A DNA stretch of 64,000 bases from Planctomycetales bacterium 10988 (GTDB taxonomy: Bacteria; Planctomycetota; Planctomycetia; Pirellulales; Pb10988), in assembly GCA_009664345.1 (NCBI GenBank), contig CP043547.1, forward strand, positions 2,198,709-2,262,708. Reading direction: 5' to 3'. Made by a program: the position numbers and the translations under genes. How positions within the stretch are numbered: position 1 is the first letter of the stretch; each line of letters opens with the position of its first letter. Below the pieces are notes generated by a model. The model saw only the letters and a list, made by a program, of their open reading frames with translations. It ran no database searches and had not been told where the DNA came from. Positions 1 through 64,000 of the stretch are shown here, one piece after another.

Positions 1-31
1 TCGCCCCTCGTCCCTAACCCCTCGCCCCTCG
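1..31. repeat. C-rich repeat before ribD
   Basis: A C-rich tract made of CGCCCCTCG and CCCTAACCCCT units ends just before the ribD start codon. The 11-mer CTCGCCCCTCG at 21-31 recurs in inverted orientation at the 3' end of ribD (about 1186-1196), so ribD lies between inverted copies. No Shine-Dalgarno motif is visible in it. Confidence 0.6.
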
Positions 32-35
32 AAAC

Positions 36-1202
36 ATGTCCACCGATTTCTCTGCCGCCGACACCCGATTCATGCAACGAGCCTTGGAACTCGCGGCCGA
101 GGGGCAAGGCTGGGTCGAGCCGAATCCGATGGTCGGGTGTGTCTTGGTCCAGGGGGAAGAGATCGTCGGCGAAGGTTATCACGAACGGTATGGCCAAGCC
201 CATGCCGAGCGAAATGCGTTGAAGAATGCCGGAGAAGCCGCCCGGGGAGCAACGGCCTATGTGACGTTGGAACCTTGCTCGCATCAAGGAAAAACGCCCC
301 CTTGCACCCAGGGCCTTTTGGAAGCTGGCGTAGCGAAGGTGATCGCCGCCATGCGTGACCCCTTCCCACTCGTGGCAGGCCAGGGTTTCAAGCAACTCAC
401 CGAGGCCGGCGTTGAAGTTACTTTTGGGCTGCTGGAGGAAGAAGCACGGTGGCTGAATGCCCCTTATCTAAAACTTCTTGCGAAGAAGCGTCCCTTTATT
501 CTCGCAAAGTGGGCCATGACGCTCGATGGTAAAATCGCCACCAGAACAGGTGATTCCCGTTGGATCTCCGGACCTGCCAGCCGTCAGATCGTGCATCAAA
601 TCCGCTCTCGCGTGGATGGGGTCTTGGTCGGCAGCCAAACGGCCCTCAAAGATGATCCGCAATTGAATGCCCGTCTGCCTGCGACTTCGGAAGGAACTCC
701 CAAACTTCCGCGTCTTGCCAGCCGGATCGTCGTCGATTCGCAGGCAAGTCTTTCTCTCAACAGTCGCTTGGTTCAAACCGTACACGAACAACCTGTCCTC
801 GTTGCCATCGGCCCCCAAGCAGATCCGACCAAATGTGCCCAACTTCAAGCAGCCGGTTGCGAACTAATTCTATGTGAAGCCGCCACGCATCACGAACGTC
901 TTTTGCAACTTCTTGACGAACTCGGCCGGCGACGGATGACGAATATCCTGGTCGAAGGCGGTGGCCAAATTCTCGGGATGCTGCATGACTTACAAGAAAT
1001 CGACGAAGTTCACCTCTTCCTCGCTCCGAAAATCCTCGGCGGTGCCCAAGCCCCCGGCCCTTTTGCTGGCATCGGCCTGGAGTGGATGAAAGATGCAGAA
1101 ATGCTGGATGAGATTCAGGTCAGAATGATCGAAGAAGATGTGTATGTGGTGGGAAGGGGAGTAGAAAGGGGCGAGAAGCAAGGGGCGAGGGGCGAGATTT
1201 GA
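36..1202 (+). CDS. ribD: Bifunctional riboflavin biosynthesis deaminase/reductase RibD
   Basis: Cytosolic enzyme of riboflavin synthesis. It deaminates the pyrimidine made from GTP and then reduces its ribosyl side chain with NADPH. Residues 10-140 form the deaminase domain, with zinc ligands H56 (in HAERNA), C81 and C90 (PCSHQGKTPPC) and catalytic E58. Residues from about 150 form the RibD-C reductase domain, with KWAMTLDGKIA and LVEGGGQILG. The 388 residues slightly exceed the usual 360-370. The excess is a tail ending ERGEKQGARGEI, encoded by a G-rich repeat that has run through the original 3' end. The ATG at 36 fits the family N-terminus, although no ribosome binding site is visible. No other rib gene is in the window. 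Identification is firm. Confidence 0.96.
   Translation: MSTDFSAADTRFMQRALELAAEGQGWVEPNPMVGCVLVQGEEIVGEGYHERYGQAHAERNALKNAGEAARGATAYVTLEPCSHQGKTPPCTQGLLEAGVAKVIAAMRDPFPLVAGQGFKQLTEAGVEVTFGLLEEEARWLNAPYLKLLAKKRPFILAKWAMTLDGKIATRTGDSRWISGPASRQIVHQIRSRVDGVLVGSQTALKDDPQLNARLPATSEGTPKLPRLASRIVVDSQASLSLNSRLVQTVHEQPVLVAIGPQADPTKCAQLQAAGCELILCEAATHHERLLQLLDELGRRRMTNILVEGGGQILGMLHDLQEIDEVHLFLAPKILGGAQAPGPFAGIGLEWMKDAEMLDEIQVRMIEEDVYVVGRGVERGEKQGARGEI
1156..1196 (+). repeat. G-rich repeat encoding the RibD C-terminus
   Basis: The sense strand carries four GGGG runs within about 40 bases, in units such as GGGGCGAGGGGCGAG. The tract encodes the last dozen or so residues of RibD and ends at the stop codon. 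It is the inverted counterpart of the C-rich tract at 1-31 and could fold as a G-quadruplex in the mRNA (inference). Confidence 0.6.
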
Positions 1203-1327
1203 AGGTTTCCTTCTTCTTGCCTATGAAATTTTTTTATTCAAAAACAAAAAGCTGAGCCAAACTTTTAAAGAGATAAGGACGGATGGACAGTTAAGCAATA
1301 ACAGGCTGGTGCAGGTTTCCACTACCA

Positions 1328-1384
1328 AACACTAACCCCTAACTTCTGGCCCCTGACCCCTCTCTAATCCCTACTCCCTCTATC
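1328..1384 (-). repeat. G-rich repeat immediately 3' of smpB
   Basis: On the smpB sense strand this is a purine-rich tract with GGGATTAG, GGGGTCAGGGG and GTTAGGGGTTAG units. It begins at the smpB stop codon. It resembles the tract at the ribD end and, more loosely, the one at the purF end. At least four G-runs are present. No ordinary stem-loop terminator is seen between ribD and smpB. Confidence 0.55.
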
Positions 1385-1942
1385 CTATCTCCTTCTCAAC
1401 GCTCGTTGCATCTCCCGTTCGGCGGTTTTCTTCTTCATCACATTTCGCTTGTCATGCAATTGACGACCACGGCAAATACCGAGCAATACCTTGACTTTGC
1501 CCTCTTTGAAATACATTTTGAGCGGAACTAACGTGAGACCTTTTTGATACGCCTTGCTGGCAAACTTGATGATCTCGCGCTTGTGCATCAAGATTTTTCG
1601 CGACCGTTGAGGGTCATGATTGAGATAACTCGCCTCTTTATATTCAGGAATGTCACAGCCGACGAGCCAAACTTCGTCATTGCGTACGCGACCATAGGAC
1701 TCTTCCAACGAACAATGCCCGACGCGGAGACTCTTCACTTCGCTGCCGCGTAGCACCAATCCGCATTCAAGCGTTTCCAATACATCATATTCATGGCGGG
1801 CCTTCCGATTGTTGGCGATCATTCGCTCATTATCGTGTTCGCGATCCGCTTTTTTCTTCTTTGACTTCGCCGTGGGACCATCCTCCAACTGTCGCTTTCC
1901 TCTGCCACGCCCGTTCAATCTGCTGGCGGAAAGCCGTCTCAT
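1385..1942 (-). CDS. smpB: SsrA-binding protein SmpB
   Basis: Binds tmRNA and delivers it to stalled ribosomes for trans-translation. The conserved core begins at ANNRKARHEYDVLE and continues through GLVLRGSEVKSLR, a GRQLHDKR segment and a basic tail ending in RRR, as expected for SmpB. The frame gives 185 residues, about 25 more than usual, because of an Arg/Lys-rich N-terminus. The start is uncertain. The ATG at 1942 has no ribosome binding site. A TTG at 1888 is preceded by AGAGGAAAG and would give 167 residues, near the family norm. An ATG at 1822 would give 145. The last codons merge into a G-rich repeat. The gene converges with ribD. No ssrA (tmRNA) gene was recognised nearby. Confidence 0.95.
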   Translation of the reverse strand: MRRLSASRLNGRGRGKRQLEDGPTAKSKKKKADREHDNERMIANNRKARHEYDVLETLECGLVLRGSEVKSLRVGHCSLEESYGRVRNDEVWLVGCDIPEYKEASYLNHDPQRSRKILMHKREIIKFASKAYQKGLTLVPLKMYFKEGKVKVLLGICRGRQLHDKRNVMKKKTAEREMQRALRRR

Positions 1943-2337
1943 CTTGTTTGAAAGTATCTATTTCCATTATGGGGAAAACTCGCCTCTCGGCAATCCGTGA
2001 GCAACTTTTAGGCCAAATTCCCCTGACTTTTTCTTGCTCTCGAAATGGCTTCTGCCCCCAGAAACTCGCTAGAATCTCTTTCCGAAATCCCCAATTGATG
2101 GTACATTAGTAGGAGTTCGACCGGGGTTTCTGTCTCGGTCGTTTTCTATTCACGGCAGGATAGATGGTCGTACAACAGATCAAACGCTGAGGGCGGCACA
2201 GTTCCAAGCTGTTCCTCATTCCAAACTCGTTTACTCCATCTCGACTTGATCCGCATGGGCAAGAATACTTTTTGAACATGCCTCCTATCAATCGAGATTG
2301 AAGGTTCTTGGTTCGTATTTGTTTTCTGGAAGCAACG
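1943..2337. other. Intergenic region between smpB and lipB
   Basis: About 395 bases between divergent genes. I see no RNA gene, repeat or convincing promoter. The 3' end contains GGAAG six bases before the lipB ATG at 2338. Confidence 0.5.
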
Positions 2338-3090
2338 ATGGCGAAGTCTTCACAATCCACATCCGGCGTTTCCCTGGAAGCCTTTCTCATGGGAACGGTG
2401 GACTTTGACGCATGCTTGGCGTTGCAGCAGAGACTTGTTTACGAACTTAGTGGCCGCGACGATGGCCAAGTGGCCTTGCTACTCTGCGAACATCCGCCTT
2501 TGATCACGATCGGGCGAGCTGGCAGCTGGCAACATGTCCACCTCAATCAACGCGAACGCACCAGCCGAGGGCTTGCCGTCCGCTGGGTCAATCGCGGCGG
2601 TCCGGCGATTCTCCATGCACCAGGGCAGTTGGCCGTTTACCCCATCTTTCCCTTGGATTGGCATGAAATCGCGATCGGGACGTTCTTGGAACGCTTTCGA
2701 TCCGGGATGCAAGAAGTCCTGAGCGAATTGGGAATCCAATCCACCACGCGACCGGGGTCCTTCGACTTGTTTGGCCGCACCGGGCAACTCGCGATGACCG
2801 GGGTAGCCGTCAAGAACTGGACCACGTATTATGGTATGTACTTAAATGTTCGTCCGCCGAGCCATCTTCTTTCGGTCGTCAGCAGCGATCCGGAAGAGAA
2901 TCAAGCGACCTCGACCCTTCACCGAGAACGGCGACTTCCGCTTTCGATGACCCGCGTACGCGAAGCGGTCGTGCGGCATCTGGCGACTTCGTTTGGATGC
3001 CAACGCTTCCATGTCTATTCGGGCCACCCTCTATTTCCATCGGTATTGCATGCAAACTCGCACTCCCAAACCGCTGCCCGTGTTGGGTAA
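2338..3090 (+). CDS. LipB-family octanoyltransferase homologue lacking the catalytic Lys and Cys
   Basis: A member of the BPL/LplA/LipB fold. Canonical LipB moves octanoate from acyl carrier protein to lipoyl domains through a Cys thioester assisted by a Lys. Family motifs are visible: NRGGPAILHAPGQLAVYPI (residues about 85-103) and GMYLNV (166-171). However, the segment that carries the catalytic Lys in E. coli LipB (KICSLG) reads QLAMTG here, with Q150 at the Lys position. Counting the family spacing of 34 residues, the catalytic Cys position (PCG) falls at D184 in VSSDPEEN. The usual His of the HG motif is Tyr. The ATG at 2338 follows GGAAG; an upstream TTG at 2308 is less likely. The 3' end overlaps lipA, so the two are probably co-transcribed. 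It may be inactive, regulatory, or use different chemistry (inference). Confidence 0.85.
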   Translation: MAKSSQSTSGVSLEAFLMGTVDFDACLALQQRLVYELSGRDDGQVALLLCEHPPLITIGRAGSWQHVHLNQRERTSRGLAVRWVNRGGPAILHAPGQLAVYPIFPLDWHEIAIGTFLERFRSGMQEVLSELGIQSTTRPGSFDLFGRTGQLAMTGVAVKNWTTYYGMYLNVRPPSHLLSVVSSDPEENQATSTLHRERRLPLSMTRVREAVVRHLATSFGCQRFHVYSGHPLFPSVLHANSHSQTAARVG

Positions 3091-4000
3091 TTCGTCTCTT
3101 CCCATTTTGGAAAACAACAACTCCTGTGCGCACACCACGCCGCAGGAAGACGAACGCCTCCCACGTTGGCTGAAGCGAAAGATTCCCAAAGGTTTCGGTG
3201 CCCACTCGACGACGAAGTTGCTTGACGATTTGCGTCTGGAAACCGTTTGCGAAAACGCGAAGTGTCCGAATCGCATGGAGTGCTATGCCCATCAAACGGC
3301 GACCTTCATGATCTTGGGCAATGTCTGCACGCGACCTTGTGGGTTCTGTGCGGTGGCTCGTGGGAAAGGCTCGGAGCTGGAACTTGACGAACCGGAACGC
3401 GTCGCCGAAGCGGCCGCTCGCCTGGGCCTAGAGCATGTCGTAATCACTTCCGTCACTCGCGACGATCTGCCTGATGGCGGTGCCGAACATTATTATCAGT
3501 GCATTCAAGCGGTCCGCAAACGCACCGGTGCCGCCGTGGAAGTCTTGACGCCGGACTTCATCAAGAACAAATCCGCCCTTGATCGCGTCATCGAAGCCGC
3601 GCCGGAAGTCTTCAACCACAATACCGAAACGGTCCCGCGACTCTACCGCAAAGTTCGCGGCAGCAAGAGCGATTACCGCTGGACGCTCGGCTTGTTGAAA
3701 CGCGTTAAAGAACTCAATCCGAACATCAAGACCAAAAGCGGTTTAATGCTCGGCCTTGGGGAAACTCGGGAAGAATTGCTCGACACGCTCGCCGATTTGC
3801 GAGAGATTGATTGCGACTTCCTGACCTTGGGACAATATCTCAAGCCTGGCCCGAATTATCTTCCGGTGGTTCGCTACATCCATCCGGATGAATTTGAAGA
3901 GTTGGGTGAGATCGCCAAGAACCTTGGTTTTCGCAATGTGGCGAGCGGCCCCTTTGTCCGCTCCAGCTACCACGCCCGCGAAATGGCCGAAAGCGAATAG
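3050..4000 (+). CDS. lipA: Lipoyl synthase LipA
   Basis: Radical SAM enzyme that inserts two sulfur atoms into octanoylated lipoyl domains to form the lipoyl cofactor. With the ATG at 3050 the protein has 316 residues. The auxiliary [4Fe-4S] ligands are C67, C72 and C78 (CENAKCPNRMEC). The radical SAM motif is C93-x3-C97-x2-C100 (CTRPCGFC). The C-terminal RSSYHA motif that binds the auxiliary cluster is present. Every expected catalytic element is intact, in contrast to the LipB-like neighbour. The frame stays open upstream to a TTG at 2993, but the family N-terminus favours 3050. The gene overlaps the end of the lipB homologue by 41 bases and is followed 41 bases later by a lipoyl-like domain gene, which suggests a three-gene operon. 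Confidence 0.97.
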   Translation: MQTRTPKPLPVLGNSSLPILENNNSCAHTTPQEDERLPRWLKRKIPKGFGAHSTTKLLDDLRLETVCENAKCPNRMECYAHQTATFMILGNVCTRPCGFCAVARGKGSELELDEPERVAEAAARLGLEHVVITSVTRDDLPDGGAEHYYQCIQAVRKRTGAAVEVLTPDFIKNKSALDRVIEAAPEVFNHNTETVPRLYRKVRGSKSDYRWTLGLLKRVKELNPNIKTKSGLMLGLGETREELLDTLADLREIDCDFLTLGQYLKPGPNYLPVVRYIHPDEFEELGEIAKNLGFRNVASGPFVRSSYHAREMAESE

Positions 4001-4041
4001 TACTTTTTGAATTTTTCTTGACTTCTTTCCGAGAACCGAGC

Positions 4042-4299
4042 ATGACCTCGAACCGTACAATGCTGGTTCTCCCCGATTTGAACCTTCCTGCCACCACCCC
4101 GGTGCAGGCAAGTGTCTACTTGGTCCCAGAGGGAAATACCTTCTTCCTCGGCGATCGTCTGTTGGAAGTCTTTGCCGGAAGTGCAACCTTTGACCTGCCT
4201 GCACCTGTCAGCGGTCGCTTGGTCGAATGGCTTGTCGACGAAGGCGAAACACTCACCATCGGGCAAGAGTTGGCCATCCTCGAAGCCACTGATCTTTGA
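4042..4299 (+). CDS. Stand-alone lipoyl/biotinyl-like domain without the acceptor lysine
   Basis: An 85-residue protein that is almost entirely one biotinyl/lipoyl-type beta-barrel. The hallmark turn DLPAPVSGRLVEWLVDEGE (51-69) is followed by a closing strand near ELAILE. In lipoyl domains the modified lysine lies in a DKA turn about six residues before the P-A/S-P motif. Here the aligned stretch is EVFAGSATFDLPAP, with S47 in place of Lys. No other lysine is present in the domain, so standard lipoylation or biotinylation looks impossible. I chose the ATG at 4042; a TTG at 4018 is also in frame. It follows lipA closely on the same strand, which suggests a role linked to lipoate metabolism, for instance as a decoy or regulatory partner (inference). 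Confidence 0.75.
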   Translation: MTSNRTMLVLPDLNLPATTPVQASVYLVPEGNTFFLGDRLLEVFAGSATFDLPAPVSGRLVEWLVDEGETLTIGQELAILEATDL

Positions 4300-4323
4300 C
4301 CAAATCAAAAAGCACTTTTTACT

Positions 4324-5091
4324 TTATGCTAGCGTTTCGAAATCCAACTGCCCCCAAAGGCTTGGGTCTTCGGCAAAAGGAAACGGATCACCCGCGGTAA
4401 ACGTCCATTCGCCCAGCTCGCGGTCTTGCAAATAATATTGAAAGCCGACTTGGGGGGTTTCTTCCGGGGCAAATCCCGAAAGGATCGCAGCAGGCAGAAA
4501 GATCGCCAATTGATAACCGCCGGAAATCGACTTGCTTGTAATTTCCAAGAGGGAAGAATCAATCTCAGGAGGTTCCGCCTTCGCTCGGGCGACAGGGGCC
4601 GTCTCCAAAATCGGGGCCTTTTGCGATTTCCCTTTTCCTTCCGGCAAAGCAATGAACCTCTGGCAGTATCGCGTTGCCCGCTTCACGCCCGGTGAAGGAC
4701 GCATATCAAGTAAGAGTTGCAAACCATCGCTCTCTTCTAAACGCGTCGATCGACACCAAGGAAGCGAACGCTTGCCGGTGAGCCGTAAACAAAATCCTAG
4801 CCCTGTCTCCGACCAGCCCGCCCGCAGGTCCACAAACTCCGGCGCTCCTTCGAGCGTGCCAAACTCCGGCAATCGGTACGCTTCTGAAAGTGCTTGTGTT
4901 TTCGCCAGGTCCAACTTTTCGACATGAAAACAAGGAACTGCAAAGCGAAAGAAAAAACGGGCAGGAATCTCCGGCGGTTGAACTCCCGCCATCGAGGCAT
5001 CGCCGGCATCCGCACTCAATGCCGCCATCTCCTCCCCACTTAAAACCGCGGAGACCGCCTTTTTCCGTCGTCGCCGTCGTTTTCTCGCCAT
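4324..5091 (-). CDS. Conserved-looking hypothetical protein with possible CBM9-like fold
   Basis: 255 residues with a very basic N-terminus (MARKRRRRRKK), no signal peptide and no membrane segment. The C-terminal part resembles the beta-sandwich of CBM9/DOMON-like sugar-binding domains: DGLQLLLDMRP near residues 122-132, a long strand GYQLAIFLPAAIL, and an ending of the DPSLWGQLDF type. That comparison is by eye and weak. The gene lies 39 bases downstream of uvrA on the same strand, so it may share its transcript, and it converges with the lipoyl-like gene. I do not recognise a specific function. Confidence 0.65.
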   Translation of the reverse strand: MARKRRRRRKKAVSAVLSGEEMAALSADAGDASMAGVQPPEIPARFFFRFAVPCFHVEKLDLAKTQALSEAYRLPEFGTLEGAPEFVDLRAGWSETGLGFCLRLTGKRSLPWCRSTRLEESDGLQLLLDMRPSPGVKRATRYCQRFIALPEGKGKSQKAPILETAPVARAKAEPPEIDSSLLEITSKSISGGYQLAIFLPAAILSGFAPEETPQVGFQYYLQDRELGEWTFTAGDPFPFAEDPSLWGQLDFETLA

Positions 5092-5130
5092 AATCTACTC
5101 TCTCATCTTCTTCGTTGCTAAGTTGCTCAA

Positions 5131-8100
5131 TCAGGAAATCGCCGCCGCGGCCACCACCTGGAAATGCTCTTGTAGCAAGGTCATTAGCCCCGGTTGATTC
5201 AATTCGTCCGCTGTTTTCAAGGTGAAACGAATGGCATCGAAGTCCTCTTTTTTCTCCTCGATCAACTCCACTTCGTGCAGCCACTGCACCAACTGCCCAT
5301 AGGCGAACGCCCCGCTTGGACCATTGAGTTGAACCACCAAACCTTCCACCTTCTTGGTGATCATCGTCACCCAAGGCTGTGATTGTTGCGGAATGGAATA
5401 ATGCACTAAGAGTTGCTGCTTCCAATCGAATTGGCCGTCAGGAGCAATCGACCGCAAGAGGTCCGCGAGCGACTGTAACAGTTCGGGATGCTCCCAATCG
5501 AGAGTTTTGCCAGCAGGGAAACCGCTCGATCCGAGGTGCCACTTCTCCCCCATGACCTTCCACGGCATCCAGTTCTCGACATTCTGCCCACGCAAGTCAT
5601 TTAGTTGTGAGAAACTCTCGATCGCTTCGGCAAGAAACTTGGAAAAGGATTTCGAGTTCAGCTCACTTCCTTGATGAATTTTGAACATAATTTCCTGCAT
5701 CGGGCCGCGTTGCTGACGAACAGTCACCCGAGCATCTGAACCATAGACCGGCAAATCCTGCATTTCATCGAGCGTTGGCAAAGGAAACTCACGCTGAAGA
5801 GTCGCCTGCTTGAACGTGTTTCGCTTCACCCGAAATTTCAACGTGAGAATCCAAGGATGAGAGGTGTGTGCATGTAAAAACCAACCGTGTGACTTCACCG
5901 GAGCGGCGATTTCCACCACCGAGCGATGGTTCCAATTCGTTTCGCTGAACTCCCCGTTCTCCTGGATTTGGTCCACCAACTCGCCTAGAAAATTGCCGTC
6001 CCATTTGCATGGTTTTCCCTTGGTACTGACGCGATCCTCGGTATGCCACTTGCGACCATTCTCCTCCCACGGCATCTGAACCTCAGCCCCGAGGCTTTCC
6101 AGCTCGGTTTTGAGAGACTCAACCGCTTCCTCTTCTGGCACAAAGACGGACCGTTCTTGATATGGCCCAGCGGCGAGAATCTCCGTGAGGACCTCCCCGG
6201 TATACGATCGCAAAACGGGAACCGGTGCGGCTTTCTTCGTCTTCCGCTTCTTAGTGGTTGCATTGTTTTCGGTTGATTTTTGGGCTTTGGCATAGGAAAC
6301 CACTTCTTCTGGCGTGCCGCAAGTCACCAACTGCCCGCCAGCTTGCCCAGCCTCGGGGCCAAGCTCCAAAATCCAATCCGCACACTTCATCACATCGAGA
6401 TTATGCTCAATGACGACAACCGTATTGCCCAAATCCACCAATCGCTGAAAGACATCAAGCAACTTCGCCAAGTCTTCAAAGTGCAATCCGGTGGTCGGCT
6501 CATCCAATAAATAGAGTGTTCTGCCAGTGTCCGGCCTTCCCAATTCCGCCGCGAGCTTCACGCGTTGGGCCTCCCCACCTGAGAGCGTTGGGGCCGGTTG
6601 TCCAAGGCGAAGATATTCCAAGCCAACATCACACAGCAACTTCAAGACGCGATGAATCTTGGGAACATTTTCGAAAAGCTCTTTTGCCTTGCCACAAGAA
6701 AGCTCCAACACATCGGCGATACTCTTGCCACGGAATTGAACTTCCAGGGTCTCCGCCTGATAGCGACGCCCTTTGCACGACTCGCATTCCACCCAAACGT
6801 CGGGCAAAAAGTGCATTTCAATCAATCGCTGACCACTGCCCTGGCATTCCTCGCAGCGACCGCCGGGGACATTGAAACTAAACTGCCTCGCCGAATAACC
6901 ACGAATCTTCGCCAGAGGAATCTGGGCAAACAGATCACGAATCAAGTCAAAAACCCCGGTGTAGGTTGCCGGCGTCGAGGTCGGCGAATTGCCAAGCGGT
7001 TGCTGATCGACACGAATCACCTTGTTGATATGCTCGATGCCCTCGATCCGAGCATGCGAACCGGGAATCAAGCGGGCACGATGCAACCGACGAGCCATCG
7101 CCTTATAAAGGATGTCCTCAATCAGGGTACTTTTGCCACTTCCGCTCAGCCCTGCCACCACGGTCAACGTGCCAAGCGGAATCGAAACATCAATCGATTT
7201 CAAATTATGATGGCGAGCCTGACAGACGGTCAACCACTGCTGTTCCACCGGGCCGACTTCTTGGGCATCAAACTTCTCCGCCGAGGCGATATCACACCCA
7301 ACAGCTAACTCCTCCACATCGCAACGGGCATCAATTCGCCGATTCGCAGGAATGGCAATCGACTTTTTTCCGGACAAAAACGGCCCGGTAACCGAACTCT
7401 TGCGGCGAGCAACTTGCTTCGGAGTTCCACTCGCCACAATATTTCCGCCGAACTCCCCTGCCCCAGGCCCAAAGTCGAGCAACCGGTCCGCCGCCTCTAA
7501 CACCTCGCGGTCATGTTCGACCAATAATAGAGTGTTGCCCAAATCTCGCAGGCGTTCTAATGCCCGAATCAGCCGACGATTATCTCTCGGATGCAGCCCG
7601 ACCGTCGGTTCATCCAGCACATACAGCACGCCGGTCAGCCCGCTGCCGATTTGACTCGCCAATCGAATCCGCTGAGCTTCCCCGCCGGACAAGGTCGGTG
7701 CCGTGCGGTGAAGGGTCAAGTATTCCAAACCAACTTCGACCAGGAATCGCAAACGATTGCAAATCTCCCGCAAGATTTCCTCGGCAATCTTGGCCTGGCT
7801 CGTGTCTAACTTCCGCGTTTCGAAATAGGTCAAAAGCTCATTGAGTGGCAATCGGCAGACATCATCAATCGTCAAACCGCCTGCGTCGGAAATTTCCGCC
7901 TCTTTCTCGGCTAAATGCAAATGATAGGCAGCGGCATCATCGCGAAGGCGACTTCCTCCACAAGTCGAACACTCGACCTGATCGACGATCGCATCGAATT
8001 TCCCCCGTAAACTTGCCGACAACCGGCATGCCTCGGCAATCGCCGGATAAAGTCCTTTATATTGAAAGCGAAACAGCGGGCGTTTTGACTTTTTCTTCCC

Positions 8101-11100
8101 CGCAGGAAAAACCTCGATCCACGTTTCCCCGGCCCCATGCAAAACCGTGCGGCGATCCTTGCTCGACAACTGATCGAAAGGCACGTCCGTCGGCACACCG
8201 GTCTGCTCTTCCAAAGCCGAAAGCATTTGCTGAAAGAGCCCTGCACTGACATCCGGCCACAAGGCAACCGCCCCTTCCGCCAGCGTCAACTTGCCATCTT
8301 TCAAAAGAGCCGTCGGATTCGCCCCGGTTTGCGTGCCTAATCCCTCACAATCCGGGCACCAACCAAGCGAACTATTGAAAGAAAAATGGTGCGGCGAAAG
8401 AGCTTCGAAGCTGCGACCGCAAGAAAGGCAGGCTAAATGTTGACTGAGAACAACCGTTTTCCATTTTTTCTCCGGCGTCTCTTCTTCGACAATCGCGACA
8501 TGCAACACTCCCTGCCCCAATGCGAGGGCCGTTTCGACACTATCCGCCAAGCGGGAACGGCTCTGCTGGCGCACCGTAATCCGATCAAGCACGACTTCCA
8601 CCGTATGTTTCCGGCGGCGATCGATCTTGGGAAGCTTATCGAGCGTATATGTTTTGCTATCGATGCGAACGCGGTGATAACCCGACTCTCGCATCTCGTC
8701 CCACAGTTGCTCGTATTTTTCCCCGACAGAAACCTGGAGCGGAGCCATAATATAGAGCCGCGAACCGGCGGGAAATTGCAAGATCTGATCAATGATTTCA
8801 TCAGTGGTCTGCGTCCCGATCGGAATTTCACAACTCGGGCAATACGGCGTTCCGACCCTAGCGAAGAGGACGCGCAAATAGTCATAAATCTCCGTCACTG
8901 TTCCCACGGTCGAACGTGGAGTGTGAGCGAGATTTTTTTGCTCAATCGCAATCGCTGGAGACAGGCCGGAAATTTGTTCAAGCTTTGGCTTTTGCATCTG
9001 CGAGACAAACTGCCGGGCGTACGCACTCAGACTTTCAATATAACGGCGTTGCCCTTCGGCATAGATCGTATCCATGGCCAGGGAACTTTTTCCCGAACCA
9101 CTCAGCCCACAACAAACCGACATTTTATCGCGGGGGATATCGACATCGACTTGTTTTAAATTATGTTGAGCCGCCCCACGTAGTTGAATTGTTTGTAAAC
9201 TTTTGCCGTTTGTCTTTCTTTTAGTAGAAGTTTTCTTTTTTCCATTCCGTGAAGATTTTGATGTACTTGCTTGTCGTTTAAATAGTTTCGCTAAAGCTTG
9301 TCCGGTGTGAGAATCTTTGTGCTGAGCAATCTCCTCCGGGGTTCCTTGAGAAATGATTTGCCCGCCATCTTTGCCCCCTTCCGGACCGAGATCGAGAATC
9401 CAATCGGCAGTCTTGATCACATCAAGATTATGTTCAATAACAAGAACGGTATTACCGGCTTCCACAAAATCCGTCAAGACTTTTAACAGCTGATGGATAT
9501 CCGCAAAGTGAAGTCCTGTCGTTGGCTCATCAAGTAAATAAACCGTTTGCCCGGTGCTCCGTTTAACCAACTCTCTGGCAAGTTTAATTCGCTGGGCTTC
9601 TCCTCCAGAAAGCGTTGGCGAAGGCTGCCCCAATTTTAAATAGTCTAAGCCCACGTCTTTTAAAGTTTTTAATTTATCCGCGACCGGCGTGATTTCTGAA
9701 AAATGTTCCAGCGCTTCATGCACTTCTAAATCAAGGACTTCCGCGATTGATTTATCACGATATTTAATTTGTAAAGTCTCATGATTGAAGCGTTGACCTT
9801 TACAAACAGGACACGTCACCCAAACATCGGCCAAGAAATCCATTTCCAAACGGTTGGAACCATTTCCTTCACAGGCTTCGCACCTTCCGCCTGCCACATT
9901 GAAACTAAAGCGACCCGGTTGATAACCCCGTGATTTCGAAAGTGGAAGTTTTGCATAAAGCTTTCGAATTTCATCAAACACTTTAATGTAGGTCGCCGGA
10001 TTGGAGCGAGGAGTTCTTCCAATCGGGGATTGATCGATGGCAATCAGTTTATCGAGATGTTCGATACCTTCAATGGATTGATGTTTTCCAGGAACGGATT
10101 CCGCCCCGTTTAAATCTCGCCGGAGGGCTTTGCTTAAAATATCAACAATGAGCGAACTTTTTCCCGAACCGGAAACCCCTGTCACACAAACAAATAGCCC
10201 TAAAGGAATTTCAGCGGTGACATTTTTTAAATTATGATGGGTTGCCCCGACGACTTTTAATTTTTTCTCTGTGGGAAGTCGGCGCGATTCAGGAATGACA
10301 ATTTCTTTGCGACCGGAAAGATAATCGCCTGTTAAACTTTCTTTACTTTTTAATAGGTCATGATAGGAACCTTCCCCAACAATGCGACCGCCGCGATGGC
10401 CGGGACCGGGGCCGAAATCGATTAAATAATCGGACTCCCGCATGGTGTCTTCATCATGTTCAACGACAACAACGGTATTGCCCAGGTCTCGCAATTGATG
10501 CAAAGTTTCAATCAAGCGATCATTGTCACGCGGATGCAGCCCGATGGAAGGTTCATCTAAAATATAAGTTACCCCGACAAGACCACAACCGACCTGACCG
10601 GCCAGGCGAATTCTTTGCGACTCTCCACCTGACAAAGTGGGAGCCGATCGATTCAAGGATAAATAATTTAATCCGACATTTAACAAGAAACCCAACCGCC
10701 CACGAATCTCTTTCAATAGTTCGGTCGCGATTGTTTGTTGAGTGTCAGAAAGTGTCAGATCCTGAAAGAAATCCGCTGCTTCCTCAATGGAAAGCTTACA
10801 AACTTCTGGTAGCGATCGTTGAGGCTGATCTTTAAAATCAGGATGACTTGTTGTTAGTCGAACGTTCCTTGCTTGTAAATTAAGACGATCCCCCTCACAA
10901 TAATTACAAGGTTGAATATTCATAAACCGTTCCATCTTTTTTCGATAGAGACGGCTGGTTGAATTTCCATAGCGACTTAACAAGTCGGGAATGATTCCTT
11001 CATATTTTCCACCATATTTTTCTATTTTTCTTTTGGCCCGCCAACTAAACGTGATATGGAGATCGCCGGTTCCGAAAAGGATAGAATTTTGGAAATAAGG

Positions 11101-12171
11101 ATTAAGTTCTTTCCACGGTGTTTTTAAAATTGTTCCTGACTTGGCGTCTTGTTGATATTCTAATGTTTCCGCCACGCCTTCAAAAATATGGCGACGCCAC
11201 CGACCTAGTTCTTTCCAAGGGCCGATTAAATCAATACAACCTTGTTGAAAAGACAGCTCCGGATTGGTAACTAAAAGATCGGGATCAATCGTGGTGCGAA
11301 TTCCGATTCCCTGACAGGCCGGACACATCCCTTGCGGACTGTTGAAACTAAACAGTTGCGGGCTGGGAGGTTCATAACTGACATCACACGGGATACAACA
11401 ATAACGTGAAGAAAGTCGTAGCTCTTGCGGTTGATCGTCCTGCGGAGTTTGTAAATCTGTCAGAACATAAAGGTCACCATCGCCATGTTTAAGACCTTGC
11501 CCGACGGCTTCGGCTAAGCGAGAACGACTCTCCTTGGAAACCGTCAACCGATCAATGACGATTTCAATATCATGCCGCATCTGCCGATCCAGGCCTAAAT
11601 TTTCGGTAAGTCGTACGACTTTGCCATCGACACGGGCACGGAGGAAACCTTGCTTGAGCAAGTCTTCAAAGAGGTCACGGTACTCCCCTTTTTGAGCACG
11701 AATCACCGGGGCGAGGATTTGAATTTTGGTCTTTTCCGGCAGGGATAAGATACGGTCGATGATCTGTTCGCGGCTCTGTCCGGTCAGCGGTGCCTGACAA
11801 CGCGGGCAGTGCCCTTCGCCCACCCGTGCATAGAGGACGCGCAAAAAGTCATAAATTTCCGTGATCGTTCCAACGGTCGAACGGGGGTTCTGGCCGCTTG
11901 TTTTTTGCGAGATGGAAATCGAAGGAGAAAGCCCACTAAGATAATCGGCATCCGGCTTCGGCATTTGCCCCAGAAATTGCCGGGCGAAGCTCGAAAGGCT
12001 TTCGATATAACGTCGCTGCCCTTCGGCATAGAGCGTATCGAAGGCGAGCGAACTTTTTCCCGAACCGCTGACGCCGGTGAGGCAAATCAGTTGATTTCGC
12101 GGGAGAGTAACATCGACATTTTGTAAATTATGCTCGCGGGCCCCGCGAATGATGATCTCGGAAGCGTCCAT
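5131..12171 (-). CDS. uvrA: Fused double UvrA (excinuclease ABC subunit A) with C-terminal extension
   Basis: The damage-recognition ATPase of nucleotide excision repair normally works as a dimer of about 940 residues. Here 2346 residues hold two complete copies. Copy A (about 1-960) has GVSGSGKSSLAFDTLYAEG and a second Walker A GVSGSGKSSLIVD, signatures LSGGESQRIRL and LSGGEAQRIKL, and zinc-module CxxC pairs. A Lys/Ser-rich linker (about 965-995) leads to copy B (about 995-1960), with GLSGSGKSSLAMD, GLSGSGKSTLIED, two LSGGEAQR signatures and its own zinc modules. All four ATPase sites look intact. A basic linker then leads to about 360 extra residues with two copies of an MPW(E/K)xxGxKWH motif. 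No stop or frameshift interrupts the chain. Dimeric fused UvrA is known from planctomycetes; the extension I cannot assign. DNA for most of copy A is clearly more AT-rich than the rest. Confidence 0.96.
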   Translation of the reverse strand: MDASEIIIRGAREHNLQNVDVTLPRNQLICLTGVSGSGKSSLAFDTLYAEGQRRYIESLSSFARQFLGQMPKPDADYLSGLSPSISISQKTSGQNPRSTVGTITEIYDFLRVLYARVGEGHCPRCQAPLTGQSREQIIDRILSLPEKTKIQILAPVIRAQKGEYRDLFEDLLKQGFLRARVDGKVVRLTENLGLDRQMRHDIEIVIDRLTVSKESRSRLAEAVGQGLKHGDGDLYVLTDLQTPQDDQPQELRLSSRYCCIPCDVSYEPPSPQLFSFNSPQGMCPACQGIGIRTTIDPDLLVTNPELSFQQGCIDLIGPWKELGRWRRHIFEGVAETLEYQQDAKSGTILKTPWKELNPYFQNSILFGTGDLHITFSWRAKRKIEKYGGKYEGIIPDLLSRYGNSTSRLYRKKMERFMNIQPCNYCEGDRLNLQARNVRLTTSHPDFKDQPQRSLPEVCKLSIEEAADFFQDLTLSDTQQTIATELLKEIRGRLGFLLNVGLNYLSLNRSAPTLSGGESQRIRLAGQVGCGLVGVTYILDEPSIGLHPRDNDRLIETLHQLRDLGNTVVVVEHDEDTMRESDYLIDFGPGPGHRGGRIVGEGSYHDLLKSKESLTGDYLSGRKEIVIPESRRLPTEKKLKVVGATHHNLKNVTAEIPLGLFVCVTGVSGSGKSSLIVDILSKALRRDLNGAESVPGKHQSIEGIEHLDKLIAIDQSPIGRTPRSNPATYIKVFDEIRKLYAKLPLSKSRGYQPGRFSFNVAGGRCEACEGNGSNRLEMDFLADVWVTCPVCKGQRFNHETLQIKYRDKSIAEVLDLEVHEALEHFSEITPVADKLKTLKDVGLDYLKLGQPSPTLSGGEAQRIKLARELVKRSTGQTVYLLDEPTTGLHFADIHQLLKVLTDFVEAGNTVLVIEHNLDVIKTADWILDLGPEGGKDGGQIISQGTPEEIAQHKDSHTGQALAKLFKRQASTSKSSRNGKKKTSTKRKTNGKSLQTIQLRGAAQHNLKQVDVDIPRDKMSVCCGLSGSGKSSLAMDTIYAEGQRRYIESLSAYARQFVSQMQKPKLEQISGLSPAIAIEQKNLAHTPRSTVGTVTEIYDYLRVLFARVGTPYCPSCEIPIGTQTTDEIIDQILQFPAGSRLYIMAPLQVSVGEKYEQLWDEMRESGYHRVRIDSKTYTLDKLPKIDRRRKHTVEVVLDRITVRQQSRSRLADSVETALALGQGVLHVAIVEEETPEKKWKTVVLSQHLACLSCGRSFEALSPHHFSFNSSLGWCPDCEGLGTQTGANPTALLKDGKLTLAEGAVALWPDVSAGLFQQMLSALEEQTGVPTDVPFDQLSSKDRRTVLHGAGETWIEVFPAGKKKSKRPLFRFQYKGLYPAIAEACRLSASLRGKFDAIVDQVECSTCGGSRLRDDAAAYHLHLAEKEAEISDAGGLTIDDVCRLPLNELLTYFETRKLDTSQAKIAEEILREICNRLRFLVEVGLEYLTLHRTAPTLSGGEAQRIRLASQIGSGLTGVLYVLDEPTVGLHPRDNRRLIRALERLRDLGNTLLLVEHDREVLEAADRLLDFGPGAGEFGGNIVASGTPKQVARRKSSVTGPFLSGKKSIAIPANRRIDARCDVEELAVGCDIASAEKFDAQEVGPVEQQWLTVCQARHHNLKSIDVSIPLGTLTVVAGLSGSGKSTLIEDILYKAMARRLHRARLIPGSHARIEGIEHINKVIRVDQQPLGNSPTSTPATYTGVFDLIRDLFAQIPLAKIRGYSARQFSFNVPGGRCEECQGSGQRLIEMHFLPDVWVECESCKGRRYQAETLEVQFRGKSIADVLELSCGKAKELFENVPKIHRVLKLLCDVGLEYLRLGQPAPTLSGGEAQRVKLAAELGRPDTGRTLYLLDEPTTGLHFEDLAKLLDVFQRLVDLGNTVVVIEHNLDVMKCADWILELGPEAGQAGGQLVTCGTPEEVVSYAKAQKSTENNATTKKRKTKKAAPVPVLRSYTGEVLTEILAAGPYQERSVFVPEEEAVESLKTELESLGAEVQMPWEENGRKWHTEDRVSTKGKPCKWDGNFLGELVDQIQENGEFSETNWNHRSVVEIAAPVKSHGWFLHAHTSHPWILTLKFRVKRNTFKQATLQREFPLPTLDEMQDLPVYGSDARVTVRQQRGPMQEIMFKIHQGSELNSKSFSKFLAEAIESFSQLNDLRGQNVENWMPWKVMGEKWHLGSSGFPAGKTLDWEHPELLQSLADLLRSIAPDGQFDWKQQLLVHYSIPQQSQPWVTMITKKVEGLVVQLNGPSGAFAYGQLVQWLHEVELIEEKKEDFDAIRFTLKTADELNQPGLMTLLQEHFQVVAAAAIS
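9190..11440. other. AT-rich block inside uvrA copy A
   Basis: Within the single uvrA frame, roughly residues 240-994 are encoded with A/T-ending codons and long A/T runs. The first 240 residues and all of copy B use the more GC-rich codons of the neighbouring genes. The change at about 9190 coincides with the linker between copies A and B. Boundaries are by eye. Confidence 0.6.
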
Positions 12172-12487
12172 GAATCCGTCTGGAAAGAAGAGGAGAAGCG
12201 TTCAGTAATCGCGAAGGCAAGAACGTCGGGTCTAGGAGAGTCGTCCGTTTCGTTGGAGAGAGTCAACGGGCGGTTGATATACTGTTCAATTGTACTGATT
12301 TCAAAAAGGATGAGCAAGATTAACCCGTTTTACCAATTGAGTTATTTTTGATGAAAATCCTATTTATTCCTGTTCCTTTTCGTTTCGTATCCTTTTTCCC
12401 TTACTAGCTAAGGTACGCTCAATCTTTTATGATAGAGAATTCCTTCAAATAGATTGGTTACGTCATCTCAAGATCAAGGTGAAATCG
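12172..12487. other. Divergent intergenic region uvrA/acylphosphatase with tRNA-like hairpin
   Basis: About 316 bases that must hold both promoters. At 12301-12351, read on the minus strand, a 7-bp stem TCAAAAA/TTTTTGA encloses a D-arm-like ACTCAATTGGTAAAAC and a second weak arm, resembling a tRNA without its T arm. This may be chance or a tRNA remnant. AAGGTG lies six bases before the acylphosphatase ATG. No convincing SOS box was recognised. Confidence 0.4.
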
Positions 12488-12781
12488 ATGAGTCGAGGGC
12501 CGGAAATTGCTCGCGAACGACGAGAGATTTTTTATTCTGGAAATGTGCAAGGGGTCGGTTTTCGCTATACCACGATGAATGTCTCCTCGAATTTTGACGT
12601 CAAAGGGTATGTCAAAAATCTGTCCGATGGACGGGTGGAGGTGCTGGCCGAAGGCGAAACCGAAGTGATTGACCGTTTTCTTGAATCCCTGGAAGTCCGC
12701 ATGAAGGGATATATCGAAGGAAAAGAAGTCAAGGTTTCCCCCGAGTTGAAAGAGTTTACCGCCTTTGAAGTGCGGGCCTAG
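12488..12781 (+). CDS. Acylphosphatase
   Basis: A 97-residue enzyme that hydrolyses carboxyl-phosphate bonds such as those in acetyl phosphate or 1,3-bisphosphoglycerate. Both signatures are present: SGNVQGVGFRY, with phosphate-binding R26, and GYVKNLSDGRVEV, with catalytic N44. The length is the family norm. I chose the ATG at 12488 because AAGGTG lies six bases upstream; the GTG at 12479 overlaps that site. It is divergent from uvrA and followed 120 bases later by a permease gene that seems unrelated. A substrate cannot be read from sequence. Confidence 0.94.
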   Translation: MSRGPEIARERREIFYSGNVQGVGFRYTTMNVSSNFDVKGYVKNLSDGRVEVLAEGETEVIDRFLESLEVRMKGYIEGKEVKVSPELKEFTAFEVRA

Positions 12782-12901
12782 AGCGTTTTTTTGCAATTGG
12801 CTTTGTACTGTTTTTGAGAACAATTGGACTGGAAGCTGCTTATAAATAGTAGCAACCCTTGCTCCCCGATCCCCCACCCTGTGAAGTAGTTAAGAAATCC
12901 C

Positions 12902-13843
12902 ATGATCCAAGAATGGCTTGATATTATTTGGCTGAAACCCGTTTGGGTGATGGAACGCTCGATTTGGCTGGTTCCGTTGTGGGAATTGTTCTTGGGACTG
13001 ACCGCGCTTTGTATCGCGTGGTTCGCTTTCCGCTTTTTCCTGCCGAAAGCCGCCGTCATCGCCCAAGCGACCGCCAAAGAAATTGTCTATCAGCCCTTAT
13101 TCTATCTCATGTTGATCGTGGGGGCGTTCTTTCTGTGGGTTTCCAGTTGGTTGCCTTACTATACTTTTGGGGAAGATATCAAATTCCTCAAAGATACCGG
13201 ACTGACTTGGATTATGGTCCTGTCGATCTTTTTAGGACTCTGGACGGCGGGGACTTCGATCGCGGATGAAATTGAAGGACGAACCGCGGTAACGGTTCTT
13301 TCCAAGCCGATTAGCCGGATTCAATTTATTCTCGGCAAACTGTTTGGAATTTTGGCCCCGATCGCGGTTCTCTTTATTGTCCTCGGATCGCTCTTTTTAC
13401 TTTTGATCCCGATTTATCTGTTGCAAGGACATGGAGAAACGCCGGAGTTACCCCAACAACTCAATGAAATGGTGCAGGTGATTCCCGGTTTGGTGCTGGC
13501 CTTTATGGAAGTGATCGTGCTGGTGGCGATTAGTGTGGCGATCTCCACCCGATTGCCGATGCTGGCGAATATGATTATTTGTGCCTCGATTTATATTCTT
13601 GGGCACTTGGCTCCGCTGATCGTGGAGGCGGGGAGTGATCAATTCGTGGTGGTGGGCTTCATTGGACAGTTCATCGCGGTGTTGCTGCCGAATCTCGATG
13701 CCTTTAACATCAACGCGGCTGTTGCCACAGGAGCGATTGTCCCTGCCGATTATTTGGGCTGGGCGTTTCTTTACTGCCTGCTTTATACAGCCGCGATGAT
13801 GTTTGTCGCACTATTACTCTTCGAAGACCGCGATTTGGCGTAA
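12902..13843 (+). CDS. ABC-2 type transporter permease
   Basis: A 313-residue inner-membrane protein with about six or seven hydrophobic segments: residues near 27-47, 65-85, 100-118, 138-165, 195-215, 222-240 and 285-306. The arrangement and the motif SIADEIEGRTAVTVLSKPISRIQFILGK are typical of ABC-2 permeases (NosY/GldF-like), in which this cytoplasmic loop contacts the ATPase. No ATPase gene adjoins it, so its partner must be encoded elsewhere. Substrate unknown. The start ATG at 12902 gives a normal family N-terminus. Confidence 0.85.
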   Translation: MIQEWLDIIWLKPVWVMERSIWLVPLWELFLGLTALCIAWFAFRFFLPKAAVIAQATAKEIVYQPLFYLMLIVGAFFLWVSSWLPYYTFGEDIKFLKDTGLTWIMVLSIFLGLWTAGTSIADEIEGRTAVTVLSKPISRIQFILGKLFGILAPIAVLFIVLGSLFLLLIPIYLLQGHGETPELPQQLNEMVQVIPGLVLAFMEVIVLVAISVAISTRLPMLANMIICASIYILGHLAPLIVEAGSDQFVVVGFIGQFIAVLLPNLDAFNINAAVATGAIVPADYLGWAFLYCLLYTAAMMFVALLLFEDRDLA

Positions 13844-13867
13844 GTTTGCCATCGTTCGGTTGGCTCT

Positions 13868-15064
13868 CTATTCCTTGCTCTCCTCTTGAGCGGTGGATTG
13901 TTTGACCGATTGGGTTTCGGCATGCCGTTTGAAGTGCGGTTCCGGCACGGGCATACGAAATGTTTCGGCAACCACCGGGGTTGTATCCCACGTTGCCATC
14001 GGTCCGTGCAAGGATTTCGCTCCGGCATCCCAGCGATGGGATTCGATCGATTCCAAAATCCATTCGGCGACTTCCACGGCTTTGGCGGCATCTTCGCCAG
14101 AGGTTCGCGGGTCTCGCTTCTCGGCGATGGCTTGCAAGAAATCAACCAACTCTTCGGTCAATTGATCACAAGGTTCAGCCTGGATTTGCTCTTTGGCCAA
14201 GAGACCTTCGAACAATTTTTCCTTGGCGGCTTGCTTTTGTTCCGGTGTCAACGAATCAAGCGAGAAGGCTCGGCTGATCATTGAAGGATGGGGTCGAACA
14301 ATCGTCGTCTCTCGGGCGGCGAAGTCAACCTTGGCAAATTGCTTCGGCGTCCAGATGTGCATGGCTCGCTTCGTTTCGTAACTGGCTCGCGAAGCAGAAA
14401 CCGTGGCTACACAACCATCGGCAAAGGTCAGTCGGGCGTTGGCAATATCTTCGTGTTCGCCAAAGAGCGAAATCCCCATGGCATCAACCTGAGCAACTGG
14501 CTGATTGACCTGCGAAAGAATCAGTTGCAAATCGTGGATCATCAAGTCAAAGACAACCCCGATATCCGTCGATCGGAAGGTATATCCACTGAAGCGGCTG
14601 GCTTCGAAATATTGTGGAGATTCAAGTTCCGTGCGGAGTCCTTCCCAAGCCGGATTGAACTGCTCGACGTGCCCTACCCCGAGAGTGAGGCCCTTCTCTT
14701 TCGCCAAACTCACCAATTGATCGGCTTGCTCGGCCGTCGCTGTCAGAGGCTTTTCCACCAAGAGGTGGACCCCTTGGCGAAGCAGTTCACAACCAAGGTC
14801 GTAATGATAGGTCGTCGGCACGGCTAAAACAGCCGCATCGATTTTTCCTTCCAACGCTTGGATGGAAGAATAAGCCGGGACGTTATATTGCTCGGCGATC
14901 CTCTGAGCGGTTTCCTGATGAGCATCGACAACCCCCACCAATTCCACCGCAGGAATGTTAGGAGTTTCCGTTCTCCCCTGTCCCTGGGTGAGTTCGGAAA
15001 GAATCTTCGCGTGGAATTTGCCTAAATGTCCCGTTCCTACAACCGCGATGCGAATAGGGTTCAT
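13868..15064 (-). CDS. Gfo/Idh/MocA family NAD(P)-dependent oxidoreductase
   Basis: 398 residues from the ATG at 15064, which is preceded by GGAAACG; a longer start at 15094 is less likely. The Rossmann fingerprint AVVGTGHLGKFHAKIL is at the N-terminus, the catalytic EKPLT motif follows near residue 115, and a DLMIHDLQLI segment supplies the usual catalytic His/Asp. The last 40 residues are polar and probably disordered. The gene lies downstream of lpxC in an ompH-VOC-lpxC-oxidoreductase series. Within this superfamily, GnnA oxidises UDP-GlcNAc to a 3-keto sugar for amide-linked lipid A. A related lipid A role is inferred from context only, and no GnnB aminotransferase is present here. Confidence 0.85.
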   Translation of the reverse strand: MNPIRIAVVGTGHLGKFHAKILSELTQGQGRTETPNIPAVELVGVVDAHQETAQRIAEQYNVPAYSSIQALEGKIDAAVLAVPTTYHYDLGCELLRQGVHLLVEKPLTATAEQADQLVSLAKEKGLTLGVGHVEQFNPAWEGLRTELESPQYFEASRFSGYTFRSTDIGVVFDLMIHDLQLILSQVNQPVAQVDAMGISLFGEHEDIANARLTFADGCVATVSASRASYETKRAMHIWTPKQFAKVDFAARETTIVRPHPSMISRAFSLDSLTPEQKQAAKEKLFEGLLAKEQIQAEPCDQLTEELVDFLQAIAEKRDPRTSGEDAAKAVEVAEWILESIESHRWDAGAKSLHGPMATWDTTPVVAETFRMPVPEPHFKRHAETQSVKQSTAQEESKE

Positions 15065-15297
15065 ATCGTTTCCAATGCTTCTTAATCGCGGCATCCATCT
15101 TTCGTCGCGTCAGCAATCCGTTGCCTACCGTCGAGAACGATCGAATCACGATTGAGGTAAAGAAGTGAAAATTTGCAGTGGAAGAATGATCACACTTGGA
15201 GGAAGATGACTCTTGAGAAATGCCTCCAGTATGGCCGACAACTTGTTTTATGGAGGATCGTTGCCAATCGCTCCCAATAGAAAACAGAGAAACAACA

Positions 15298-16182
15298 CTA
15301 CGCGGACAGTCGGTGTCCGTGAAAACGTTGTCCTTCTCGTAACAACAAACGAATCAGTTCGGCATTCAACCGATGGCCGCTACAGTGCCCGATGAAATAC
15401 CCGACGACCTCACACCCTGAAAGTGCGAAGTCGCCTACCATATCCAATGCTTTGTGTCGCACGCATTCATTGGCATATCGTAATTGATTCTCGATCGGAC
15501 CTTCTTCATCAAAGATCAAGAGGTCCTGATAGCTCGGTCGCATGGCGATGCCACGTGTTTGCAACCACTCGGCTTCGGCTTTGGTAACAAAGGTCCGAGC
15601 CGGGGCAAGTTCCTTGGCGAAGCTTTCCGGAGTGACACTCAGCTCATACGTCTGACGACCGATGGCAGCATCACTGGAATAGTCAATGTGTGCCTTTAAT
15701 AAGAAAGTTTGATCACTAAGATTCGGCAAAGGCCGGGCGGCGATCCAGCTATCCGCTTCGCCCAATCGAATCGGTTCGCGGACGACAAGCACTTCTTTGC
15801 TCGCGGATTGTTCCACTTTGCCCACTTGTTGAATGGCCTGCAGAAAGGCCCAGCTCGATCCATCACAGCCGGGCATCTCCTCGGTGTCGATCATGACCTG
15901 GCAGTTATCGACTTGCATGCCGGAGAGAGCGGCCATCAAATGCTCGACCATTTCCACGGTCGCTTTCTCACTTCGAAGCACCGTTCTTCGCGGGACTTCC
16001 ACGCGATTGTCAACCGTCGCGGCAATCCGCGGCGCTCCGGGCAAATCTTTACGAATGAAGGTAATGCCTTGATTTTCGCCTGCTGGCAGAAGCTCGACGC
16101 GGATATCTTTTCCACTCCAATAACCAAAGCCGTCAATGGAGATGGAATCACGCAGGGTATATTGAGGACGCAGTTGCATCAT
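15298..16182 (-). CDS. lpxC: UDP-3-O-acyl-N-acetylglucosamine deacetylase LpxC
   Basis: Zinc hydrolase of the first committed step of lipid A synthesis, acting in the cytosol. The catalytic set is visible: E80 and H81 in MVEHLMAAL, H242 and D246 in RHKALDMVGD, and H269 in the GHCSGHRLNAEL segment. An EMPGCDGSS sequence replaces the usual E-x-P-I-x-D-G-S. The N-terminal GxGxHSG motif reads GFGYWSG (residues 18-24), so the usual His is Trp. The length of 294 is close to E. coli LpxC (305). It indicates that this organism makes lipid A-type lipids. The upstream VOC gene is 250 bases away, so lpxC may have its own promoter. Confidence 0.94.
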   Translation of the reverse strand: MMQLRPQYTLRDSISIDGFGYWSGKDIRVELLPAGENQGITFIRKDLPGAPRIAATVDNRVEVPRRTVLRSEKATVEMVEHLMAALSGMQVDNCQVMIDTEEMPGCDGSSWAFLQAIQQVGKVEQSASKEVLVVREPIRLGEADSWIAARPLPNLSDQTFLLKAHIDYSSDAAIGRQTYELSVTPESFAKELAPARTFVTKAEAEWLQTRGIAMRPSYQDLLIFDEEGPIENQLRYANECVRHKALDMVGDFALSGCEVVGYFIGHCSGHRLNAELIRLLLREGQRFHGHRLSA

Positions 16183-16296
16183 TCGACTATGGAACTCTCT
16201 AGCTTGATCCAGACACTCCTTCAGCGTAGAGGTGGACTACGCATCGTTAAGGATTGTCTTGAACACAGATGTGAAGATTGAAATGATTTTTCTTGA

Positions 16297-16311
16297 GGTT
16301 CTGACAGAACC
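16297..16311. promoter_or_regulatory. Short palindrome upstream of lpxC
   Basis: GGTTCTGACAGAACC is a perfect 7-1-7 inverted repeat about 115 bases before the lpxC start. It could be an operator half-site pair. A related CAGAACTTCTG element lies about 25 bases further on. Function is inferred only. Confidence 0.3.
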
Positions 16312-16431
16312 ATCCTCTGTAGGTCAGCTTGTCAGAACTTCTGAGGACACCCTTGAGGCCGATTGTTTGATCGACTTCGTATTGTCCAGGTCGAGTTGCT
16401 TTGTTGAGATGTTTTGTGTGACGTAACTTGA

Positions 16432-16881
16432 TTATTCCGAATTCTCACGGAAGTACGCTTCCGCCCGACGTTGAATCTCTTCGTTGGAGAGGTCTTCGGT
16501 ATTGGTCGCAATGTGCCAGATATTGCCGACCGGGTCCCGCACCGAAGCGGAACGCTCTCCATAGAATTGATCGCGGGGGTCCGAGATTGTTTCGCCTCCA
16601 GCCGCGACGGCCTTCGCATAACACTCGTCGATCTTTTCCACATAGATATGGAGGGAAGCGGGCATCGGCTGCCATTCGTCCGTCGCCTCGGCCAATTCCA
16701 CGACACTCGCACCGATGCGATACTCCGCATGTCCGATTAGTCCACTCGGCATGACGATTCGGATCGCTTCCTTCGCATCGAAGGTTTTTTCCAAGAAGGC
16801 AATCAACTTGTCGGCTCCCTTAACAATTAAGTAAGGATTGATTGCTTGAAAGCCAGGGGGAATATGGCTACGTGCCGGCAT
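16432..16881 (-). CDS. VOC (glyoxalase/bleomycin-resistance) superfamily protein, PhnB-like
   Basis: 149 residues forming two beta-alpha-beta-beta-beta modules. The start INPYLIVKGADKLIAFLEKTF, a middle GHAEYRIGASVVELAEA and the end VRDPVGNIWHIAT are typical of the PhnB/YdcE-like branch. The family has a single divalent-metal site, for which H51 and E97 or nearby residues are candidates. Substrates vary widely (resistance, dioxygenase or isomerase functions), so none is assigned. It lies between ompH and lpxC on the same strand but is not obviously part of the envelope pathway. Confidence 0.85.
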   Translation of the reverse strand: MPARSHIPPGFQAINPYLIVKGADKLIAFLEKTFDAKEAIRIVMPSGLIGHAEYRIGASVVELAEATDEWQPMPASLHIYVEKIDECYAKAVAAGGETISDPRDQFYGERSASVRDPVGNIWHIATNTEDLSNEEIQRRAEAYFRENSE

Positions 16882-17024
16882 CCGCTTCTTCCTTCTTACT
16901 TGGATTCAAGTTCGATCGTTGGTTCGGATTGGGAAGGAATCGCCGAGAGCCGCTTGACGGCCGGAACCACCAAGCGGGCTCTATGCGAATGTTCCTACCA
17001 GTTGCTTGCAAGCAAGCAGGTCGC

Positions 17025-17672
17025 TTAACGTACGCCAGGACGGGGATAACCGTTGGGCATGGTACGATTGGCCGTGCCTTGGGTATCCGTACGCGAGTTG
17101 ATGCGATGCAAGATCACCGGGGTAATGTCAATCGAAGGATTGTGATACACCACGGCTTTGTTGAGTTGCTTCATGACTTCATTGGGTTGCGGTCCTTCGG
17201 CAGGATCGATCATGTTCCCATTGAAGCGGAAGACAAGCATCACCCCATTGGATTCAGAATAAAGCTTGACTTCGTCGACGATCTCACGATAAGCCTTGTG
17301 ATACATGCTGGCTTCTCGTTCGACGAATTCTTTCTTTTGCAGTTGCAGATCGGTTTCAAGCTTCGCTTTGGTTTGAGCGATTTGGGCTTCTTTTTGCTTG
17401 TATTCAGGTGAGCTTGGTTTCCAACGTTTGAGTTCTTCCACCATTTGAATCAAGCCATCACGTTGTTGCTTGAAGTATTGCTCACGTTGCTCTACTTCTT
17501 GCTTCATACCTTCGGTTTCCTGTTGGAAACGTTTGTGATGTTGGAAGATATAGCTCAGATCGACAATCGCCATGCCGGGATGAGGAGCTTGAGCAGAAGC
17601 AACATCCACCAGGGCGAAAGCACTGGCAAACCAAGCAACACAAGCCACCAATGTGGCATTTCGAAGAGACAT
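17025..17672 (-). CDS. OmpH/Skp-family periplasmic chaperone
   Basis: About 215 residues with an N-terminal signal peptide (cleavage near VASAQA), then the OmpH opening MAIVDLSYIF and a long Gln/Glu/Lys-rich coiled coil (residues about 45-140) like the tentacles of Skp. The C-terminal half is longer than in E. coli Skp and ends in a Pro/Arg-rich tail. It should chaperone outer-membrane proteins in the periplasm and fits the downstream lpxC. Start: ATG at 17672. A GTG at 17678 lies eight bases after AAGGAG and may be the true start; a GTG at 17687 is also in frame. Upstream is a long non-coding region. Confidence 0.88.
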   Translation of the reverse strand: MSLRNATLVACVAWFASAFALVDVASAQAPHPGMAIVDLSYIFQHHKRFQQETEGMKQEVEQREQYFKQQRDGLIQMVEELKRWKPSSPEYKQKEAQIAQTKAKLETDLQLQKKEFVEREASMYHKAYREIVDEVKLYSESNGVMLVFRFNGNMIDPAEGPQPNEVMKQLNKAVVYHNPSIDITPVILHRINSRTDTQGTANRTMPNGYPRPGVR

Positions 17673-17689
17673 TTTCACTTTCAGCACTC

Positions 17690-18938
17690 CTTGCTAGTAC
17701 GGTCGGCAAGTGCGAGACGGGATTCCATATTTGTCCGCTGCGAGTCCATCCAATTGGAGGCGCAGAACAGTGCCCACGTTGATCCGTGGTCACCGACCGG
17801 GCGTATTGTGCGCAGAAGCGTCATCGGGGTAAAGTCCGAAATTTTTCAATCCGCAGAATCGAAAAGAAATTTTTGGGCTTTCCATCCAAGCCGGATCGGT
17901 AACCTATCCTTCCCGAACGCCTCCTTGGGGGACATGACCTTTTTCGACATCTGCGGCGGGTGAGATCAACGAATAGTTGCTTTTTCTCAATTGTTGTAAT
18001 TTTGACGACCGAAATGAAAATTTTTCATTCTTCACCCTCCCAGGCCGAAGTCCCCCCAAAAGACCGGTTCTAGGTGGAGATTTCTTTCTCTAAAACCCAT
18101 TGATTACCAAGTTTCCCCATAAAATACCTTTACATATAGCATGTAGACTCTATATAATTCCCAAGATAACTCGGTATTTCCTTTCTTAACTCACTTCGAT
18201 TCTCGGCTTGATTGTCAAATTTTCCAAGCTTTTGCAGAAAGAGTTGGAGATTGAGCCAAATTTGAAAAGAAGATGACTAGAATTCTCCCCTTCAACTAGG
18301 AATAATAAAGTCATAGGCAGAAGGGATCTGACTTCTCCTTGAGCGAGAAGTCACTACTTTTCCAACGTCTCTTCTCTTCTCTTTTTTTGAAAAATTATTT
18401 GAATTAAGAATCCAGAACTTTTAGGATTAAGATACTACTCCATCAAAATTTCTTGGTATACTCTCTATTCGTTTTGTATTTCTTAGGATATCCTTCTTAG
18501 GAATTACAACTTGGTAGCAAGAGGTTGCCAATCTATAGAAAGAGCTGGCCATCAGAACCTTAGTGGGTAAGAAGATTCCCTGCACAGGGTGATTATCTAC
18601 TTCGTTCTAACCGGAAACGAACAAAGGCTCTTAATTTCGTAAGTAAATAGCTACTACCCTTGTTTCCACCTACCCCTCTCTGACAAAGCATGCTCTAGCC
18701 CCAGCAGGTACGCTTTGGCGTGGATCAATAACCCTCGATAACGCATGACTACAAAGAACGGATGGACTTGAGGCTTCATCTTGGAGTGCTTTTGAGTTCC
18801 TGCCTAAAAATAGATTGATTGATCAAAGTTTCCTGAGAGACCAGTCAGCCTCTCCTTTTGATCTAGGAACGATCTCATTTTTCCAACTATGTACAGAGAA
18901 ACGGCGGATTGATCTCCAGGGAACAGTAAGGGAAAATT
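17690..18938. other. Long AT-rich non-coding region
   Basis: About 1.25 kb with no credible coding frame between divergent ompH and a histidine kinase. Most of 17990-18540 is A/T-rich. A more structured, GC-richer part lies at about 18540-18790 with short inverted repeats (for example CCCTGCACAGGG near 18578). I do not recognise 6S, SRP, RNase P or tmRNA signatures. The end holds the kinase ribosome binding site (AAGGGA). Confidence 0.5.
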
Positions 18939-20924
18939 ATGACAAGATCGATTCTCGCCAACCAATCAGACGAGGGAGAACGTGTCGTGGCGTCGCTGTT
19001 TGTCATCCGTGGGAATGACCAGGGTGTTCGCTGGGCATTGGATTCCCCCAAAGTTGGCATCGGTCGGGACCCTTCCAATCGAATCCAATTACATGATACG
19101 GAAGTATCCCGCCTTCATGCTCAAATCCGCCAATTGGATGATTCACAACACTTCGCTCTTGTTGATTTGGGCAGCTCCAACGGAACCTATGTAAACAATC
19201 GCCGCGTCAGCAAGCACGAACTCGAAAGTGGCGACGAGGTCCGTATCGGCAGCACCGTGATGCTCTATAAAGGTCCCGATGAGGACCCGGACTCCAAACT
19301 TGTCGACCATGTCGATATCACCCAGCACCGTATCGGCGATGACTCGCGAATTGTCCAATCGCTCAGCCACGAAGAAGGCCGATGGTTGGAAAGCTCCGAT
19401 AAAGAGGATAAGTCCGCACATCGCCGCAACTTAGAGATTATGTACCGAACCGCGCTGGCGGTCAGTCATACCCTCGATATCGACCAGCTCCTCAACCGAA
19501 TTCTTCACCTGATCTTTGAATGGGTAGAATGCGACCGCGGTTGTATTTTTCTGGTCGATAACGACACACATAAACTAACTCCTCGGGTGCGTCGGTCTCG
19601 CGAAAAATTAAGCCCTAGCCATCGGATTAGTATCCCAAAGACGATCATTGATTATGTCCGCAAACATGGCAAAGGCGTTCTGACCACCAATGCCAAAGAG
19701 GATGATCGCTGGAATCCGGCTGCAAGTATCTTGAAACAAAATGTCCATGAGGCCATCTGCGTCCCTATGCAAGGCCGCCATAACAACATGGTAGGGCTGA
19801 TTTATATCGATACGTATACGCCCCCGGAATATATCCTCACCCATGGCCGAACGGATAAATTTCACGAAGAGCATTTAAAGCTCATGATCGCGATTGGCCA
19901 CCAAGCCGCGATGGCGGTGGAAGATACTTGCTATTATTCGGAATTGATGCAGGCGGAACGATTGGCCGCGATCGGACAAACCATCGCCACCCTCTCTCAC
20001 CATATCAAAAATATCTTGCAAGGGATTCAAGGAGGCAGCTATCTCATTGATATGGGTCTCGCCAAGCACCAGCAATTTCTGGAAAAAAACCAAGAGTTAC
20101 TAGGCGAAGAGTCCGAATCTGTCACCGATGCGATTTCAAATATCTGCACCGGTTGGCAAATGGTCGAGAAAAATCAGCACAAGATTTCCAACTTAGTGCT
20201 TGATATGTTGACCTATTCGAAAGAGCGTGAGCCGGCCCGAGAAATTGCCGACCTCAATGAGCAAGTAGCGGATGTTTGTGAATTGATGGAAGCGAGGGCC
20301 AAAGAACTTGGTGTCAAGCTCTCGTTGCAACTTGACCGTTCCCTTCCCGTTTTAACCTTCGATCCAGAAGGAATTCACCGCGCGGTATTAAACATTGTTA
20401 CCAATGCCTTGGATGCTTGTTACGAACACAAGGATGAAACCCCTGTTGCCCCGCATGTGAAAGTTTCCACAAAGTTTTATGAGGCGTTGCGAATTGCCTC
20501 GGTCATTGTGGAAGACAATGGAATCGGGATTCCTGAAAAAGACCTCGATAAAATCTTTGTGATTTTCAATTCTTCCAAGAAAGGTGGTCGAGGAACAGGG
20601 CTTGGTTTATCTGTCAGCAATAAAATTGTCCAAGAACATGGCGGAAAAATTCTTGTCAAAAGTGAACTCGGCCGTGGTAGTAAATTCACTTTGCAACTTC
20701 CCGCTGTGGCCCCTTCCCCGCAATCGAATGGATCGATGGGCAAATCGAATGCTGTGCCCGACCAAAGATCAACTGATTTTTCCAAGTTCGATCCCAGCGG
20801 GACCGCTTCGTTCGATCGGCCGATCTTCGACCTCGATGTCCTTGATGACATGGAAGAACGGGACCCGGAAGAAACTTCACATGGCAATAGTAAAGTAAAT
20901 CCCTTCCAGGACTTCGAGCAATAA
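18939..20924 (+). CDS. FHA-GAF sensor histidine kinase
   Basis: 661 residues, no signal peptide or membrane segment, hence cytosolic. Residues about 18-115 form an FHA phosphothreonine-binding domain (GIGRDPSNRIQL, VSRLHAQI, LGSSNGTYVN). Residues about 165-325 form a GAF domain. A DHp-like helix carries LAAIGQTIATLSHHIKN with the candidate phospho-acceptor His. The ATPase domain has NIVTNALDA, VEDNGIGIP and GGRGTGLGLSVS. A polar tail of about 70 residues ends the protein. No receiver domain or response regulator gene is nearby. The FHA domain suggests input from Ser/Thr kinases, of which two are encoded in this window (inference). Start ATG follows AAGGGA. Confidence 0.93.
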   Translation: MTRSILANQSDEGERVVASLFVIRGNDQGVRWALDSPKVGIGRDPSNRIQLHDTEVSRLHAQIRQLDDSQHFALVDLGSSNGTYVNNRRVSKHELESGDEVRIGSTVMLYKGPDEDPDSKLVDHVDITQHRIGDDSRIVQSLSHEEGRWLESSDKEDKSAHRRNLEIMYRTALAVSHTLDIDQLLNRILHLIFEWVECDRGCIFLVDNDTHKLTPRVRRSREKLSPSHRISIPKTIIDYVRKHGKGVLTTNAKEDDRWNPAASILKQNVHEAICVPMQGRHNNMVGLIYIDTYTPPEYILTHGRTDKFHEEHLKLMIAIGHQAAMAVEDTCYYSELMQAERLAAIGQTIATLSHHIKNILQGIQGGSYLIDMGLAKHQQFLEKNQELLGEESESVTDAISNICTGWQMVEKNQHKISNLVLDMLTYSKEREPAREIADLNEQVADVCELMEARAKELGVKLSLQLDRSLPVLTFDPEGIHRAVLNIVTNALDACYEHKDETPVAPHVKVSTKFYEALRIASVIVEDNGIGIPEKDLDKIFVIFNSSKKGGRGTGLGLSVSNKIVQEHGGKILVKSELGRGSKFTLQLPAVAPSPQSNGSMGKSNAVPDQRSTDFSKFDPSGTASFDRPIFDLDVLDDMEERDPEETSHGNSKVNPFQDFEQ

Positions 20925-20942
20925 GCTATTAAAACGACAATC

Positions 20943-21599
20943 TTAGGGCCTGACGAAAGGATTATTTTCCTTCTCATGTCCTATGGTTGTAGGCTCTCCA
21001 TGACCGGTCAGCACAATTGTGTCGTCCGGAAGTTTGTAGAGACGCTCACGAATCCCACTTTTCAACTGCGTTTCGCTTCCGCCGGGAAAATCGCTCCGGC
21101 CAATCCCTTCAAAAAAGAGAACGTCTCCATTGATTAAAAGGCGATTCTTCCCTTCTTGCCAATAAAAAGTGACATGCCCTGGCGAATGTCCCGGCACTAA
21201 ATCTACCTTTAGGTGAAAACCCGCTAGATTAAGGGTATCTCCATCTTTTAAGGTTCGGTCAGCTGGTGGGCTGAGTAACTCAAATCCAAACATGGCGGAA
21301 AGATTCAGCCCTGGATCGGTAAGCATGGGAGCATCGATTTCGCCGATAATCAGGGGGCAATCCGGAAAAGCTTGCTTCAATTGATCATTGCCGGCAATAT
21401 GATCCGCATGCCCGTGCGTATTCAAAATGGCCGCCGGCGTTAAATTCTTTTCCTGCAAATAATGAAAGATCGGTTCCCCTAGAAAACCAGGGTCAACAAT
21501 CAAACAATCCGAGCGGTCCGGCAGAGACAGGATAAATGTATTTTCTTGAAAGGGTGGAGAGACAATCGTTTCAATCTGGCAATCTAAAGACGCAAACAT
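20943..21599 (-). CDS. MBL-fold metallo-hydrolase (glyoxalase II-like)
   Basis: 218 residues from the ATG at 21599, which follows AAGGA with good spacing. The metal-binding THGHADHIAGN motif lies near residue 68. Further ligand motifs are PGHSPGHVTFY, the GDVLF aspartate and the C-terminal TGHGEPTT histidine. This is the binuclear zinc pattern of the YcbL/GloB-like branch, which hydrolyses thioesters such as S-lactoylglutathione. The exact substrate is not readable. The gene converges with the kinase gene and lies downstream of the rRNA cluster on the same strand, separated by a terminator. Confidence 0.9.
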   Translation of the reverse strand: MFASLDCQIETIVSPPFQENTFILSLPDRSDCLIVDPGFLGEPIFHYLQEKNLTPAAILNTHGHADHIAGNDQLKQAFPDCPLIIGEIDAPMLTDPGLNLSAMFGFELLSPPADRTLKDGDTLNLAGFHLKVDLVPGHSPGHVTFYWQEGKNRLLINGDVLFFEGIGRSDFPGGSETQLKSGIRERLYKLPDDTIVLTGHGEPTTIGHEKENNPFVRP

Positions 21600-21697
21600 A
21601 GGTTTCCTTGTAAAAGTCATTCGTCTCGGAGAGGCAAGGTTTTCCCCATTGTAAAGAATCGTAAAGAAAAGTTATAGACTATTGGATTGGGGCGCGT

Positions 21698-21737
21698 AAA
21701 AAAAGCCGTGGGGTTTTTGGACCTCACGGCTTTTTTG
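21698..21737 (-). terminator. Rho-independent terminator of the rRNA cluster
   Basis: A stem of AGCCGTG(G/A)GG paired with its complement around a short loop, flanked on both sides by A/T runs, so it could work in both directions. It directly follows the 5S 3' end in the minus-strand direction. Confidence 0.85.
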
Positions 21738-21750
21738 TTGTGTAAATAAA

Positions 21751-21860
<110 letters not shown>

Positions 21861-22140
21861 AAGGAAAAGGTCGGGCTCAACCGTGCCTTTTCCTGAGGCG
21901 TTGTTTCTTGCTTGGAGACCGAAATCGGCATCCTTGCAAGTCAAACGCGGCTTGTATCATCTGACATTTTTTTGAGTCTTTTGTGTATTCCACCGGGTTG
22001 GTTCTGTTGATCCTTCGTGCGAAGGCATTGAGAACTCAGCGGGGAATTGAAAAGAGAGATTGTAGTGGTTAAAAATTTCGTATTTTGCGAGCTTGAACAT
22101 TGGGTTGAATTACCTTCGTTTGGAAGAAGGGATACAATCA

Positions 22141-25040
<2,900 letters not shown>

Positions 25041-25812
25041 CATCGATTCTACCCCTGCTTCCTCATCATAACTTTCACCTCAAAACCCTTTCACCAACCA
25101 AAGTCAGCAAAAGAAGCTTTCAGCAGAAAGTCATCTGATCCACAAGCCTGAATCACTTTAAGCCGTTTGCATAACCGAACTTAAAACGATTCGACAGAAT
25201 CAATTCGCTATTGTTGATTGAATTCTCACTCACTTCAGGAGTCACCACTTCCAAGCACCAAGCCAGCCCGAAGACCAACCCGCTCTCGTTAGCAGTTACA
25301 TCCAAAAGCGAAGCAAAAAAACCAACTTCAGGTAACGATTCTTCCCAGGTATAAAACCCAAGAAGTTCGCGCTCGCAAAAAATTCTTGTGAAATTTTTAT
25401 TTATCGTGTTCTTCAGTTAGCCGCTACTTACACTGTTATATAGAACCAAGCCCGAAGACCTGATCACCTTATAAATAGAGCCAAGCCCGAAGGCCTTTTT
25501 CTACCAGCCACTGAAATCCAAAGACCTCAGCAACACCAGCATTTGCAACAACCACCTGAAGTTCACCAGATGCCACTACAATCTCTTCTCAATTGTCAAA
25601 GATCAAAACCACGGGCATAAACCCGCCATCATATCGAAAAAAACCGCCCGCTAAAGCGGCTTTTTAGTCACATCACCCAATTAAATTGAGCAGTGTAATT
25701 TAGTTTATCCAGAACAGGTGTTCAGACCCGCGCGACTGGAAGAACTGATTTTATCGTAACTGGTGAAGCTTGTCAAAGCCTCCTGATAAGTTTTTTTGTC
25801 TTTTTTTTTCAG
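25041..25812 (-). other. Spacer between tRNA-Ala and 23S
   Basis: About 770 bases with no gene. It contains one arm of the 23S processing stem (25038-25062), three copies of AGCCCGAAG(A/G)CC (25265, 25449 and 25484), and a terminator-like hairpin near 25641-25667. Confidence 0.6.
25641..25667 (-). terminator. Terminator-like hairpin between tRNA-Ala and 23S
   Basis: The sequence CCGCTAAAGCGG forms a short GC stem with T runs on either side (TTTTT on the plus side, seven Ts on the minus side). In the minus-strand direction it would end or attenuate the tRNA transcript before 23S. The stem is short, so this is tentative. Confidence 0.4.
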
Positions 25813-25885
25813 TGGAGACGAAGGGGATCGAACCCTCGACCTTCGGCTTGCAAAGCCGACGCTCTCCCAATTGAGCTACGTCCCC
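25813..25885 (-). tRNA. tRNA-Ala(TGC)
   Basis: 73 nt on the minus strand. Acceptor GGGGACG pairs with CGTCTCC, with a G-U. The D arm has GCTCAATTGGGAGAGC, the anticodon loop is TTTGCAA (anticodon TGC), and the T arm has GGTTCGATCC. CCA is not encoded. It is followed by the 23S spacer. Confidence 0.97.
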
Positions 25886-25908
25886 ATTGGGTCGCTGGAA
25901 GACAATAG

Positions 25909-25982
25909 TGGGCGTGCCAAGACTCGAACTTGGGACCTCATCCTTATCAGGGATGCGCTCTAACCAACTGAGCTACACGCCC
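25909..25982 (-). tRNA. tRNA-Ile(GAT)
   Basis: 74 nt on the minus strand. Acceptor GGGCGTG pairs with CACGCCC, the D arm is GCTCAGTTGGTTAGAGC, the anticodon loop is CTGATAA (GAT), and the T loop is GTTCGAGTC. CCA is not encoded. It lies 23 bases upstream of tRNA-Ala in transcription order. Confidence 0.97.
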
Positions 25983-26449
25983 TCGCGTTTTTCTGCTAAT
26001 TTGGCCTCCACATAAGTTCAAAAACGAATGTGGTTCCCAATTAGCGGAAAGTCGATTCTACCGATCCTAAGGTAGTTTTCAAGGGCTCCGGAAAACTTTT
26101 CTGGAACTTTTCTTCCCGCGAATTATTGGATCATGTTAGGTAGGACGTCTTCCTGCGGCAAATAGTTCGCGGCAGGAAAGAATATTTCCGTTCACGGATG
26201 TTTTGGAAAGCCTTTACCATTTCTTCTCTTGGCGGAGGGAAATGTTTGCCAATACTTTCAAGAAGTCGTGTGACTCGGTCTCGCTTGATTCTACAGGATC
26301 AGAAACAAGGTTTCCAATCAAATTGAATCTGATGCCTGTTGACTTAATACGACGATAGCTAATTAAGAGCAAGCAAATAAAAATACCGTTTGAGGCTGAT
26401 CTTCAAACCAAGTTTTTCATTTTCAACTATTAGGAGTACGAGGACGTCC
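25983..26449. other. Leader of the tRNA-23S-5S unit, no 16S
   Basis: About 467 bases. The anti-Shine-Dalgarno end of a 16S gene (GGATCACCTCC) and any 16S body are absent. A long hairpin lies at 25995-26045. The right end holds the ribosome binding region (AGGAG) of the TlpA-like gene. Confidence 0.7.
25995..26045 (-). other. Long hairpin upstream of tRNA-Ile
   Basis: GCTAATTGG and CCACAT pair in order with ATGTGG and CCAAATTAGC, giving a two-part stem of about 15 bp around a 14-base loop. It lies 12 bases upstream of the tRNA-Ile 5' end and may be a processing signal that replaces the missing 16S flank (inference). Confidence 0.5.
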
Positions 26450-28375
26450 ATGATGAGGATGAATCAACCTTATATAATTGCGGGACTAGCAGCCCTGGGT
26501 TTGATGACAGGGTCTACCTTGCAAGCCGCCCCGCCGACTGCGAAAGAGGCATTGCAACTGGAACCGACACAAACCTCGATTGATTACGATCAGCCTACCG
26601 AGGCCGAAGCGGATGAATGTAGTATCGAGGTCATCAAGAACGGTCAGGGGAAAGGTTGGGTTGTCAAAAGTAAAAATCACCTCGATCTCCGCCGATTCAT
26701 GGACACCAACGATGATAATGTCGTCGATCTGTGGTGCTATTATCGTGATGGTTTGGAAATCTACCGCGATGTCGATACCGATTACGATGGCGACGTCGAT
26801 CAATTTCGTTGGCTAACGACCGCCGGTAGCCGCTGGGGGATTGATCAAGAAGGGGATGGCAAACTCGATACTTGGAAGACAATCTCACCTGAGGAAGTTT
26901 CCGAGGAAGCTGTCTCGGCGATGGCCACCCGAGATTGGAATCGTTTTCAACGCTTGCTATTAAGTAAGGACGAATTGCAGAAGCTCGGTCTCGGCAAATC
27001 GCGTTTGACGCAAGTCGAGAAGAAGATTTCCGAAGCCGCCAGCGTCTGGAAAGAGATTGCTTCTGGCGATGACAACCCTCTTTCCGAAAAAAGCCGCTGG
27101 GTCCGTTTTGAAGCCGTTCGTCCTGGAGTCATTCCTGCCGGAACGGATGATTTGCAAAAGGACCTTCAAGTTTATGAAAACGTCGTGGCCCTGGTAGAGA
27201 CCGATGGGGCTTTCCAGATGTTGCAACTTGGTACCTTGGTTCGCATTGGTGATGCCTGGCGTGCTCTCGATGTTCCGCGACCATATGCGGCTACCGAAGG
27301 GCAAATCGCCAGCAGCGAAGGTCTTTTCTTTAATGTGAATCCGGAAATGCAAGGGAGCAATCCCGGCATTCCACCTGGAAACGCCAGCGAAGAAGAGATT
27401 CAAGGGCTCCTTTCAAAACTCCAAGAGTTGGATCAAAAGGCCGATCAACTTCCTCAAAAGGAATACCACAAAGACCGCGCCGATTTGCTCAAAGAATTGG
27501 TCAGCCTCTTTGATGACAAGGAAGTGAAGACGCCTTGGATTCAACGCCTGGCGGAAACGCTGAGTGTCGCGGCTCAGACGAATATCTATCCGGAAGGCGT
27601 CGATCGCTTGAGTTCGTTGAGCGACGAATTGGAAAAAGCGAACTACGATGATAATATTCGGGCGTATGTCCAATATCGTTATCTTATGGCGGATTATCAG
27701 TCTTCGATTCAACAAGAAAATGCGGATTTCGGGAAGATTCAATCAGTCTGGTTGGAACGGCTCGAAAGCTTCGTCAAAGATTATCCGGGAAGCGAGGACA
27801 CCGCTGAAGCCTTGTTGCAACTGGCGGGTGCCCGCGAATTAATGGGTCAAGAGGCGGAAGCCAAAAAGTGGTATCAAGTGGCTATGAAAGACTTTAGCTC
27901 AACCATTCCAGGCAAGAAAGCCGCTGGGGCGATGCGTCGGCTTGATTCGCCGGGCAAGTCGATTGAAGTCGCCGGGACGGACATCAAGAGCGGACAGAAG
28001 TTCGCTTTGTCGAGTTCCAGCCTTCGCGGCCGAGTGGTTTTGGTTGACTATTGGGCAAGTTGGTGTGGTCCTTGCAAAGATTCGTTTGCCGATCTCAAAG
28101 AGATGTATGGCAAGTACGGCGGCAAGTTTGTCGTGATCGGGGTGAATCTCGATAATTCCAAGGATGAAGCTGCGAAAGTGATCCAGGAATACGGACTGCG
28201 TTGGCCGAACTTGTGGGAATCTGGCGGTCTGGAAAGCCGTTTCGCAACGGAAATGGGCATTCTCACCCTGCCAACCAAGATTCTCCTTGATGGCAATGGC
28301 CGCGTTGTTGCTCGGGGGCTTCACATTACCCAAGTGGAAGACGAAGTGAAGAAACTCTTGCAACCTCGCCGCTAA
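26450..28375 (+). CDS. Secreted TlpA-like thioredoxin-fold protein with EF-hand-like repeats
   Basis: 641 residues from the ATG at 26450, preceded by AGGAG and GAGGA; the frame is open further upstream without a ribosome binding site. A signal peptide ends near LQAAPP. Soon after come three Asp-rich loops, DTNDDNVVD, DTDYDGDVD and DQEGDGKLD, of EF-hand or thrombospondin type that probably bind calcium. A helical middle part (about 290-480) shows TPR-like character. The C-terminus (about 500-641) is a TlpA/ResA thioredoxin domain with active site WCGPC and a cis-Pro segment LPTK. It should act in the periplasm as a thiol reductase. It is divergent from the tRNA-23S unit and followed by a terminator. 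Confidence 0.88.
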   Translation: MMRMNQPYIIAGLAALGLMTGSTLQAAPPTAKEALQLEPTQTSIDYDQPTEAEADECSIEVIKNGQGKGWVVKSKNHLDLRRFMDTNDDNVVDLWCYYRDGLEIYRDVDTDYDGDVDQFRWLTTAGSRWGIDQEGDGKLDTWKTISPEEVSEEAVSAMATRDWNRFQRLLLSKDELQKLGLGKSRLTQVEKKISEAASVWKEIASGDDNPLSEKSRWVRFEAVRPGVIPAGTDDLQKDLQVYENVVALVETDGAFQMLQLGTLVRIGDAWRALDVPRPYAATEGQIASSEGLFFNVNPEMQGSNPGIPPGNASEEEIQGLLSKLQELDQKADQLPQKEYHKDRADLLKELVSLFDDKEVKTPWIQRLAETLSVAAQTNIYPEGVDRLSSLSDELEKANYDDNIRAYVQYRYLMADYQSSIQQENADFGKIQSVWLERLESFVKDYPGSEDTAEALLQLAGARELMGQEAEAKKWYQVAMKDFSSTIPGKKAAGAMRRLDSPGKSIEVAGTDIKSGQKFALSSSSLRGRVVLVDYWASWCGPCKDSFADLKEMYGKYGGKFVVIGVNLDNSKDEAAKVIQEYGLRWPNLWESGGLESRFATEMGILTLPTKILLDGNGRVVARGLHITQVEDEVKKLLQPRR

Positions 28376-28420
28376 AGTATTTACATTAGCTCTTGTAATA
28401 AAATGACTTAGAACGATTTT

Positions 28421-28457
28421 CGGCAGAAGAGACACCTTGTTTCTTCTGCCGTTTTTT
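28421..28457 (+). terminator. Terminator after the TlpA-like gene
   Basis: CGGCAGAAG pairs with CTTCTGCCG (9 bp) around a 13-base loop, followed by six Ts. It separates the TlpA-like gene from ftsK. Confidence 0.88.
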
Positions 28458-28603
28458 GTTCTTTGAGCGTGAAGAGTGAGGTGGAGAGGAGGAATCTTTG
28501 GAAAGAAGGCAAGGTTTTCTCTCTCAGAATCCGAAAAGTAGAATAACCCCGAATAGATTTTTTTCGAGAAACTTAGAGAAAACCCAACGGAGGAGCTGAC
28601 CTG

Positions 28604-31051
28604 ATGACCTCGCAAGGAAGCCACCATTTGAAACAGAATCTTGTGGCGATCGGCTTGGTCGGGTTGGCGATTTTTTTGGGATTGAGCCTACTTACTTTTG
28701 ATCCTGCCGACCCCCCTGCCCGCTCGGTCTTTCCTGCGAATGCTTCGCCCACAAATGCCGGAGGTTACATCGGTGCCATCGCGGCGGATGGACTTCTGTG
28801 GAGTCTCGGTGTCAGTGCCTATTTGATCGTTGGACTTGTGGCGATCTCGGCGTATATCACTTTTCGTCGAATCAAATTGCCCGAACTGGAATGGCAACTC
28901 TTGGGCGTCGCATTGTTGCTGCTGGCAACTTCCACCTTCGCTTCGATGACAATCCCGGTCTGGGGTGCTGGACCTGCCATTGGCCCAGGCGGGTATCTAG
29001 GGGCCGTTTCGCATTTTCTATTGGGGCAGTATTTTGCCTTGAGTGGATCTCTCTTGATTGTCGCCAGTCTCCTCATTGCCGGCGGTTTACTGGTGGCGGA
29101 CATTTGGTTCTTTAAAGCCGCCCGTTGGTTGCTCGTGGTTCCCGCCATCACGGTTCTACGATCCCTAAAGAGAACCATCTACACGGTCTTGCGAATTTGT
29201 CATTTGCTGAAAGAGGAACAGGTTTACGCCCTCGAAAAAGAAGAAGTGCCAAAGGGTTCGCTCTTCTCTTGGCCTTCTTTTTCCAGCAAAGAGAGCAAGC
29301 AAACTGATTTACAAACCAGCGAAAAATCGGCCAAAGGCGAGGAAACTCCGGCAGTGTTGAATTTCGCCCAAGAGCCGGAAGCCGAAGAAGCCAGTACCGA
29401 GGAAGAATCGCGAGAGCTTCGCATCAATACCCCGACTCCGAAAAACGAACGACAGCAGGTGATTGAGCAACTCGAAGCTGCCAGCCGCAAGACGGAAGAT
29501 ATGGAGTACGAACTGCCCCCCTTGCGATTGCTGGAAGAATCGGAAGAGATCAGCTACGAGGAACACGAAAAGGACGTCCGGCAAAAAGCCAAAGTTCTTG
29601 AGCAGACCTTTCAGGATTTTGGCTTCAACGTGAAAGTCGTCGAGATCGACACCGGGCCGGTGATTGCTCAGTTTGAAATCGAACTCGAGGCCGGTTTGCG
29701 TCTTTCGAAGATTACCAGTTTAGCGGATGACTTGGCGATCGCCCTCCGCGTGCCGAGTGTGCGTATCGTGGCTCCGATTCCTGGCAAAAACACCGTCGGC
29801 GTGGAAGTCCCCAATGCCGAGCGGCAAGTTGTCCGCTTGCGGGAAGTAATCGAGGAATCCTCGCCCAAAGTTGCCAAGATGAGCATTCCGATCTTTTTGG
29901 GAAAGGATGTTATCGGTAGGCCGCTCGTTTGCGATCTTACCAAAATGCCGCACTTGCTGATTGCCGGGCGAACCGGGACGGGGAAGAGTGTTTGTCTCAA
30001 TACGATGATCGTCTCGATGCTAATGACGCGGCGGCCCGATGAAATCAAGATGCTGCTGATCGATCCGAAAATGGTCGAGTTAAGCCCTTATGCCCGTATC
30101 CCGCATCTGATGCATCCGGTTGTGACGGATATGAAAAAAGCCGAAGCGATTCTGGCTTGGGCCGTGGATAAGATGGAAGAGCGGTATTTGCTTCTCTCCA
30201 AAGCCGGGGTGCGGCATGTGACAAGTTACAATCAACTTGGTCGTGAGGAACTTCTTCGGCGGATTCAACCAGAAACGGAAGAGGAAAAGAAGGAGATTCC
30301 CGAGCATCTGCCTTTCATCGTGATTGTCGCCGATGAAATGGCCGACTTGATGATGACTGCCGCCAAAGAGGTCGAAACGCATATCATTCGCCTTGCTCAG
30401 AAAAGCCGGGCGGTCGGGATTCACCTCGTTTTGGCCACGCAAAAGCCAACTGTGGATGTGATCACTGGGTTGATTAAATCGAACCTCCCTGCTCGTCTTT
30501 CTTTCCAGGTCGCCAGCCGCACCGATAGCCGCGTGGTTCTTGATGAAATGGGGGCGGATAAACTCCTCGGAAATGGTGATATGCTTTTCCTCTGGCCTGG
30601 AACCAGCAATCTGCTGCGGGGGCAAGGCTCTTACACCAGTGATGAAGAGATCAACGGAGTTGTCGATTTTGTCAGCGCCCACGAACCGGATTTTGTCAAA
30701 GAATTGATTACGCTGAAGCCCGCCGGTTCCGAGCCTACCACGAATGTTTCCAAGAATCGCGACGATCTTTACGAAGCGGCGGTGGAAATCGTGGTGCAAG
30801 AAGGTCGCGGAAGTGTTTCGCTCTTGCAACGAGCTTTAGGGGTGGGATATGGCCGAGGGGCACGCATGATCGATGCGATGGCCGAAGATGGAATTGTCGG
30901 GGAATATAATGGTTCCCAAGCCCGCGAAGTTCTGATTACCGCGCAACAATGGGAAGTCATGCGGGATGGTAGTTCGCCGGAAGCGAGCCCTTCCAGTGGA
31001 GCCGACGACTTTTCCTCCCCCACCTCGAATCCCCAACAGAACCCGAGCTAG
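28604..31051 (+). CDS. ftsK: DNA translocase FtsK/SpoIIIE
   Basis: 815 residues. It moves chromosome ends through the closing septum and activates XerCD recombination at dif. The N-terminus has four membrane segments in the first 180 residues or so. A charged linker (about 200-310) leads to the alpha/beta motor with Walker A IAGRTGTGKSV, Walker B region FIVIVADEMADLM and the LATQKP motif. The C-terminal gamma winged helix (about 725-785, EGRGSVSLLQRALGVGYGRG) reads KOPS-type polarity sequences. The linker is much shorter than in E. coli, which is common. Start ATG 28604 follows GGAGGAG. Planctomycetes lack FtsZ, so FtsK here works without the usual divisome (family knowledge). Confidence 0.96.
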   Translation: MTSQGSHHLKQNLVAIGLVGLAIFLGLSLLTFDPADPPARSVFPANASPTNAGGYIGAIAADGLLWSLGVSAYLIVGLVAISAYITFRRIKLPELEWQLLGVALLLLATSTFASMTIPVWGAGPAIGPGGYLGAVSHFLLGQYFALSGSLLIVASLLIAGGLLVADIWFFKAARWLLVVPAITVLRSLKRTIYTVLRICHLLKEEQVYALEKEEVPKGSLFSWPSFSSKESKQTDLQTSEKSAKGEETPAVLNFAQEPEAEEASTEEESRELRINTPTPKNERQQVIEQLEAASRKTEDMEYELPPLRLLEESEEISYEEHEKDVRQKAKVLEQTFQDFGFNVKVVEIDTGPVIAQFEIELEAGLRLSKITSLADDLAIALRVPSVRIVAPIPGKNTVGVEVPNAERQVVRLREVIEESSPKVAKMSIPIFLGKDVIGRPLVCDLTKMPHLLIAGRTGTGKSVCLNTMIVSMLMTRRPDEIKMLLIDPKMVELSPYARIPHLMHPVVTDMKKAEAILAWAVDKMEERYLLLSKAGVRHVTSYNQLGREELLRRIQPETEEEKKEIPEHLPFIVIVADEMADLMMTAAKEVETHIIRLAQKSRAVGIHLVLATQKPTVDVITGLIKSNLPARLSFQVASRTDSRVVLDEMGADKLLGNGDMLFLWPGTSNLLRGQGSYTSDEEINGVVDFVSAHEPDFVKELITLKPAGSEPTTNVSKNRDDLYEAAVEIVVQEGRGSVSLLQRALGVGYGRGARMIDAMAEDGIVGEYNGSQAREVLITAQQWEVMRDGSSPEASPSSGADDFSSPTSNPQQNPS

Positions 31052-31071
31052 CACATTCAACGCTTGTTACT

Positions 31072-31482
31072 TTAGGCCAATTCTTTGAAAGCTTGCACTT
31101 GAGAGGTCGAAGGGGCCTCGGTATCGCGGGCGGTTGGTTCATCCCCGGTGAGCATCATCAAAACACCAACGGTGAGTCCAACGACAACCAAAAAGACCAA
31201 AAGAGCCGCAACCGCGAGGACCACCGGAGATTTCTGCGTATCGCCTTCAGGCGGCGTTGCTTCCGATTCTTCCCCAAAATTCACTGCGGGAACGACCATC
31301 GTCCCTGGTTTCGCGTTCGATTCACGAATCGAGGAACCGTTGGCATCGTCCAATCCCTCACGAAGCTGATCCCGCCACTGGGCATTGCTGGAGGTAATGT
31401 CCTCTTCCGAAGATTTCTCCGCCTCGGCGTCGGGCGATTGTTCGGCAGGGTCCGATTGAGGTCGTTGCGGGCTATTACTCAT
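31072..31482 (-). CDS. Small single-pass membrane protein, unknown function
   Basis: 136 residues. The first 85 are polar, acidic and probably disordered. One strongly hydrophobic segment follows (PVVLAVAALLVFLVVVGLTV region, about 86-111), and then a short Thr/Ser-rich tail of about 25 residues. There is no signal peptide. It converges tail to tail with ftsK, 20 bases away. No known family is recognised. Confidence 0.65.
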   Translation of the reverse strand: MSNSPQRPQSDPAEQSPDAEAEKSSEEDITSSNAQWRDQLREGLDDANGSSIRESNAKPGTMVVPAVNFGEESEATPPEGDTQKSPVVLAVAALLVFLVVVGLTVGVLMMLTGDEPTARDTEAPSTSQVQAFKELA

Positions 31483-31798
31483 CCTAATATCTCAATTTGC
31501 TTCAACTCTTGAATCACTCTGGCCAACAGATATTTTTCCCCAAGGAAGAAACATTGGCAACTTGCTCTGACGTGTCTTGATTCTAGGAACTCCTCTCTCA
31601 AGAAGAAAGGGAGGAAAATCAATCTTCGAGGGTAAAAAAGGAAAGAATTCCTCCAAATTTTCTTTTTTGCGATTCATTTGCCCTCATCCTCCCCCGCTGC
31701 GGAAACAACAAAAGCTGGAAACCCTTCGGTAGGAAGCGTTTCCAGCTCGTAATCAACAAGTTTCTCCCAGCAAGAACGCCGAGAGAAAATTCCTCACC
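31483..31798. other. Intergenic region with terminator
   Basis: About 316 bases between two minus-strand genes. It holds the terminator of the VIT/vWA gene (31713-31747) and presumably the promoter of the small membrane protein. Nothing else was recognised. Confidence 0.5.
31713..31747 (-). terminator. Terminator of the VIT/vWA gene
   Basis: A perfect 10-bp stem AGCTGGAAAC/GTTTCCAGCT around a 15-base loop. On the minus strand it is followed by TTTTGTTGTTT. Confidence 0.8.
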
Positions 31799-34153
31799 TT
31801 ATTTCGCGGAATCGATCTGATAAACCTTCCCTTCGATGCTGACCAAGAGCGGCTCATCGAGTGCTAAATAAGGAGCAAGTTCCTGTTCCAAATCGGAAGC
31901 GAGTTGGAAATATTCGTCACTATATTGTTCGACGACGATTGCCTTCTTCTCCATCTCTTCGGTCACCGTGCTGTCGACCCAGCGTTGATCCGAATTGCGA
32001 TGATAGAAGGTTTTCGATCCAACTTGTCGAACGGTTTGCGTAAGCGGTGCCGGTTCTTTTTCGGTAACTGCGGGCGTTCCAGCGACTCCACCGGATTGCG
32101 GAGTTGCCGGAGCGAACGGCGTACGGCGATTTTGCCCAGGAGCCAGCGGACGGCCCGCCGCAGGTGGAGCAGGCTTCGGCATCGTCGAATAATACTTTCG
32201 GGCACTATCCGACTTCGCGGCTTGATTGGCTGTCTTGAATTCCGCTTTCAAACCGCGTTGCCCAAAGGCATTCATGCCCGAGGTTTCTTGCAGTTGCCGC
32301 AGCTCCCCTTCGGCCTGACGCCGGTTGAGATCGCGATCTTGGAAGTTGTTGTTTTCATCCGCCAAGAAGGAAGTATAAGGGGTCAAAATCCCGTGCTTGG
32401 TCGAAAGCGTGACCAGTTCATCGACCAATTCTTCATTCTGACCATTGAGGTCCAATTGATCGATGATTTCGCCGATTCGCCGGGTGGCCCACAGTTTTTC
32501 AACAAAGGCAAAGGAAGAATCCTTGCTCTTCTCCACAAACTCGCCAGGGAATTGGAATCGCTCTTTTTCCTCGCCAACTTTCCCGACCAGCTTTACTTTC
32601 ACTTCGCCAGGATAGCGATATTTCCCCACGACGACCAATTGTTCGCCTTGGAAAAGATCGAAGGTCCCGCCGGGATACACTTGGCGAACGGCATCCCCCT
32701 GCTCTTTGGTTAAGTCCATACTGAACTTCAAGTTCGCATCGGTCAGAATCGGGCTGCTGATCCGTTGATAGAGCCGGCTGACACTCGCTTCCAGATCTTC
32801 ATCAGGACGGACATAAACCGATTGGCCACGATTTTCACGCGAAAGATAATCAAGCAAACGGCTATTCACATCAAAGCCCACGCCGAGATTGATCATGCGG
32901 GCACCGACTTGATTCCAATCTTTGGTATGCTCCACGATCTTGGCGTCATTCGTTTCGCCAGCGGTCGGAATCCCATCGGTCAGGAAAATCAAATACGAAG
33001 GACGCTTGCGGTCTTGGAGGTGCTCGAAGGCCACTTCAAGAGCCTGATTGATATTGGTACTTCCCCCCGCGAAAATTCCTTCAACAAACCCGATCGCTTC
33101 CTTCCGGGTATCCTCACTATATTTCTGAAGTTCCGGGCGGAAACTTTCCACGGCGGTATCATACGCGACGATGTTGAACAGGTCCCCTTCGCGGAGATTA
33201 TTCAAGACATACTTCAAAGCATCGCGGGCTTGTTCGATCTTTTTGCCGTTCATGCTCCCCGATCGATCGATGACAAAGATGACATTTTTGCTGACCGGCT
33301 TGCTTTCAGGGGCTTCAAATTGCGGACTCATCATCATGAGAAAATAGCCCGCCTTGTCCCCATCCGGACGATAGCTCAACAGGCTCGCTCCCACTTTCCC
33401 AGGAGCGACATCATAAAAGATGCGGAAATCTCCATCGGGAACGATGTTCTTTTCAACGAAGCGAATGGAAGCTTGCTTATTGCCAGAGCGTTTGACTTTC
33501 ACATCATGCGTCGGACTGTAGATGCTTTTGATGGCCTCTTTGCTTTCAACGACCACCTCCATCACGACTTTATCAACTGGCCCCGACGTATATTTGGCGG
33601 TACTCAAAGGGAAGAGAAATTCCGTCGCCTGTTGATATTTCCGTAGAATTTGCGAATAACTCAGCGTGACGGTTCGCTTCTCGCCAGCCGGCACCGGGAA
33701 GACACTCGTTTGGAACATCCCCGTTCCCATCCATTCCAGAAGTGCGGGGTCTTTGTTCTTGCGGACAATCTCTTGATAGGCTTGCTTCGCTTCATCTTTG
33801 GGAAGCAGCTTCGCATCGAATTCCTTCCCATCAACCATCAAGGTCATCTGGTCAATCGCCCCATCGTAAGGAATGGGAAAGATAAAAGAGACCTCAAGCT
33901 GACGTTGACTGGTATTTTCAAAGGTTTGAGAGACCTGAACTTGAGCAACTTGATCTTTGATTTTCGCTTGCATTTCGAGCGAATGAATCTTGTAAGATTG
34001 AGAACGCGGCTCGGGCATCGGTCGCGGCAACGGAATAACTTGATCAGGACGAAGGACGACTAAAAAACCTTGGCCAAAACTGAGCGACGGGGCCATCATC
34101 CCCACCCCCAAGCATACCAATCCGAAAAATCGCCAGAAGGAAAACGGTTTCAT
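31799..34153 (-). CDS. Secreted VIT and von Willebrand factor A domain protein
   Basis: 784 residues from the ATG at 34153, which follows AGGAG; an ATG at 34165 overlaps that site. A signal peptide ends near LSFGQG. The VIT domain covers about 50-180 (QVSQTFENTSQRQLEVSFIF). The vWA domain (about 285-460) has a complete metal-ion-dependent adhesion site, DRSGSMNG with later Thr and Asp motifs (GGSTNINQA, LTDGIPTAG). A Pro/Gln-rich stretch (about 650-720) leads to a final 70-residue segment. VIT-vWA proteins are inter-alpha-trypsin-inhibitor-like and abundant in planctomycetes; they probably mediate cell-surface or periplasmic protein binding. The partner is unknown. Confidence 0.9.
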   Translation of the reverse strand: MKPFSFWRFFGLVCLGVGMMAPSLSFGQGFLVVLRPDQVIPLPRPMPEPRSQSYKIHSLEMQAKIKDQVAQVQVSQTFENTSQRQLEVSFIFPIPYDGAIDQMTLMVDGKEFDAKLLPKDEAKQAYQEIVRKNKDPALLEWMGTGMFQTSVFPVPAGEKRTVTLSYSQILRKYQQATEFLFPLSTAKYTSGPVDKVVMEVVVESKEAIKSIYSPTHDVKVKRSGNKQASIRFVEKNIVPDGDFRIFYDVAPGKVGASLLSYRPDGDKAGYFLMMMSPQFEAPESKPVSKNVIFVIDRSGSMNGKKIEQARDALKYVLNNLREGDLFNIVAYDTAVESFRPELQKYSEDTRKEAIGFVEGIFAGGSTNINQALEVAFEHLQDRKRPSYLIFLTDGIPTAGETNDAKIVEHTKDWNQVGARMINLGVGFDVNSRLLDYLSRENRGQSVYVRPDEDLEASVSRLYQRISSPILTDANLKFSMDLTKEQGDAVRQVYPGGTFDLFQGEQLVVVGKYRYPGEVKVKLVGKVGEEKERFQFPGEFVEKSKDSSFAFVEKLWATRRIGEIIDQLDLNGQNEELVDELVTLSTKHGILTPYTSFLADENNNFQDRDLNRRQAEGELRQLQETSGMNAFGQRGLKAEFKTANQAAKSDSARKYYSTMPKPAPPAAGRPLAPGQNRRTPFAPATPQSGGVAGTPAVTEKEPAPLTQTVRQVGSKTFYHRNSDQRWVDSTVTEEMEKKAIVVEQYSDEYFQLASDLEQELAPYLALDEPLLVSIEGKVYQIDSAK

Positions 34154-34458
34154 AAAACTCCTCATTTCTAAAGTTGGTCGAGGAACGGCTAGAATATTTT
34201 GAATTTACAAGCAGCTTGTCCCTTGGATGCGCGAACCCTGCAAAGAGTTCCCAGAAGAAACGCGTTGCCGCTTGCGTCAGTTCATTCTAAAGCGAAAATC
34301 TACCAGATTGGTGTAACAAAATAGTAACGACCATACAAACAAAAAAGGTTAGACCGATTCTCCCTACAAGAAATCGGAAGGAACCTTGGTCCCCAAATGG
34401 GGTTGAATAGATTAGAATAGACAAAGTGTTTTCTTAGTTTGAAGCCCCTGAGGATTCC

Positions 34459-36222
34459 ATGGACCCAGCCAATCCCCATCCGGAACAACCGAATCAAAAC
34501 GGTGCGGAACCTGAGAAAAGCTCGGACAAACCGAGTGGAGATTTCTCGGAGATCGAGGCCCGCTTGTCCGAAGGTTCGTCGATGACCAGCGAAATGAAGC
34601 TGCGGGAAGGAAATGCACAGCCCTTGCAGTTAGGTGGAAAAACCCTCGGGGATTATCATTTATTGCGTCGTCTCGGACGCGGCGGGATGGCGGAAGTTTG
34701 GCTGGCAGAACAGCTTTCCCTCAAACGCCAAGTCGCCCTCAAAGTCCTTCGAGCAGAGCTAGCCGGCGATGAGATGTACATCCGCCGTTTTCAATTCGAA
34801 GCCCAAGCCGCCGCCCGACTGGTCCATGCGAACATTGTTCAAATCTACGAAGTTGGCTGCATCGACGGCATTCACTACATCGCCCAGGAGTATGTCCAAG
34901 GTCAAAACCTCCGCGAATATATGGTCAAGCACGGTCCGCCCGATTTTCGTTTGGCCCTTTCCATCATGCGGCAGGTCGCCGCGGCCCTCCACAAAGCGGC
35001 CGAGGAACGAATCATCCACCGGGATTTAAAGCCGGAAAATATCATGGTCGCCCGCAATGGCGAAGTGAAAGTCGCGGACTTCGGCCTGGCCAGGGTTTTT
35101 GAAGAGGCCTCTCTCCACCTGACTCGCATCGGCGTCACGATGGGCACGCCTCTTTATATGAGTCCCGAACAGGTGGAAGGTCGCTCGCTCGATTCACGCA
35201 GTGATATCTATTCCTTCGGCGTCACTTGCTATCACATGCTCTCCGGCATGCCTCCTTTTCGGGGAGAAAGTGCGTTGAGTGTCGCGGTGCAGCATCTCAA
35301 AACACGGCCCGAACCCCTAGAAATTGCCCGACCCGACCTGCCAAGCCGCATCTGTCGGATTGTCCATAAAATGCTGTCAAAGGAACCGGCTCAGCGTTAT
35401 GACTCGGCCTTGGAGATTCTGCGGGACCTTCGCAAAATTCGCCTTGATGAAGCCGAGGATCAAGACCCCGCTGATTCTTGGATTGGCCTCGGGACGCTCG
35501 ATCTCGATTTGGAAGTGAACGAGCAAAGCAGTTCCGCCATTCAAAATCTCTCTAAAGTGATGCGTACCGAAACTAGGTCCCTTCCTAGTTTGCAACGCTC
35601 GCACTGGGGACGCTGGGTGGCTTTGCTAACGTTGGGCCTTTTGGGAGGAATCGCCTTTGCCTATATCACCCGAGAGCAACCGCTATTAGCCAATGCGAAT
35701 GCCCTCAATACTGGGATTGCCAAACAAAAAACCACCAGAGACCAGTACTGGCTTGCCTTGCACCTCAATACGGAAATCGGCTGGCGAAGCGTCATCGAAC
35801 ACTTTCCGGAAGATGAATATTACGTCCGCCGTGCGAAGCAGCAGCTTGCCCGTTTATACCTTTTCAAAGACCAAGATTATCAAAACGCCCTCCAGATTTT
35901 TGATGAGCTGGCCAGCCTGGAGGACCGCGAGCAAAAAGCCTTCGGGCTGACCGGCAAAGTGATTACTTACGGAATGATGGGAGACCGCGACGAGGCATTG
36001 CAAATATTTTACACCGAACTTTCCGAGCTGCCGGGTCGTCTGATAGGGGAGTATCCCGACCTGTCACGGGAATTAGGAAAGTTCCTCCATCAAAGTCGGG
36101 GAGGAATGGACGCATCGAGAGAAGAAACCTTCCGCAAATTCCTTGAAGAAAGTGGGGCGGAAGTCGAAGAAGCTTCCGACACGATGAAGCCAGAAACAGA
36201 ATCTTCGGAACGACCTGAGTAA
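34459..36222 (+). CDS. Transmembrane Ser/Thr protein kinase (Hanks type)
   Basis: 587 residues. A disordered N-terminus of about 60 residues leads to the kinase domain (about 68-330): glycine loop [15 protein letters not shown] lysine, catalytic loop [15 protein letters not shown] and an activation segment ending [10 protein letters not shown]. All catalytic residues are present. One membrane segment (about 375-397, [18 protein letters not shown]) separates it from an extracytoplasmic region of about 190 residues with TPR-like helices ([20 protein letters not shown]). The layout is that of a receptor kinase sensing something outside the inner membrane. It stands alone as a transcription unit next to tRNA-Glu. 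Confidence 0.93.
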
Positions 36223-36352
36223 CACTTTTTACAATTTAGCTCAGAACAAGCCCGCCTCCCTTGACGATTTGTTCAGAAAATTTAAAATAGAATGTTCTGT
36301 TTCAATGTGAAGATAAAAAACCTAAAGCGAATCTAGTTGTTTACAGACCGAT

Positions 36353-36425
36353 GCCCCCATCGTCTAGAGGCCTAGGACGCCGGGTTCTCAGCCCGGTAAC
36401 CGGGGTTCGACTCCCCGTGGGGGTG
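36353..36425 (+). tRNA. tRNA-Glu(CTC)
   Basis: 73 nt. Acceptor GCCCCCA pairs with TGGGGGT, the D arm has GTCTAGAGGCCTAGGAC, the anticodon loop is TTCTCAG (anticodon CTC), the T arm has GGGGTTCGACTCCCC, and the discriminator is G. CCA is not encoded. It is followed 50 bases later by a terminator. Confidence 0.97.
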
Positions 36426-36475
36426 CTTTCTTTCTTGTCATTATTTATTGACAAGAGACAAGAAAGAATCAATCA

Positions 36476-36514
36476 AAAACGCCGTGAGCTTTCCACAAGC
36501 CACGGCGTTTTTTT
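36476..36514 (+). terminator. Terminator after tRNA-Glu
   Basis: AACGCCGTG pairs with CACGGCGTT (9 bp) around a 14-base loop, followed by a run of Ts. The preceding As could make it work in both directions, serving also the minus-strand sugar cluster that ends at 36541. Confidence 0.9.
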
Positions 36515-36540
36515 ATGGACTCGATTGAAGAACGATCTGT

Positions 36541-37371
36541 TTATAACTGATAAGCCTCTTGAGCCGTTTTATAGAAAAACTGTTCACGCTCATCAACACT
36601 CAAACCAGAGGCCAGCATTGTTACCGTTTGAATCCAAGTCACATAATCGGTCTTTAATAAACAGACAGGCCAATCCGTTCCCACCATCAAACGACTCGGA
36701 CCAAAAGCTTCCAAAGCCACTTCCCAATAAGGTTGAATCGTAGTGAGGTCCCAATCAGGGTCCCGCACTTCGGTGACAACTCCGGAAAATTTACAAACAA
36801 CATTCTCGCGTTTAGCAAGTTCTCGAAAATTAAACTCCCACGCTTTGTCAAATTCTCTGCTGTCTATCGAAGGTTTCGCAATATGATCTAAAACAAAAAA
36901 CTGCTCAGGGTGTTTATCCACAAAGGTTATTGTTGCGGGAAGTTGATGTCCAAAAATCAACAAGTCATAAACAATTCTAAACTCGGTTAACCATTCAATT
37001 CCTTGATTGAACTTTTTCTGTTCCAAGAAAGTTTCCGCATCTTCATCTTGAACTACATGGCGAACCGCTTTCAACTTAGGTGAATGAGAATATCGTTCTA
37101 CTAAACTTTGAATCTCATCCGAAGTTAGCGGCAACCAGCCGACAACCCCGGGAATAAAAGCATTTTCTTCAGCAAGCTTTAACAACCAATCAGTTTCTTC
37201 AATCGTCTGTCGAGCTTGCACGGAAACAACCTGATCGACTCCCGCCTTTTCGATCAATGATTGTAAAGTGTCAGGTTCAAAATTTTGTTTCAGAACCGAC
37301 ATTTGGTCATTGATCCAAGGATACTCTTCAGGATCATATTGCCAAAAATGGTGATGACTATCGATGAGCAT
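36541..37371 (-). CDS. Amidohydrolase-family sugar lactonase (L-galactono/L-fuconolactonase type)
   Basis: 276 residues of the amidohydrolase_2 superfamily. The N-terminal metal motif is DSHHHFW (residues 4-10). Downstream are FFVLDHIAKP and the late GTDWPV motif with the catalytic Asp. The length and the HHHFW start match L-fuconolactonase and L-rhamnono- or galactonolactonase enzymes, which open sugar acid lactones. It is the last gene of an AT-rich minus-strand cluster with a dehydrogenase of aldo/keto type, a FucU-like mutarotase, a zinc dehydrogenase and a UxaE-like epimerase. In that setting it would hydrolyse the lactone made by the aldo/keto reductase (inference). Confidence 0.85.
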   Translation of the reverse strand: MLIDSHHHFWQYDPEEYPWINDQMSVLKQNFEPDTLQSLIEKAGVDQVVSVQARQTIEETDWLLKLAEENAFIPGVVGWLPLTSDEIQSLVERYSHSPKLKAVRHVVQDEDAETFLEQKKFNQGIEWLTEFRIVYDLLIFGHQLPATITFVDKHPEQFFVLDHIAKPSIDSREFDKAWEFNFRELAKRENVVCKFSGVVTEVRDPDWDLTTIQPYWEVALEAFGPSRLMVGTDWPVCLLKTDYVTWIQTVTMLASGLSVDEREQFFYKTAQEAYQL

Positions 37372-37374
37372 GTT

Positions 37375-38409
37375 TTAACCTTCATTCACTTTAATCACCG
37401 CTTTGACAATATCGGTATTCGGCACTAACAATTCCGGGAAGCGACTAGGAACTTCTTCAAATTCCAATCGATGCGTTATCCAAGGCTGAGTATCAATCTT
37501 CTTGTCAGAAATTAAATCAATAATTCTAGTAAAGTCACGCGAAAGAGCATTGCGACTCGCCAACAGTGTCAACTCACGACGGTGAAAATAAGGAGCATGC
37601 GGAAACGTCAATGATTGCTGTGTGATTCCAACATAAACAACCCGGCCATGAAAGCTTGCAAATTCCAACGCTCGCACCATCGAATGATGATTGCCCGTCG
37701 CATCAATGACCAAATCAGCAAGCTGGCCATCTGTCATTTGCTCCAGTTGTTGAATATCTTTTTCATCCCCTTGAATTTGCAAAGTATGTTCAACATTCAT
37801 TTTGTCGCGAACAAATTGAAGTCGTTGCGGATTTAAATCGGCTACAATCACCCGAGAACCAGCCAATCGGGCAAATTCCAAAGCGGATAAACCGATCGGA
37901 CCCGCTCCTAAAATTAAACAAGTATCTTTTTCCGTAGCCGCTCCACGATCCACGGCATGACAACCAATGGCCAATGTTTCCACTAATGCACATTGTTCAC
38001 TTGTCAGTTGTGGGGCGGGATGTAATTTTCTGCCTGGCAAGAGAAACTTATCCGTCAGTCCCCCGTCGCACATTACCCCTAAAGTTTGATGATGTTCACA
38101 ACAATTTGTAAAGCCTCTTTGACAAGAATAACACTTCTGACAATTGATATAAGGTTCAACGGCACAGCGGTCGCCGGGTTGAACGTGTTTAATATTTTCA
38201 CCAACAGCTAAAACTTCAACCCCCAGTTCATGGCCAGGAATCCTTGGATAAGAAAAGAAAGGAAACTTTCCTAAATACCCACCCAAATCCGTTCCACAAA
38301 CCCCGACCGAATAGACACGTACCAAGGCTTCATCCGGACCTGGCGAGGAAGGTTCTTCCACTTCGATTCGTTGCCAATTCTTAGGCTCGGTAAGTTGTAA
38401 CGCTTTCAT
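37375..38409 (-). CDS. Zinc-dependent alcohol dehydrogenase (sugar acid/polyol type)
   Basis: 344 residues from the ATG at 38409; an in-frame start at 38445 is less likely. Medium-chain dehydrogenase features: catalytic zinc GVCGTDLGGY and GHELGVEV, the structural zinc set of four Cys (C-x2-C-x2-C-x7-C in NCQKCYSCQRGFTNCC), and a GAGPIGLSALEFA Rossmann loop. Branches of this family include L-galactonate 5-dehydrogenase (LgoD), which makes tagaturonate, and sorbitol dehydrogenases. A UxaE-like epimerase in the same cluster makes an LgoD-like role attractive but unproven. It lies three bases upstream of the lactonase gene in transcription order. Confidence 0.88.
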   Translation of the reverse strand: MKALQLTEPKNWQRIEVEEPSSPGPDEALVRVYSVGVCGTDLGGYLGKFPFFSYPRIPGHELGVEVLAVGENIKHVQPGDRCAVEPYINCQKCYSCQRGFTNCCEHHQTLGVMCDGGLTDKFLLPGRKLHPAPQLTSEQCALVETLAIGCHAVDRGAATEKDTCLILGAGPIGLSALEFARLAGSRVIVADLNPQRLQFVRDKMNVEHTLQIQGDEKDIQQLEQMTDGQLADLVIDATGNHHSMVRALEFASFHGRVVYVGITQQSLTFPHAPYFHRRELTLLASRNALSRDFTRIIDLISDKKIDTQPWITHRLEFEEVPSRFPELLVPNTDIVKAVIKVNEG

Positions 38410-38449
38410 AAAACTTTTCTCTTTATAAACTTTTTTTGTTATCAATGTC

Positions 38450-39391
38450 TCAATTATTTTCAGGCAAGCCTTCTTGGTGACCTAAATTCATCACGGGTTG
38501 AAAGATTTCCGTAACTTCAGCCAACAATTCTTCATCAAGAGGCTTTTGCAACCACTCTCCCCATTTTCTGACATTCTTGGGATTCGCACTACCAGCAATC
38601 GTCGTCGAAATGTCAGGATGGACACAAGAAAATTGTAAAGCAAGCTGAGCGATATCAACTCCCTTTTGTTCACAATGTTTGGCGGCCTTTCGGGCAACGG
38701 CCTTGACTTCTTCCGGCTCTTTCAACCACTCCGGTAAAGGGGCGTTTGTTAACAACCTAGCGGAGAACGGACCGGCATTCATCACCCCGACCCCCTTCTC
38801 TATTAACATCGGGATTGTTTCGTCCAGAAAACGGCGATTTTGAAGCGTGTATTGATTATAATTCAACACACAATCGAGTGGAAATTCACTGCATATATTA
38901 TGGAAAATCTTTTGGGGATAACCGCTGATTCCTAAATAGCGAACTTTTCCTTGTTCTTTTATTTTTTGCAGAGTCGGAAGAGTTTCATTGAGAATAATCT
39001 CTTTAGGAACAAACTCAATATCGTGACAAAGCACGATATCAAGATGATCCGTTCCCAAACGGTGCAGACTCACATCAACACTTTCAATCACTCGCTTGGC
39101 GGAAAAATCAAACTTTTCTAAATCATATCTTCCAAGTTTACTACAAAGCGTATAACTCGAACGCGGCACATCGCGCAGAATAATCCCCAACAGAACTTCA
39201 CTCATTCCCCTGCCATAAAATGGAGAAGTGTCAATAAAATCCAGTCCAGTATCCAAAGCAACACGTACAGACTCAAACGCTTCTTCCAAACGAATCATGC
39301 GAAATTCTTGCCCAAGCGAAGACGCTCCATAACTTAGAATAGGAACTTCTAAATCCGTCTTACCTAGTCGTCGGTGGGGGATTGTTGACAT
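38450..39391 (-). CDS. Aldo/keto reductase, L-galactose/L-fucose dehydrogenase-like
   Basis: 313 residues from the ATG at 39391. Aldo/keto reductase landmarks are RRLGKTDLEVPILSYGASSLG, DTGLDFIDTSPFYGRG (catalytic Asp and Tyr), CSKLGRY, and a coenzyme motif GSANPKNVRKW near the end. The sequence pattern is that of L-galactose dehydrogenase and related L-fucose dehydrogenases, which oxidise the sugar to its lactone. This gene would supply the substrate of the neighbouring lactonase. The DNA is AT-rich like the rest of the cluster. Confidence 0.87.
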   Translation of the reverse strand: MSTIPHRRLGKTDLEVPILSYGASSLGQEFRMIRLEEAFESVRVALDTGLDFIDTSPFYGRGMSEVLLGIILRDVPRSSYTLCSKLGRYDLEKFDFSAKRVIESVDVSLHRLGTDHLDIVLCHDIEFVPKEIILNETLPTLQKIKEQGKVRYLGISGYPQKIFHNICSEFPLDCVLNYNQYTLQNRRFLDETIPMLIEKGVGVMNAGPFSARLLTNAPLPEWLKEPEEVKAVARKAAKHCEQKGVDIAQLALQFSCVHPDISTTIAGSANPKNVRKWGEWLQKPLDEELLAEVTEIFQPVMNLGHQEGLPENN

Positions 39392-39452
39392 TGTATTTTC
39401 TTTATGGGAGATCGTAGAGAAATTTAATACTTCAAAGATTTCTAACAAAAGT

Positions 39453-39902
39453 TTAAAAGTCTACCCGACAACCAATGGTCAATAAAACATTTGCCCAAGT
39501 ACGTTGATCGGCAGTTTGAATCGTAAGTATATGATCCGGCGATTCCACCGCTTGATAGAAATCCCATTTTAGAATGGGAACCAAATCAAGTTCACTCCCG
39601 GATTTTTTGATAATTTCCCGGTATTCTCCCCAAACGATCGGGTCCCCTTCATACGCGTAAGGGTCATCTTCCGGGATACCCATTGTTTGAATTTCATCAA
39701 TAGGGAGTGCTGTTAACAAAGATTTTAATACTTGAGAAACGGTTGGAACACCGGGGCAAAGTTGTAAACAAACAAGCTCACTCAAAGGACCACGTTTGGT
39801 ATAGGCAGGATAGTTTCCATCCGCGATGAGAATCTTTGAATGGTGACCACCTCGGGCGCAAATTCTCAAAATTTCCGGATGCAATAAAGTAGATTGAAGC
39901 AT
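39453..39902 (-). CDS. RbsD/FucU-family sugar mutarotase
   Basis: 149 residues from the ATG at 39902, preceded by AGAGAAA. The N-terminal block LLHPEILRICARGGHHSKILIADGNYP matches the RbsD/FucU signature with its His/Asp pair, split here into LLHPEILRI and ILIADGNYPAY. FucU interconverts anomers of L-fucose; L-galactose has the same ring configuration except at C6. A late YQAVESPDHILTIQTAD segment is also typical. In this cluster it would prepare the anomer used by the aldo/keto reductase. Confidence 0.86.
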   Translation of the reverse strand: MLQSTLLHPEILRICARGGHHSKILIADGNYPAYTKRGPLSELVCLQLCPGVPTVSQVLKSLLTALPIDEIQTMGIPEDDPYAYEGDPIVWGEYREIIKKSGSELDLVPILKWDFYQAVESPDHILTIQTADQRTWANVLLTIGCRVDF

Positions 39903-39970
39903 TCTTGTTTCTCTACACAAAAGCCTGGGGGAACGACTTGCAAACGTGGACAATAAAACGTGGACAATAA

Positions 39971-40795
39971 TCAGACGACTTTTTGGAAGCTCTCAATCGT
40001 TTGTTTGGCAGCTTGAAAACTGTTGGGGAGTGGAATAATTTCCGCGGATAAATAACCTTGATAATTGATTTGTTTCAATGCGTTGATAATCGGCTCGATT
40101 TCCGTATGCCCATAGCCGATGGCATGGCGATTTGAGTCGGCAAAATGGACATGCCCTATAGAATCGCCTGCTTCCACAATTGCTTCTGCTAGGTTCCTTT
40201 CTTCGATATTTTCATGGTACAAATCGGCTAAAATTTTTACATGATCGGTCTCAAGTTCTTTAAGAAAGGCAACCGTTTCATCCAACCGATTTAATAAGTT
40301 TGTTTCATAGCGATTTAAAGGTTCATAAAGTAACACTTGCCCTTGAGATTTGGCATATTCTCCCAAATCATTCAAGGCTGATTTTAAATACTCAAGTGCT
40401 TGCCCTTTGGTGACATCCCCTTCAAACTTTCCTTGCATGGAACCGATAATCGCAGGACTGTTTAATTTCGCGGCGACGGTGATAATTTCTTTAATAAACT
40501 CCATTGCCTTCGAACGGATGGTCGCATCCGCGGAAGTTAAATGTAGTTTTTGAATCACCATCCCTGCCCCGGTTCCAACCGCAGCGACTTCCAAATTGAA
40601 CCGTTCACATAATGCTTGAACTTCTTCCACTTGAAAACTGTCAGCCGACTCGGGAAAAATTTCTATCGCATCGAAGCCTAGTTCGGACGCTGTTTGAAAG
40701 GCATTTTCTAGACCTTCCCAAAAGACAAACGGACCACCTTTTGCCTGAGAAACTAAAGAAACGGTAATCGCACTTTTCACAAGATCATCCTTCAT
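39971..40795 (-). CDS. Sugar phosphate isomerase/epimerase-like TIM-barrel protein
   Basis: 274 residues of the AP-endonuclease-2/xylose-isomerase-like superfamily. Metal-ligand motifs are visible: LLYEPLNRYETN, ILADLYHENIEE, VHFADSNRHAIGYGHT and a final YLSAEIIP. This is the ligand set of Glu, Asp, His and Glu seen in epimerases of the D-tagatose 3-epimerase group. The substrate is not readable. It sits between the UxaE-like and FucU-like genes, so it may act on the same sugar or a keto-acid derived from it. Confidence 0.85.
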   Translation of the reverse strand: MKDDLVKSAITVSLVSQAKGGPFVFWEGLENAFQTASELGFDAIEIFPESADSFQVEEVQALCERFNLEVAAVGTGAGMVIQKLHLTSADATIRSKAMEFIKEIITVAAKLNSPAIIGSMQGKFEGDVTKGQALEYLKSALNDLGEYAKSQGQVLLYEPLNRYETNLLNRLDETVAFLKELETDHVKILADLYHENIEERNLAEAIVEAGDSIGHVHFADSNRHAIGYGHTEIEPIINALKQINYQGYLSAEIIPLPNSFQAAKQTIESFQKVV

Positions 40796-40833
40796 TATGC
40801 AAAGAATTTTTTTACTGGTTGTAGAAACTGGCT

Positions 40834-42075
40834 TTAAGAAAAAAGTGGTTTCATGTGACGTTCGTAAAGGTTTTCTGTTACATTTTTTCCTACAATCTCA
40901 TGATGTTCTTTTAATAGATCGGTAAACTTTGCGCCTTCTTTTGCCGCCAATTTAAATGACACGTGCAATAGCTGACGCATGTGAGGATTATACAATTCAT
41001 CGCTTTGATTATGTCGTAAAGCCCTTACAAATTGATCACTTGTGTACCCTTGCATCTCCTCAGCAGTCGGAAGCTGACTTTGATCAATATCAATCACCGT
41101 AGCATATGGAGCACAAAGTTCATCCGCTTGATTGAGGGCTTTGATATAGATCGATTTTGCAAATTCCAGGGCTTCACCGCCGGCTTCTCCAAGTCCGATT
41201 AATTCTTCAAGCCAAGTGGTCCCCGCGGTTTTAATATGGAGTCCAGCTCCGGTCTTTTTCAATAGTTCATTGATAATCGGATAGAGCGAAAATTTATCAC
41301 TTCCTGAGTGTACACTTAACTTTAATTCTTGAGGAAGATTGTAATGTTCCACCGCATAAGCAATGACGGCCAAGTCTTCTTCAAACTCTTTGCGAAATTG
41401 TGTTAAGTCGCCAACGTAGTCAACCCCTTTATTGAAGCGTCCGGTAAATTTTGGGGCAATGGTAACTAAAGGTATTTCTTTATCCGCCAAGGCAATGAGA
41501 ATGACTAACAATTCCATAGGAGTTTGTGGAGAATCCGTTTCATCCATCGAAACTTCAACAAAGAACGGCTCCTCTTTTTTTGCATCTTTAATAAGTGAGT
41601 AAACTTTTTTTGCTTCCTCAATCGCGGCTAGATATTGATTTAATGTTTTCTTGATTTGATCCGTTGAAAGAATTAAAGGCTCAGTTAGACCAGGTAATTC
41701 AATTGGTTTTAATAGTTCTAAATGTTTATTGGTAAAGGCATCTATTTGTTGAGGGTCCGCTTCTTTTCCAATATAATCCGCAACATCAATGGTGAAGAAA
41801 TCGCTGACAGAAAGAAAACGATCCACGGTTGATTCGTTGATGTGATCCGCATCGATGTGCCAACCTTTTTTCCAATTCCGTTCAGTGATTGCCTTGGCGG
41901 CGGCTTCTTTCACGGCGGTTGGTTCGGAGCCGATGAGGCGGTGTTCGCGATCGGATTTATTCCAAACGGGGATAATTTCTGCCTGATCCGCAATCAATTC
42001 AAAAGCACGAAGTTGTGCGGAGGCTTGATGACCAAAACGATCACCAACTCCGAAAGTAAATTTTTCAAGTTTCAT
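40834..42075 (-). CDS. UxaE-like tagaturonate epimerase family protein
   Basis: 413 residues from the ATG at 42075, with AGGTGG four bases upstream; a start at 42117 is possible but lacks this site. Characteristic blocks are FGVGDRFGHQASAQLRAF near the N-terminus, KKGWHIDADHIN, LSVHSGSDKFSLYPII and AGLHIKTAGTTWLEE. From memory these belong to the tagaturonate/fructuronate epimerase (UxaE) family known from Thermotoga, but I cannot run a search. It is the first gene of the AT-rich sugar cluster. If right, it would interconvert D-tagaturonate and D-fructuronate. Confidence 0.75.
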   Translation of the reverse strand: MKLEKFTFGVGDRFGHQASAQLRAFELIADQAEIIPVWNKSDREHRLIGSEPTAVKEAAAKAITERNWKKGWHIDADHINESTVDRFLSVSDFFTIDVADYIGKEADPQQIDAFTNKHLELLKPIELPGLTEPLILSTDQIKKTLNQYLAAIEEAKKVYSLIKDAKKEEPFFVEVSMDETDSPQTPMELLVILIALADKEIPLVTIAPKFTGRFNKGVDYVGDLTQFRKEFEEDLAVIAYAVEHYNLPQELKLSVHSGSDKFSLYPIINELLKKTGAGLHIKTAGTTWLEELIGLGEAGGEALEFAKSIYIKALNQADELCAPYATVIDIDQSQLPTAEEMQGYTSDQFVRALRHNQSDELYNPHMRQLLHVSFKLAAKEGAKFTDLLKEHHEIVGKNVTENLYERHMKPLFS

Positions 42076-42600
42076 TTTCCACCTGACTGTTGAAAGTTGT
42101 TCCCTAATTTTAGTCAACGAATGGGTCTACTCTATATTGTCTCTTGCAAAATTTGTATTGAAAGCAAGTTCACTGTTATTGAGCATGAAGTAACCATACT
42201 TAGTATGAAATATTTTTCTCTTGAAAGATTGTGGGAATAGGCCTGATTTTGGTATTTATCGGACAACTGCCTTTTTCAGGAAGGAACGTGGTCGCTTAGG
42301 TCTTTGCTTAAAAAATGAGCCTTGCTTTCATGAGTCCCTTTTTAACCAAACTTTCTTGTTTTCGAGCTTTTGGCAAATTGAAAATATCTAGTTTATCAGT
42401 TACAAAGGCACAAGAAAATAAGCTTCGACCTCTTGGATAAATCCATGGTCTATTTGTTCTTCCTTTTAAAGTGAATCCAATTGATCTTTTGTGCTATCTT
42501 CCTTGAATCCCCGATTTGCTTCGGCTTGGAATCACCTACCTTGGGCGGTACAGTAGAAGCTATTTCTTAGAGTAAACTTTTGAACGGTGAGGGCCCCCTT
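42076..42600. other. Divergent intergenic region between uxaE-like gene and araB
   Basis: About 525 AT-rich bases that should hold both promoters. Near the right end GGTGAGGG precedes the araB ATG at 42601. No repeat, tRNA fragment or riboswitch was recognised. Confidence 0.5.
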
Positions 42601-44205
42601 ATGACCTCAGTTACTTCCAAGGCAGCGCTTGGACTCGATTTTGGAACCCTGTCCGTGCGGGCATTGTTGGTTCGGCTTGATGGTGTGGAATTGGCGGAGA
42701 AGACCGTTGAATATCCACACGGTCAAATCCTCGATCAACTCCCTGGCACCGGGGAATCTTTGCCGCCAGACTTCGCTTTGCAACATCCGCAAGACTGGTT
42801 GGAGTCGGCTGCTTTGGCAACGCGATCGGCTCTGCAACAAGCCGAGATTGCCCCGGAAGAGGTTGTCGGGATTGGGGTCGATTTCACTAGTTGCTCAATG
42901 TTACCGGCTAAAAGTGACGGAACGCCGCTTTGCCTTGTGCCAGAATTTGCGGGTGAAAAGTATGCCTGGCCTAAGCTATGGAAGCATCACGCGGCGAAAT
43001 CGCAGACGGATCGCATCAATGAAGTTGCCCGAGAACGTTCCGAGGATTGGCTCCGCCGCTATGGTGGGGTGATTGGGCTGGAGTGGTTCTTTCCCAAGGT
43101 TTTGGAAACCCTGCAAAATGCCAAATCCGCTTACGACGCCACCGAGGTTTGGTTGGAAGCCGGGGATTGGCTGGTCTGGCAACTGGTCGGAGGCGAAGCG
43201 GATTCCTTGCCGCGATCAACTTGTCAGGCTGGTTACAAAGCGATGTGGAATGCCGAATCGGACTATCCTTCGCCAGAGTATTTTGCCGCTGTCGATCCGG
43301 AATTTGAAAATGTCCTTGATAAAATGCCGGGACGGATGTGTGCGCCGGGAACTTGTGCAGGTGAATTAACAGCGGAACAAGCTGATCGGCTGGGGCTTCC
43401 GGCAGGGATTCCGGTAAGTGCGGCGATTATTGACGCCCACGCTGCCGTGCCGGGGGTCGGAGCGGCGGACGCCGAGGCCTTGGTCATGGTGATGGGGACA
43501 AGTAGTTGCCACATGCTCAACGCGAAGCAGGAAAAATTCGTCCCCGGCGTGGCGGGCATTGTGAAAGATGGAATTTTGCCGGGATTTTATGGCTATGAGA
43601 CGGGACAAGCCGCCGTGGGGGACGCCTTTGATTGGATTCGTCGGCTGGTCGGCCATCGCGATTATCAAAATTTAGCGGAAAAATCGCGGGCACTCCCTCC
43701 GGGAGCGGAAGGCGTGGCTTGCATGGATTGGTTCAATGGCTGCCGAACTCCGCTGATGGATGGCCATCTCACCGGGCAATTTACCGGGCTGACGCTCAAT
43801 CATGGGCCGGAACATCTTTATCGTGCGGCGATGGAAGCCTCGGCGTATGGGCTTCGCTGGATTGTCGATCTTTTGCGAGAGCATGACGTTCCCGTCACCC
43901 GGCTGATCGCCTCGGGGGGCTTGCCGCACCATAATCGAGACATGGTTCAAATTTATGCGAATGTCCTTGGCGAGACGATTGAGATTCATCCTTCGCGGCA
44001 AGGCCCTGCCTTGGGAGCGGCGATCTTGGGAGCCTTGGCCGCCAGCGATCGAACGGGATTTTCTTCGGTTCAGGAAGCCGTGGAAGCGATGACCTCGGCT
44101 GCCGGAACGAATATTCTCGTCGAACCGGAGGCCGAACCTACCAAACAATATATTCCCCTGTATCAACAATATCGAGAAGAAGCAGAACGGCTGAGTCAGA
44201 AGTAA
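42601..44205 (+). CDS. araB: Ribulokinase-like FGGY carbohydrate kinase
   Basis: 534 residues from the ATG at 42601, which follows GGTGAGGG. The ATP-binding and sugar-binding signatures fit AraB: GLDFGTLSVRALLV at the N-terminus, GIGVDFTSC, LEAGDWLVWQLVG, and late GGLPHHNRDMVQIYANVLG. AraB phosphorylates L-ribulose and related pentuloses at O5. No araA or araD is in the window. The next gene, an SDR dehydrogenase 55 bases on, is probably co-transcribed. Base composition matches the chromosome rather than the adjacent AT-rich cluster. Confidence 0.88.
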   Translation: MTSVTSKAALGLDFGTLSVRALLVRLDGVELAEKTVEYPHGQILDQLPGTGESLPPDFALQHPQDWLESAALATRSALQQAEIAPEEVVGIGVDFTSCSMLPAKSDGTPLCLVPEFAGEKYAWPKLWKHHAAKSQTDRINEVARERSEDWLRRYGGVIGLEWFFPKVLETLQNAKSAYDATEVWLEAGDWLVWQLVGGEADSLPRSTCQAGYKAMWNAESDYPSPEYFAAVDPEFENVLDKMPGRMCAPGTCAGELTAEQADRLGLPAGIPVSAAIIDAHAAVPGVGAADAEALVMVMGTSSCHMLNAKQEKFVPGVAGIVKDGILPGFYGYETGQAAVGDAFDWIRRLVGHRDYQNLAEKSRALPPGAEGVACMDWFNGCRTPLMDGHLTGQFTGLTLNHGPEHLYRAAMEASAYGLRWIVDLLREHDVPVTRLIASGGLPHHNRDMVQIYANVLGETIEIHPSRQGPALGAAILGALAASDRTGFSSVQEAVEAMTSAAGTNILVEPEAEPTKQYIPLYQQYREEAERLSQK

Positions 44206-44260
44206 ATCAAACAGCCGCTACAGCGTTTTCATTTATAAAAAGCACTTTTTGAGGGATGGA

Positions 44261-45046
44261 ATGACCCAAGCGTATTTAAACGATTTGTTCGGATTGACCG
44301 GCCAAACGGCGGTAGTCGTCGGCGGGACTGGCGTGCTCGGTGGAGCGATTTGTGAATGCTTTGCCAAGGCCGGAGCCCATGTTGTCGTGGTGGGACGTTC
44401 GCAAGCCAACGGCGAAGCACGCGTTCAAGCCATACAAGACCAAGGCGGTTCGGCTTCGCTTTTCTTGGCCGAAAGCACCTCTGAGGAAAAAATTCGGGAA
44501 ATCATCCCCTATTGTAATGAGCAAGGCCGTTCGGTTGATATTCTCGTGAATGGGGCTGGGACCAATTCGGCGACGCCGTTTATGGAGATTTCTGAAGAAG
44601 AATGGAATCGCATTTTCAATGTGAATCTCAATTCCGTGCGGATCGCCAGCCAGATTTTTGGACAACATTGGATTGAAACCAAGCACCCCGGTTCGATTAT
44701 CAACATTGCTTCGCTTTCGGCCATAACGCCGCTTTCGCGGGTCTTTACTTATTCGGCCAGCAAAGCGGCGGTGCTGAACTTGACGCAGAACCTCGCTCGG
44801 GAATGGGCACCGCATGGGATTCGAGTGAATGCGATTTCACCGGGTTTTTTCCCTGCCGAACAGAATCGGAAAGTCTTAACGCCGGCTCGTGTCGATAGCA
44901 TCATGCAACATACCCCGGCGAAGCGGTTTGGCGAACCGCAGGAATTGGCCGGTGCGATTTTGCTGCTCGCTTCGCGGAAGGCCGGAAGTTTCATTACCGG
45001 AGAAAATCTCGTCGTCGATGGCGGTTTTTCCGCGATGACGATCTAG
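44261..45046 (+). CDS. Short-chain dehydrogenase/reductase (sugar acid type)
   Basis: 261 residues from the ATG at 44261, preceded by GAGGGATGGA. SDR features are the glycine motif VVGGTGVLGGAI, LVNGAG, the catalytic Ser in ASLSAI, Y-x3-K (YSASKAA) and a C-terminal GGFSAMTI end. The branch resembles gluconate 5-dehydrogenase and D-mannonate/fructuronate oxidoreductases. Such an activity would link the upstream fructuronate level of the neighbouring cluster to D-mannonate (inference). It follows araB on the same strand. Confidence 0.85.
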   Translation: MTQAYLNDLFGLTGQTAVVVGGTGVLGGAICECFAKAGAHVVVVGRSQANGEARVQAIQDQGGSASLFLAESTSEEKIREIIPYCNEQGRSVDILVNGAGTNSATPFMEISEEEWNRIFNVNLNSVRIASQIFGQHWIETKHPGSIINIASLSAITPLSRVFTYSASKAAVLNLTQNLAREWAPHGIRVNAISPGFFPAEQNRKVLTPARVDSIMQHTPAKRFGEPQELAGAILLLASRKAGSFITGENLVVDGGFSAMTI

Positions 45047-45196
45047 CATCGAATTCCCAAGCGAGCGAACCAAGAAACTGCCGCCCTGGTCTTCTCTTGA
45101 GAAGCGATGGCCGCTTTCGAAAAATTCTCTCTTTTGTTATTTTCTGGATTGGACGAGAGAACTGCTTCTTCGATGAACTGAACGTAAGGTAAATTG

Positions 45197-46528
45197 ATGA
45201 CTAAAGAGAAACGGCAGCTGATCACGCCCCGTACCTTGAAGGGGTTTCAGGATTTTTTGCCGGAGATGATGTTGCCTCGCGAGAATCTGATGGCGACTTG
45301 CCGACAGGTTTTTCGTTCGTTTGGCTTCGCCCCGATCGATACCCCTGCTCTTGAATATAGTGAGATTTTGCTGGGCAAAGGGGGGAACGAGACGGATAAG
45401 CAAATGTTCCGGTTCACTGATCATGGGGACCGCGACGTTGCTATGCGGTTTGATTTGACCGTTCCTTTGGCACGCTTCGCTTCGCAGCATCTCAACGAAT
45501 TGGGCACGCCCTTCAAGCGGTATCACATGGCTCCCGTCTGGCGGGGGGAAAAGCCGCAAATGGGCCGCTTTCGCGAGTTCATTCAATGCGACTTCGACAT
45601 CGTCGGCACGACCTCGGTGAATGCCGATATTGAAATCGCCATGGTGATCCACGAAGTCCTTTCCGCGTTGGGCTTGGAAGCCTTCTATTTACGTATTAAT
45701 AATCGAAAGGTTCTCAACGGCCTGTTGGACAAGTTGGAACTGGCCGATCAGTCCGCCGCCATTCTTCGGGCCTTGGATAAACTCGACAAAGTCGGCCCGC
45801 AAGCAGTGCAAACGGAGATGATCGAGCAAGCCGGCACCACTGCCCAGCAGGCAGACGCGGTTTTGCAAATGGCCCAGATCAAAGGAACGAATGACGAGGT
45901 ATTGAAGCAGGTTTCGGAACTACTCGAAGGTAGCGAAATCGGACAAACCGGCGTCGCGGAACTGGAAAAGCTGGTCAAAACCCTGACAAAATCGGGCATC
46001 CCAGAGAAACGCCTCCGCATCGATGTTTCGATCGCCCGGGGGTTGGACTATTACACCGGCACGATTTACGAGACATTCTTAGAGGATTTGCCTAAGATTG
46101 GGAGTATCTGCTCCGGCGGGCGTTACGATAACTTGGCGGAATTGTATTCGAAACAATCACTGCCGGGCGTGGGGGCCTCGGTCGGGTTGGATCGTCTCTT
46201 GGCGGCCTTGCAACAACTGGGCAAAATCGAACCTGTGACCACGCCGGCCCCGGTCTTGATTGCCCTGTTCGAAGAAGATCGCTTGGCGGATTATTTGAGC
46301 TTGGCCAATTCCTTGCGAAAGGCAGGCATCGGAGCGGAGGTCTATCCCGAACCGAAACGCTTGGGCCAGCAATTGAAGTACGCCGACCGCCGCGGATTCC
46401 GGTTCGCGGTGATAATTGGTTCTCAAGAATTTGACGCTGGGACGTGCCAACTGAAGCACCTTCAAGAAAAAACGAGTGAGGAAATCACCATCGCCGAGTT
46501 ACCAATGCGGTTGGCGGAGCTTTGCTAA
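45197..46528 (+). CDS. hisS: Histidyl-tRNA synthetase
   Basis: 443 residues, class II synthetase that charges tRNA-His. Motif 1 lies near RTLKGFQDFLPEMM, motif 2 includes APVWRGEKPQMGRFREFIQCD, the histidine-specific loop is RGLDYYTGTIYE, and motif 3 lies in VGASVGLDRLL. The C-terminal anticodon-binding domain follows from about 345. The length is normal. The start is the ATG at 45197 after TAAGGT; the overlapping TTG at 45194 is less likely. It is followed 31 bases later by the HYExAFE gene, which may share its transcript. Confidence 0.96.
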   Translation: MTKEKRQLITPRTLKGFQDFLPEMMLPRENLMATCRQVFRSFGFAPIDTPALEYSEILLGKGGNETDKQMFRFTDHGDRDVAMRFDLTVPLARFASQHLNELGTPFKRYHMAPVWRGEKPQMGRFREFIQCDFDIVGTTSVNADIEIAMVIHEVLSALGLEAFYLRINNRKVLNGLLDKLELADQSAAILRALDKLDKVGPQAVQTEMIEQAGTTAQQADAVLQMAQIKGTNDEVLKQVSELLEGSEIGQTGVAELEKLVKTLTKSGIPEKRLRIDVSIARGLDYYTGTIYETFLEDLPKIGSICSGGRYDNLAELYSKQSLPGVGASVGLDRLLAALQQLGKIEPVTTPAPVLIALFEEDRLADYLSLANSLRKAGIGAEVYPEPKRLGQQLKYADRRGFRFAVIIGSQEFDAGTCQLKHLQEKTSEEITIAELPMRLAELC

Positions 46529-46559
46529 CAGTTGAGTACGATAGTCAAGGGAGGCCAAG

Positions 46560-47114
46560 ATGGCACGGAGAGACAACCTCTACGAAGCAGCATTTGAAGC
46601 CTTTTTGCGAGAGGAAACGGTTCCGTACATCGCGGTCGATGAAACCAAACGGACCCTCTGTCCAGGGCATTCCCTCAAGAGCTTGGATTTTTTGATCTCT
46701 CCCCCGCAGGGCATGCGGTACTTGGTCGATGTGAAAGGTCGCAACTTCCCCACTGGAAGCCCCGGACAATATTGGAAGAATTGGCTGACCGCCGAAGACC
46801 TAGAGGCTCTAAGCGAATGGGAGAAAGCGATGGGCACCGGCTTTGTCGGTCTTATCGTTTTTGCTTATCGGCTGACCGGCCGGAAAACGCCCTTGCCTTG
46901 GGACCAACTGTTCTTTTTTCGCGGACAATGGTATGGTTTTTTAGGGGTGACGCGACAAAACTATCAAACATGGGCCAAGCCAATCTCCCCCAAATGGCAA
47001 ACCTTGGCGATCCCTACCGAGGAATTTCGCCGCCAAGCTCGGCCTTTGCAAGAATTCTTACTCCCTCCCGTCCCAGCGGCGCGGTGTTTTCAACCTTTAG
47101 GACTTCCTCGATGA
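46560..47114 (+). CDS. HYExAFE-family protein, possible nuclease-like fold
   Basis: 184 residues, cytosolic. The opening NLYEAAFEAFLREETVPYIA matches the planctomycete HYExAFE family, with Tyr-Glu retained and the leading His replaced by Leu. The core SLDFLI followed by YLVDVKGR resembles the D...(D/E)xK pattern of the PD-(D/E)xK nuclease fold (inference by eye). No experimental function is known to me. It lies just after hisS and its stop overlaps the next start (ATGA), so the three are probably one operon. Confidence 0.8.
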   Translation: MARRDNLYEAAFEAFLREETVPYIAVDETKRTLCPGHSLKSLDFLISPPQGMRYLVDVKGRNFPTGSPGQYWKNWLTAEDLEALSEWEKAMGTGFVGLIVFAYRLTGRKTPLPWDQLFFFRGQWYGFLGVTRQNYQTWAKPISPKWQTLAIPTEEFRRQARPLQEFLLPPVPAARCFQPLGLPR

Positions 47115-47389
47115 CTATTCGATCCCGACTGACACAGCCTTTTCAACTCGGACGTCGTCTCCTGACCCTCATCCTGCTGAGCTTCGTTCTTATGACCGCC
47201 AGCCCGGTCTCGAATACGGTTTATGCTCAGGATGAATATGATGACGAATACGGAGAGACCGTGGAACCGGAGGAACGCGACTACGTTATTCCTTATGTGA
47301 TCTCCGTGATGCTGGTCGTCGGCTGCATGTTTGTCATCACCAAAACCGCCAAACGCCGCACAAAGTATGAACAAAGTAAATTGACATAG
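47111..47389 (+). CDS. Small membrane protein, unknown function
   Basis: 92 residues starting at the ATG that overlaps the HYExAFE stop (ATGA). An N-terminal hydrophobic segment (about 16-36) looks like a signal sequence ending near VYAQDE. A short acidic stretch follows, then a second hydrophobic segment (about 60-77, VIPYVISVMLVVGCMFVI) and a basic tail, so the C-terminus should be cytosolic. Translational coupling suggests a functional tie to the HYExAFE protein. A good terminator follows. The frame is open much further upstream, but that part overlaps the HYExAFE gene and is not credible. Confidence 0.75.
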   Translation: MTIRSRLTQPFQLGRRLLTLILLSFVLMTASPVSNTVYAQDEYDDEYGETVEPEERDYVIPYVISVMLVVGCMFVITKTAKRRTKYEQSKLT

Positions 47390-47413
47390 TGGGACCTGCG
47401 ACCAGCAATAAAA

Positions 47414-47456
47414 AACCCGAAACCGCGAACGATTTCGCGATTTCGGGTTCCTTTTT
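47414..47456 (+). terminator. Terminator after the hisS operon
   Basis: AACCCGAAA and CGCGAA pair with TTCGCG and TTTCGGGTT, giving about 15 bp with one mismatch around a three- to four-base loop, followed by a CTTTTTG tail. The A run before it could also serve the convergent propeller gene. Confidence 0.88.
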
Positions 47457-47477
47457 GTCTAGATGTAATGTTCGATT

Positions 47478-48788
47478 CTACTTGCCGAAGGCCATCAAGT
47501 GGCCAAAGGTTCGGAGATAAAGGCGACCATTCGCAACCGCCGGCGTGGCATGAGAACCTTCGCCGATTTCATTCTTGGCCAAGATTTGAAATTCCGAGGA
47601 AGCATCGAGCACGACACAGGTTCCGCTGGTCGAAGTGCAGTAGATCTTGCCATCGATGCAAATCGGGGAAGCAAAAAAGCCTTCACCCACCCGCTTTTGC
47701 CAGACCGGCACTCCTGATTCTGCCTCGACACAGCTGACGATTCCTGCGTCCGTCCAAAGGAAAAGATAGCCGTTGTAAACAATCGGCGTTGGCACATAGG
47801 GCACCATCGAGGACTTGCGAATCTGATAGCCGAGATGAGTCGTACTGACATCCCCACTTCCCCCCGGTTGCACGGCTACGAGAAAGTTCCCGCCGCCCCC
47901 AGAGCCGCACGTTCCCACGAAGGAACTTCCGGTCCAAACAGGCGATGAACAGCTTCGTTTGGTAAAGAGCGGGGCTTCCCAAAGAATCTTTCCATCTTTC
48001 GGATCAACAGAAGTGATTCCCTGAGCGGTACTTGTGAGAATCAGTTGAGGCTGCCCGTCTTCCGGCTCGAAGAGACAAGGCGTTCCATAGCTCGTCTTGG
48101 CCGAAGGACGCGGAGTTTGCCAAATGACCTCTCCCGACTTCCGATCCAAGGCCAGCAGGTAACTTTCGCCATCTTGATCATTCGCCAAAATCACCTTCTC
48201 TTCATAGAGAATGGGCGAGGTTCCATCCGAGTGCTGACTTTCATATCCACCGAGATGATGACGCCAGACTTCATTGCCGTCATGATCATGGGCCAAGAGC
48301 AGATGTTGATCGGGCGACGAAAAGGACCAATAGACGTGCTCTTCATCCACCGTCGGGGTGGAAGAGGCAAAGCTATTGTGATTATGCTTGCGATGGTTGG
48401 TCGCACGATAATCTTCCTGCCACTGGAGTTCGCCGTTTTCCGCATCAAAACAGAGCAAAGAGCGAACTTCTCCTTTATTTAGGGAAGTGGTGAGGAAGAG
48501 TTTTTGCCCCCACAGGACGGGTTGGGAGTGCCCTTCGCCGGGGACTTCAACCCTCCAGAGAGCGCTTTCGACATTGAATTCCGTGGGAATCGTTTTCGTC
48601 TCACTGATCCCGGTTCCATTCGGCCCGCGAAATCGGGTCCATTCCTGGGCTTCCAGCATTCCCGGCATCGCCAAGAGGGAAAATCCCGCGACCATCAGCA
48701 CCAAGTGCGTGCCGAAATTTGGCAAAGAAAAGAAAGACTTCGTTGTCCCTAAGGCGACGAATTGCCTAATAAATCGAGATCGATGCAT
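47478..48788 (-). CDS. Secreted PQQ-binding-like beta-propeller protein
   Basis: 436 residues from the ATG at 48788. The frame stays open to 48893, which would put an implausible 60 residues before the signal segment. A hydrophobic segment (FGTHLVLMVAGFSLLAM) ends near MLEAQEW, followed by the planctomycete-type TRFRGPNGTGI. Repeated blades carry W-x-x-x-x-G strands with motifs such as LLCFDAENGELQW, LLALDRKSGEVIWQ and SVDPKDGKILWE. The fold is that of quinoprotein dehydrogenases, but most planctomycete members are uncharacterised and may not bind PQQ. Likely periplasmic. No obvious partner is adjacent. Confidence 0.88.
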   Translation of the reverse strand: MHRSRFIRQFVALGTTKSFFSLPNFGTHLVLMVAGFSLLAMPGMLEAQEWTRFRGPNGTGISETKTIPTEFNVESALWRVEVPGEGHSQPVLWGQKLFLTTSLNKGEVRSLLCFDAENGELQWQEDYRATNHRKHNHNSFASSTPTVDEEHVYWSFSSPDQHLLLAHDHDGNEVWRHHLGGYESQHSDGTSPILYEEKVILANDQDGESYLLALDRKSGEVIWQTPRPSAKTSYGTPCLFEPEDGQPQLILTSTAQGITSVDPKDGKILWEAPLFTKRSCSSPVWTGSSFVGTCGSGGGGNFLVAVQPGGSGDVSTTHLGYQIRKSSMVPYVPTPIVYNGYLFLWTDAGIVSCVEAESGVPVWQKRVGEGFFASPICIDGKIYCTSTSGTCVVLDASSEFQILAKNEIGEGSHATPAVANGRLYLRTFGHLMAFGK

Positions 48789-48893
48789 CGGAGGATTGCT
48801 CGCTTCTAAGGAGTGAAAATATGGTTGAAAAACCGCTCGGAATGTTTCCATCAAGGAGCCCATTAGCATAACGTGCTGATCTGGGAAATCCAA

Positions 48894-49550
48894 ATTTCTT
48901 CCCGGAGAATCCTACCCGCTCTTACAGCGAAAATTGCCCGGAATTGTGGCAGTCTACCATCTGAAGAGACAGATCAATAGATAAAGATACATCAAAAGGT
49001 TGGAAAAGTCGTCCAATAATGGTTCTCTAATAGGGGAATAAAATCGAATTCCCTTGATTCCATGTCCCTCTGCCGAGGGATAGCCCCCCCGAAGATAGGG
49101 TAGGTAACCTGCTGTGCGGTTAGGCACTACTTGCCTAGATCCGTCGCACGCCTATTTTTTCGAGCTCAAAAATTTCCTGCGGGTCACATGAATTTTGTCT
49201 CTTAAATCGATTTGCCACTCAAAAACTAACGATTATCCTACTTTTTTTCTAAATCTGTCTTAAAAAAATTTCTTCGGTACACTTTATGCTTGTAAAAACA
49301 TACATTCCGAGGATTACTGAAATCCATGACCGTAAACCTCAACCGATTTAAGTTTCTATTTATTTAATTTTAATCTAAGTGATTCACTCCCAGTCCTTCG
49401 TTTCCTTGATAATCACTTGAAATGAATAAGTAATCTCTCCTGACTGAAGTATGAGGTGCCTCGAACGATGAAGGCGTCCTTTGGGTAGCCTTCTTCTCGA
49501 TAACCTCTTCGCTTTCATCTTTTTCAATCCAGCCAAAGACCAACCACCTT
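48894..49550. other. Intergenic region upstream of amt with hairpin cluster
   Basis: About 657 bases. At 49065-49149 lie consecutive stems: TCCCTC/GAGGGA with a TGCC loop, GTGCG/CGCAC enclosing TTAGGC/GCCTAG with an ACTACTT loop. The pattern suggests a folded RNA leader or small RNA. It matches no riboswitch I recognise. The remainder is AT-rich. No sigma-54 site with the correct GG-N10-GC spacing was seen. Confidence 0.4.
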
Positions 49551-51242
49551 ATGGATGACCCTACCCCCCTAACTTCCGCCGAACTTCAACACCTAATTGA
49601 GTTAGGTTGGCTCCTTACCTCTGCTGCCCTCGTTCTGTTTATGCAAGCAGGTTTTTGCTGCCTCGAAGCGGGGGCCGTTCGCCACAAGAATTCCATCAAC
49701 GTGGCCATCAAAAATGCCGTTGACCTCTGTGCTTCCTTCTGTGCGTACTTTGTCATCGGCTATTCCCTGATGTTCGGCACGGATTTATGGGGATTGATTG
49801 GTTCCCCTTCGCTCTTTCTGAGTAACCTGTCCGAAGGAGAAGTCGCTTCCTTTCTGTTCCAAGTGACTTTCTGTAGCACGGCCGCCACGATTGTCTCCGG
49901 CGGAGTTGCCGAACGCTGCCGATTCTTGCCTTATGTGATCGTAAGCATGGTCATCGGGCTATTTATCTATCCTGTCTTCGGACATTGGGTCTGGGGAGGG
50001 GGATGGCTTTCTCAGTTGGGCTATCATGACTTTGCCGGGTCTTCCGTTGTTCACATGGTCGGAGGCGGAGTAGCCTTGGCTGGGATTCAAGTGCTGGGTC
50101 CACGGACTGCCCGTTATAGTGAAGATGGGACGCTGACGAAGATTCCGGCTTCCAGCATGCCGATGGTTGCCCTCGGAGTCATCATTCTCACGTTCGGCTG
50201 GATCGGCTTCAACGGAGGTTCCGCCCCGCTTAGTGACCAAACTCCGACGATTATTACCAACACGCTGCTCGCCGCTTGTTTTGGAGGAATGTTCGCCCTC
50301 TTGGGAACCTGGGCCTATGCCGGGTTGGCGAGTGTCGAACTGATTCTCAACGGCATCCTCGGCGGGCTGGTGGCGATCACCGCTTGTGCGGATTGCGTGA
50401 CGTTACCCTCTGCTGCCATGATTGGGATGGCGGGAGGACTTTCGGTCATTATCGGTACTGCCCTGCTCGACTATCTGAAACTCGATGATGCCGTCGGGGC
50501 CGTCCCGGTGCATTTAGTCGCCGGAATTGTGGGGATTCTTCTAACTGGAGTTTTTGGAAAGCTAGAATTAACGGAAGACTTTACCCGCTGGATGTTGATC
50601 GGAGTGCAAGCCTTGGGTGCTTTGGTCTGTTTCCTTTGGTCCTATGTTCTTGGACTCGGCGTGTGGTGGGTGACTGGAAAAGTGATTTCCCTACGTGTTG
50701 GAAAACTGGAAGAAAAAGTCGGCCTCAACTTCAGCGAACACCTTGTCGAAGACGATTTCCAAAGTTTGGTCGAAGTCCTTTCTCAAGCCCAACAGCAAGG
50801 AAATCTCGACTCTCTCAAAGGACTGCAAGATCACCGCGATCCGCAAGTTGCCAAATTGACTCAATCGCTCCTTGCCTTTGCGGATACGATGCAGTCGATT
50901 GATCGCGTGGAAGCGACCCCGAATATGGCTTGGGAATCGCTCGAAGGCATTTATAAAAAATTCAATCAACAGCAAGAGGCAGGCGAGCAAGAACAACGTC
51001 AGATCATGAAACAATTCCAGCAACTCACAGGTGGCTTGGAACAATTGATCACCGTCCTCAATTCCTACCGACAAAATCCTCAACCGATTTCAACCCTGGC
51101 AGAGCTTTGTAACTCGATGCGAGATTCCTCCATCCAAATCGCAGAAAGCCTGCCTCACACCATACAAACCTGGAAGCAACTAGGTCGCACGACTGAACAG
51201 CTCCATCAACTGAAAAATCATCTACGTGGAGATATGGCCTAA
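49551..51242 (+). CDS. amt: Ammonium transporter (Amt/Rh) with long cytoplasmic C-terminal tail
   Basis: 563 residues. Residues 1-380 form the eleven-helix Amt channel for ammonium uptake. The substrate-site D160 and the twin histidines H168 (DFAGSSVVHM) and H321 (VPVHLV) are present, and FQVTFCSTAA supplies the Phe gate. A conserved post-helix segment GKLEEKVGLNFSEHL (385-399) leads to about 165 further residues that are Gln/Glu-rich, helical and coiled-coil-like. Ordinary AmtB ends soon after residue 400. The stop codon overlaps the ATG of a Ser/Thr kinase gene (TAATG), which implies translational coupling. The channel may act as a sensor that signals through its tail (inference). The GC content is that of the chromosome. 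Confidence 0.94.
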   Translation: MDDPTPLTSAELQHLIELGWLLTSAALVLFMQAGFCCLEAGAVRHKNSINVAIKNAVDLCASFCAYFVIGYSLMFGTDLWGLIGSPSLFLSNLSEGEVASFLFQVTFCSTAATIVSGGVAERCRFLPYVIVSMVIGLFIYPVFGHWVWGGGWLSQLGYHDFAGSSVVHMVGGGVALAGIQVLGPRTARYSEDGTLTKIPASSMPMVALGVIILTFGWIGFNGGSAPLSDQTPTIITNTLLAACFGGMFALLGTWAYAGLASVELILNGILGGLVAITACADCVTLPSAAMIGMAGGLSVIIGTALLDYLKLDDAVGAVPVHLVAGIVGILLTGVFGKLELTEDFTRWMLIGVQALGALVCFLWSYVLGLGVWWVTGKVISLRVGKLEEKVGLNFSEHLVEDDFQSLVEVLSQAQQQGNLDSLKGLQDHRDPQVAKLTQSLLAFADTMQSIDRVEATPNMAWESLEGIYKKFNQQQEAGEQEQRQIMKQFQQLTGGLEQLITVLNSYRQNPQPISTLAELCNSMRDSSIQIAESLPHTIQTWKQLGRTTEQLHQLKNHLRGDMA

Positions 51243-52351
51243 TGTCAGGAGAACAAGCAACGGTTAATTCGACCGAGTTGATGACCGGTCAACGTGTTGG
51301 AAAAGTTCAATTAGGAAAAATGGTCGGCGAAGGGGCCTGCGGGGTTGTCTACTTGGGCCACCATACCACGTTGCAGATCGACGTGGCCGTCAAGATCCTC
51401 AAGTCCAACCAATTTGAAAAGAATGATCAGGTCTATCGCGAACGGTTCCGCCGCGAAGCCCAGCTAGCTGCTCGTCTGGAACATCCCAACCTTGTCAGGA
51501 CGCTTGACTTTGGCGTTCATAAGGGGATGCCTTACCTTGTCATGGACTACGTGGATGGCTATTCGCTCCGCGATTTTCTCGCCAAGCAAGACAAACCCGT
51601 TAGCGAGCGGACCATTCTTAAGGTTATCTTAGCGGTTTGTAATGCTTTGAATCATGCCCACGGTGCCTGCATTGTTCACCGGGACCTGAAGCCGTCGAAC
51701 ATTCTCATCAGCCGCAAAGGCCAACTCAAAATCACCGACCTTGGCTTGGCACGACAACAAGGGATGGCCAACCTCACCCACGAACGGGTTGCTGTGGGAA
51801 CGCCTGCCTACATGGCTCCTGAAAGTATTGCTCCCGGCGGCGAAACCGATCACCGCTCGGACCTCTATTCCCTGGGAGTGATCGCCTATCGATTGGCTTT
51901 TGGCAAGCGGCCTTACGACGGGGATTTGCAACAAATCATTCACGGCCACCTCGGCGGCTTGGCCAAATTCGACGGCCCCAATGATTGCAGCCCTGAAACG
52001 ATCGCCATGATTCGAAAAATGATGGCAACCAAAAAGGCGAATCGTTTTCAATCTGCCGCAGAAATCACTCGATATGTCCGCGGACCCTTGCGGGAGAAAC
52101 TCCGCCGCGAGGCACCTCTCAAAGAAGAGGCCCTCGAAGAAACCAAAAAGACCAGTTCGTCCACCGGAATCACCCGCACCTCCGAGTTCAAAGGGATTGT
52201 CTCTTTGCTCGATGGGAGATTTGAGGAATCGGCAACCGAACACAAAGAAGGAAAAATCGTTCACACTACCTCTTCGGAACGATTTTTCGTCTGGGCAGTC
52301 CTAGTACTTTTCTGTGCCGTCGCGGCGATAGGCTGGTTTTTCTTTGGCTAG
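51242..52351 (+). CDS. Membrane-anchored Ser/Thr protein kinase coupled to Amt
   Basis: 369 residues. The kinase domain (about 20-280) has glycine loop VGEGACGVVY, AVKILK, catalytic loop HRDLKPSNIL, DLG in place of DFG (ITDLGLARQ) and GTPAYMAPES. It should be active, as DLG occurs in functional kinases. A charged linker precedes a single C-terminal membrane segment (about 345-368, VWAVLVLFCAVAAIGWFFF), which anchors it with the kinase in the cytosol. Its start overlaps the amt stop by one base. With the extended Amt tail this suggests an ammonium-linked phosphorylation relay (inference). It converges with the DUF1080 gene six bases away. Confidence 0.92.
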   Translation: MSGEQATVNSTELMTGQRVGKVQLGKMVGEGACGVVYLGHHTTLQIDVAVKILKSNQFEKNDQVYRERFRREAQLAARLEHPNLVRTLDFGVHKGMPYLVMDYVDGYSLRDFLAKQDKPVSERTILKVILAVCNALNHAHGACIVHRDLKPSNILISRKGQLKITDLGLARQQGMANLTHERVAVGTPAYMAPESIAPGGETDHRSDLYSLGVIAYRLAFGKRPYDGDLQQIIHGHLGGLAKFDGPNDCSPETIAMIRKMMATKKANRFQSAAEITRYVRGPLREKLRREAPLKEEALEETKKTSSSTGITRTSEFKGIVSLLDGRFEESATEHKEGKIVHTTSSERFFVWAVLVLFCAVAAIGWFFFG

Positions 52352-52357
52352 ATGTAG

Positions 52358-53155
52358 CTAGTCGAGTTCCTTAATGGAAATATTTCGGAATTGAACCAAG
52401 CTTGAAGAGGGGCTGAGGACTCCGTCGCGCATGCCGCCATGATGTTGTAAGGCGATCGGTCCCTTTTCCGGAACGTCAGGAAGTTGAGCCTTTTCGATCA
52501 CCGTCACCCCATTGAGTTCCACCGTCAGTCGATCGCCGACCATCGTGATCACAAAAGTGTTCCACTCGCCCACGGGGTGATCGGCATTGGATTTCGGCGT
52601 GACGCCCGCCCGCACCTCCGGCGGCATCTTCTTATCCATGCGATAGCCATAAACTTCCCCGGAACCCACCGGCCAACACCAGATATTGATCTGACTTTTG
52701 CTGGAGCCTCGCACATACACCCCGGAGTCCGCATTCGGGAGGTCTTCGAGGATGACTTCGCCGTTTTCATCTGTTTTATAGCTACCATCGGGAAGCACGG
52801 TCGGAATGGCCCGCAAGCCGGAGGTCTCCTTGATTCGCCAATCCAGCTTCAAGACAAAATCACCATATTCCTTTTCGGTCCATAAATTCTTGTCTCGACC
52901 GGGGGCTTCACTCAAAGAGTCATAATCGATGACCCCGTTGAGAACTTTCCAGTGGCCGTTGTCCCCTTCGGGAACTTTCCAGCCGGATAAATCTTTCCCA
53001 TTAAAGAGTGAAACAAACCTCTTGGTTGTCTGAGCGCCCCTTTGCCCTCCCACTAAGTCAGGGCCTTGGGCAACGACCGAAAAAGGAAAACCAAACAAAA
53101 GCGAAAGCGAACAAATTCCGGCAAACGCCATCAGTGGCAAACGAGCAATACTCAT
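52358..53155 (-). CDS. 3-keto-disaccharide hydrolase family (DUF1080) protein
   Basis: 265 residues with a signal peptide ending near VVAQGP. Family marks are FVSLFNGKDLSGWKV, WKVLNGVIDY, a Gly/Asp-rich NADSGVYVRG and EWNTFVITMVGDRLTVELNG, with the ending VQFRNISIKELD. The lectin-like beta-sandwich is found in many secreted planctomycete glycan-degrading proteins. Some members hydrolyse 3-keto-glucosides. It would act outside the inner membrane. It lies 43 bases downstream of glnK on the same strand, but a functional link is not obvious. Confidence 0.88.
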   Translation of the reverse strand: MSIARLPLMAFAGICSLSLLFGFPFSVVAQGPDLVGGQRGAQTTKRFVSLFNGKDLSGWKVPEGDNGHWKVLNGVIDYDSLSEAPGRDKNLWTEKEYGDFVLKLDWRIKETSGLRAIPTVLPDGSYKTDENGEVILEDLPNADSGVYVRGSSKSQINIWCWPVGSGEVYGYRMDKKMPPEVRAGVTPKSNADHPVGEWNTFVITMVGDRLTVELNGVTVIEKAQLPDVPEKGPIALQHHGGMRDGVLSPSSSLVQFRNISIKELD

Positions 53156-53198
53156 GAAAAACCCTCAATAGATTTATACAAGAAAAGTTTACATTGAT

Positions 53199-53546
53199 TT
53201 AAACAGCTTCGGGACCACGTTTCCCATCGGAAATGCGAATCGATTCCGCAACCGGCAGAATAAAAATCTTCCCGTCCCCGATATTTCCATCCGCTCCCGT
53301 TCGGGCAACATCAATTAAAATATCCAGTGTCCGTTCCAGAAAATCATCATTTACGACAATTTCCAGCTGTACCTTACTTATCAGTTGAACATCGTACTCA
53401 TTCCCTCGAAACGTCGCGGTCATCCCGCGTTGCTGGCCCTGCCCTTCCGCATCACAGACCGTGAGCCGGTTGACCTCGACTTTGCTGAGTGCGTCTTTCA
53501 CGGGATGAAGTTTATAAGGCTGGATCGTCGCCACAATCATTTTCAC
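53199..53546 (-). CDS. PII nitrogen-regulatory protein (GlnK/GlnB)
   Basis: 115 residues from the GTG at 53546, preceded by AAAGGG. That start gives the canonical MKMIVATIQPYKLHPVKDAL; an ATG at 53540 would be one codon pair shorter. The T-loop contains Y51 in RGNEYDVQL, the site uridylylated in proteobacteria. The B and C loops (ARTGADGNIGDGKIF) bind ATP and 2-oxoglutarate. PII proteins of the GlnK type block Amt channels in response to nitrogen status. It lies 2 kb from amt, on the opposite strand, so the pair is a neighbourhood rather than an operon. Confidence 0.93.
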   Translation of the reverse strand: MKMIVATIQPYKLHPVKDALSKVEVNRLTVCDAEGQGQQRGMTATFRGNEYDVQLISKVQLEIVVNDDFLERTLDILIDVARTGADGNIGDGKIFILPVAESIRISDGKRGPEAV

Positions 53547-53769
53547 GGTATTCGCCCTTTGAAAATGGTATTTCATACATCTAAACTCGCCATATCTAGG
53601 GAGCAGCGAAAGATTATATCAAACTCCATTTTGAAAAACAAAGATCCGAAAAACATTCCCCTCCAAGTTTCGAACGCAGCCCCTAACCGCTTGTAATTCC
53701 TTTCCGTGGGGATTATCAAAGAGAGGAGGACACCAATACGACTTCAAGCATTTTCTATAAAGGACCGCT

Positions 53770-55209
53770 ATGCCCTACTCTAAAGTTTGTTTCTCAATGT
53801 TTGCACTACTGAGCAGTTTTCTTTATTCACATTGTGTGGCGGCAGAAAAGCCAAACTTTGTGTTTATCATTGCTGATGATTGTACCTTTCGTGACATCGG
53901 TTGTTATGGAGGTCAGGCCTATACTCCTAACATTGACCAACTTGCCACTGAAGGTATTCGTCTGACACGTTGTTTCCAAGCGGCTCCCATGTGTTCTCCA
54001 ACAAGACATAATATTTATACAGGGATTTATCCTGTTAAAAGCGGTGCCTATCCCAACCATACGTTTATTAAAAAAAATGTAAAAACCGTTGTTCAAGATT
54101 TAAAACCGCTTGGCTATCGAGTTGCACTTTCTGGAAAACAACACATCAACCCTTCTGATAAATTTCAGTTTGAATATTCCAGAATTGACAACAATCCTGA
54201 CATGACGGTGATCGAACAATTGTTTGATGAATGTAATTCAAGCGAAACGCCTTTTTGTTTATTTGCTTGTTCCAATGAACCTCATGAACCTTATACCAAA
54301 GGCGATACTTCACGTTATCCTCCCGAAAATGTCAAACTTCCGCCGTATTTATTAGACACTCCGGCTACGCGTGAACATTTTTCAAAGTATTTAGCAGAGA
54401 TCACCTATTACGATCAACAAGTTGGCCAAATCCTAGACCTTTTAAATAAATATCAACTGTCAGACAATACGATGGTGATGGTTGTTTCTGAACAAGGAAA
54501 CGCTTTTCCTTTTGCCAAGTGGACGCTTTATGATAGCGGCCTGCAATCGATCATGGTTGTTCGTTGGCCGGGAAACATTAAACCCAATACAAAAAGCGAT
54601 GCCATGGTGGAATATATTGATATTTTACCGACCTTCCTCGATGCTGCCGGTGGAAACATTCGGAAAGTATTGGAAGGGAAAAGTATGCTTCCCGTCCTGA
54701 CTGGAAAAACCGATCACCATAAAGATTTTGTTTATGGAATCCAAACCTCGCGAGGAATCAACGCGGGTCCAAAATATTATGGACGACGTTCCGTGCGTTC
54801 AGAAAATTATAAACTCATACACAACTTGACTCCGGAAGCTGAGTTTACAAATGTGATCGTGAAAGATAAATATTTTCAAGAATGGCAACAAGCCGCGGAA
54901 GCCGGCAATGAAAAAGCGAAAGCACTTGTCGAGCGTTATCACTCTCCGCCGGAATTTGAATTATTTAATATAGTGCAAGACCCGCTTGAATTAAACAATT
55001 TGGCTGACGACCCTGAACATCAACAAGTTCTTGAAGACTTGAAAACCGAGCTTGCTGCCTGGATGAAACAACAAGGGGATCAAGGGCAAGAGACGGAGAT
55101 GGCCGCCCTCAAGCGGATGACCAAAACGAGCCAACTCTATAAGCGGCTCTATCCCAAAAATCAGGGTCAGAAGAAGAAAAAACGCAAACAGCAAGACTCT
55201 TCTTCGTAA
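53770..55209 (+). CDS. Secreted type I sulfatase (arylsulfatase family)
   Basis: 479 residues with a signal peptide ending near CVAAEKP. The metal site begins with IIADDCTFRDIG (D36, D37). The sulfatase motif C75-S-P-T-R79 marks the Cys that is converted to formylglycine by an anaerobic or FGE-type maturase. It resembles heparan/N-sulfoglucosamine sulfatases, but the substrate cannot be read; algal galactan or fucan sulfates are plausible in a marine host. Codons are AT-rich over most of the gene. The last 150 bases or so, including a Lys-rich tail (QKKKKRKQQ), return to the GC-rich usage of the neighbours. It stands alone. Confidence 0.92.
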   Translation: MPYSKVCFSMFALLSSFLYSHCVAAEKPNFVFIIADDCTFRDIGCYGGQAYTPNIDQLATEGIRLTRCFQAAPMCSPTRHNIYTGIYPVKSGAYPNHTFIKKNVKTVVQDLKPLGYRVALSGKQHINPSDKFQFEYSRIDNNPDMTVIEQLFDECNSSETPFCLFACSNEPHEPYTKGDTSRYPPENVKLPPYLLDTPATREHFSKYLAEITYYDQQVGQILDLLNKYQLSDNTMVMVVSEQGNAFPFAKWTLYDSGLQSIMVVRWPGNIKPNTKSDAMVEYIDILPTFLDAAGGNIRKVLEGKSMLPVLTGKTDHHKDFVYGIQTSRGINAGPKYYGRRSVRSENYKLIHNLTPEAEFTNVIVKDKYFQEWQQAAEAGNEKAKALVERYHSPPEFELFNIVQDPLELNNLADDPEHQQVLEDLKTELAAWMKQQGDQGQETEMAALKRMTKTSQLYKRLYPKNQGQKKKKRKQQDSSS

Positions 55210-55417
55210 GCCCGCATTATCATCTCGAAGCGAATCCCAAAAAGCGGAGGTGATTCATTTCGAAAAGTCGATATAATAGAAAGCAGTGAGAAGTTTGGAG
55301 TGCGCACTCGCTCTAGCTTTCTCACTGCTTTTAACCTTTTGCGATAGAAAGGATCGGCAGCGGTCTCATAGTAAGGAAACTCAAGGCCCATTCTTCCGCT
55401 TATTATTTGAGGAAATC

Positions 55418-58400
55418 ATGAGAGAGCCTGCTAGCCCTCGTTCGGGGATGGCGGACGATCCCGAACAGCAGCTTTGGCCGGTGAATGCGGTCATTCTTCT
55501 GCTCACGCTCTGCGGATTCGGCATCGTCTGGCAAACGAGTGATTTCAACACGCTCACCGGCTGGCAGGCGGGATGGGTTCGCTTGGCGGTTTTGGGCGGA
55601 ATTTCCGTTCTCCTGTTTGCAACCGCCGCCTTGCTTCGCGGAAAAGTCTTGATGAGGGTGCAAGTCGCCCTCCTTTTGGCCCTTTGCCTTCATCTTTTGC
55701 AAGGGATTGGCTACTGGTGGGTCGATGTTCCCCGCTCAAAACCGCAGCCCAAGGAAGCCCCCCAGCAAGTTGCCGATCGGGAAACCATCACGTTTCCTGA
55801 TTATGGACAACCTCCGCAATCGGTTCAGCCCGAGGAACAATTCTTTGAAGCACCGATTGAGGTAGTTCCGGAAATCAACTGGGAACAGACTCGTCCTCGA
55901 CAGCGAACGACGGAACTGCCAGAGCCTCAGAAAAGCGAAACATCCCAAGAAACCCCGGAGATGGTTCAGCCTTCGGCGGAAAACCGGGAAATCGCCGAGA
56001 TCAGCCCTCCGCGTCGAAGCAATCAAGTTGCCGGCACGACCCTGAGTCAGCAATCGTTTCTTCATCCCGATCAATCCGAGCAGCGATCGCCTTCGCCGGA
56101 CTTAAATGAAGAGGGTTCGCCCACCGCCCCCGATTCGCAATCGACTCAATCGCTTCCTCGAAAAACCGCGAAGCCCCAGGTACAAACCCGCCCGATTGCC
56201 GAAACGCCGGCCTCTCCGGAACCCGCCGTGACGCCGCAGGTGCCAGAGATTACTCCCCCTGCGGAGGTTGCAGCTCCGACGAAAACAGAGGTCAGCCCTC
56301 CGGCGGTCGTTCGTTCGCAGCCGGAACCGGTTCGATCTCCAGAGTTGCCAACTGCTCCCCCAGCTGAACTTGCCCGACAACCGCCTTCCCCGCGGCAAAT
56401 CGAACGAACAGAGGCACCACCTTTAGTCACAACTCAAACCAAACCTTTAACAAGACGGACGATTCCTGCGAAGCTCCCCGTTCCGGAAAGTACGACCTCG
56501 ACCCCGGTGACGGCGGCTCCGATCCCGCAAGTTTCACTGGAGAAAATACCCTCGCCTCCTGCCAACCCCGTGGTGGCCAAGCAGTCGCCTCCGCAAACGC
56601 TCCCTCGATCGAAACCTCAAGTTGCTCGCCAAACTCCGCCGCCGCTTCCTCTGCCGAAACGCGAGTCTCGCCCTCTTCCAATGGATCAGCCGATCCTTCC
56701 TTCGCGGCCGAGTGCCCCTTCGATTGCGGCACCTTCGGCAAGAACCAATCCTCTGGCCAAAGCCGCTCCGGGGTCCCCGACTCCGCAGGCGATTTTGACT
56801 CCGCAGGAAGTCCCGATGGCGGACGCCCCTTCGCTGCCTGTGCCCTCTTCCCAAGTAACCCCGGCGGGAATTCCCACAGCGACCCCGGTCCCGATTGCTC
56901 GCACGAGCCCCAAAGCTCCGAACATCGCCCAAAGCCCCCGGCATGAAATCGTTCCTCTTCCCAACATCGATCCCTCGCCGGATGCCCCCACGATCGAAGA
57001 ACCTCACCGCCCTCAGGAACTCACGGAAATCCCAGAGATTGACGAGGAGGAGGATGAAGAAGAGAAGGAACGATTACGGCGTTTGTTAGCCGAACGGGCC
57101 GCCATGCTTGCCCAGCAGATGGCAGAAGAATCCTTGGAAGCGGATCAACCGACGATTTTGGTGACCGACCCGGACCTGCCTTCGGAGGCCACTTTGTACC
57201 GTCCCGATCAAATTCCCGCCGAAAAACAAGACGCCAAAAATCCGAGCATTACTCCGACCGCAAAGCCCAAAGAAACGTTTCCTGAAGAGATCGAAGTCGC
57301 CGCCACCCCGAATCAACCCAAACGCAAAACTCCAGAAGATGCCAGGGAACCAGAAGAATTGCCCGAAGAGCTTTTGGCCGATGCTCCTCCATTAGAAAGA
57401 AAACCGGCAAAGGTCACCGATCCGGAAATGCCATTGGTGCCGGAAATCACTTTGGCCCAGGAAGAAGCCTCCGAAGCAAAGCCGGAATCCCTTACGCCTA
57501 CGAAAGTCGCGTTGAAGCCCAATCAGACGGAGCAACCTACCGTCAAACGGCAAACGCCTCCTTTAGAAGAACAACCTCTGCCGGAAGTCGCGACAACCGC
57601 CGAAGCCAAGCCGAATGTGCCGCGAAGGTCGGAAAATCCCGAAGAACTGCCTCCCAGCGAGGCCCCGGAGTTGGCAATGCCTCGCAAGAAGATCGACATC
57701 GCCTCTTTGCCGGCGGGATCAAGTGAAGTGGAGGACCCCGGCCCGATCGCTCCGGTAGAGGCCGAGGAAACCGCCAGCAGTGGGTTGACGCAGGCTCCCG
57801 GATTTCAGCTTTCGCGGAAACGCCCCGCCGGAGTTCCGGTTCAAATCGCCACGGTGGAAGGCCCCGGCGGTTTGGGGGCTCCCGTCGAGCTTGAAGTCGG
57901 ACTTCCTTCCCTGCAGGCCAAACGAAATAGCGACTTGATACATCTGGAAACCGCCCGAGAAATTTTGCAAAAAAGCTTTGGCCGCCCTGTCATTCCACAA
58001 CAAGTGGAAGTGACCTCGGTCCCGACGTTCGTCCTGCGGCAGCCAGAATATCGGGAACAGGTCGTATTGCAACTCGGAGGAACGCCGGAATCCGAAGAGG
58101 CCGTCGAGCGAGGACTCGATTTCTTCGCCCGGCATCAGATGGCCGATGGTCGTTGGAGTTTGCATAACTTTGGACTAGGCCGACCGGGCTACCTTCGGGC
58201 GGGGCGCGGGGCGATTCAATCGGATTCCGCGGCGACCGGGCTGACCTTGCTGACGTTTTTAGGAGCTGGCTATCACCATCAATCGGAAAAATATCGCCTC
58301 GTCGTGCGGCGAGGGCTCAACTGGCTGATTCGCAATCAACAAGCCAATGGCAATCTCTTCCTCGATCATGGCTCACGCAGTGCGGGGACACATTTCTACA

Positions 58401-59140
58401 CGCACGGCATTGCGACGATTGCTCTTTGCGAAGCGTACGGCATGACACGTGATCCGGCCCTCCGCGAGCCAGCCCGCCGGGCCTTGCAATATTGCATCAA
58501 CACACGAGACCCGGTTGAAGGTGGTTGGCGATATTATCCCAATCGGGAAACGGATACTTCCGTCAGCGGCTGGATGATGATGGCCCTCAAAAGCGGCGAG
58601 CTGGCCGGTTTCGTCATTCCGCAAGAGGCCTTCGACGGGTTGGAAAAATGGCTCGACTTCGCCAAAGGCACCGATGGCACCCCTGCCCGTTATGCCTACT
58701 TGCCGAAACCGAATGCCTTGCAAGATTGGCACCGGGAGCCTTCGCTCTCGATGACGGCTGAGGGATTGCTCATCCGTCTTTATCTTGGTTGGAAGCGGGA
58801 CAATCCGCATCTCAATGAGGGGGTCGATTGGATGCTGGGCAATCTCCCTGAGAAATCCGCCGGCAGCCAAACCCTCCAAGATACCTATTATTGGTACTAT
58901 GCCACGCAAGTCATGTATCAAATGCAAGGCGATCCTTGGCAACGTTGGAACGATCGCTTGCGTCCCCTCTTGATCGAAACCCAAGAAACCGAAGGCCCCC
59001 TCACCGGGTCTTGGGACCCTCGCTATGACCGCTGGGGTTCCCGCGGCGGCCGCATTTATGTCACCGCCATGCACCTCCTGATGCTCGAAGTCTACTACCG
59101 CCACCTTCCTCTCTTTCAATTTACGTCGGAGGAGGATTGA
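55418..59140 (+). CDS. Pro-rich membrane protein with C-terminal squalene-cyclase-like toroid
   Basis: 1240 residues from the ATG at 55418, preceded by GAGG; the frame is open from 55286 without such a site. The N-terminus has about three hydrophobic segments (about 20-110). The region from about 120 to 820 is extremely rich in Pro, Glu, Ser and Thr and is surely disordered. An Asp/Glu cluster (EIDEEEDEEEKERL) is followed by a short helix. The C-terminal about 290 residues form an alpha/alpha toroid of the prenyltransferase/squalene-oxidase repeat type (HQMADGRWSLHNFG, LNWLIRNQQANG, EGGWRYYPN). The DxDD acid motif of cyclases is missing, so a binding role is more likely. Such proteins are typical of planctomycetes. 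Possible cell-surface scaffold (inference). Confidence 0.82.
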   Translation: MREPASPRSGMADDPEQQLWPVNAVILLLTLCGFGIVWQTSDFNTLTGWQAGWVRLAVLGGISVLLFATAALLRGKVLMRVQVALLLALCLHLLQGIGYWWVDVPRSKPQPKEAPQQVADRETITFPDYGQPPQSVQPEEQFFEAPIEVVPEINWEQTRPRQRTTELPEPQKSETSQETPEMVQPSAENREIAEISPPRRSNQVAGTTLSQQSFLHPDQSEQRSPSPDLNEEGSPTAPDSQSTQSLPRKTAKPQVQTRPIAETPASPEPAVTPQVPEITPPAEVAAPTKTEVSPPAVVRSQPEPVRSPELPTAPPAELARQPPSPRQIERTEAPPLVTTQTKPLTRRTIPAKLPVPESTTSTPVTAAPIPQVSLEKIPSPPANPVVAKQSPPQTLPRSKPQVARQTPPPLPLPKRESRPLPMDQPILPSRPSAPSIAAPSARTNPLAKAAPGSPTPQAILTPQEVPMADAPSLPVPSSQVTPAGIPTATPVPIARTSPKAPNIAQSPRHEIVPLPNIDPSPDAPTIEEPHRPQELTEIPEIDEEEDEEEKERLRRLLAERAAMLAQQMAEESLEADQPTILVTDPDLPSEATLYRPDQIPAEKQDAKNPSITPTAKPKETFPEEIEVAATPNQPKRKTPEDAREPEELPEELLADAPPLERKPAKVTDPEMPLVPEITLAQEEASEAKPESLTPTKVALKPNQTEQPTVKRQTPPLEEQPLPEVATTAEAKPNVPRRSENPEELPPSEAPELAMPRKKIDIASLPAGSSEVEDPGPIAPVEAEETASSGLTQAPGFQLSRKRPAGVPVQIATVEGPGGLGAPVELEVGLPSLQAKRNSDLIHLETAREILQKSFGRPVIPQQVEVTSVPTFVLRQPEYREQVVLQLGGTPESEEAVERGLDFFARHQMADGRWSLHNFGLGRPGYLRAGRGAIQSDSAATGLTLLTFLGAGYHHQSEKYRLVVRRGLNWLIRNQQANGNLFLDHGSRSAGTHFYTHGIATIALCEAYGMTRDPALREPARRALQYCINTRDPVEGGWRYYPNRETDTSVSGWMMMALKSGELAGFVIPQEAFDGLEKWLDFAKGTDGTPARYAYLPKPNALQDWHREPSLSMTAEGLLIRLYLGWKRDNPHLNEGVDWMLGNLPEKSAGSQTLQDTYYWYYATQVMYQMQGDPWQRWNDRLRPLLIETQETEGPLTGSWDPRYDRWGSRGGRIYVTAMHLLMLEVYYRHLPLFQFTSEED

Positions 59141-59193
59141 GGGCGGGAATGACATATTTGGAAAGTGAAAGTCACTTGAAGAAGCGACGGATC

Positions 59194-59223
59194 GTGTTCG
59201 GTTTTCAGTGTTCGGTGTTCGGT
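59194..59223 (+). repeat. GTTCGG repeat, left arm
   Basis: Units of GTGTTCGGTTTTCAGTGTTC, then GGTGTTCGG. The first 20 bases (59194-59213) recur exactly, inverted, at 59381-59400. Confidence 0.7.
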
Positions 59224-59380
59224 ACTTGAGGCAAACGCCTTTGAATAACCTCATCCGTTAATCTCTCTGAAAACGAAGTGAGCCGCTCTACCTTACTGAA
59301 ACTTTTATAAAGCTGAAAACCATCTTGCTTGAAACACTCTAGCATCATCCGTTTTTTTGAAAATGTTCACCCCGAGGGCT

Positions 59381-59407
59381 GAACACTGAAAACCGAACAC
59401 CGAACAC
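59381..59407 (-). repeat. GTTCGG repeat, right arm
   Basis: GAACACTGAAAACCGAACAC at 59381-59400, then CGAACAC. It is the reverse complement of the left arm, which makes a long potential hairpin or a transposable-element-like pair. Confidence 0.7.
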
Positions 59408-59566
59408 GATTCATTTTCCTGGTGCCCCGCCAAAGAACACCACCCCGCGATTTTTTGCCATTGCCTTGAATGAATAACTTTTGTTAAAGTCCCGATCATC
59501 ACTTCATTTCAATTGCATCTCTGCTCTATTTTCGAGCCAATTCTTTCTAGAACTAGTTGGGAAACG

Positions 59567-60412
59567 ATGCCTGTTGGCGATCTGGTTTCAAGAATGACTT
59601 TCCGCGCGACCTGCAAAGCGTGGGGATGGGGACTGCCGGGCCTGCTGCTGTTGGCTCTGCTCGGCTGTCGTACCGATCCTCGTATCGAGTTGCTGGAACG
59701 GGAGTTACGTTGGCAGGAAGATCAGATCTATAAGCTGCAATGGGAAAAAGAAGAACTGGAAAAAATGCTCTATAGCACCAAAGAGCACGCGATCGAGAAG
59801 CCCAGCTACTCCAAAAAGACCACCAAGCCGGTTGAGGAGGAAGTCCTCGAAACGCTACCGCCTTACAAGCCGCCGACGTTGGATTCGCCTGATCGCGATG
59901 AGCCAATGGATCGCGACTATCAAGAGGAAATTGACCCGCCGCCGTTTGAGTTGCCCCCCTCTTTACAGGGACAGCTTGATTCGCCGCCAGTGGAAAATCC
60001 ATCAACGAACTCCTCCGAAGCATCTGAAGGTGAATTGTCGGAAATCGCTTTCAATTCACGACTTACAGGCGGATGGGATAGCGACGGATTCCCAGGAGAT
60101 GAAGGCATCATGGTAGTCGTCGAACCGCGTGATCCTTCAGGAAAGTTGCTCAAAATCCCCGGTGAAATCGGATTTGTGGTCACCGCCGGAGAAGAGACAG
60201 AAGGGCTGGATCGTTGGGATTTTACTTCGGAAAACTCGGTCCAGTATTATAAAAAGACGCTCTTTGGCGAAGGCTATCACTTCCAACTTCCCTGGTCGCA
60301 GCAACCTCCAAACACGGAAGAACTCACCTTGCACGCCCGTTTCATCACCGCCGATGGCCGGGAACTCCGAACGGCACAAGCCATCAAAATCGAACCTCCG
60401 ATGAGAAGGTGA
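59567..60412 (+). CDS. Putative lipoprotein with coiled coil
   Basis: 281 residues from the ATG at 59567, preceded by GGGAAACG; the frame is open from 59513. A basic N-terminus and hydrophobic core lead to a lipobox LALLGC, so the mature protein starts with a lipidated Cys. A coiled coil (about 40-70, ELLERELRWQEDQIYKL) is followed by a Pro/Asp/Glu-rich spacer (about 80-150). A C-terminal beta-rich domain of about 120 residues (GIMVVVEPRDPSGKLLKIPG) resembles no family I can name. Likely anchored in a membrane and extended into the periplasm. It converges with purF. Confidence 0.78.
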   Translation: MPVGDLVSRMTFRATCKAWGWGLPGLLLLALLGCRTDPRIELLERELRWQEDQIYKLQWEKEELEKMLYSTKEHAIEKPSYSKKTTKPVEEEVLETLPPYKPPTLDSPDRDEPMDRDYQEEIDPPPFELPPSLQGQLDSPPVENPSTNSSEASEGELSEIAFNSRLTGGWDSDGFPGDEGIMVVVEPRDPSGKLLKIPGEIGFVVTAGEETEGLDRWDFTSENSVQYYKKTLFGEGYHFQLPWSQQPPNTEELTLHARFITADGRELRTAQAIKIEPPMRR

Positions 60413-60493
60413 TGGGTGGGGGGATTCCGCAGAGGAATTCTAGAGGGTAATTAACCTAACATCTCTATCATTCAAAAAGGGTAATACCAAACT

Positions 60494-60520
60494 CTCTAAC
60501 CCCTCTCCCTCTCTCACCCG
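60494..60520 (-). repeat. G/A-rich repeat at the purF stop codon
   Basis: On the purF sense strand the stop codon TGA runs directly into GAGAGGGAGAGGGGTTAGAG. It is similar in character and position to the tracts at the ends of ribD and smpB. Confidence 0.5.
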
Positions 60521-62202
60521 ACATGTGACTCATAGGGTCGGGCGGCGGTTTCCGAACTGCTATCGCCGTAGTCTTCGGCAAGGGCAATTTGGTACAACTT
60601 CTTGCCGCCATTGGTTGGATAATGGCCAGTGATACAGGCTTGGCAAAGTTGTTCGCCGGGGATTTGAATGGCCCGGGCGATGGAACTGATCGGGAGATAA
60701 CGGAGCGAATTGCAACCAAGTTCTTCCGCCATCCGTTCTTGCACTTCTCGGGAGAGATGAAACCTGCCATCTTCGTTGAGAAAGTCCGAAGCAAACAGTT
60801 CGCGAATGCGGGACATATCGATTCCATAGAAACAAGGGGCAACGATCGGAGGACAAGCCACCCGAACGTGAACCTCTTTCGCCCTGCCCGATTCACGAAT
60901 CCGATCCAACAGCACACGCATCGTGGTGGAGCGGACAATCGAGTCTTCGACCAAGATAACTCGTTTGCCTTCAAGGACTTCCCGCAACGGAGTATATTTC
61001 AATTTCGCTTTTTCATAGCGATTGGATGCCCCTTCAATAAAGGTCCGACCTGCATATCGATTCCGAATCAAGCCTTCCACCGAAGGAATTTTCAACTTAA
61101 AAGCCATCGCGTCAGCGGCCGCTTTACTGGTATCTGGCACAGGAACAATGATGGTATCTTCATCGAGTCGCACCATGGGGTCTTCCAGTTCGAGCTTGGC
61201 AAGTTCTTCCCCGAGCGACTTTCTGGAAAGATAAACCGATCGGTTATCCAGCGTGCTGGCGACATTGGCGAAGTAGATCCACTCAAAGAAACAGTGGGCT
61301 CGTTGAGGCTCTTCCGTGTAGCGTTCGACCTGGACTTTCCCTTCGGAAATGACGATCGCACAACCTGCATCAAGGGACTTCACTTCATCAGGCGAAAAAC
61401 CCAAATTGATCAGTGCGACACTTTCGCTGGCTGCCGCAAATCGTTTGCCATCTTGAGCATAGCACATCGGCCGTAGCCCAAGCGGGTCCCTGGCGACAAG
61501 CAATTCACCGCGGGCATTGAGCAACATCAAACACCAAGCACCGTCAAATTTCTTGGCAAAATGCCGACAGAGATCGAAAAGATTTTGATCGGGCTCATTG
61601 GAAAACTGAAGACAACACTCATGGAGAATGATTTCGGTATCCGTATCCCGCGAAAGATGGTAATGATCATCGGCCAAGGTCGCATCACGCAACTCTTTAT
61701 AATTCGCCAATTGACCATTGAACGCCAAGCTAAACCATTTCCGTTTATGAAGATGCGTCCGTTCGAATGGCTGAGCAAAGTTGACATCATCCCCCCCGCA
61801 GGTCGCATAGCGGACATGCCCAATCGCGGCGGAACCGGTATGCCGCTTCATCAAAGCTGCGGCCTGCTCGCGTTTATTGAGCAAGAAAACTTCGCTAACT
61901 CCACCTAAATTTCGGTAGGTTTCCAGCAAATTTCTACGCAGTGGATTATAGCTCGTCATCCCGGCGGAGAGCTGCCCTCGGTTTTGAATATCGAGCAACA
62001 TCCGGGGAATCAATTTCGCAACATCTTGCTCCTGCGGAAGTTCCGGCTCATGCCCATTGCGATCCGGGGGCAGACTGGTACAGCTCCCGGCTTGGGCAGC
62101 ATCAGCCAACGCTTCATCGGAAATTTCAGGAACGGATTGCTGAGGCTGGTTCCCCAAGTGATAAACGGCAACCAAACCACATTCATGATGAAGTTCGCTC
62201 AT
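60514..62202 (-). CDS. purF: Amidophosphoribosyltransferase PurF
   Basis: 562 residues. First step of purine synthesis: PRPP and glutamine give phosphoribosylamine. The glutaminase nucleophile is C8 (HHECGLVAVY), exposed if the short propeptide is removed. Residues about 20-60 are an insertion not seen in E. coli PurF, before LDIQNRGQLSAGM. The PRPP site is VILVEDSIVRSTT. Cysteines in ACPPIVAPCFYGIDM and LCQACITGHYP match the [4Fe-4S] type found in Bacillus. The frame ends at a G/A-rich repeat. It is divergent from proB. The length is larger than usual (about 500) because of the insertion and C-terminal tail. Confidence 0.95.
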   Translation of the reverse strand: MSELHHECGLVAVYHLGNQPQQSVPEISDEALADAAQAGSCTSLPPDRNGHEPELPQEQDVAKLIPRMLLDIQNRGQLSAGMTSYNPLRRNLLETYRNLGGVSEVFLLNKREQAAALMKRHTGSAAIGHVRYATCGGDDVNFAQPFERTHLHKRKWFSLAFNGQLANYKELRDATLADDHYHLSRDTDTEIILHECCLQFSNEPDQNLFDLCRHFAKKFDGAWCLMLLNARGELLVARDPLGLRPMCYAQDGKRFAAASESVALINLGFSPDEVKSLDAGCAIVISEGKVQVERYTEEPQRAHCFFEWIYFANVASTLDNRSVYLSRKSLGEELAKLELEDPMVRLDEDTIIVPVPDTSKAAADAMAFKLKIPSVEGLIRNRYAGRTFIEGASNRYEKAKLKYTPLREVLEGKRVILVEDSIVRSTTMRVLLDRIRESGRAKEVHVRVACPPIVAPCFYGIDMSRIRELFASDFLNEDGRFHLSREVQERMAEELGCNSLRYLPISSIARAIQIPGEQLCQACITGHYPTNGGKKLYQIALAEDYGDSSSETAARPYESHVG

Positions 62203-62730
62203 GCAAACTCAAATCCTGCTGACTGCTTTGAAAAAAAGCTAGCTAGCTTTAGGGGGGAAGGGTGAAAAGCATCGCTGGTGAAAGAGGTTCGCAGATAGGA
62301 AGGCAGGCCAACTCGAGGGTATTGATTGAACCTAAGGATTTCCCTAACTCAAACATCCATATACACTTGTATTTTGTCCACGAACAACAAAAAGGCAAGT
62401 CACCAAGTCGGAAGCGAAGATCAAAAGAAATCAAAAATCCCTGTGAAGATTCTTTGAACGATTTCAAATCAGTTTTGTCGTAGCTTCTAAGTAGAGATTA
62501 TAAAGTAGAAAAGTAAAATCGACAAGGAATAAGCGGGAGTTGTCTTGAGGTTTCTCATTTGGGCCGTTCGACTTTTCCATTTTTTTGGACCTTTTCGATT
62601 TCCGGCGAATCTGCTCTATTCAAATTAGCACTCTTATTGTCTGACTTTGAAGTTGCTTCTCGACACCTCATCGCCAAGCTAGAAATCTTGTAACTCATTA
62701 AATTCTAAACTGTTAGAATATATTGGCCCT
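62203..62730. other. Divergent purF/proB intergenic region
   Basis: About 528 AT-rich bases. A perfect 7-4-7 inverted repeat, ATTCTAA-ACTG-TTAGAAT (62702-62719), lies 11 bases before the proB start. It could be an operator or a hairpin near the ribosome entry site. No Shine-Dalgarno sequence is visible. Nothing else was recognised. Confidence 0.45.
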
Positions 62731-63891
62731 ATGAGCGATTCCTCTGAACAAGTTGCCGAACTTACAACCCGAGAGAAAATAAAAACGACCCAAACCTGGG
62801 TGGTGAAAGTGGGCACGCGTGTCCTGACCCGACCGGATGGCCGCTTAAATGAAGAGAAAATTGCAAACTTAGCCTGGCAAATTCATGAAGTCATGAAAAC
62901 CGGCCGCCGCGTGGTACTCGTCAGTTCCGGAGCCGTCGGTGCCGGGATGGGGCAATTAGGGCTGACGCAGCGACCGACCGATGTGGCCCATCTTCAAGCA
63001 GTGGCCGCTGTGGGACAAGCTTTTTTGGTCCAATCTTATGACCAGACCTTCCGCCATTATGATCTCCATGCTGCACAGATCCTGTTGACACGAGAGGACT
63101 TAGAACATCGAGGGCGTTATTTGAACGTCCGCAACGCCCTCCTCGCTTTGTTTGATTTGAATGCCGTTCCGATTGTGAATGAAAACGATTCGGTCAGCGT
63201 CGAGGAATTGCAACTTACCTTTGGCGATAATGACCGTTTGGCGGCCCTGGTCGCAAGTCTTTTCCGAAATTGCCTTTTGGTCATTTTGTCGGATGTGGAA
63301 GGTCTTTACGATCGCGACCCACGGGACCCCGAAGCCCAAGCGATTACCGAAGTTCCGACGATTACTCCGGCGACTTGGGACCTCGTTCGGGACCGCTTTA
63401 CCGGACTGAGCAAAGGCGGAATGGCTAGTAAATTGAAAGCCGCCGAACTGGCAACCAAAGTCGGGGAGCAAGTGATCATCGCCAGTGGGCGAAAAGATGA
63501 TTCGCTCATTCGCATTCTCGCAGGCGAGCCGGTGGGCACGTTCTTTGGTCCTCAACCACAAATGGTGACCGCTCGAAAGCGTTGGATTGCCTTCAGTGCC
63601 CCACCTCGCGGGAAGTTGATGCTCGATGATGGGGCCTGCCAAGCCGTGATCCAACGCGGCAAGAGCCTGCTGGCGATCGGCATCATGTCGATTGAGGGCA
63701 ACTTTAAAAAAGGGGATGTGGTCTCACTTCTCGATCGCCGCGGCGAAGAAATCGCCAGAGGTTTGAGTAACTACGAGGCTTCAGAACTTCGGCTGATTCG
63801 CGGGCTGAACAGCGATCAAATCGAATCAACCTTGGGCCATTGTCCTTATATAGAAACCATTCATCGCGATCATTTGGTGGTTTTGCGATAA
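62731..63891 (+). CDS. proB: Glutamate 5-kinase ProB
   Basis: 386 residues. First step of proline synthesis, phosphorylating glutamate. The amino acid kinase domain has VVKVGTRVLT, LVSSGAVGAGM, NENDSVS, FGDNDRLAALVA and LSKGGMASKLKAA. The C-terminal PUA domain (about 290-375) includes GKLMLDDGACQAVI. Length and both domains match E. coli ProB (367) plus a short N-terminal extension. The start ATG at 62731 fits, although no ribosome binding site is evident. It converges end to end with a haem c gene fragment. No proA is nearby. Confidence 0.96.
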   Translation: MSDSSEQVAELTTREKIKTTQTWVVKVGTRVLTRPDGRLNEEKIANLAWQIHEVMKTGRRVVLVSSGAVGAGMGQLGLTQRPTDVAHLQAVAAVGQAFLVQSYDQTFRHYDLHAAQILLTREDLEHRGRYLNVRNALLALFDLNAVPIVNENDSVSVEELQLTFGDNDRLAALVASLFRNCLLVILSDVEGLYDRDPRDPEAQAITEVPTITPATWDLVRDRFTGLSKGGMASKLKAAELATKVGEQVIIASGRKDDSLIRILAGEPVGTFFGPQPQMVTARKRWIAFSAPPRGKLMLDDGACQAVIQRGKSLLAIGIMSIEGNFKKGDVVSLLDRRGEEIARGLSNYEASELRLIRGLNSDQIESTLGHCPYIETIHRDHLVVLR

Positions 63892-64000
63892 CTATTGAAT
63901 CACGGGATGACATTGTCGACAGCTCTGGGCCACTTCCACGACTGCAAGTTCCGTGCGACCGGGGCCATGGCAAGTCAGACAACACTGTACTTGCAGAAAT
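63892..64000 (-). CDS. C-terminal end of a c-type cytochrome (partial)
   Basis: The frame runs off the window edge. Its last 35 residues contain two CxxCH haem c motifs, CLTCHGPG and CRQCH, and end in HPVIQ at a TAG directly next to the proB stop. Two covalent haem sites this close indicate a small multihaem or tandem-haem protein, or the C-terminus of a planctomycete cytochrome. Such proteins mature in the periplasm. Only the 3' end is seen, so the family is not assignable. The gene is transcribed toward proB. Confidence 0.7.
   Translation of the reverse strand, partial: FLQVQCCLTCHGPGRTELAVVEVAQSCRQCHPVIQ

Follow-up and report, generated by a model that had tools for sequence, protein, structure and literature searches.

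In the class of Planctomycetales bacterium 10988, an octanoyltransferase and its small carrier appear, judging by their aligned sequences, to have been retired and retained jointly. For both proteins, the defining residues are lost, the predicted fold and pocket residues are kept, and, with few exceptions, a genome has either both genes or neither. The conserved loss and the selection acting on both proteins point to a new, non-catalytic job. We hypothesize, with a probability of about 0.38, that the retired octanoyltransferase and carrier are kept together as a non-catalytic pair that binds an octanoyl ligand and modulates the lipoyl supply. The positions given below are those of the window, i.e., the whole stretch of 64,000 nucleotides that was analyzed.

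Organization of the locus and family assignment

The carrier-like protein, lip85, is a free-standing protein of the lipoyl/biotinyl fold encoded at 4042..4299 on the forward strand, its frame running from ATG at 4042 to TGA at 4297-4299 and giving 85 residues with zero Lys. The Pfam profile Biotin_lipoyl PF00364 matched residues 24-80 (2e-6; 28 bits, cut-off 22.1), and in an alignment with the PDB lipoyl domain 1lab the D-K-A turn of lipoyl domains lies opposite G46-S47-A48 of lip85 (GGA AGT GCA, 4177..4185, +). The AlphaFold model, built with 28 orthologues as input, has six strands and a mean pLDDT of 95.3, and a PDB fold search returned lipoyl and biotinyl domains as its nearest solved structures. 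lip85 therefore has the fold and profile of PF00364, with Ser at the hairpin turn instead of the acceptor lysine, and the sequence-only reading of one lipoyl/biotinyl domain with a GSA turn and no Lys was confirmed by Pfam, the 1lab alignment and the model. The GCV_H profile gave no match to lip85 at E-values up to 1, which sets it apart from GcvH; the two GCV_H matches of the genome both lie elsewhere. Among the remaining biotin/lipoyl domains of this genome, the five with the best scores all have Lys at the turn. The Ser47 codon, AGT (4180-4182), would need two substitutions to become either codon for Lys, more than a single-base error supplies; together with the lack of Lys in all class orthologues examined, this rules out a sequencing error, named in the sequence-only reading as something that would undo it. 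A chance ORF was likewise ruled out by dN/dS and conservation.

The first gene of the trio encodes a LipB-like pseudo-octanoyltransferase (2338..3090, +; 250 aa). LplA-B_cat PF21948 matched it at 1e-22, as expected of the LplA/LipB catalytic-domain fold, and the best PDB fold match of its predicted model (pLDDT 92.1) was LipB 2qhs, with a TM-score of 0.91 on the target. Against TIGR00214, the NCBIfam equivalog of LipB, it scored 47.6 bits, below the cut-off of 83.55. Alignment to Thermus LipB placed a Gln codon (CAA, 2785..2787, +) at the catalytic Lys position and an Asp codon (GAT, 2887..2889, +) at the catalytic Cys position, the two residues that make up the catalytic dyad of LipB according to the available text of PMC9307952.

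Both residues occur together in 0/42 class rows of the LipB-like alignment, the Cys being missing in 42/42 and the Lys in 41/42. The Lys site is occupied by Q in 28/42 rows and by L, R, M, H or K in the others; the Cys site has D in 24/42 and otherwise N, G, V, P, L, T or R. In E. coli numbering, R71 (39/42), G72 (41/42), G73 (42/42), H78 (41/42), Q82 (42/42) and the GR motif (42/42) are kept, and L, V or I replaces T76 in 34/42 and Y77 in 31/42 rows. On these residues, the proteins annotated as LipB in these planctomycetes are probably not octanoyltransferases. A conserved C-terminal tail of the LipB-like proteins (-R[VA][GS]) was rejected as a motif, being the overlap with the lipA start read in another frame.

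Two further LplA-family proteins are encoded in the genome beside the LipB-like gene, and octanoyl/lipoyl transfer is probably done by these. One of the two is presumably LipM-like, judging by a Cys-containing motif. Co-occurrence of LipB and LipM in one genome is described as very rare in a survey of prokaryotic lipoate assembly (PMC10332631), the main text of which does not contain "planctomyc".

The gene between the two, lipA (3062..4000, +), encodes an apparently intact lipoyl synthase and overlaps the LipB-like gene by 29 bases. LipA scored 361.8 bits against the equivalog TIGR00510 (cut-off 310.25), and its sequence contains CX4CX5C, CX3CX2C and RSSY, which we take to be LipA motifs. lip85 starts 41 bases after lipA, which bears out its placement as third gene of a LipB-like/lipA/lipoyl-like series; the claim that two of the three components lack their defining residues likewise stands, with Lys missing in lip85 and Lys and Cys missing in the LipB-like protein. 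Two flanking genes lie outside the system: the divergent smpB (1385..1942, -), which served as locus marker across genomes, and, downstream of lip85, a conserved gene of no assigned family (4324..5091, -; 255 aa), for which no match was found in Pfam, NCBIfam or PHROGs. The latter is conserved next to uvrA in several families, and it was ruled out as an extra partner since it persists in the pair-less genomes G032 and G002, from which lip85 is gone. Further along the window, positions 5131-12171 (-) hold a single ORF of 2346 aa with tandem UvrA copies (halves about 46% identical) and a C-terminal extension.

Conservation of the losses and joint occurrence of the pair

lip85 was searched by sequence in 57 genomes, including that of Planctomycetales bacterium 10988; 54 gave some match, many of them long frames of E2 size. 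The survey of planctomycete neighbourhoods, proposed with the original reading as its check, found the Lys-less turn in 28/28 aligned free-standing orthologues of the order, 20 of which have no Lys at all, and in 14/14 additional class members, so that the turn Lys is present in 0/42 overall. The residue at the Lys site is G in 18, S in 11, E in 4, A in 4, P in 3 and D in 2 of these orthologues. Two other positions separate them from free carriers that retain the lysine: position 39 is R in 38/42 Lys-less class rows versus D in 17/19 Lys-bearing free carriers, and position 51 is D in 36/42 versus N in 15/19. L167, which clusters with E2 domains, was excluded from the free-carrier count, and L100, a LipB of G008 that has both Lys and Cys, was excluded from A2. 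In the lip85 comparison, the fixation of R39 and D51 is a new constraint, not erosion.

The losses were also followed in 68 named contigs found by LipB-like patterns, among them Blastopirellula marina, Gimesia, Planctomicrobium, Thalassoglobus, Singulisphaera and Gemmatales records; this collection overlaps with the genome set and is not independent of it, and the counts were not summed. The Lys/Cys sites could be read in all but three of these loci; Cys was found in 0/65 readable LipB-like sequences and Lys in 2/65. lip85 was detected in 35/68 contigs within a 4-kb flank or up to the contig end, with Lys at the site in 0/35; several contigs, e.g., Blastopirellula and Singulisphaera records, had no lip85 within the 4-kb flank.

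The two genes are distributed jointly: in the 57 genomes, both were found in 29, the LipB-like gene only in 2, lip85 only in none, and neither in 26 (Fisher 3e-14, a value that ignores relatedness). The LipB-like gene was counted by profile span and by direct search with its own alignment, and G008 was placed among the 26 genomes with neither gene. The two exceptions are G003, where the LipB-like gene is there and lip85 was not found, and G027 (81% complete), where a LipB-like fragment truncated by a contig end was recovered by the direct search and lip85 was not found. Short lipoyl frames in the pair-less genomes G013, G021, G029 and G046 and in G027, where they were likewise considered, were rejected as lip85, as they carry Lys and are pieces of E2/biotin type.

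Contrasts in presence and absence are concordant within families f9, f13, f15, f16 and f17. The LipA tree takes in 43/57 genomes and excludes, as do the distance tests described below, G010 because of its divergent LipA; its supported branches yield only three independent pairs, which agree in almost every pairing (p 0.25), and the best tree yields seven. The phylogeny-aware evidence for co-occurrence is consistent and not significant. Twelve regions were fetched, 10 of them pair-less; smpB adjoins lipA without a LipB-like gene in 6/10 (G012, G032, G043, G046, G019 and G002) and was not found within the fetched stretch in the other 4. LipA itself was found in 51/51 good-quality relatives, pair or no pair, and therefore does not need the pair.

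Selection and the proposed role of the pair

Among the same-genus pairs listed, dN/dS was 0.03-0.24 for lip85, 0.04-0.18 for the LipB-like protein and 0.01-0.08 for LipA, by a counting method with Jukes-Cantor correction in which some pairs are near saturation. For family f15 the 8 lowest-dS of 21 pairs were listed; between its two genera, lip85 reached 0.38. With these ratios for lip85 and a Lys-less turn in every class orthologue examined, the loss is not random decay, in agreement with the sequence-only reading.

We propose the following scenario. The ancestral trio would have comprised an octanoyltransferase LipB, the lipoyl synthase LipA and a small lipoyl carrier, all working. In the class of Planctomycetales bacterium 10988, LipB would then have lost its Lys and Cys and the carrier its Lys, with the folds and the pairing staying in place. 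The LipB-like protein may bind an octanoyl-phosphopantetheine ligand (octanoyl-ACP or -CoA) in the retained pocket and dock lip85 as a permanent, non-acceptor pseudo-substrate, and such a complex could report on or modulate the octanoyl/lipoyl supply, most simply via LipA or the working transferases. As described in the available text of PMC9307952 (2022), the E. coli LipB double mutant K135A/C169A still bound octanoyl-ACP with a KD of 36 uM, and the RGG loop of the E. coli enzyme is required for full activity. The natural LipB-like proteins resemble this double mutant, so they could plausibly bind the ligand and not transfer it. Against the pair model, 26/57 relatives manage without either gene. 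A stronger version, in which a dedicated acyl-ACP sensing complex tunes lipoyl assembly across the class and a working pair serves other lineages of the phylum, is put forward only tentatively.

The distances between proteins bear on which partner lip85 contacts. In 40 genomes, lip85 distances correlated with LipA distances given the LipB-like protein (partial r 0.43, p 0.0002) and less with LipB-like distances given LipA (partial r 0.11, p 0.09); the weakness of the latter means that a primary LipB-lip85 contact is not favoured. The closer fit of lip85 to LipA may simply reflect LipA being the better clock, and the correlations fit equally well or better a rather unlikely alternative, in which lip85 occupies the carrier-docking face of LipA, by itself or jointly with the LipB-like protein, as scaffold, decoy or chaperone and stabilizes, positions or blocks LipA with no ligand sensing. 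Gene order in many families, with lipA adjacent, agrees with this alternative. In 13/28 order loci lip85 is away from lipB/lipA, which speaks against the pair model; the 11 contiguous class trios were picked for closeness of both matches and are no measure of how frequent contiguity is.

lip85 is also acidic (net charge -9; orthologue average -8.9), like the H-protein face that contacts human LIAS, described as mostly negatively charged in the available text of PMC12246082, but acidity is general among lipoyl domains, the Lys-bearing free carriers averaging -13.6. Contacts with LipA as the reason for keeping lip85 are further opposed by the pair-less genomes, which still have LipA, and by G010, which keeps the pair with lipA lost from between. 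In this genome (L220 and L301), the LipB-like gene directly overlaps lip85, and the sole lipA found is divergent (44% identical) and shares a short contig with an E1-beta-like gene and a fragment of E2; the assembly is a draft of 430 contigs, and the native lipA may be missing from it. The alternative function foreseen in the sequence-only reading gains from the paired conserved loss, and its link to LipA from the usual gene order and the distance correlation; a scaffold or a LipA decoy would be one possible form of that function.

Less probable still is a job outside lipoylation, e.g., general acyl binding or an envelope-related role, with the proximity to lipA being historical. In family f7, lip85 has an M28 peptidase gene on one side and lnt on the other (L024 2049-5001, by Pfam; L038 4775-7859, by eye), and elsewhere it was seen by eye near PSP1-like/dgkA-like genes. 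Such contexts speak for moonlighting, as does the persistence of the pair in G010 beside a divergent sole lipA; the position of lipA, which adjoins the LipB-like gene in 27/30 loci of the order and lies inside the fetched flank in 56/68 named contigs, speaks against it, and inspection by eye found no context away from lipA common to different families. A link to pyruvate dehydrogenase was rejected, as no such genes were seen by eye at orphan lip85 loci.

It is improbable that the LipB-like protein is still catalytic through other residues, with lip85 as a non-covalent activator or specificity subunit: the prevalence of Q and D at the Lys and Cys sites, respectively, is non-random, but the varied residues in the other rows leave no single replacement conserved. 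A slow decay of both genes, left over from a lost pathway, fits the dispensability of the pair in relatives that have neither gene, and is very improbable in the face of purifying selection, intact frames, the newly fixed R39 and D51 and the class-wide spread. The proposed ligand-binding pair can be directly tested using the lineages with intact Lys and Cys, the clean-deletion genomes and G010 without intervening lipA.

The trio outside the class and relation to known systems

Across 294 sampled genomes of the phylum, the matches listed for the LipB-like protein at E < 1e-50 cover 35 of the 36 genomes that belong to the same class but to another order. A branch with 100/100 support has all pseudo-LipBs on one side, and 6/6 LipBs outside the class have both Lys and Cys. 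Five linked trios were found there, with a Lys-bearing carrier in 4/5: G079 (f45), G335 and G217 (f77) and G308 (f83) combine a LipB with Lys and Cys and a linked carrier with Lys. Orthologues with Lys, which the sequence-only reading had named as counter-evidence, are thus confined to lineages outside the class; the LipBs examined there are intact as well, so these orthologues display the inferred ancestral state and leave the finding standing.

In the fifth trio, of G273 (f82), a LipB with both residues is linked to a Lys-less carrier, so the two losses need not have been simultaneous. The second genome of this family, G327, has an intact LipB and a similar Lys-less carrier on a different contig, and both f82 genomes have a Lys-bearing carrier copy elsewhere. 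These copies lie between E3-like (Lpd) and methylenetetrahydrofolate reductase genes (L175 2740-6115; L176 2897-6259), assigned by Pfam in L175 and for the E3 of L176 and by eye for the L176 reductase; this suggests a lipoyl redox carrier for methylenetetrahydrofolate reductase. In G155 and G174 (f73), lipA is followed by a Lys-less carrier, and the stretch gave no LipB-like match. An E3-like gene was found by Pfam upstream of LipB in G079, G217 and G308 and upstream of lipA in G155, and by motif alone in G335 and G174. The lip85 tree requires at least two changes of Lys state, with few columns and poorly resolved deep forks. We infer that the ancestral working state was a LipB with Lys and Cys together with a carrier with Lys; since the dyad and the Lys are the functional state of the two families, the direction would be loss, not gain.

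Searches of the open-access PMC literature listed no paper on the LipB-like/lip85 pair, judged by title or start of abstract; subscription literature falls mostly outside this scope. The LipB-like protein shares with the LipB octanoyltransferases (Thermus 2QHS, M. tuberculosis 1W66) the fold, RGG loop, H78, GQ motif and position beside lipA, and differs in the missing dyad and the mostly aliphatic residues at T76/Y77. lip85 has the fold and much of the sequence pattern of lipoyl domains and free lipoyl carriers (PF00364), but lacks the acceptor Lys and has R rather than D at 39 and D rather than N at 51. The LipB-LipA-carrier order of the window trio recurs in G079, G217, G308 and G335; those trios have the carrier Lys, the LipB Lys and Cys and an E3-like (Lpd) neighbour, in place of which the window trio has smpB and the 255-aa gene. 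The LbpA lipoate-binding proteins of the sHdr sulfur-oxidation system are also small lipoate-related carriers with dedicated genes; according to the available text of PMC6067878 they bind lipoate, whereas lip85 has no Lys to carry it. Single pseudoenzymes are known; here, an enzyme and its protein substrate both seem to have been retired and then jointly conserved.
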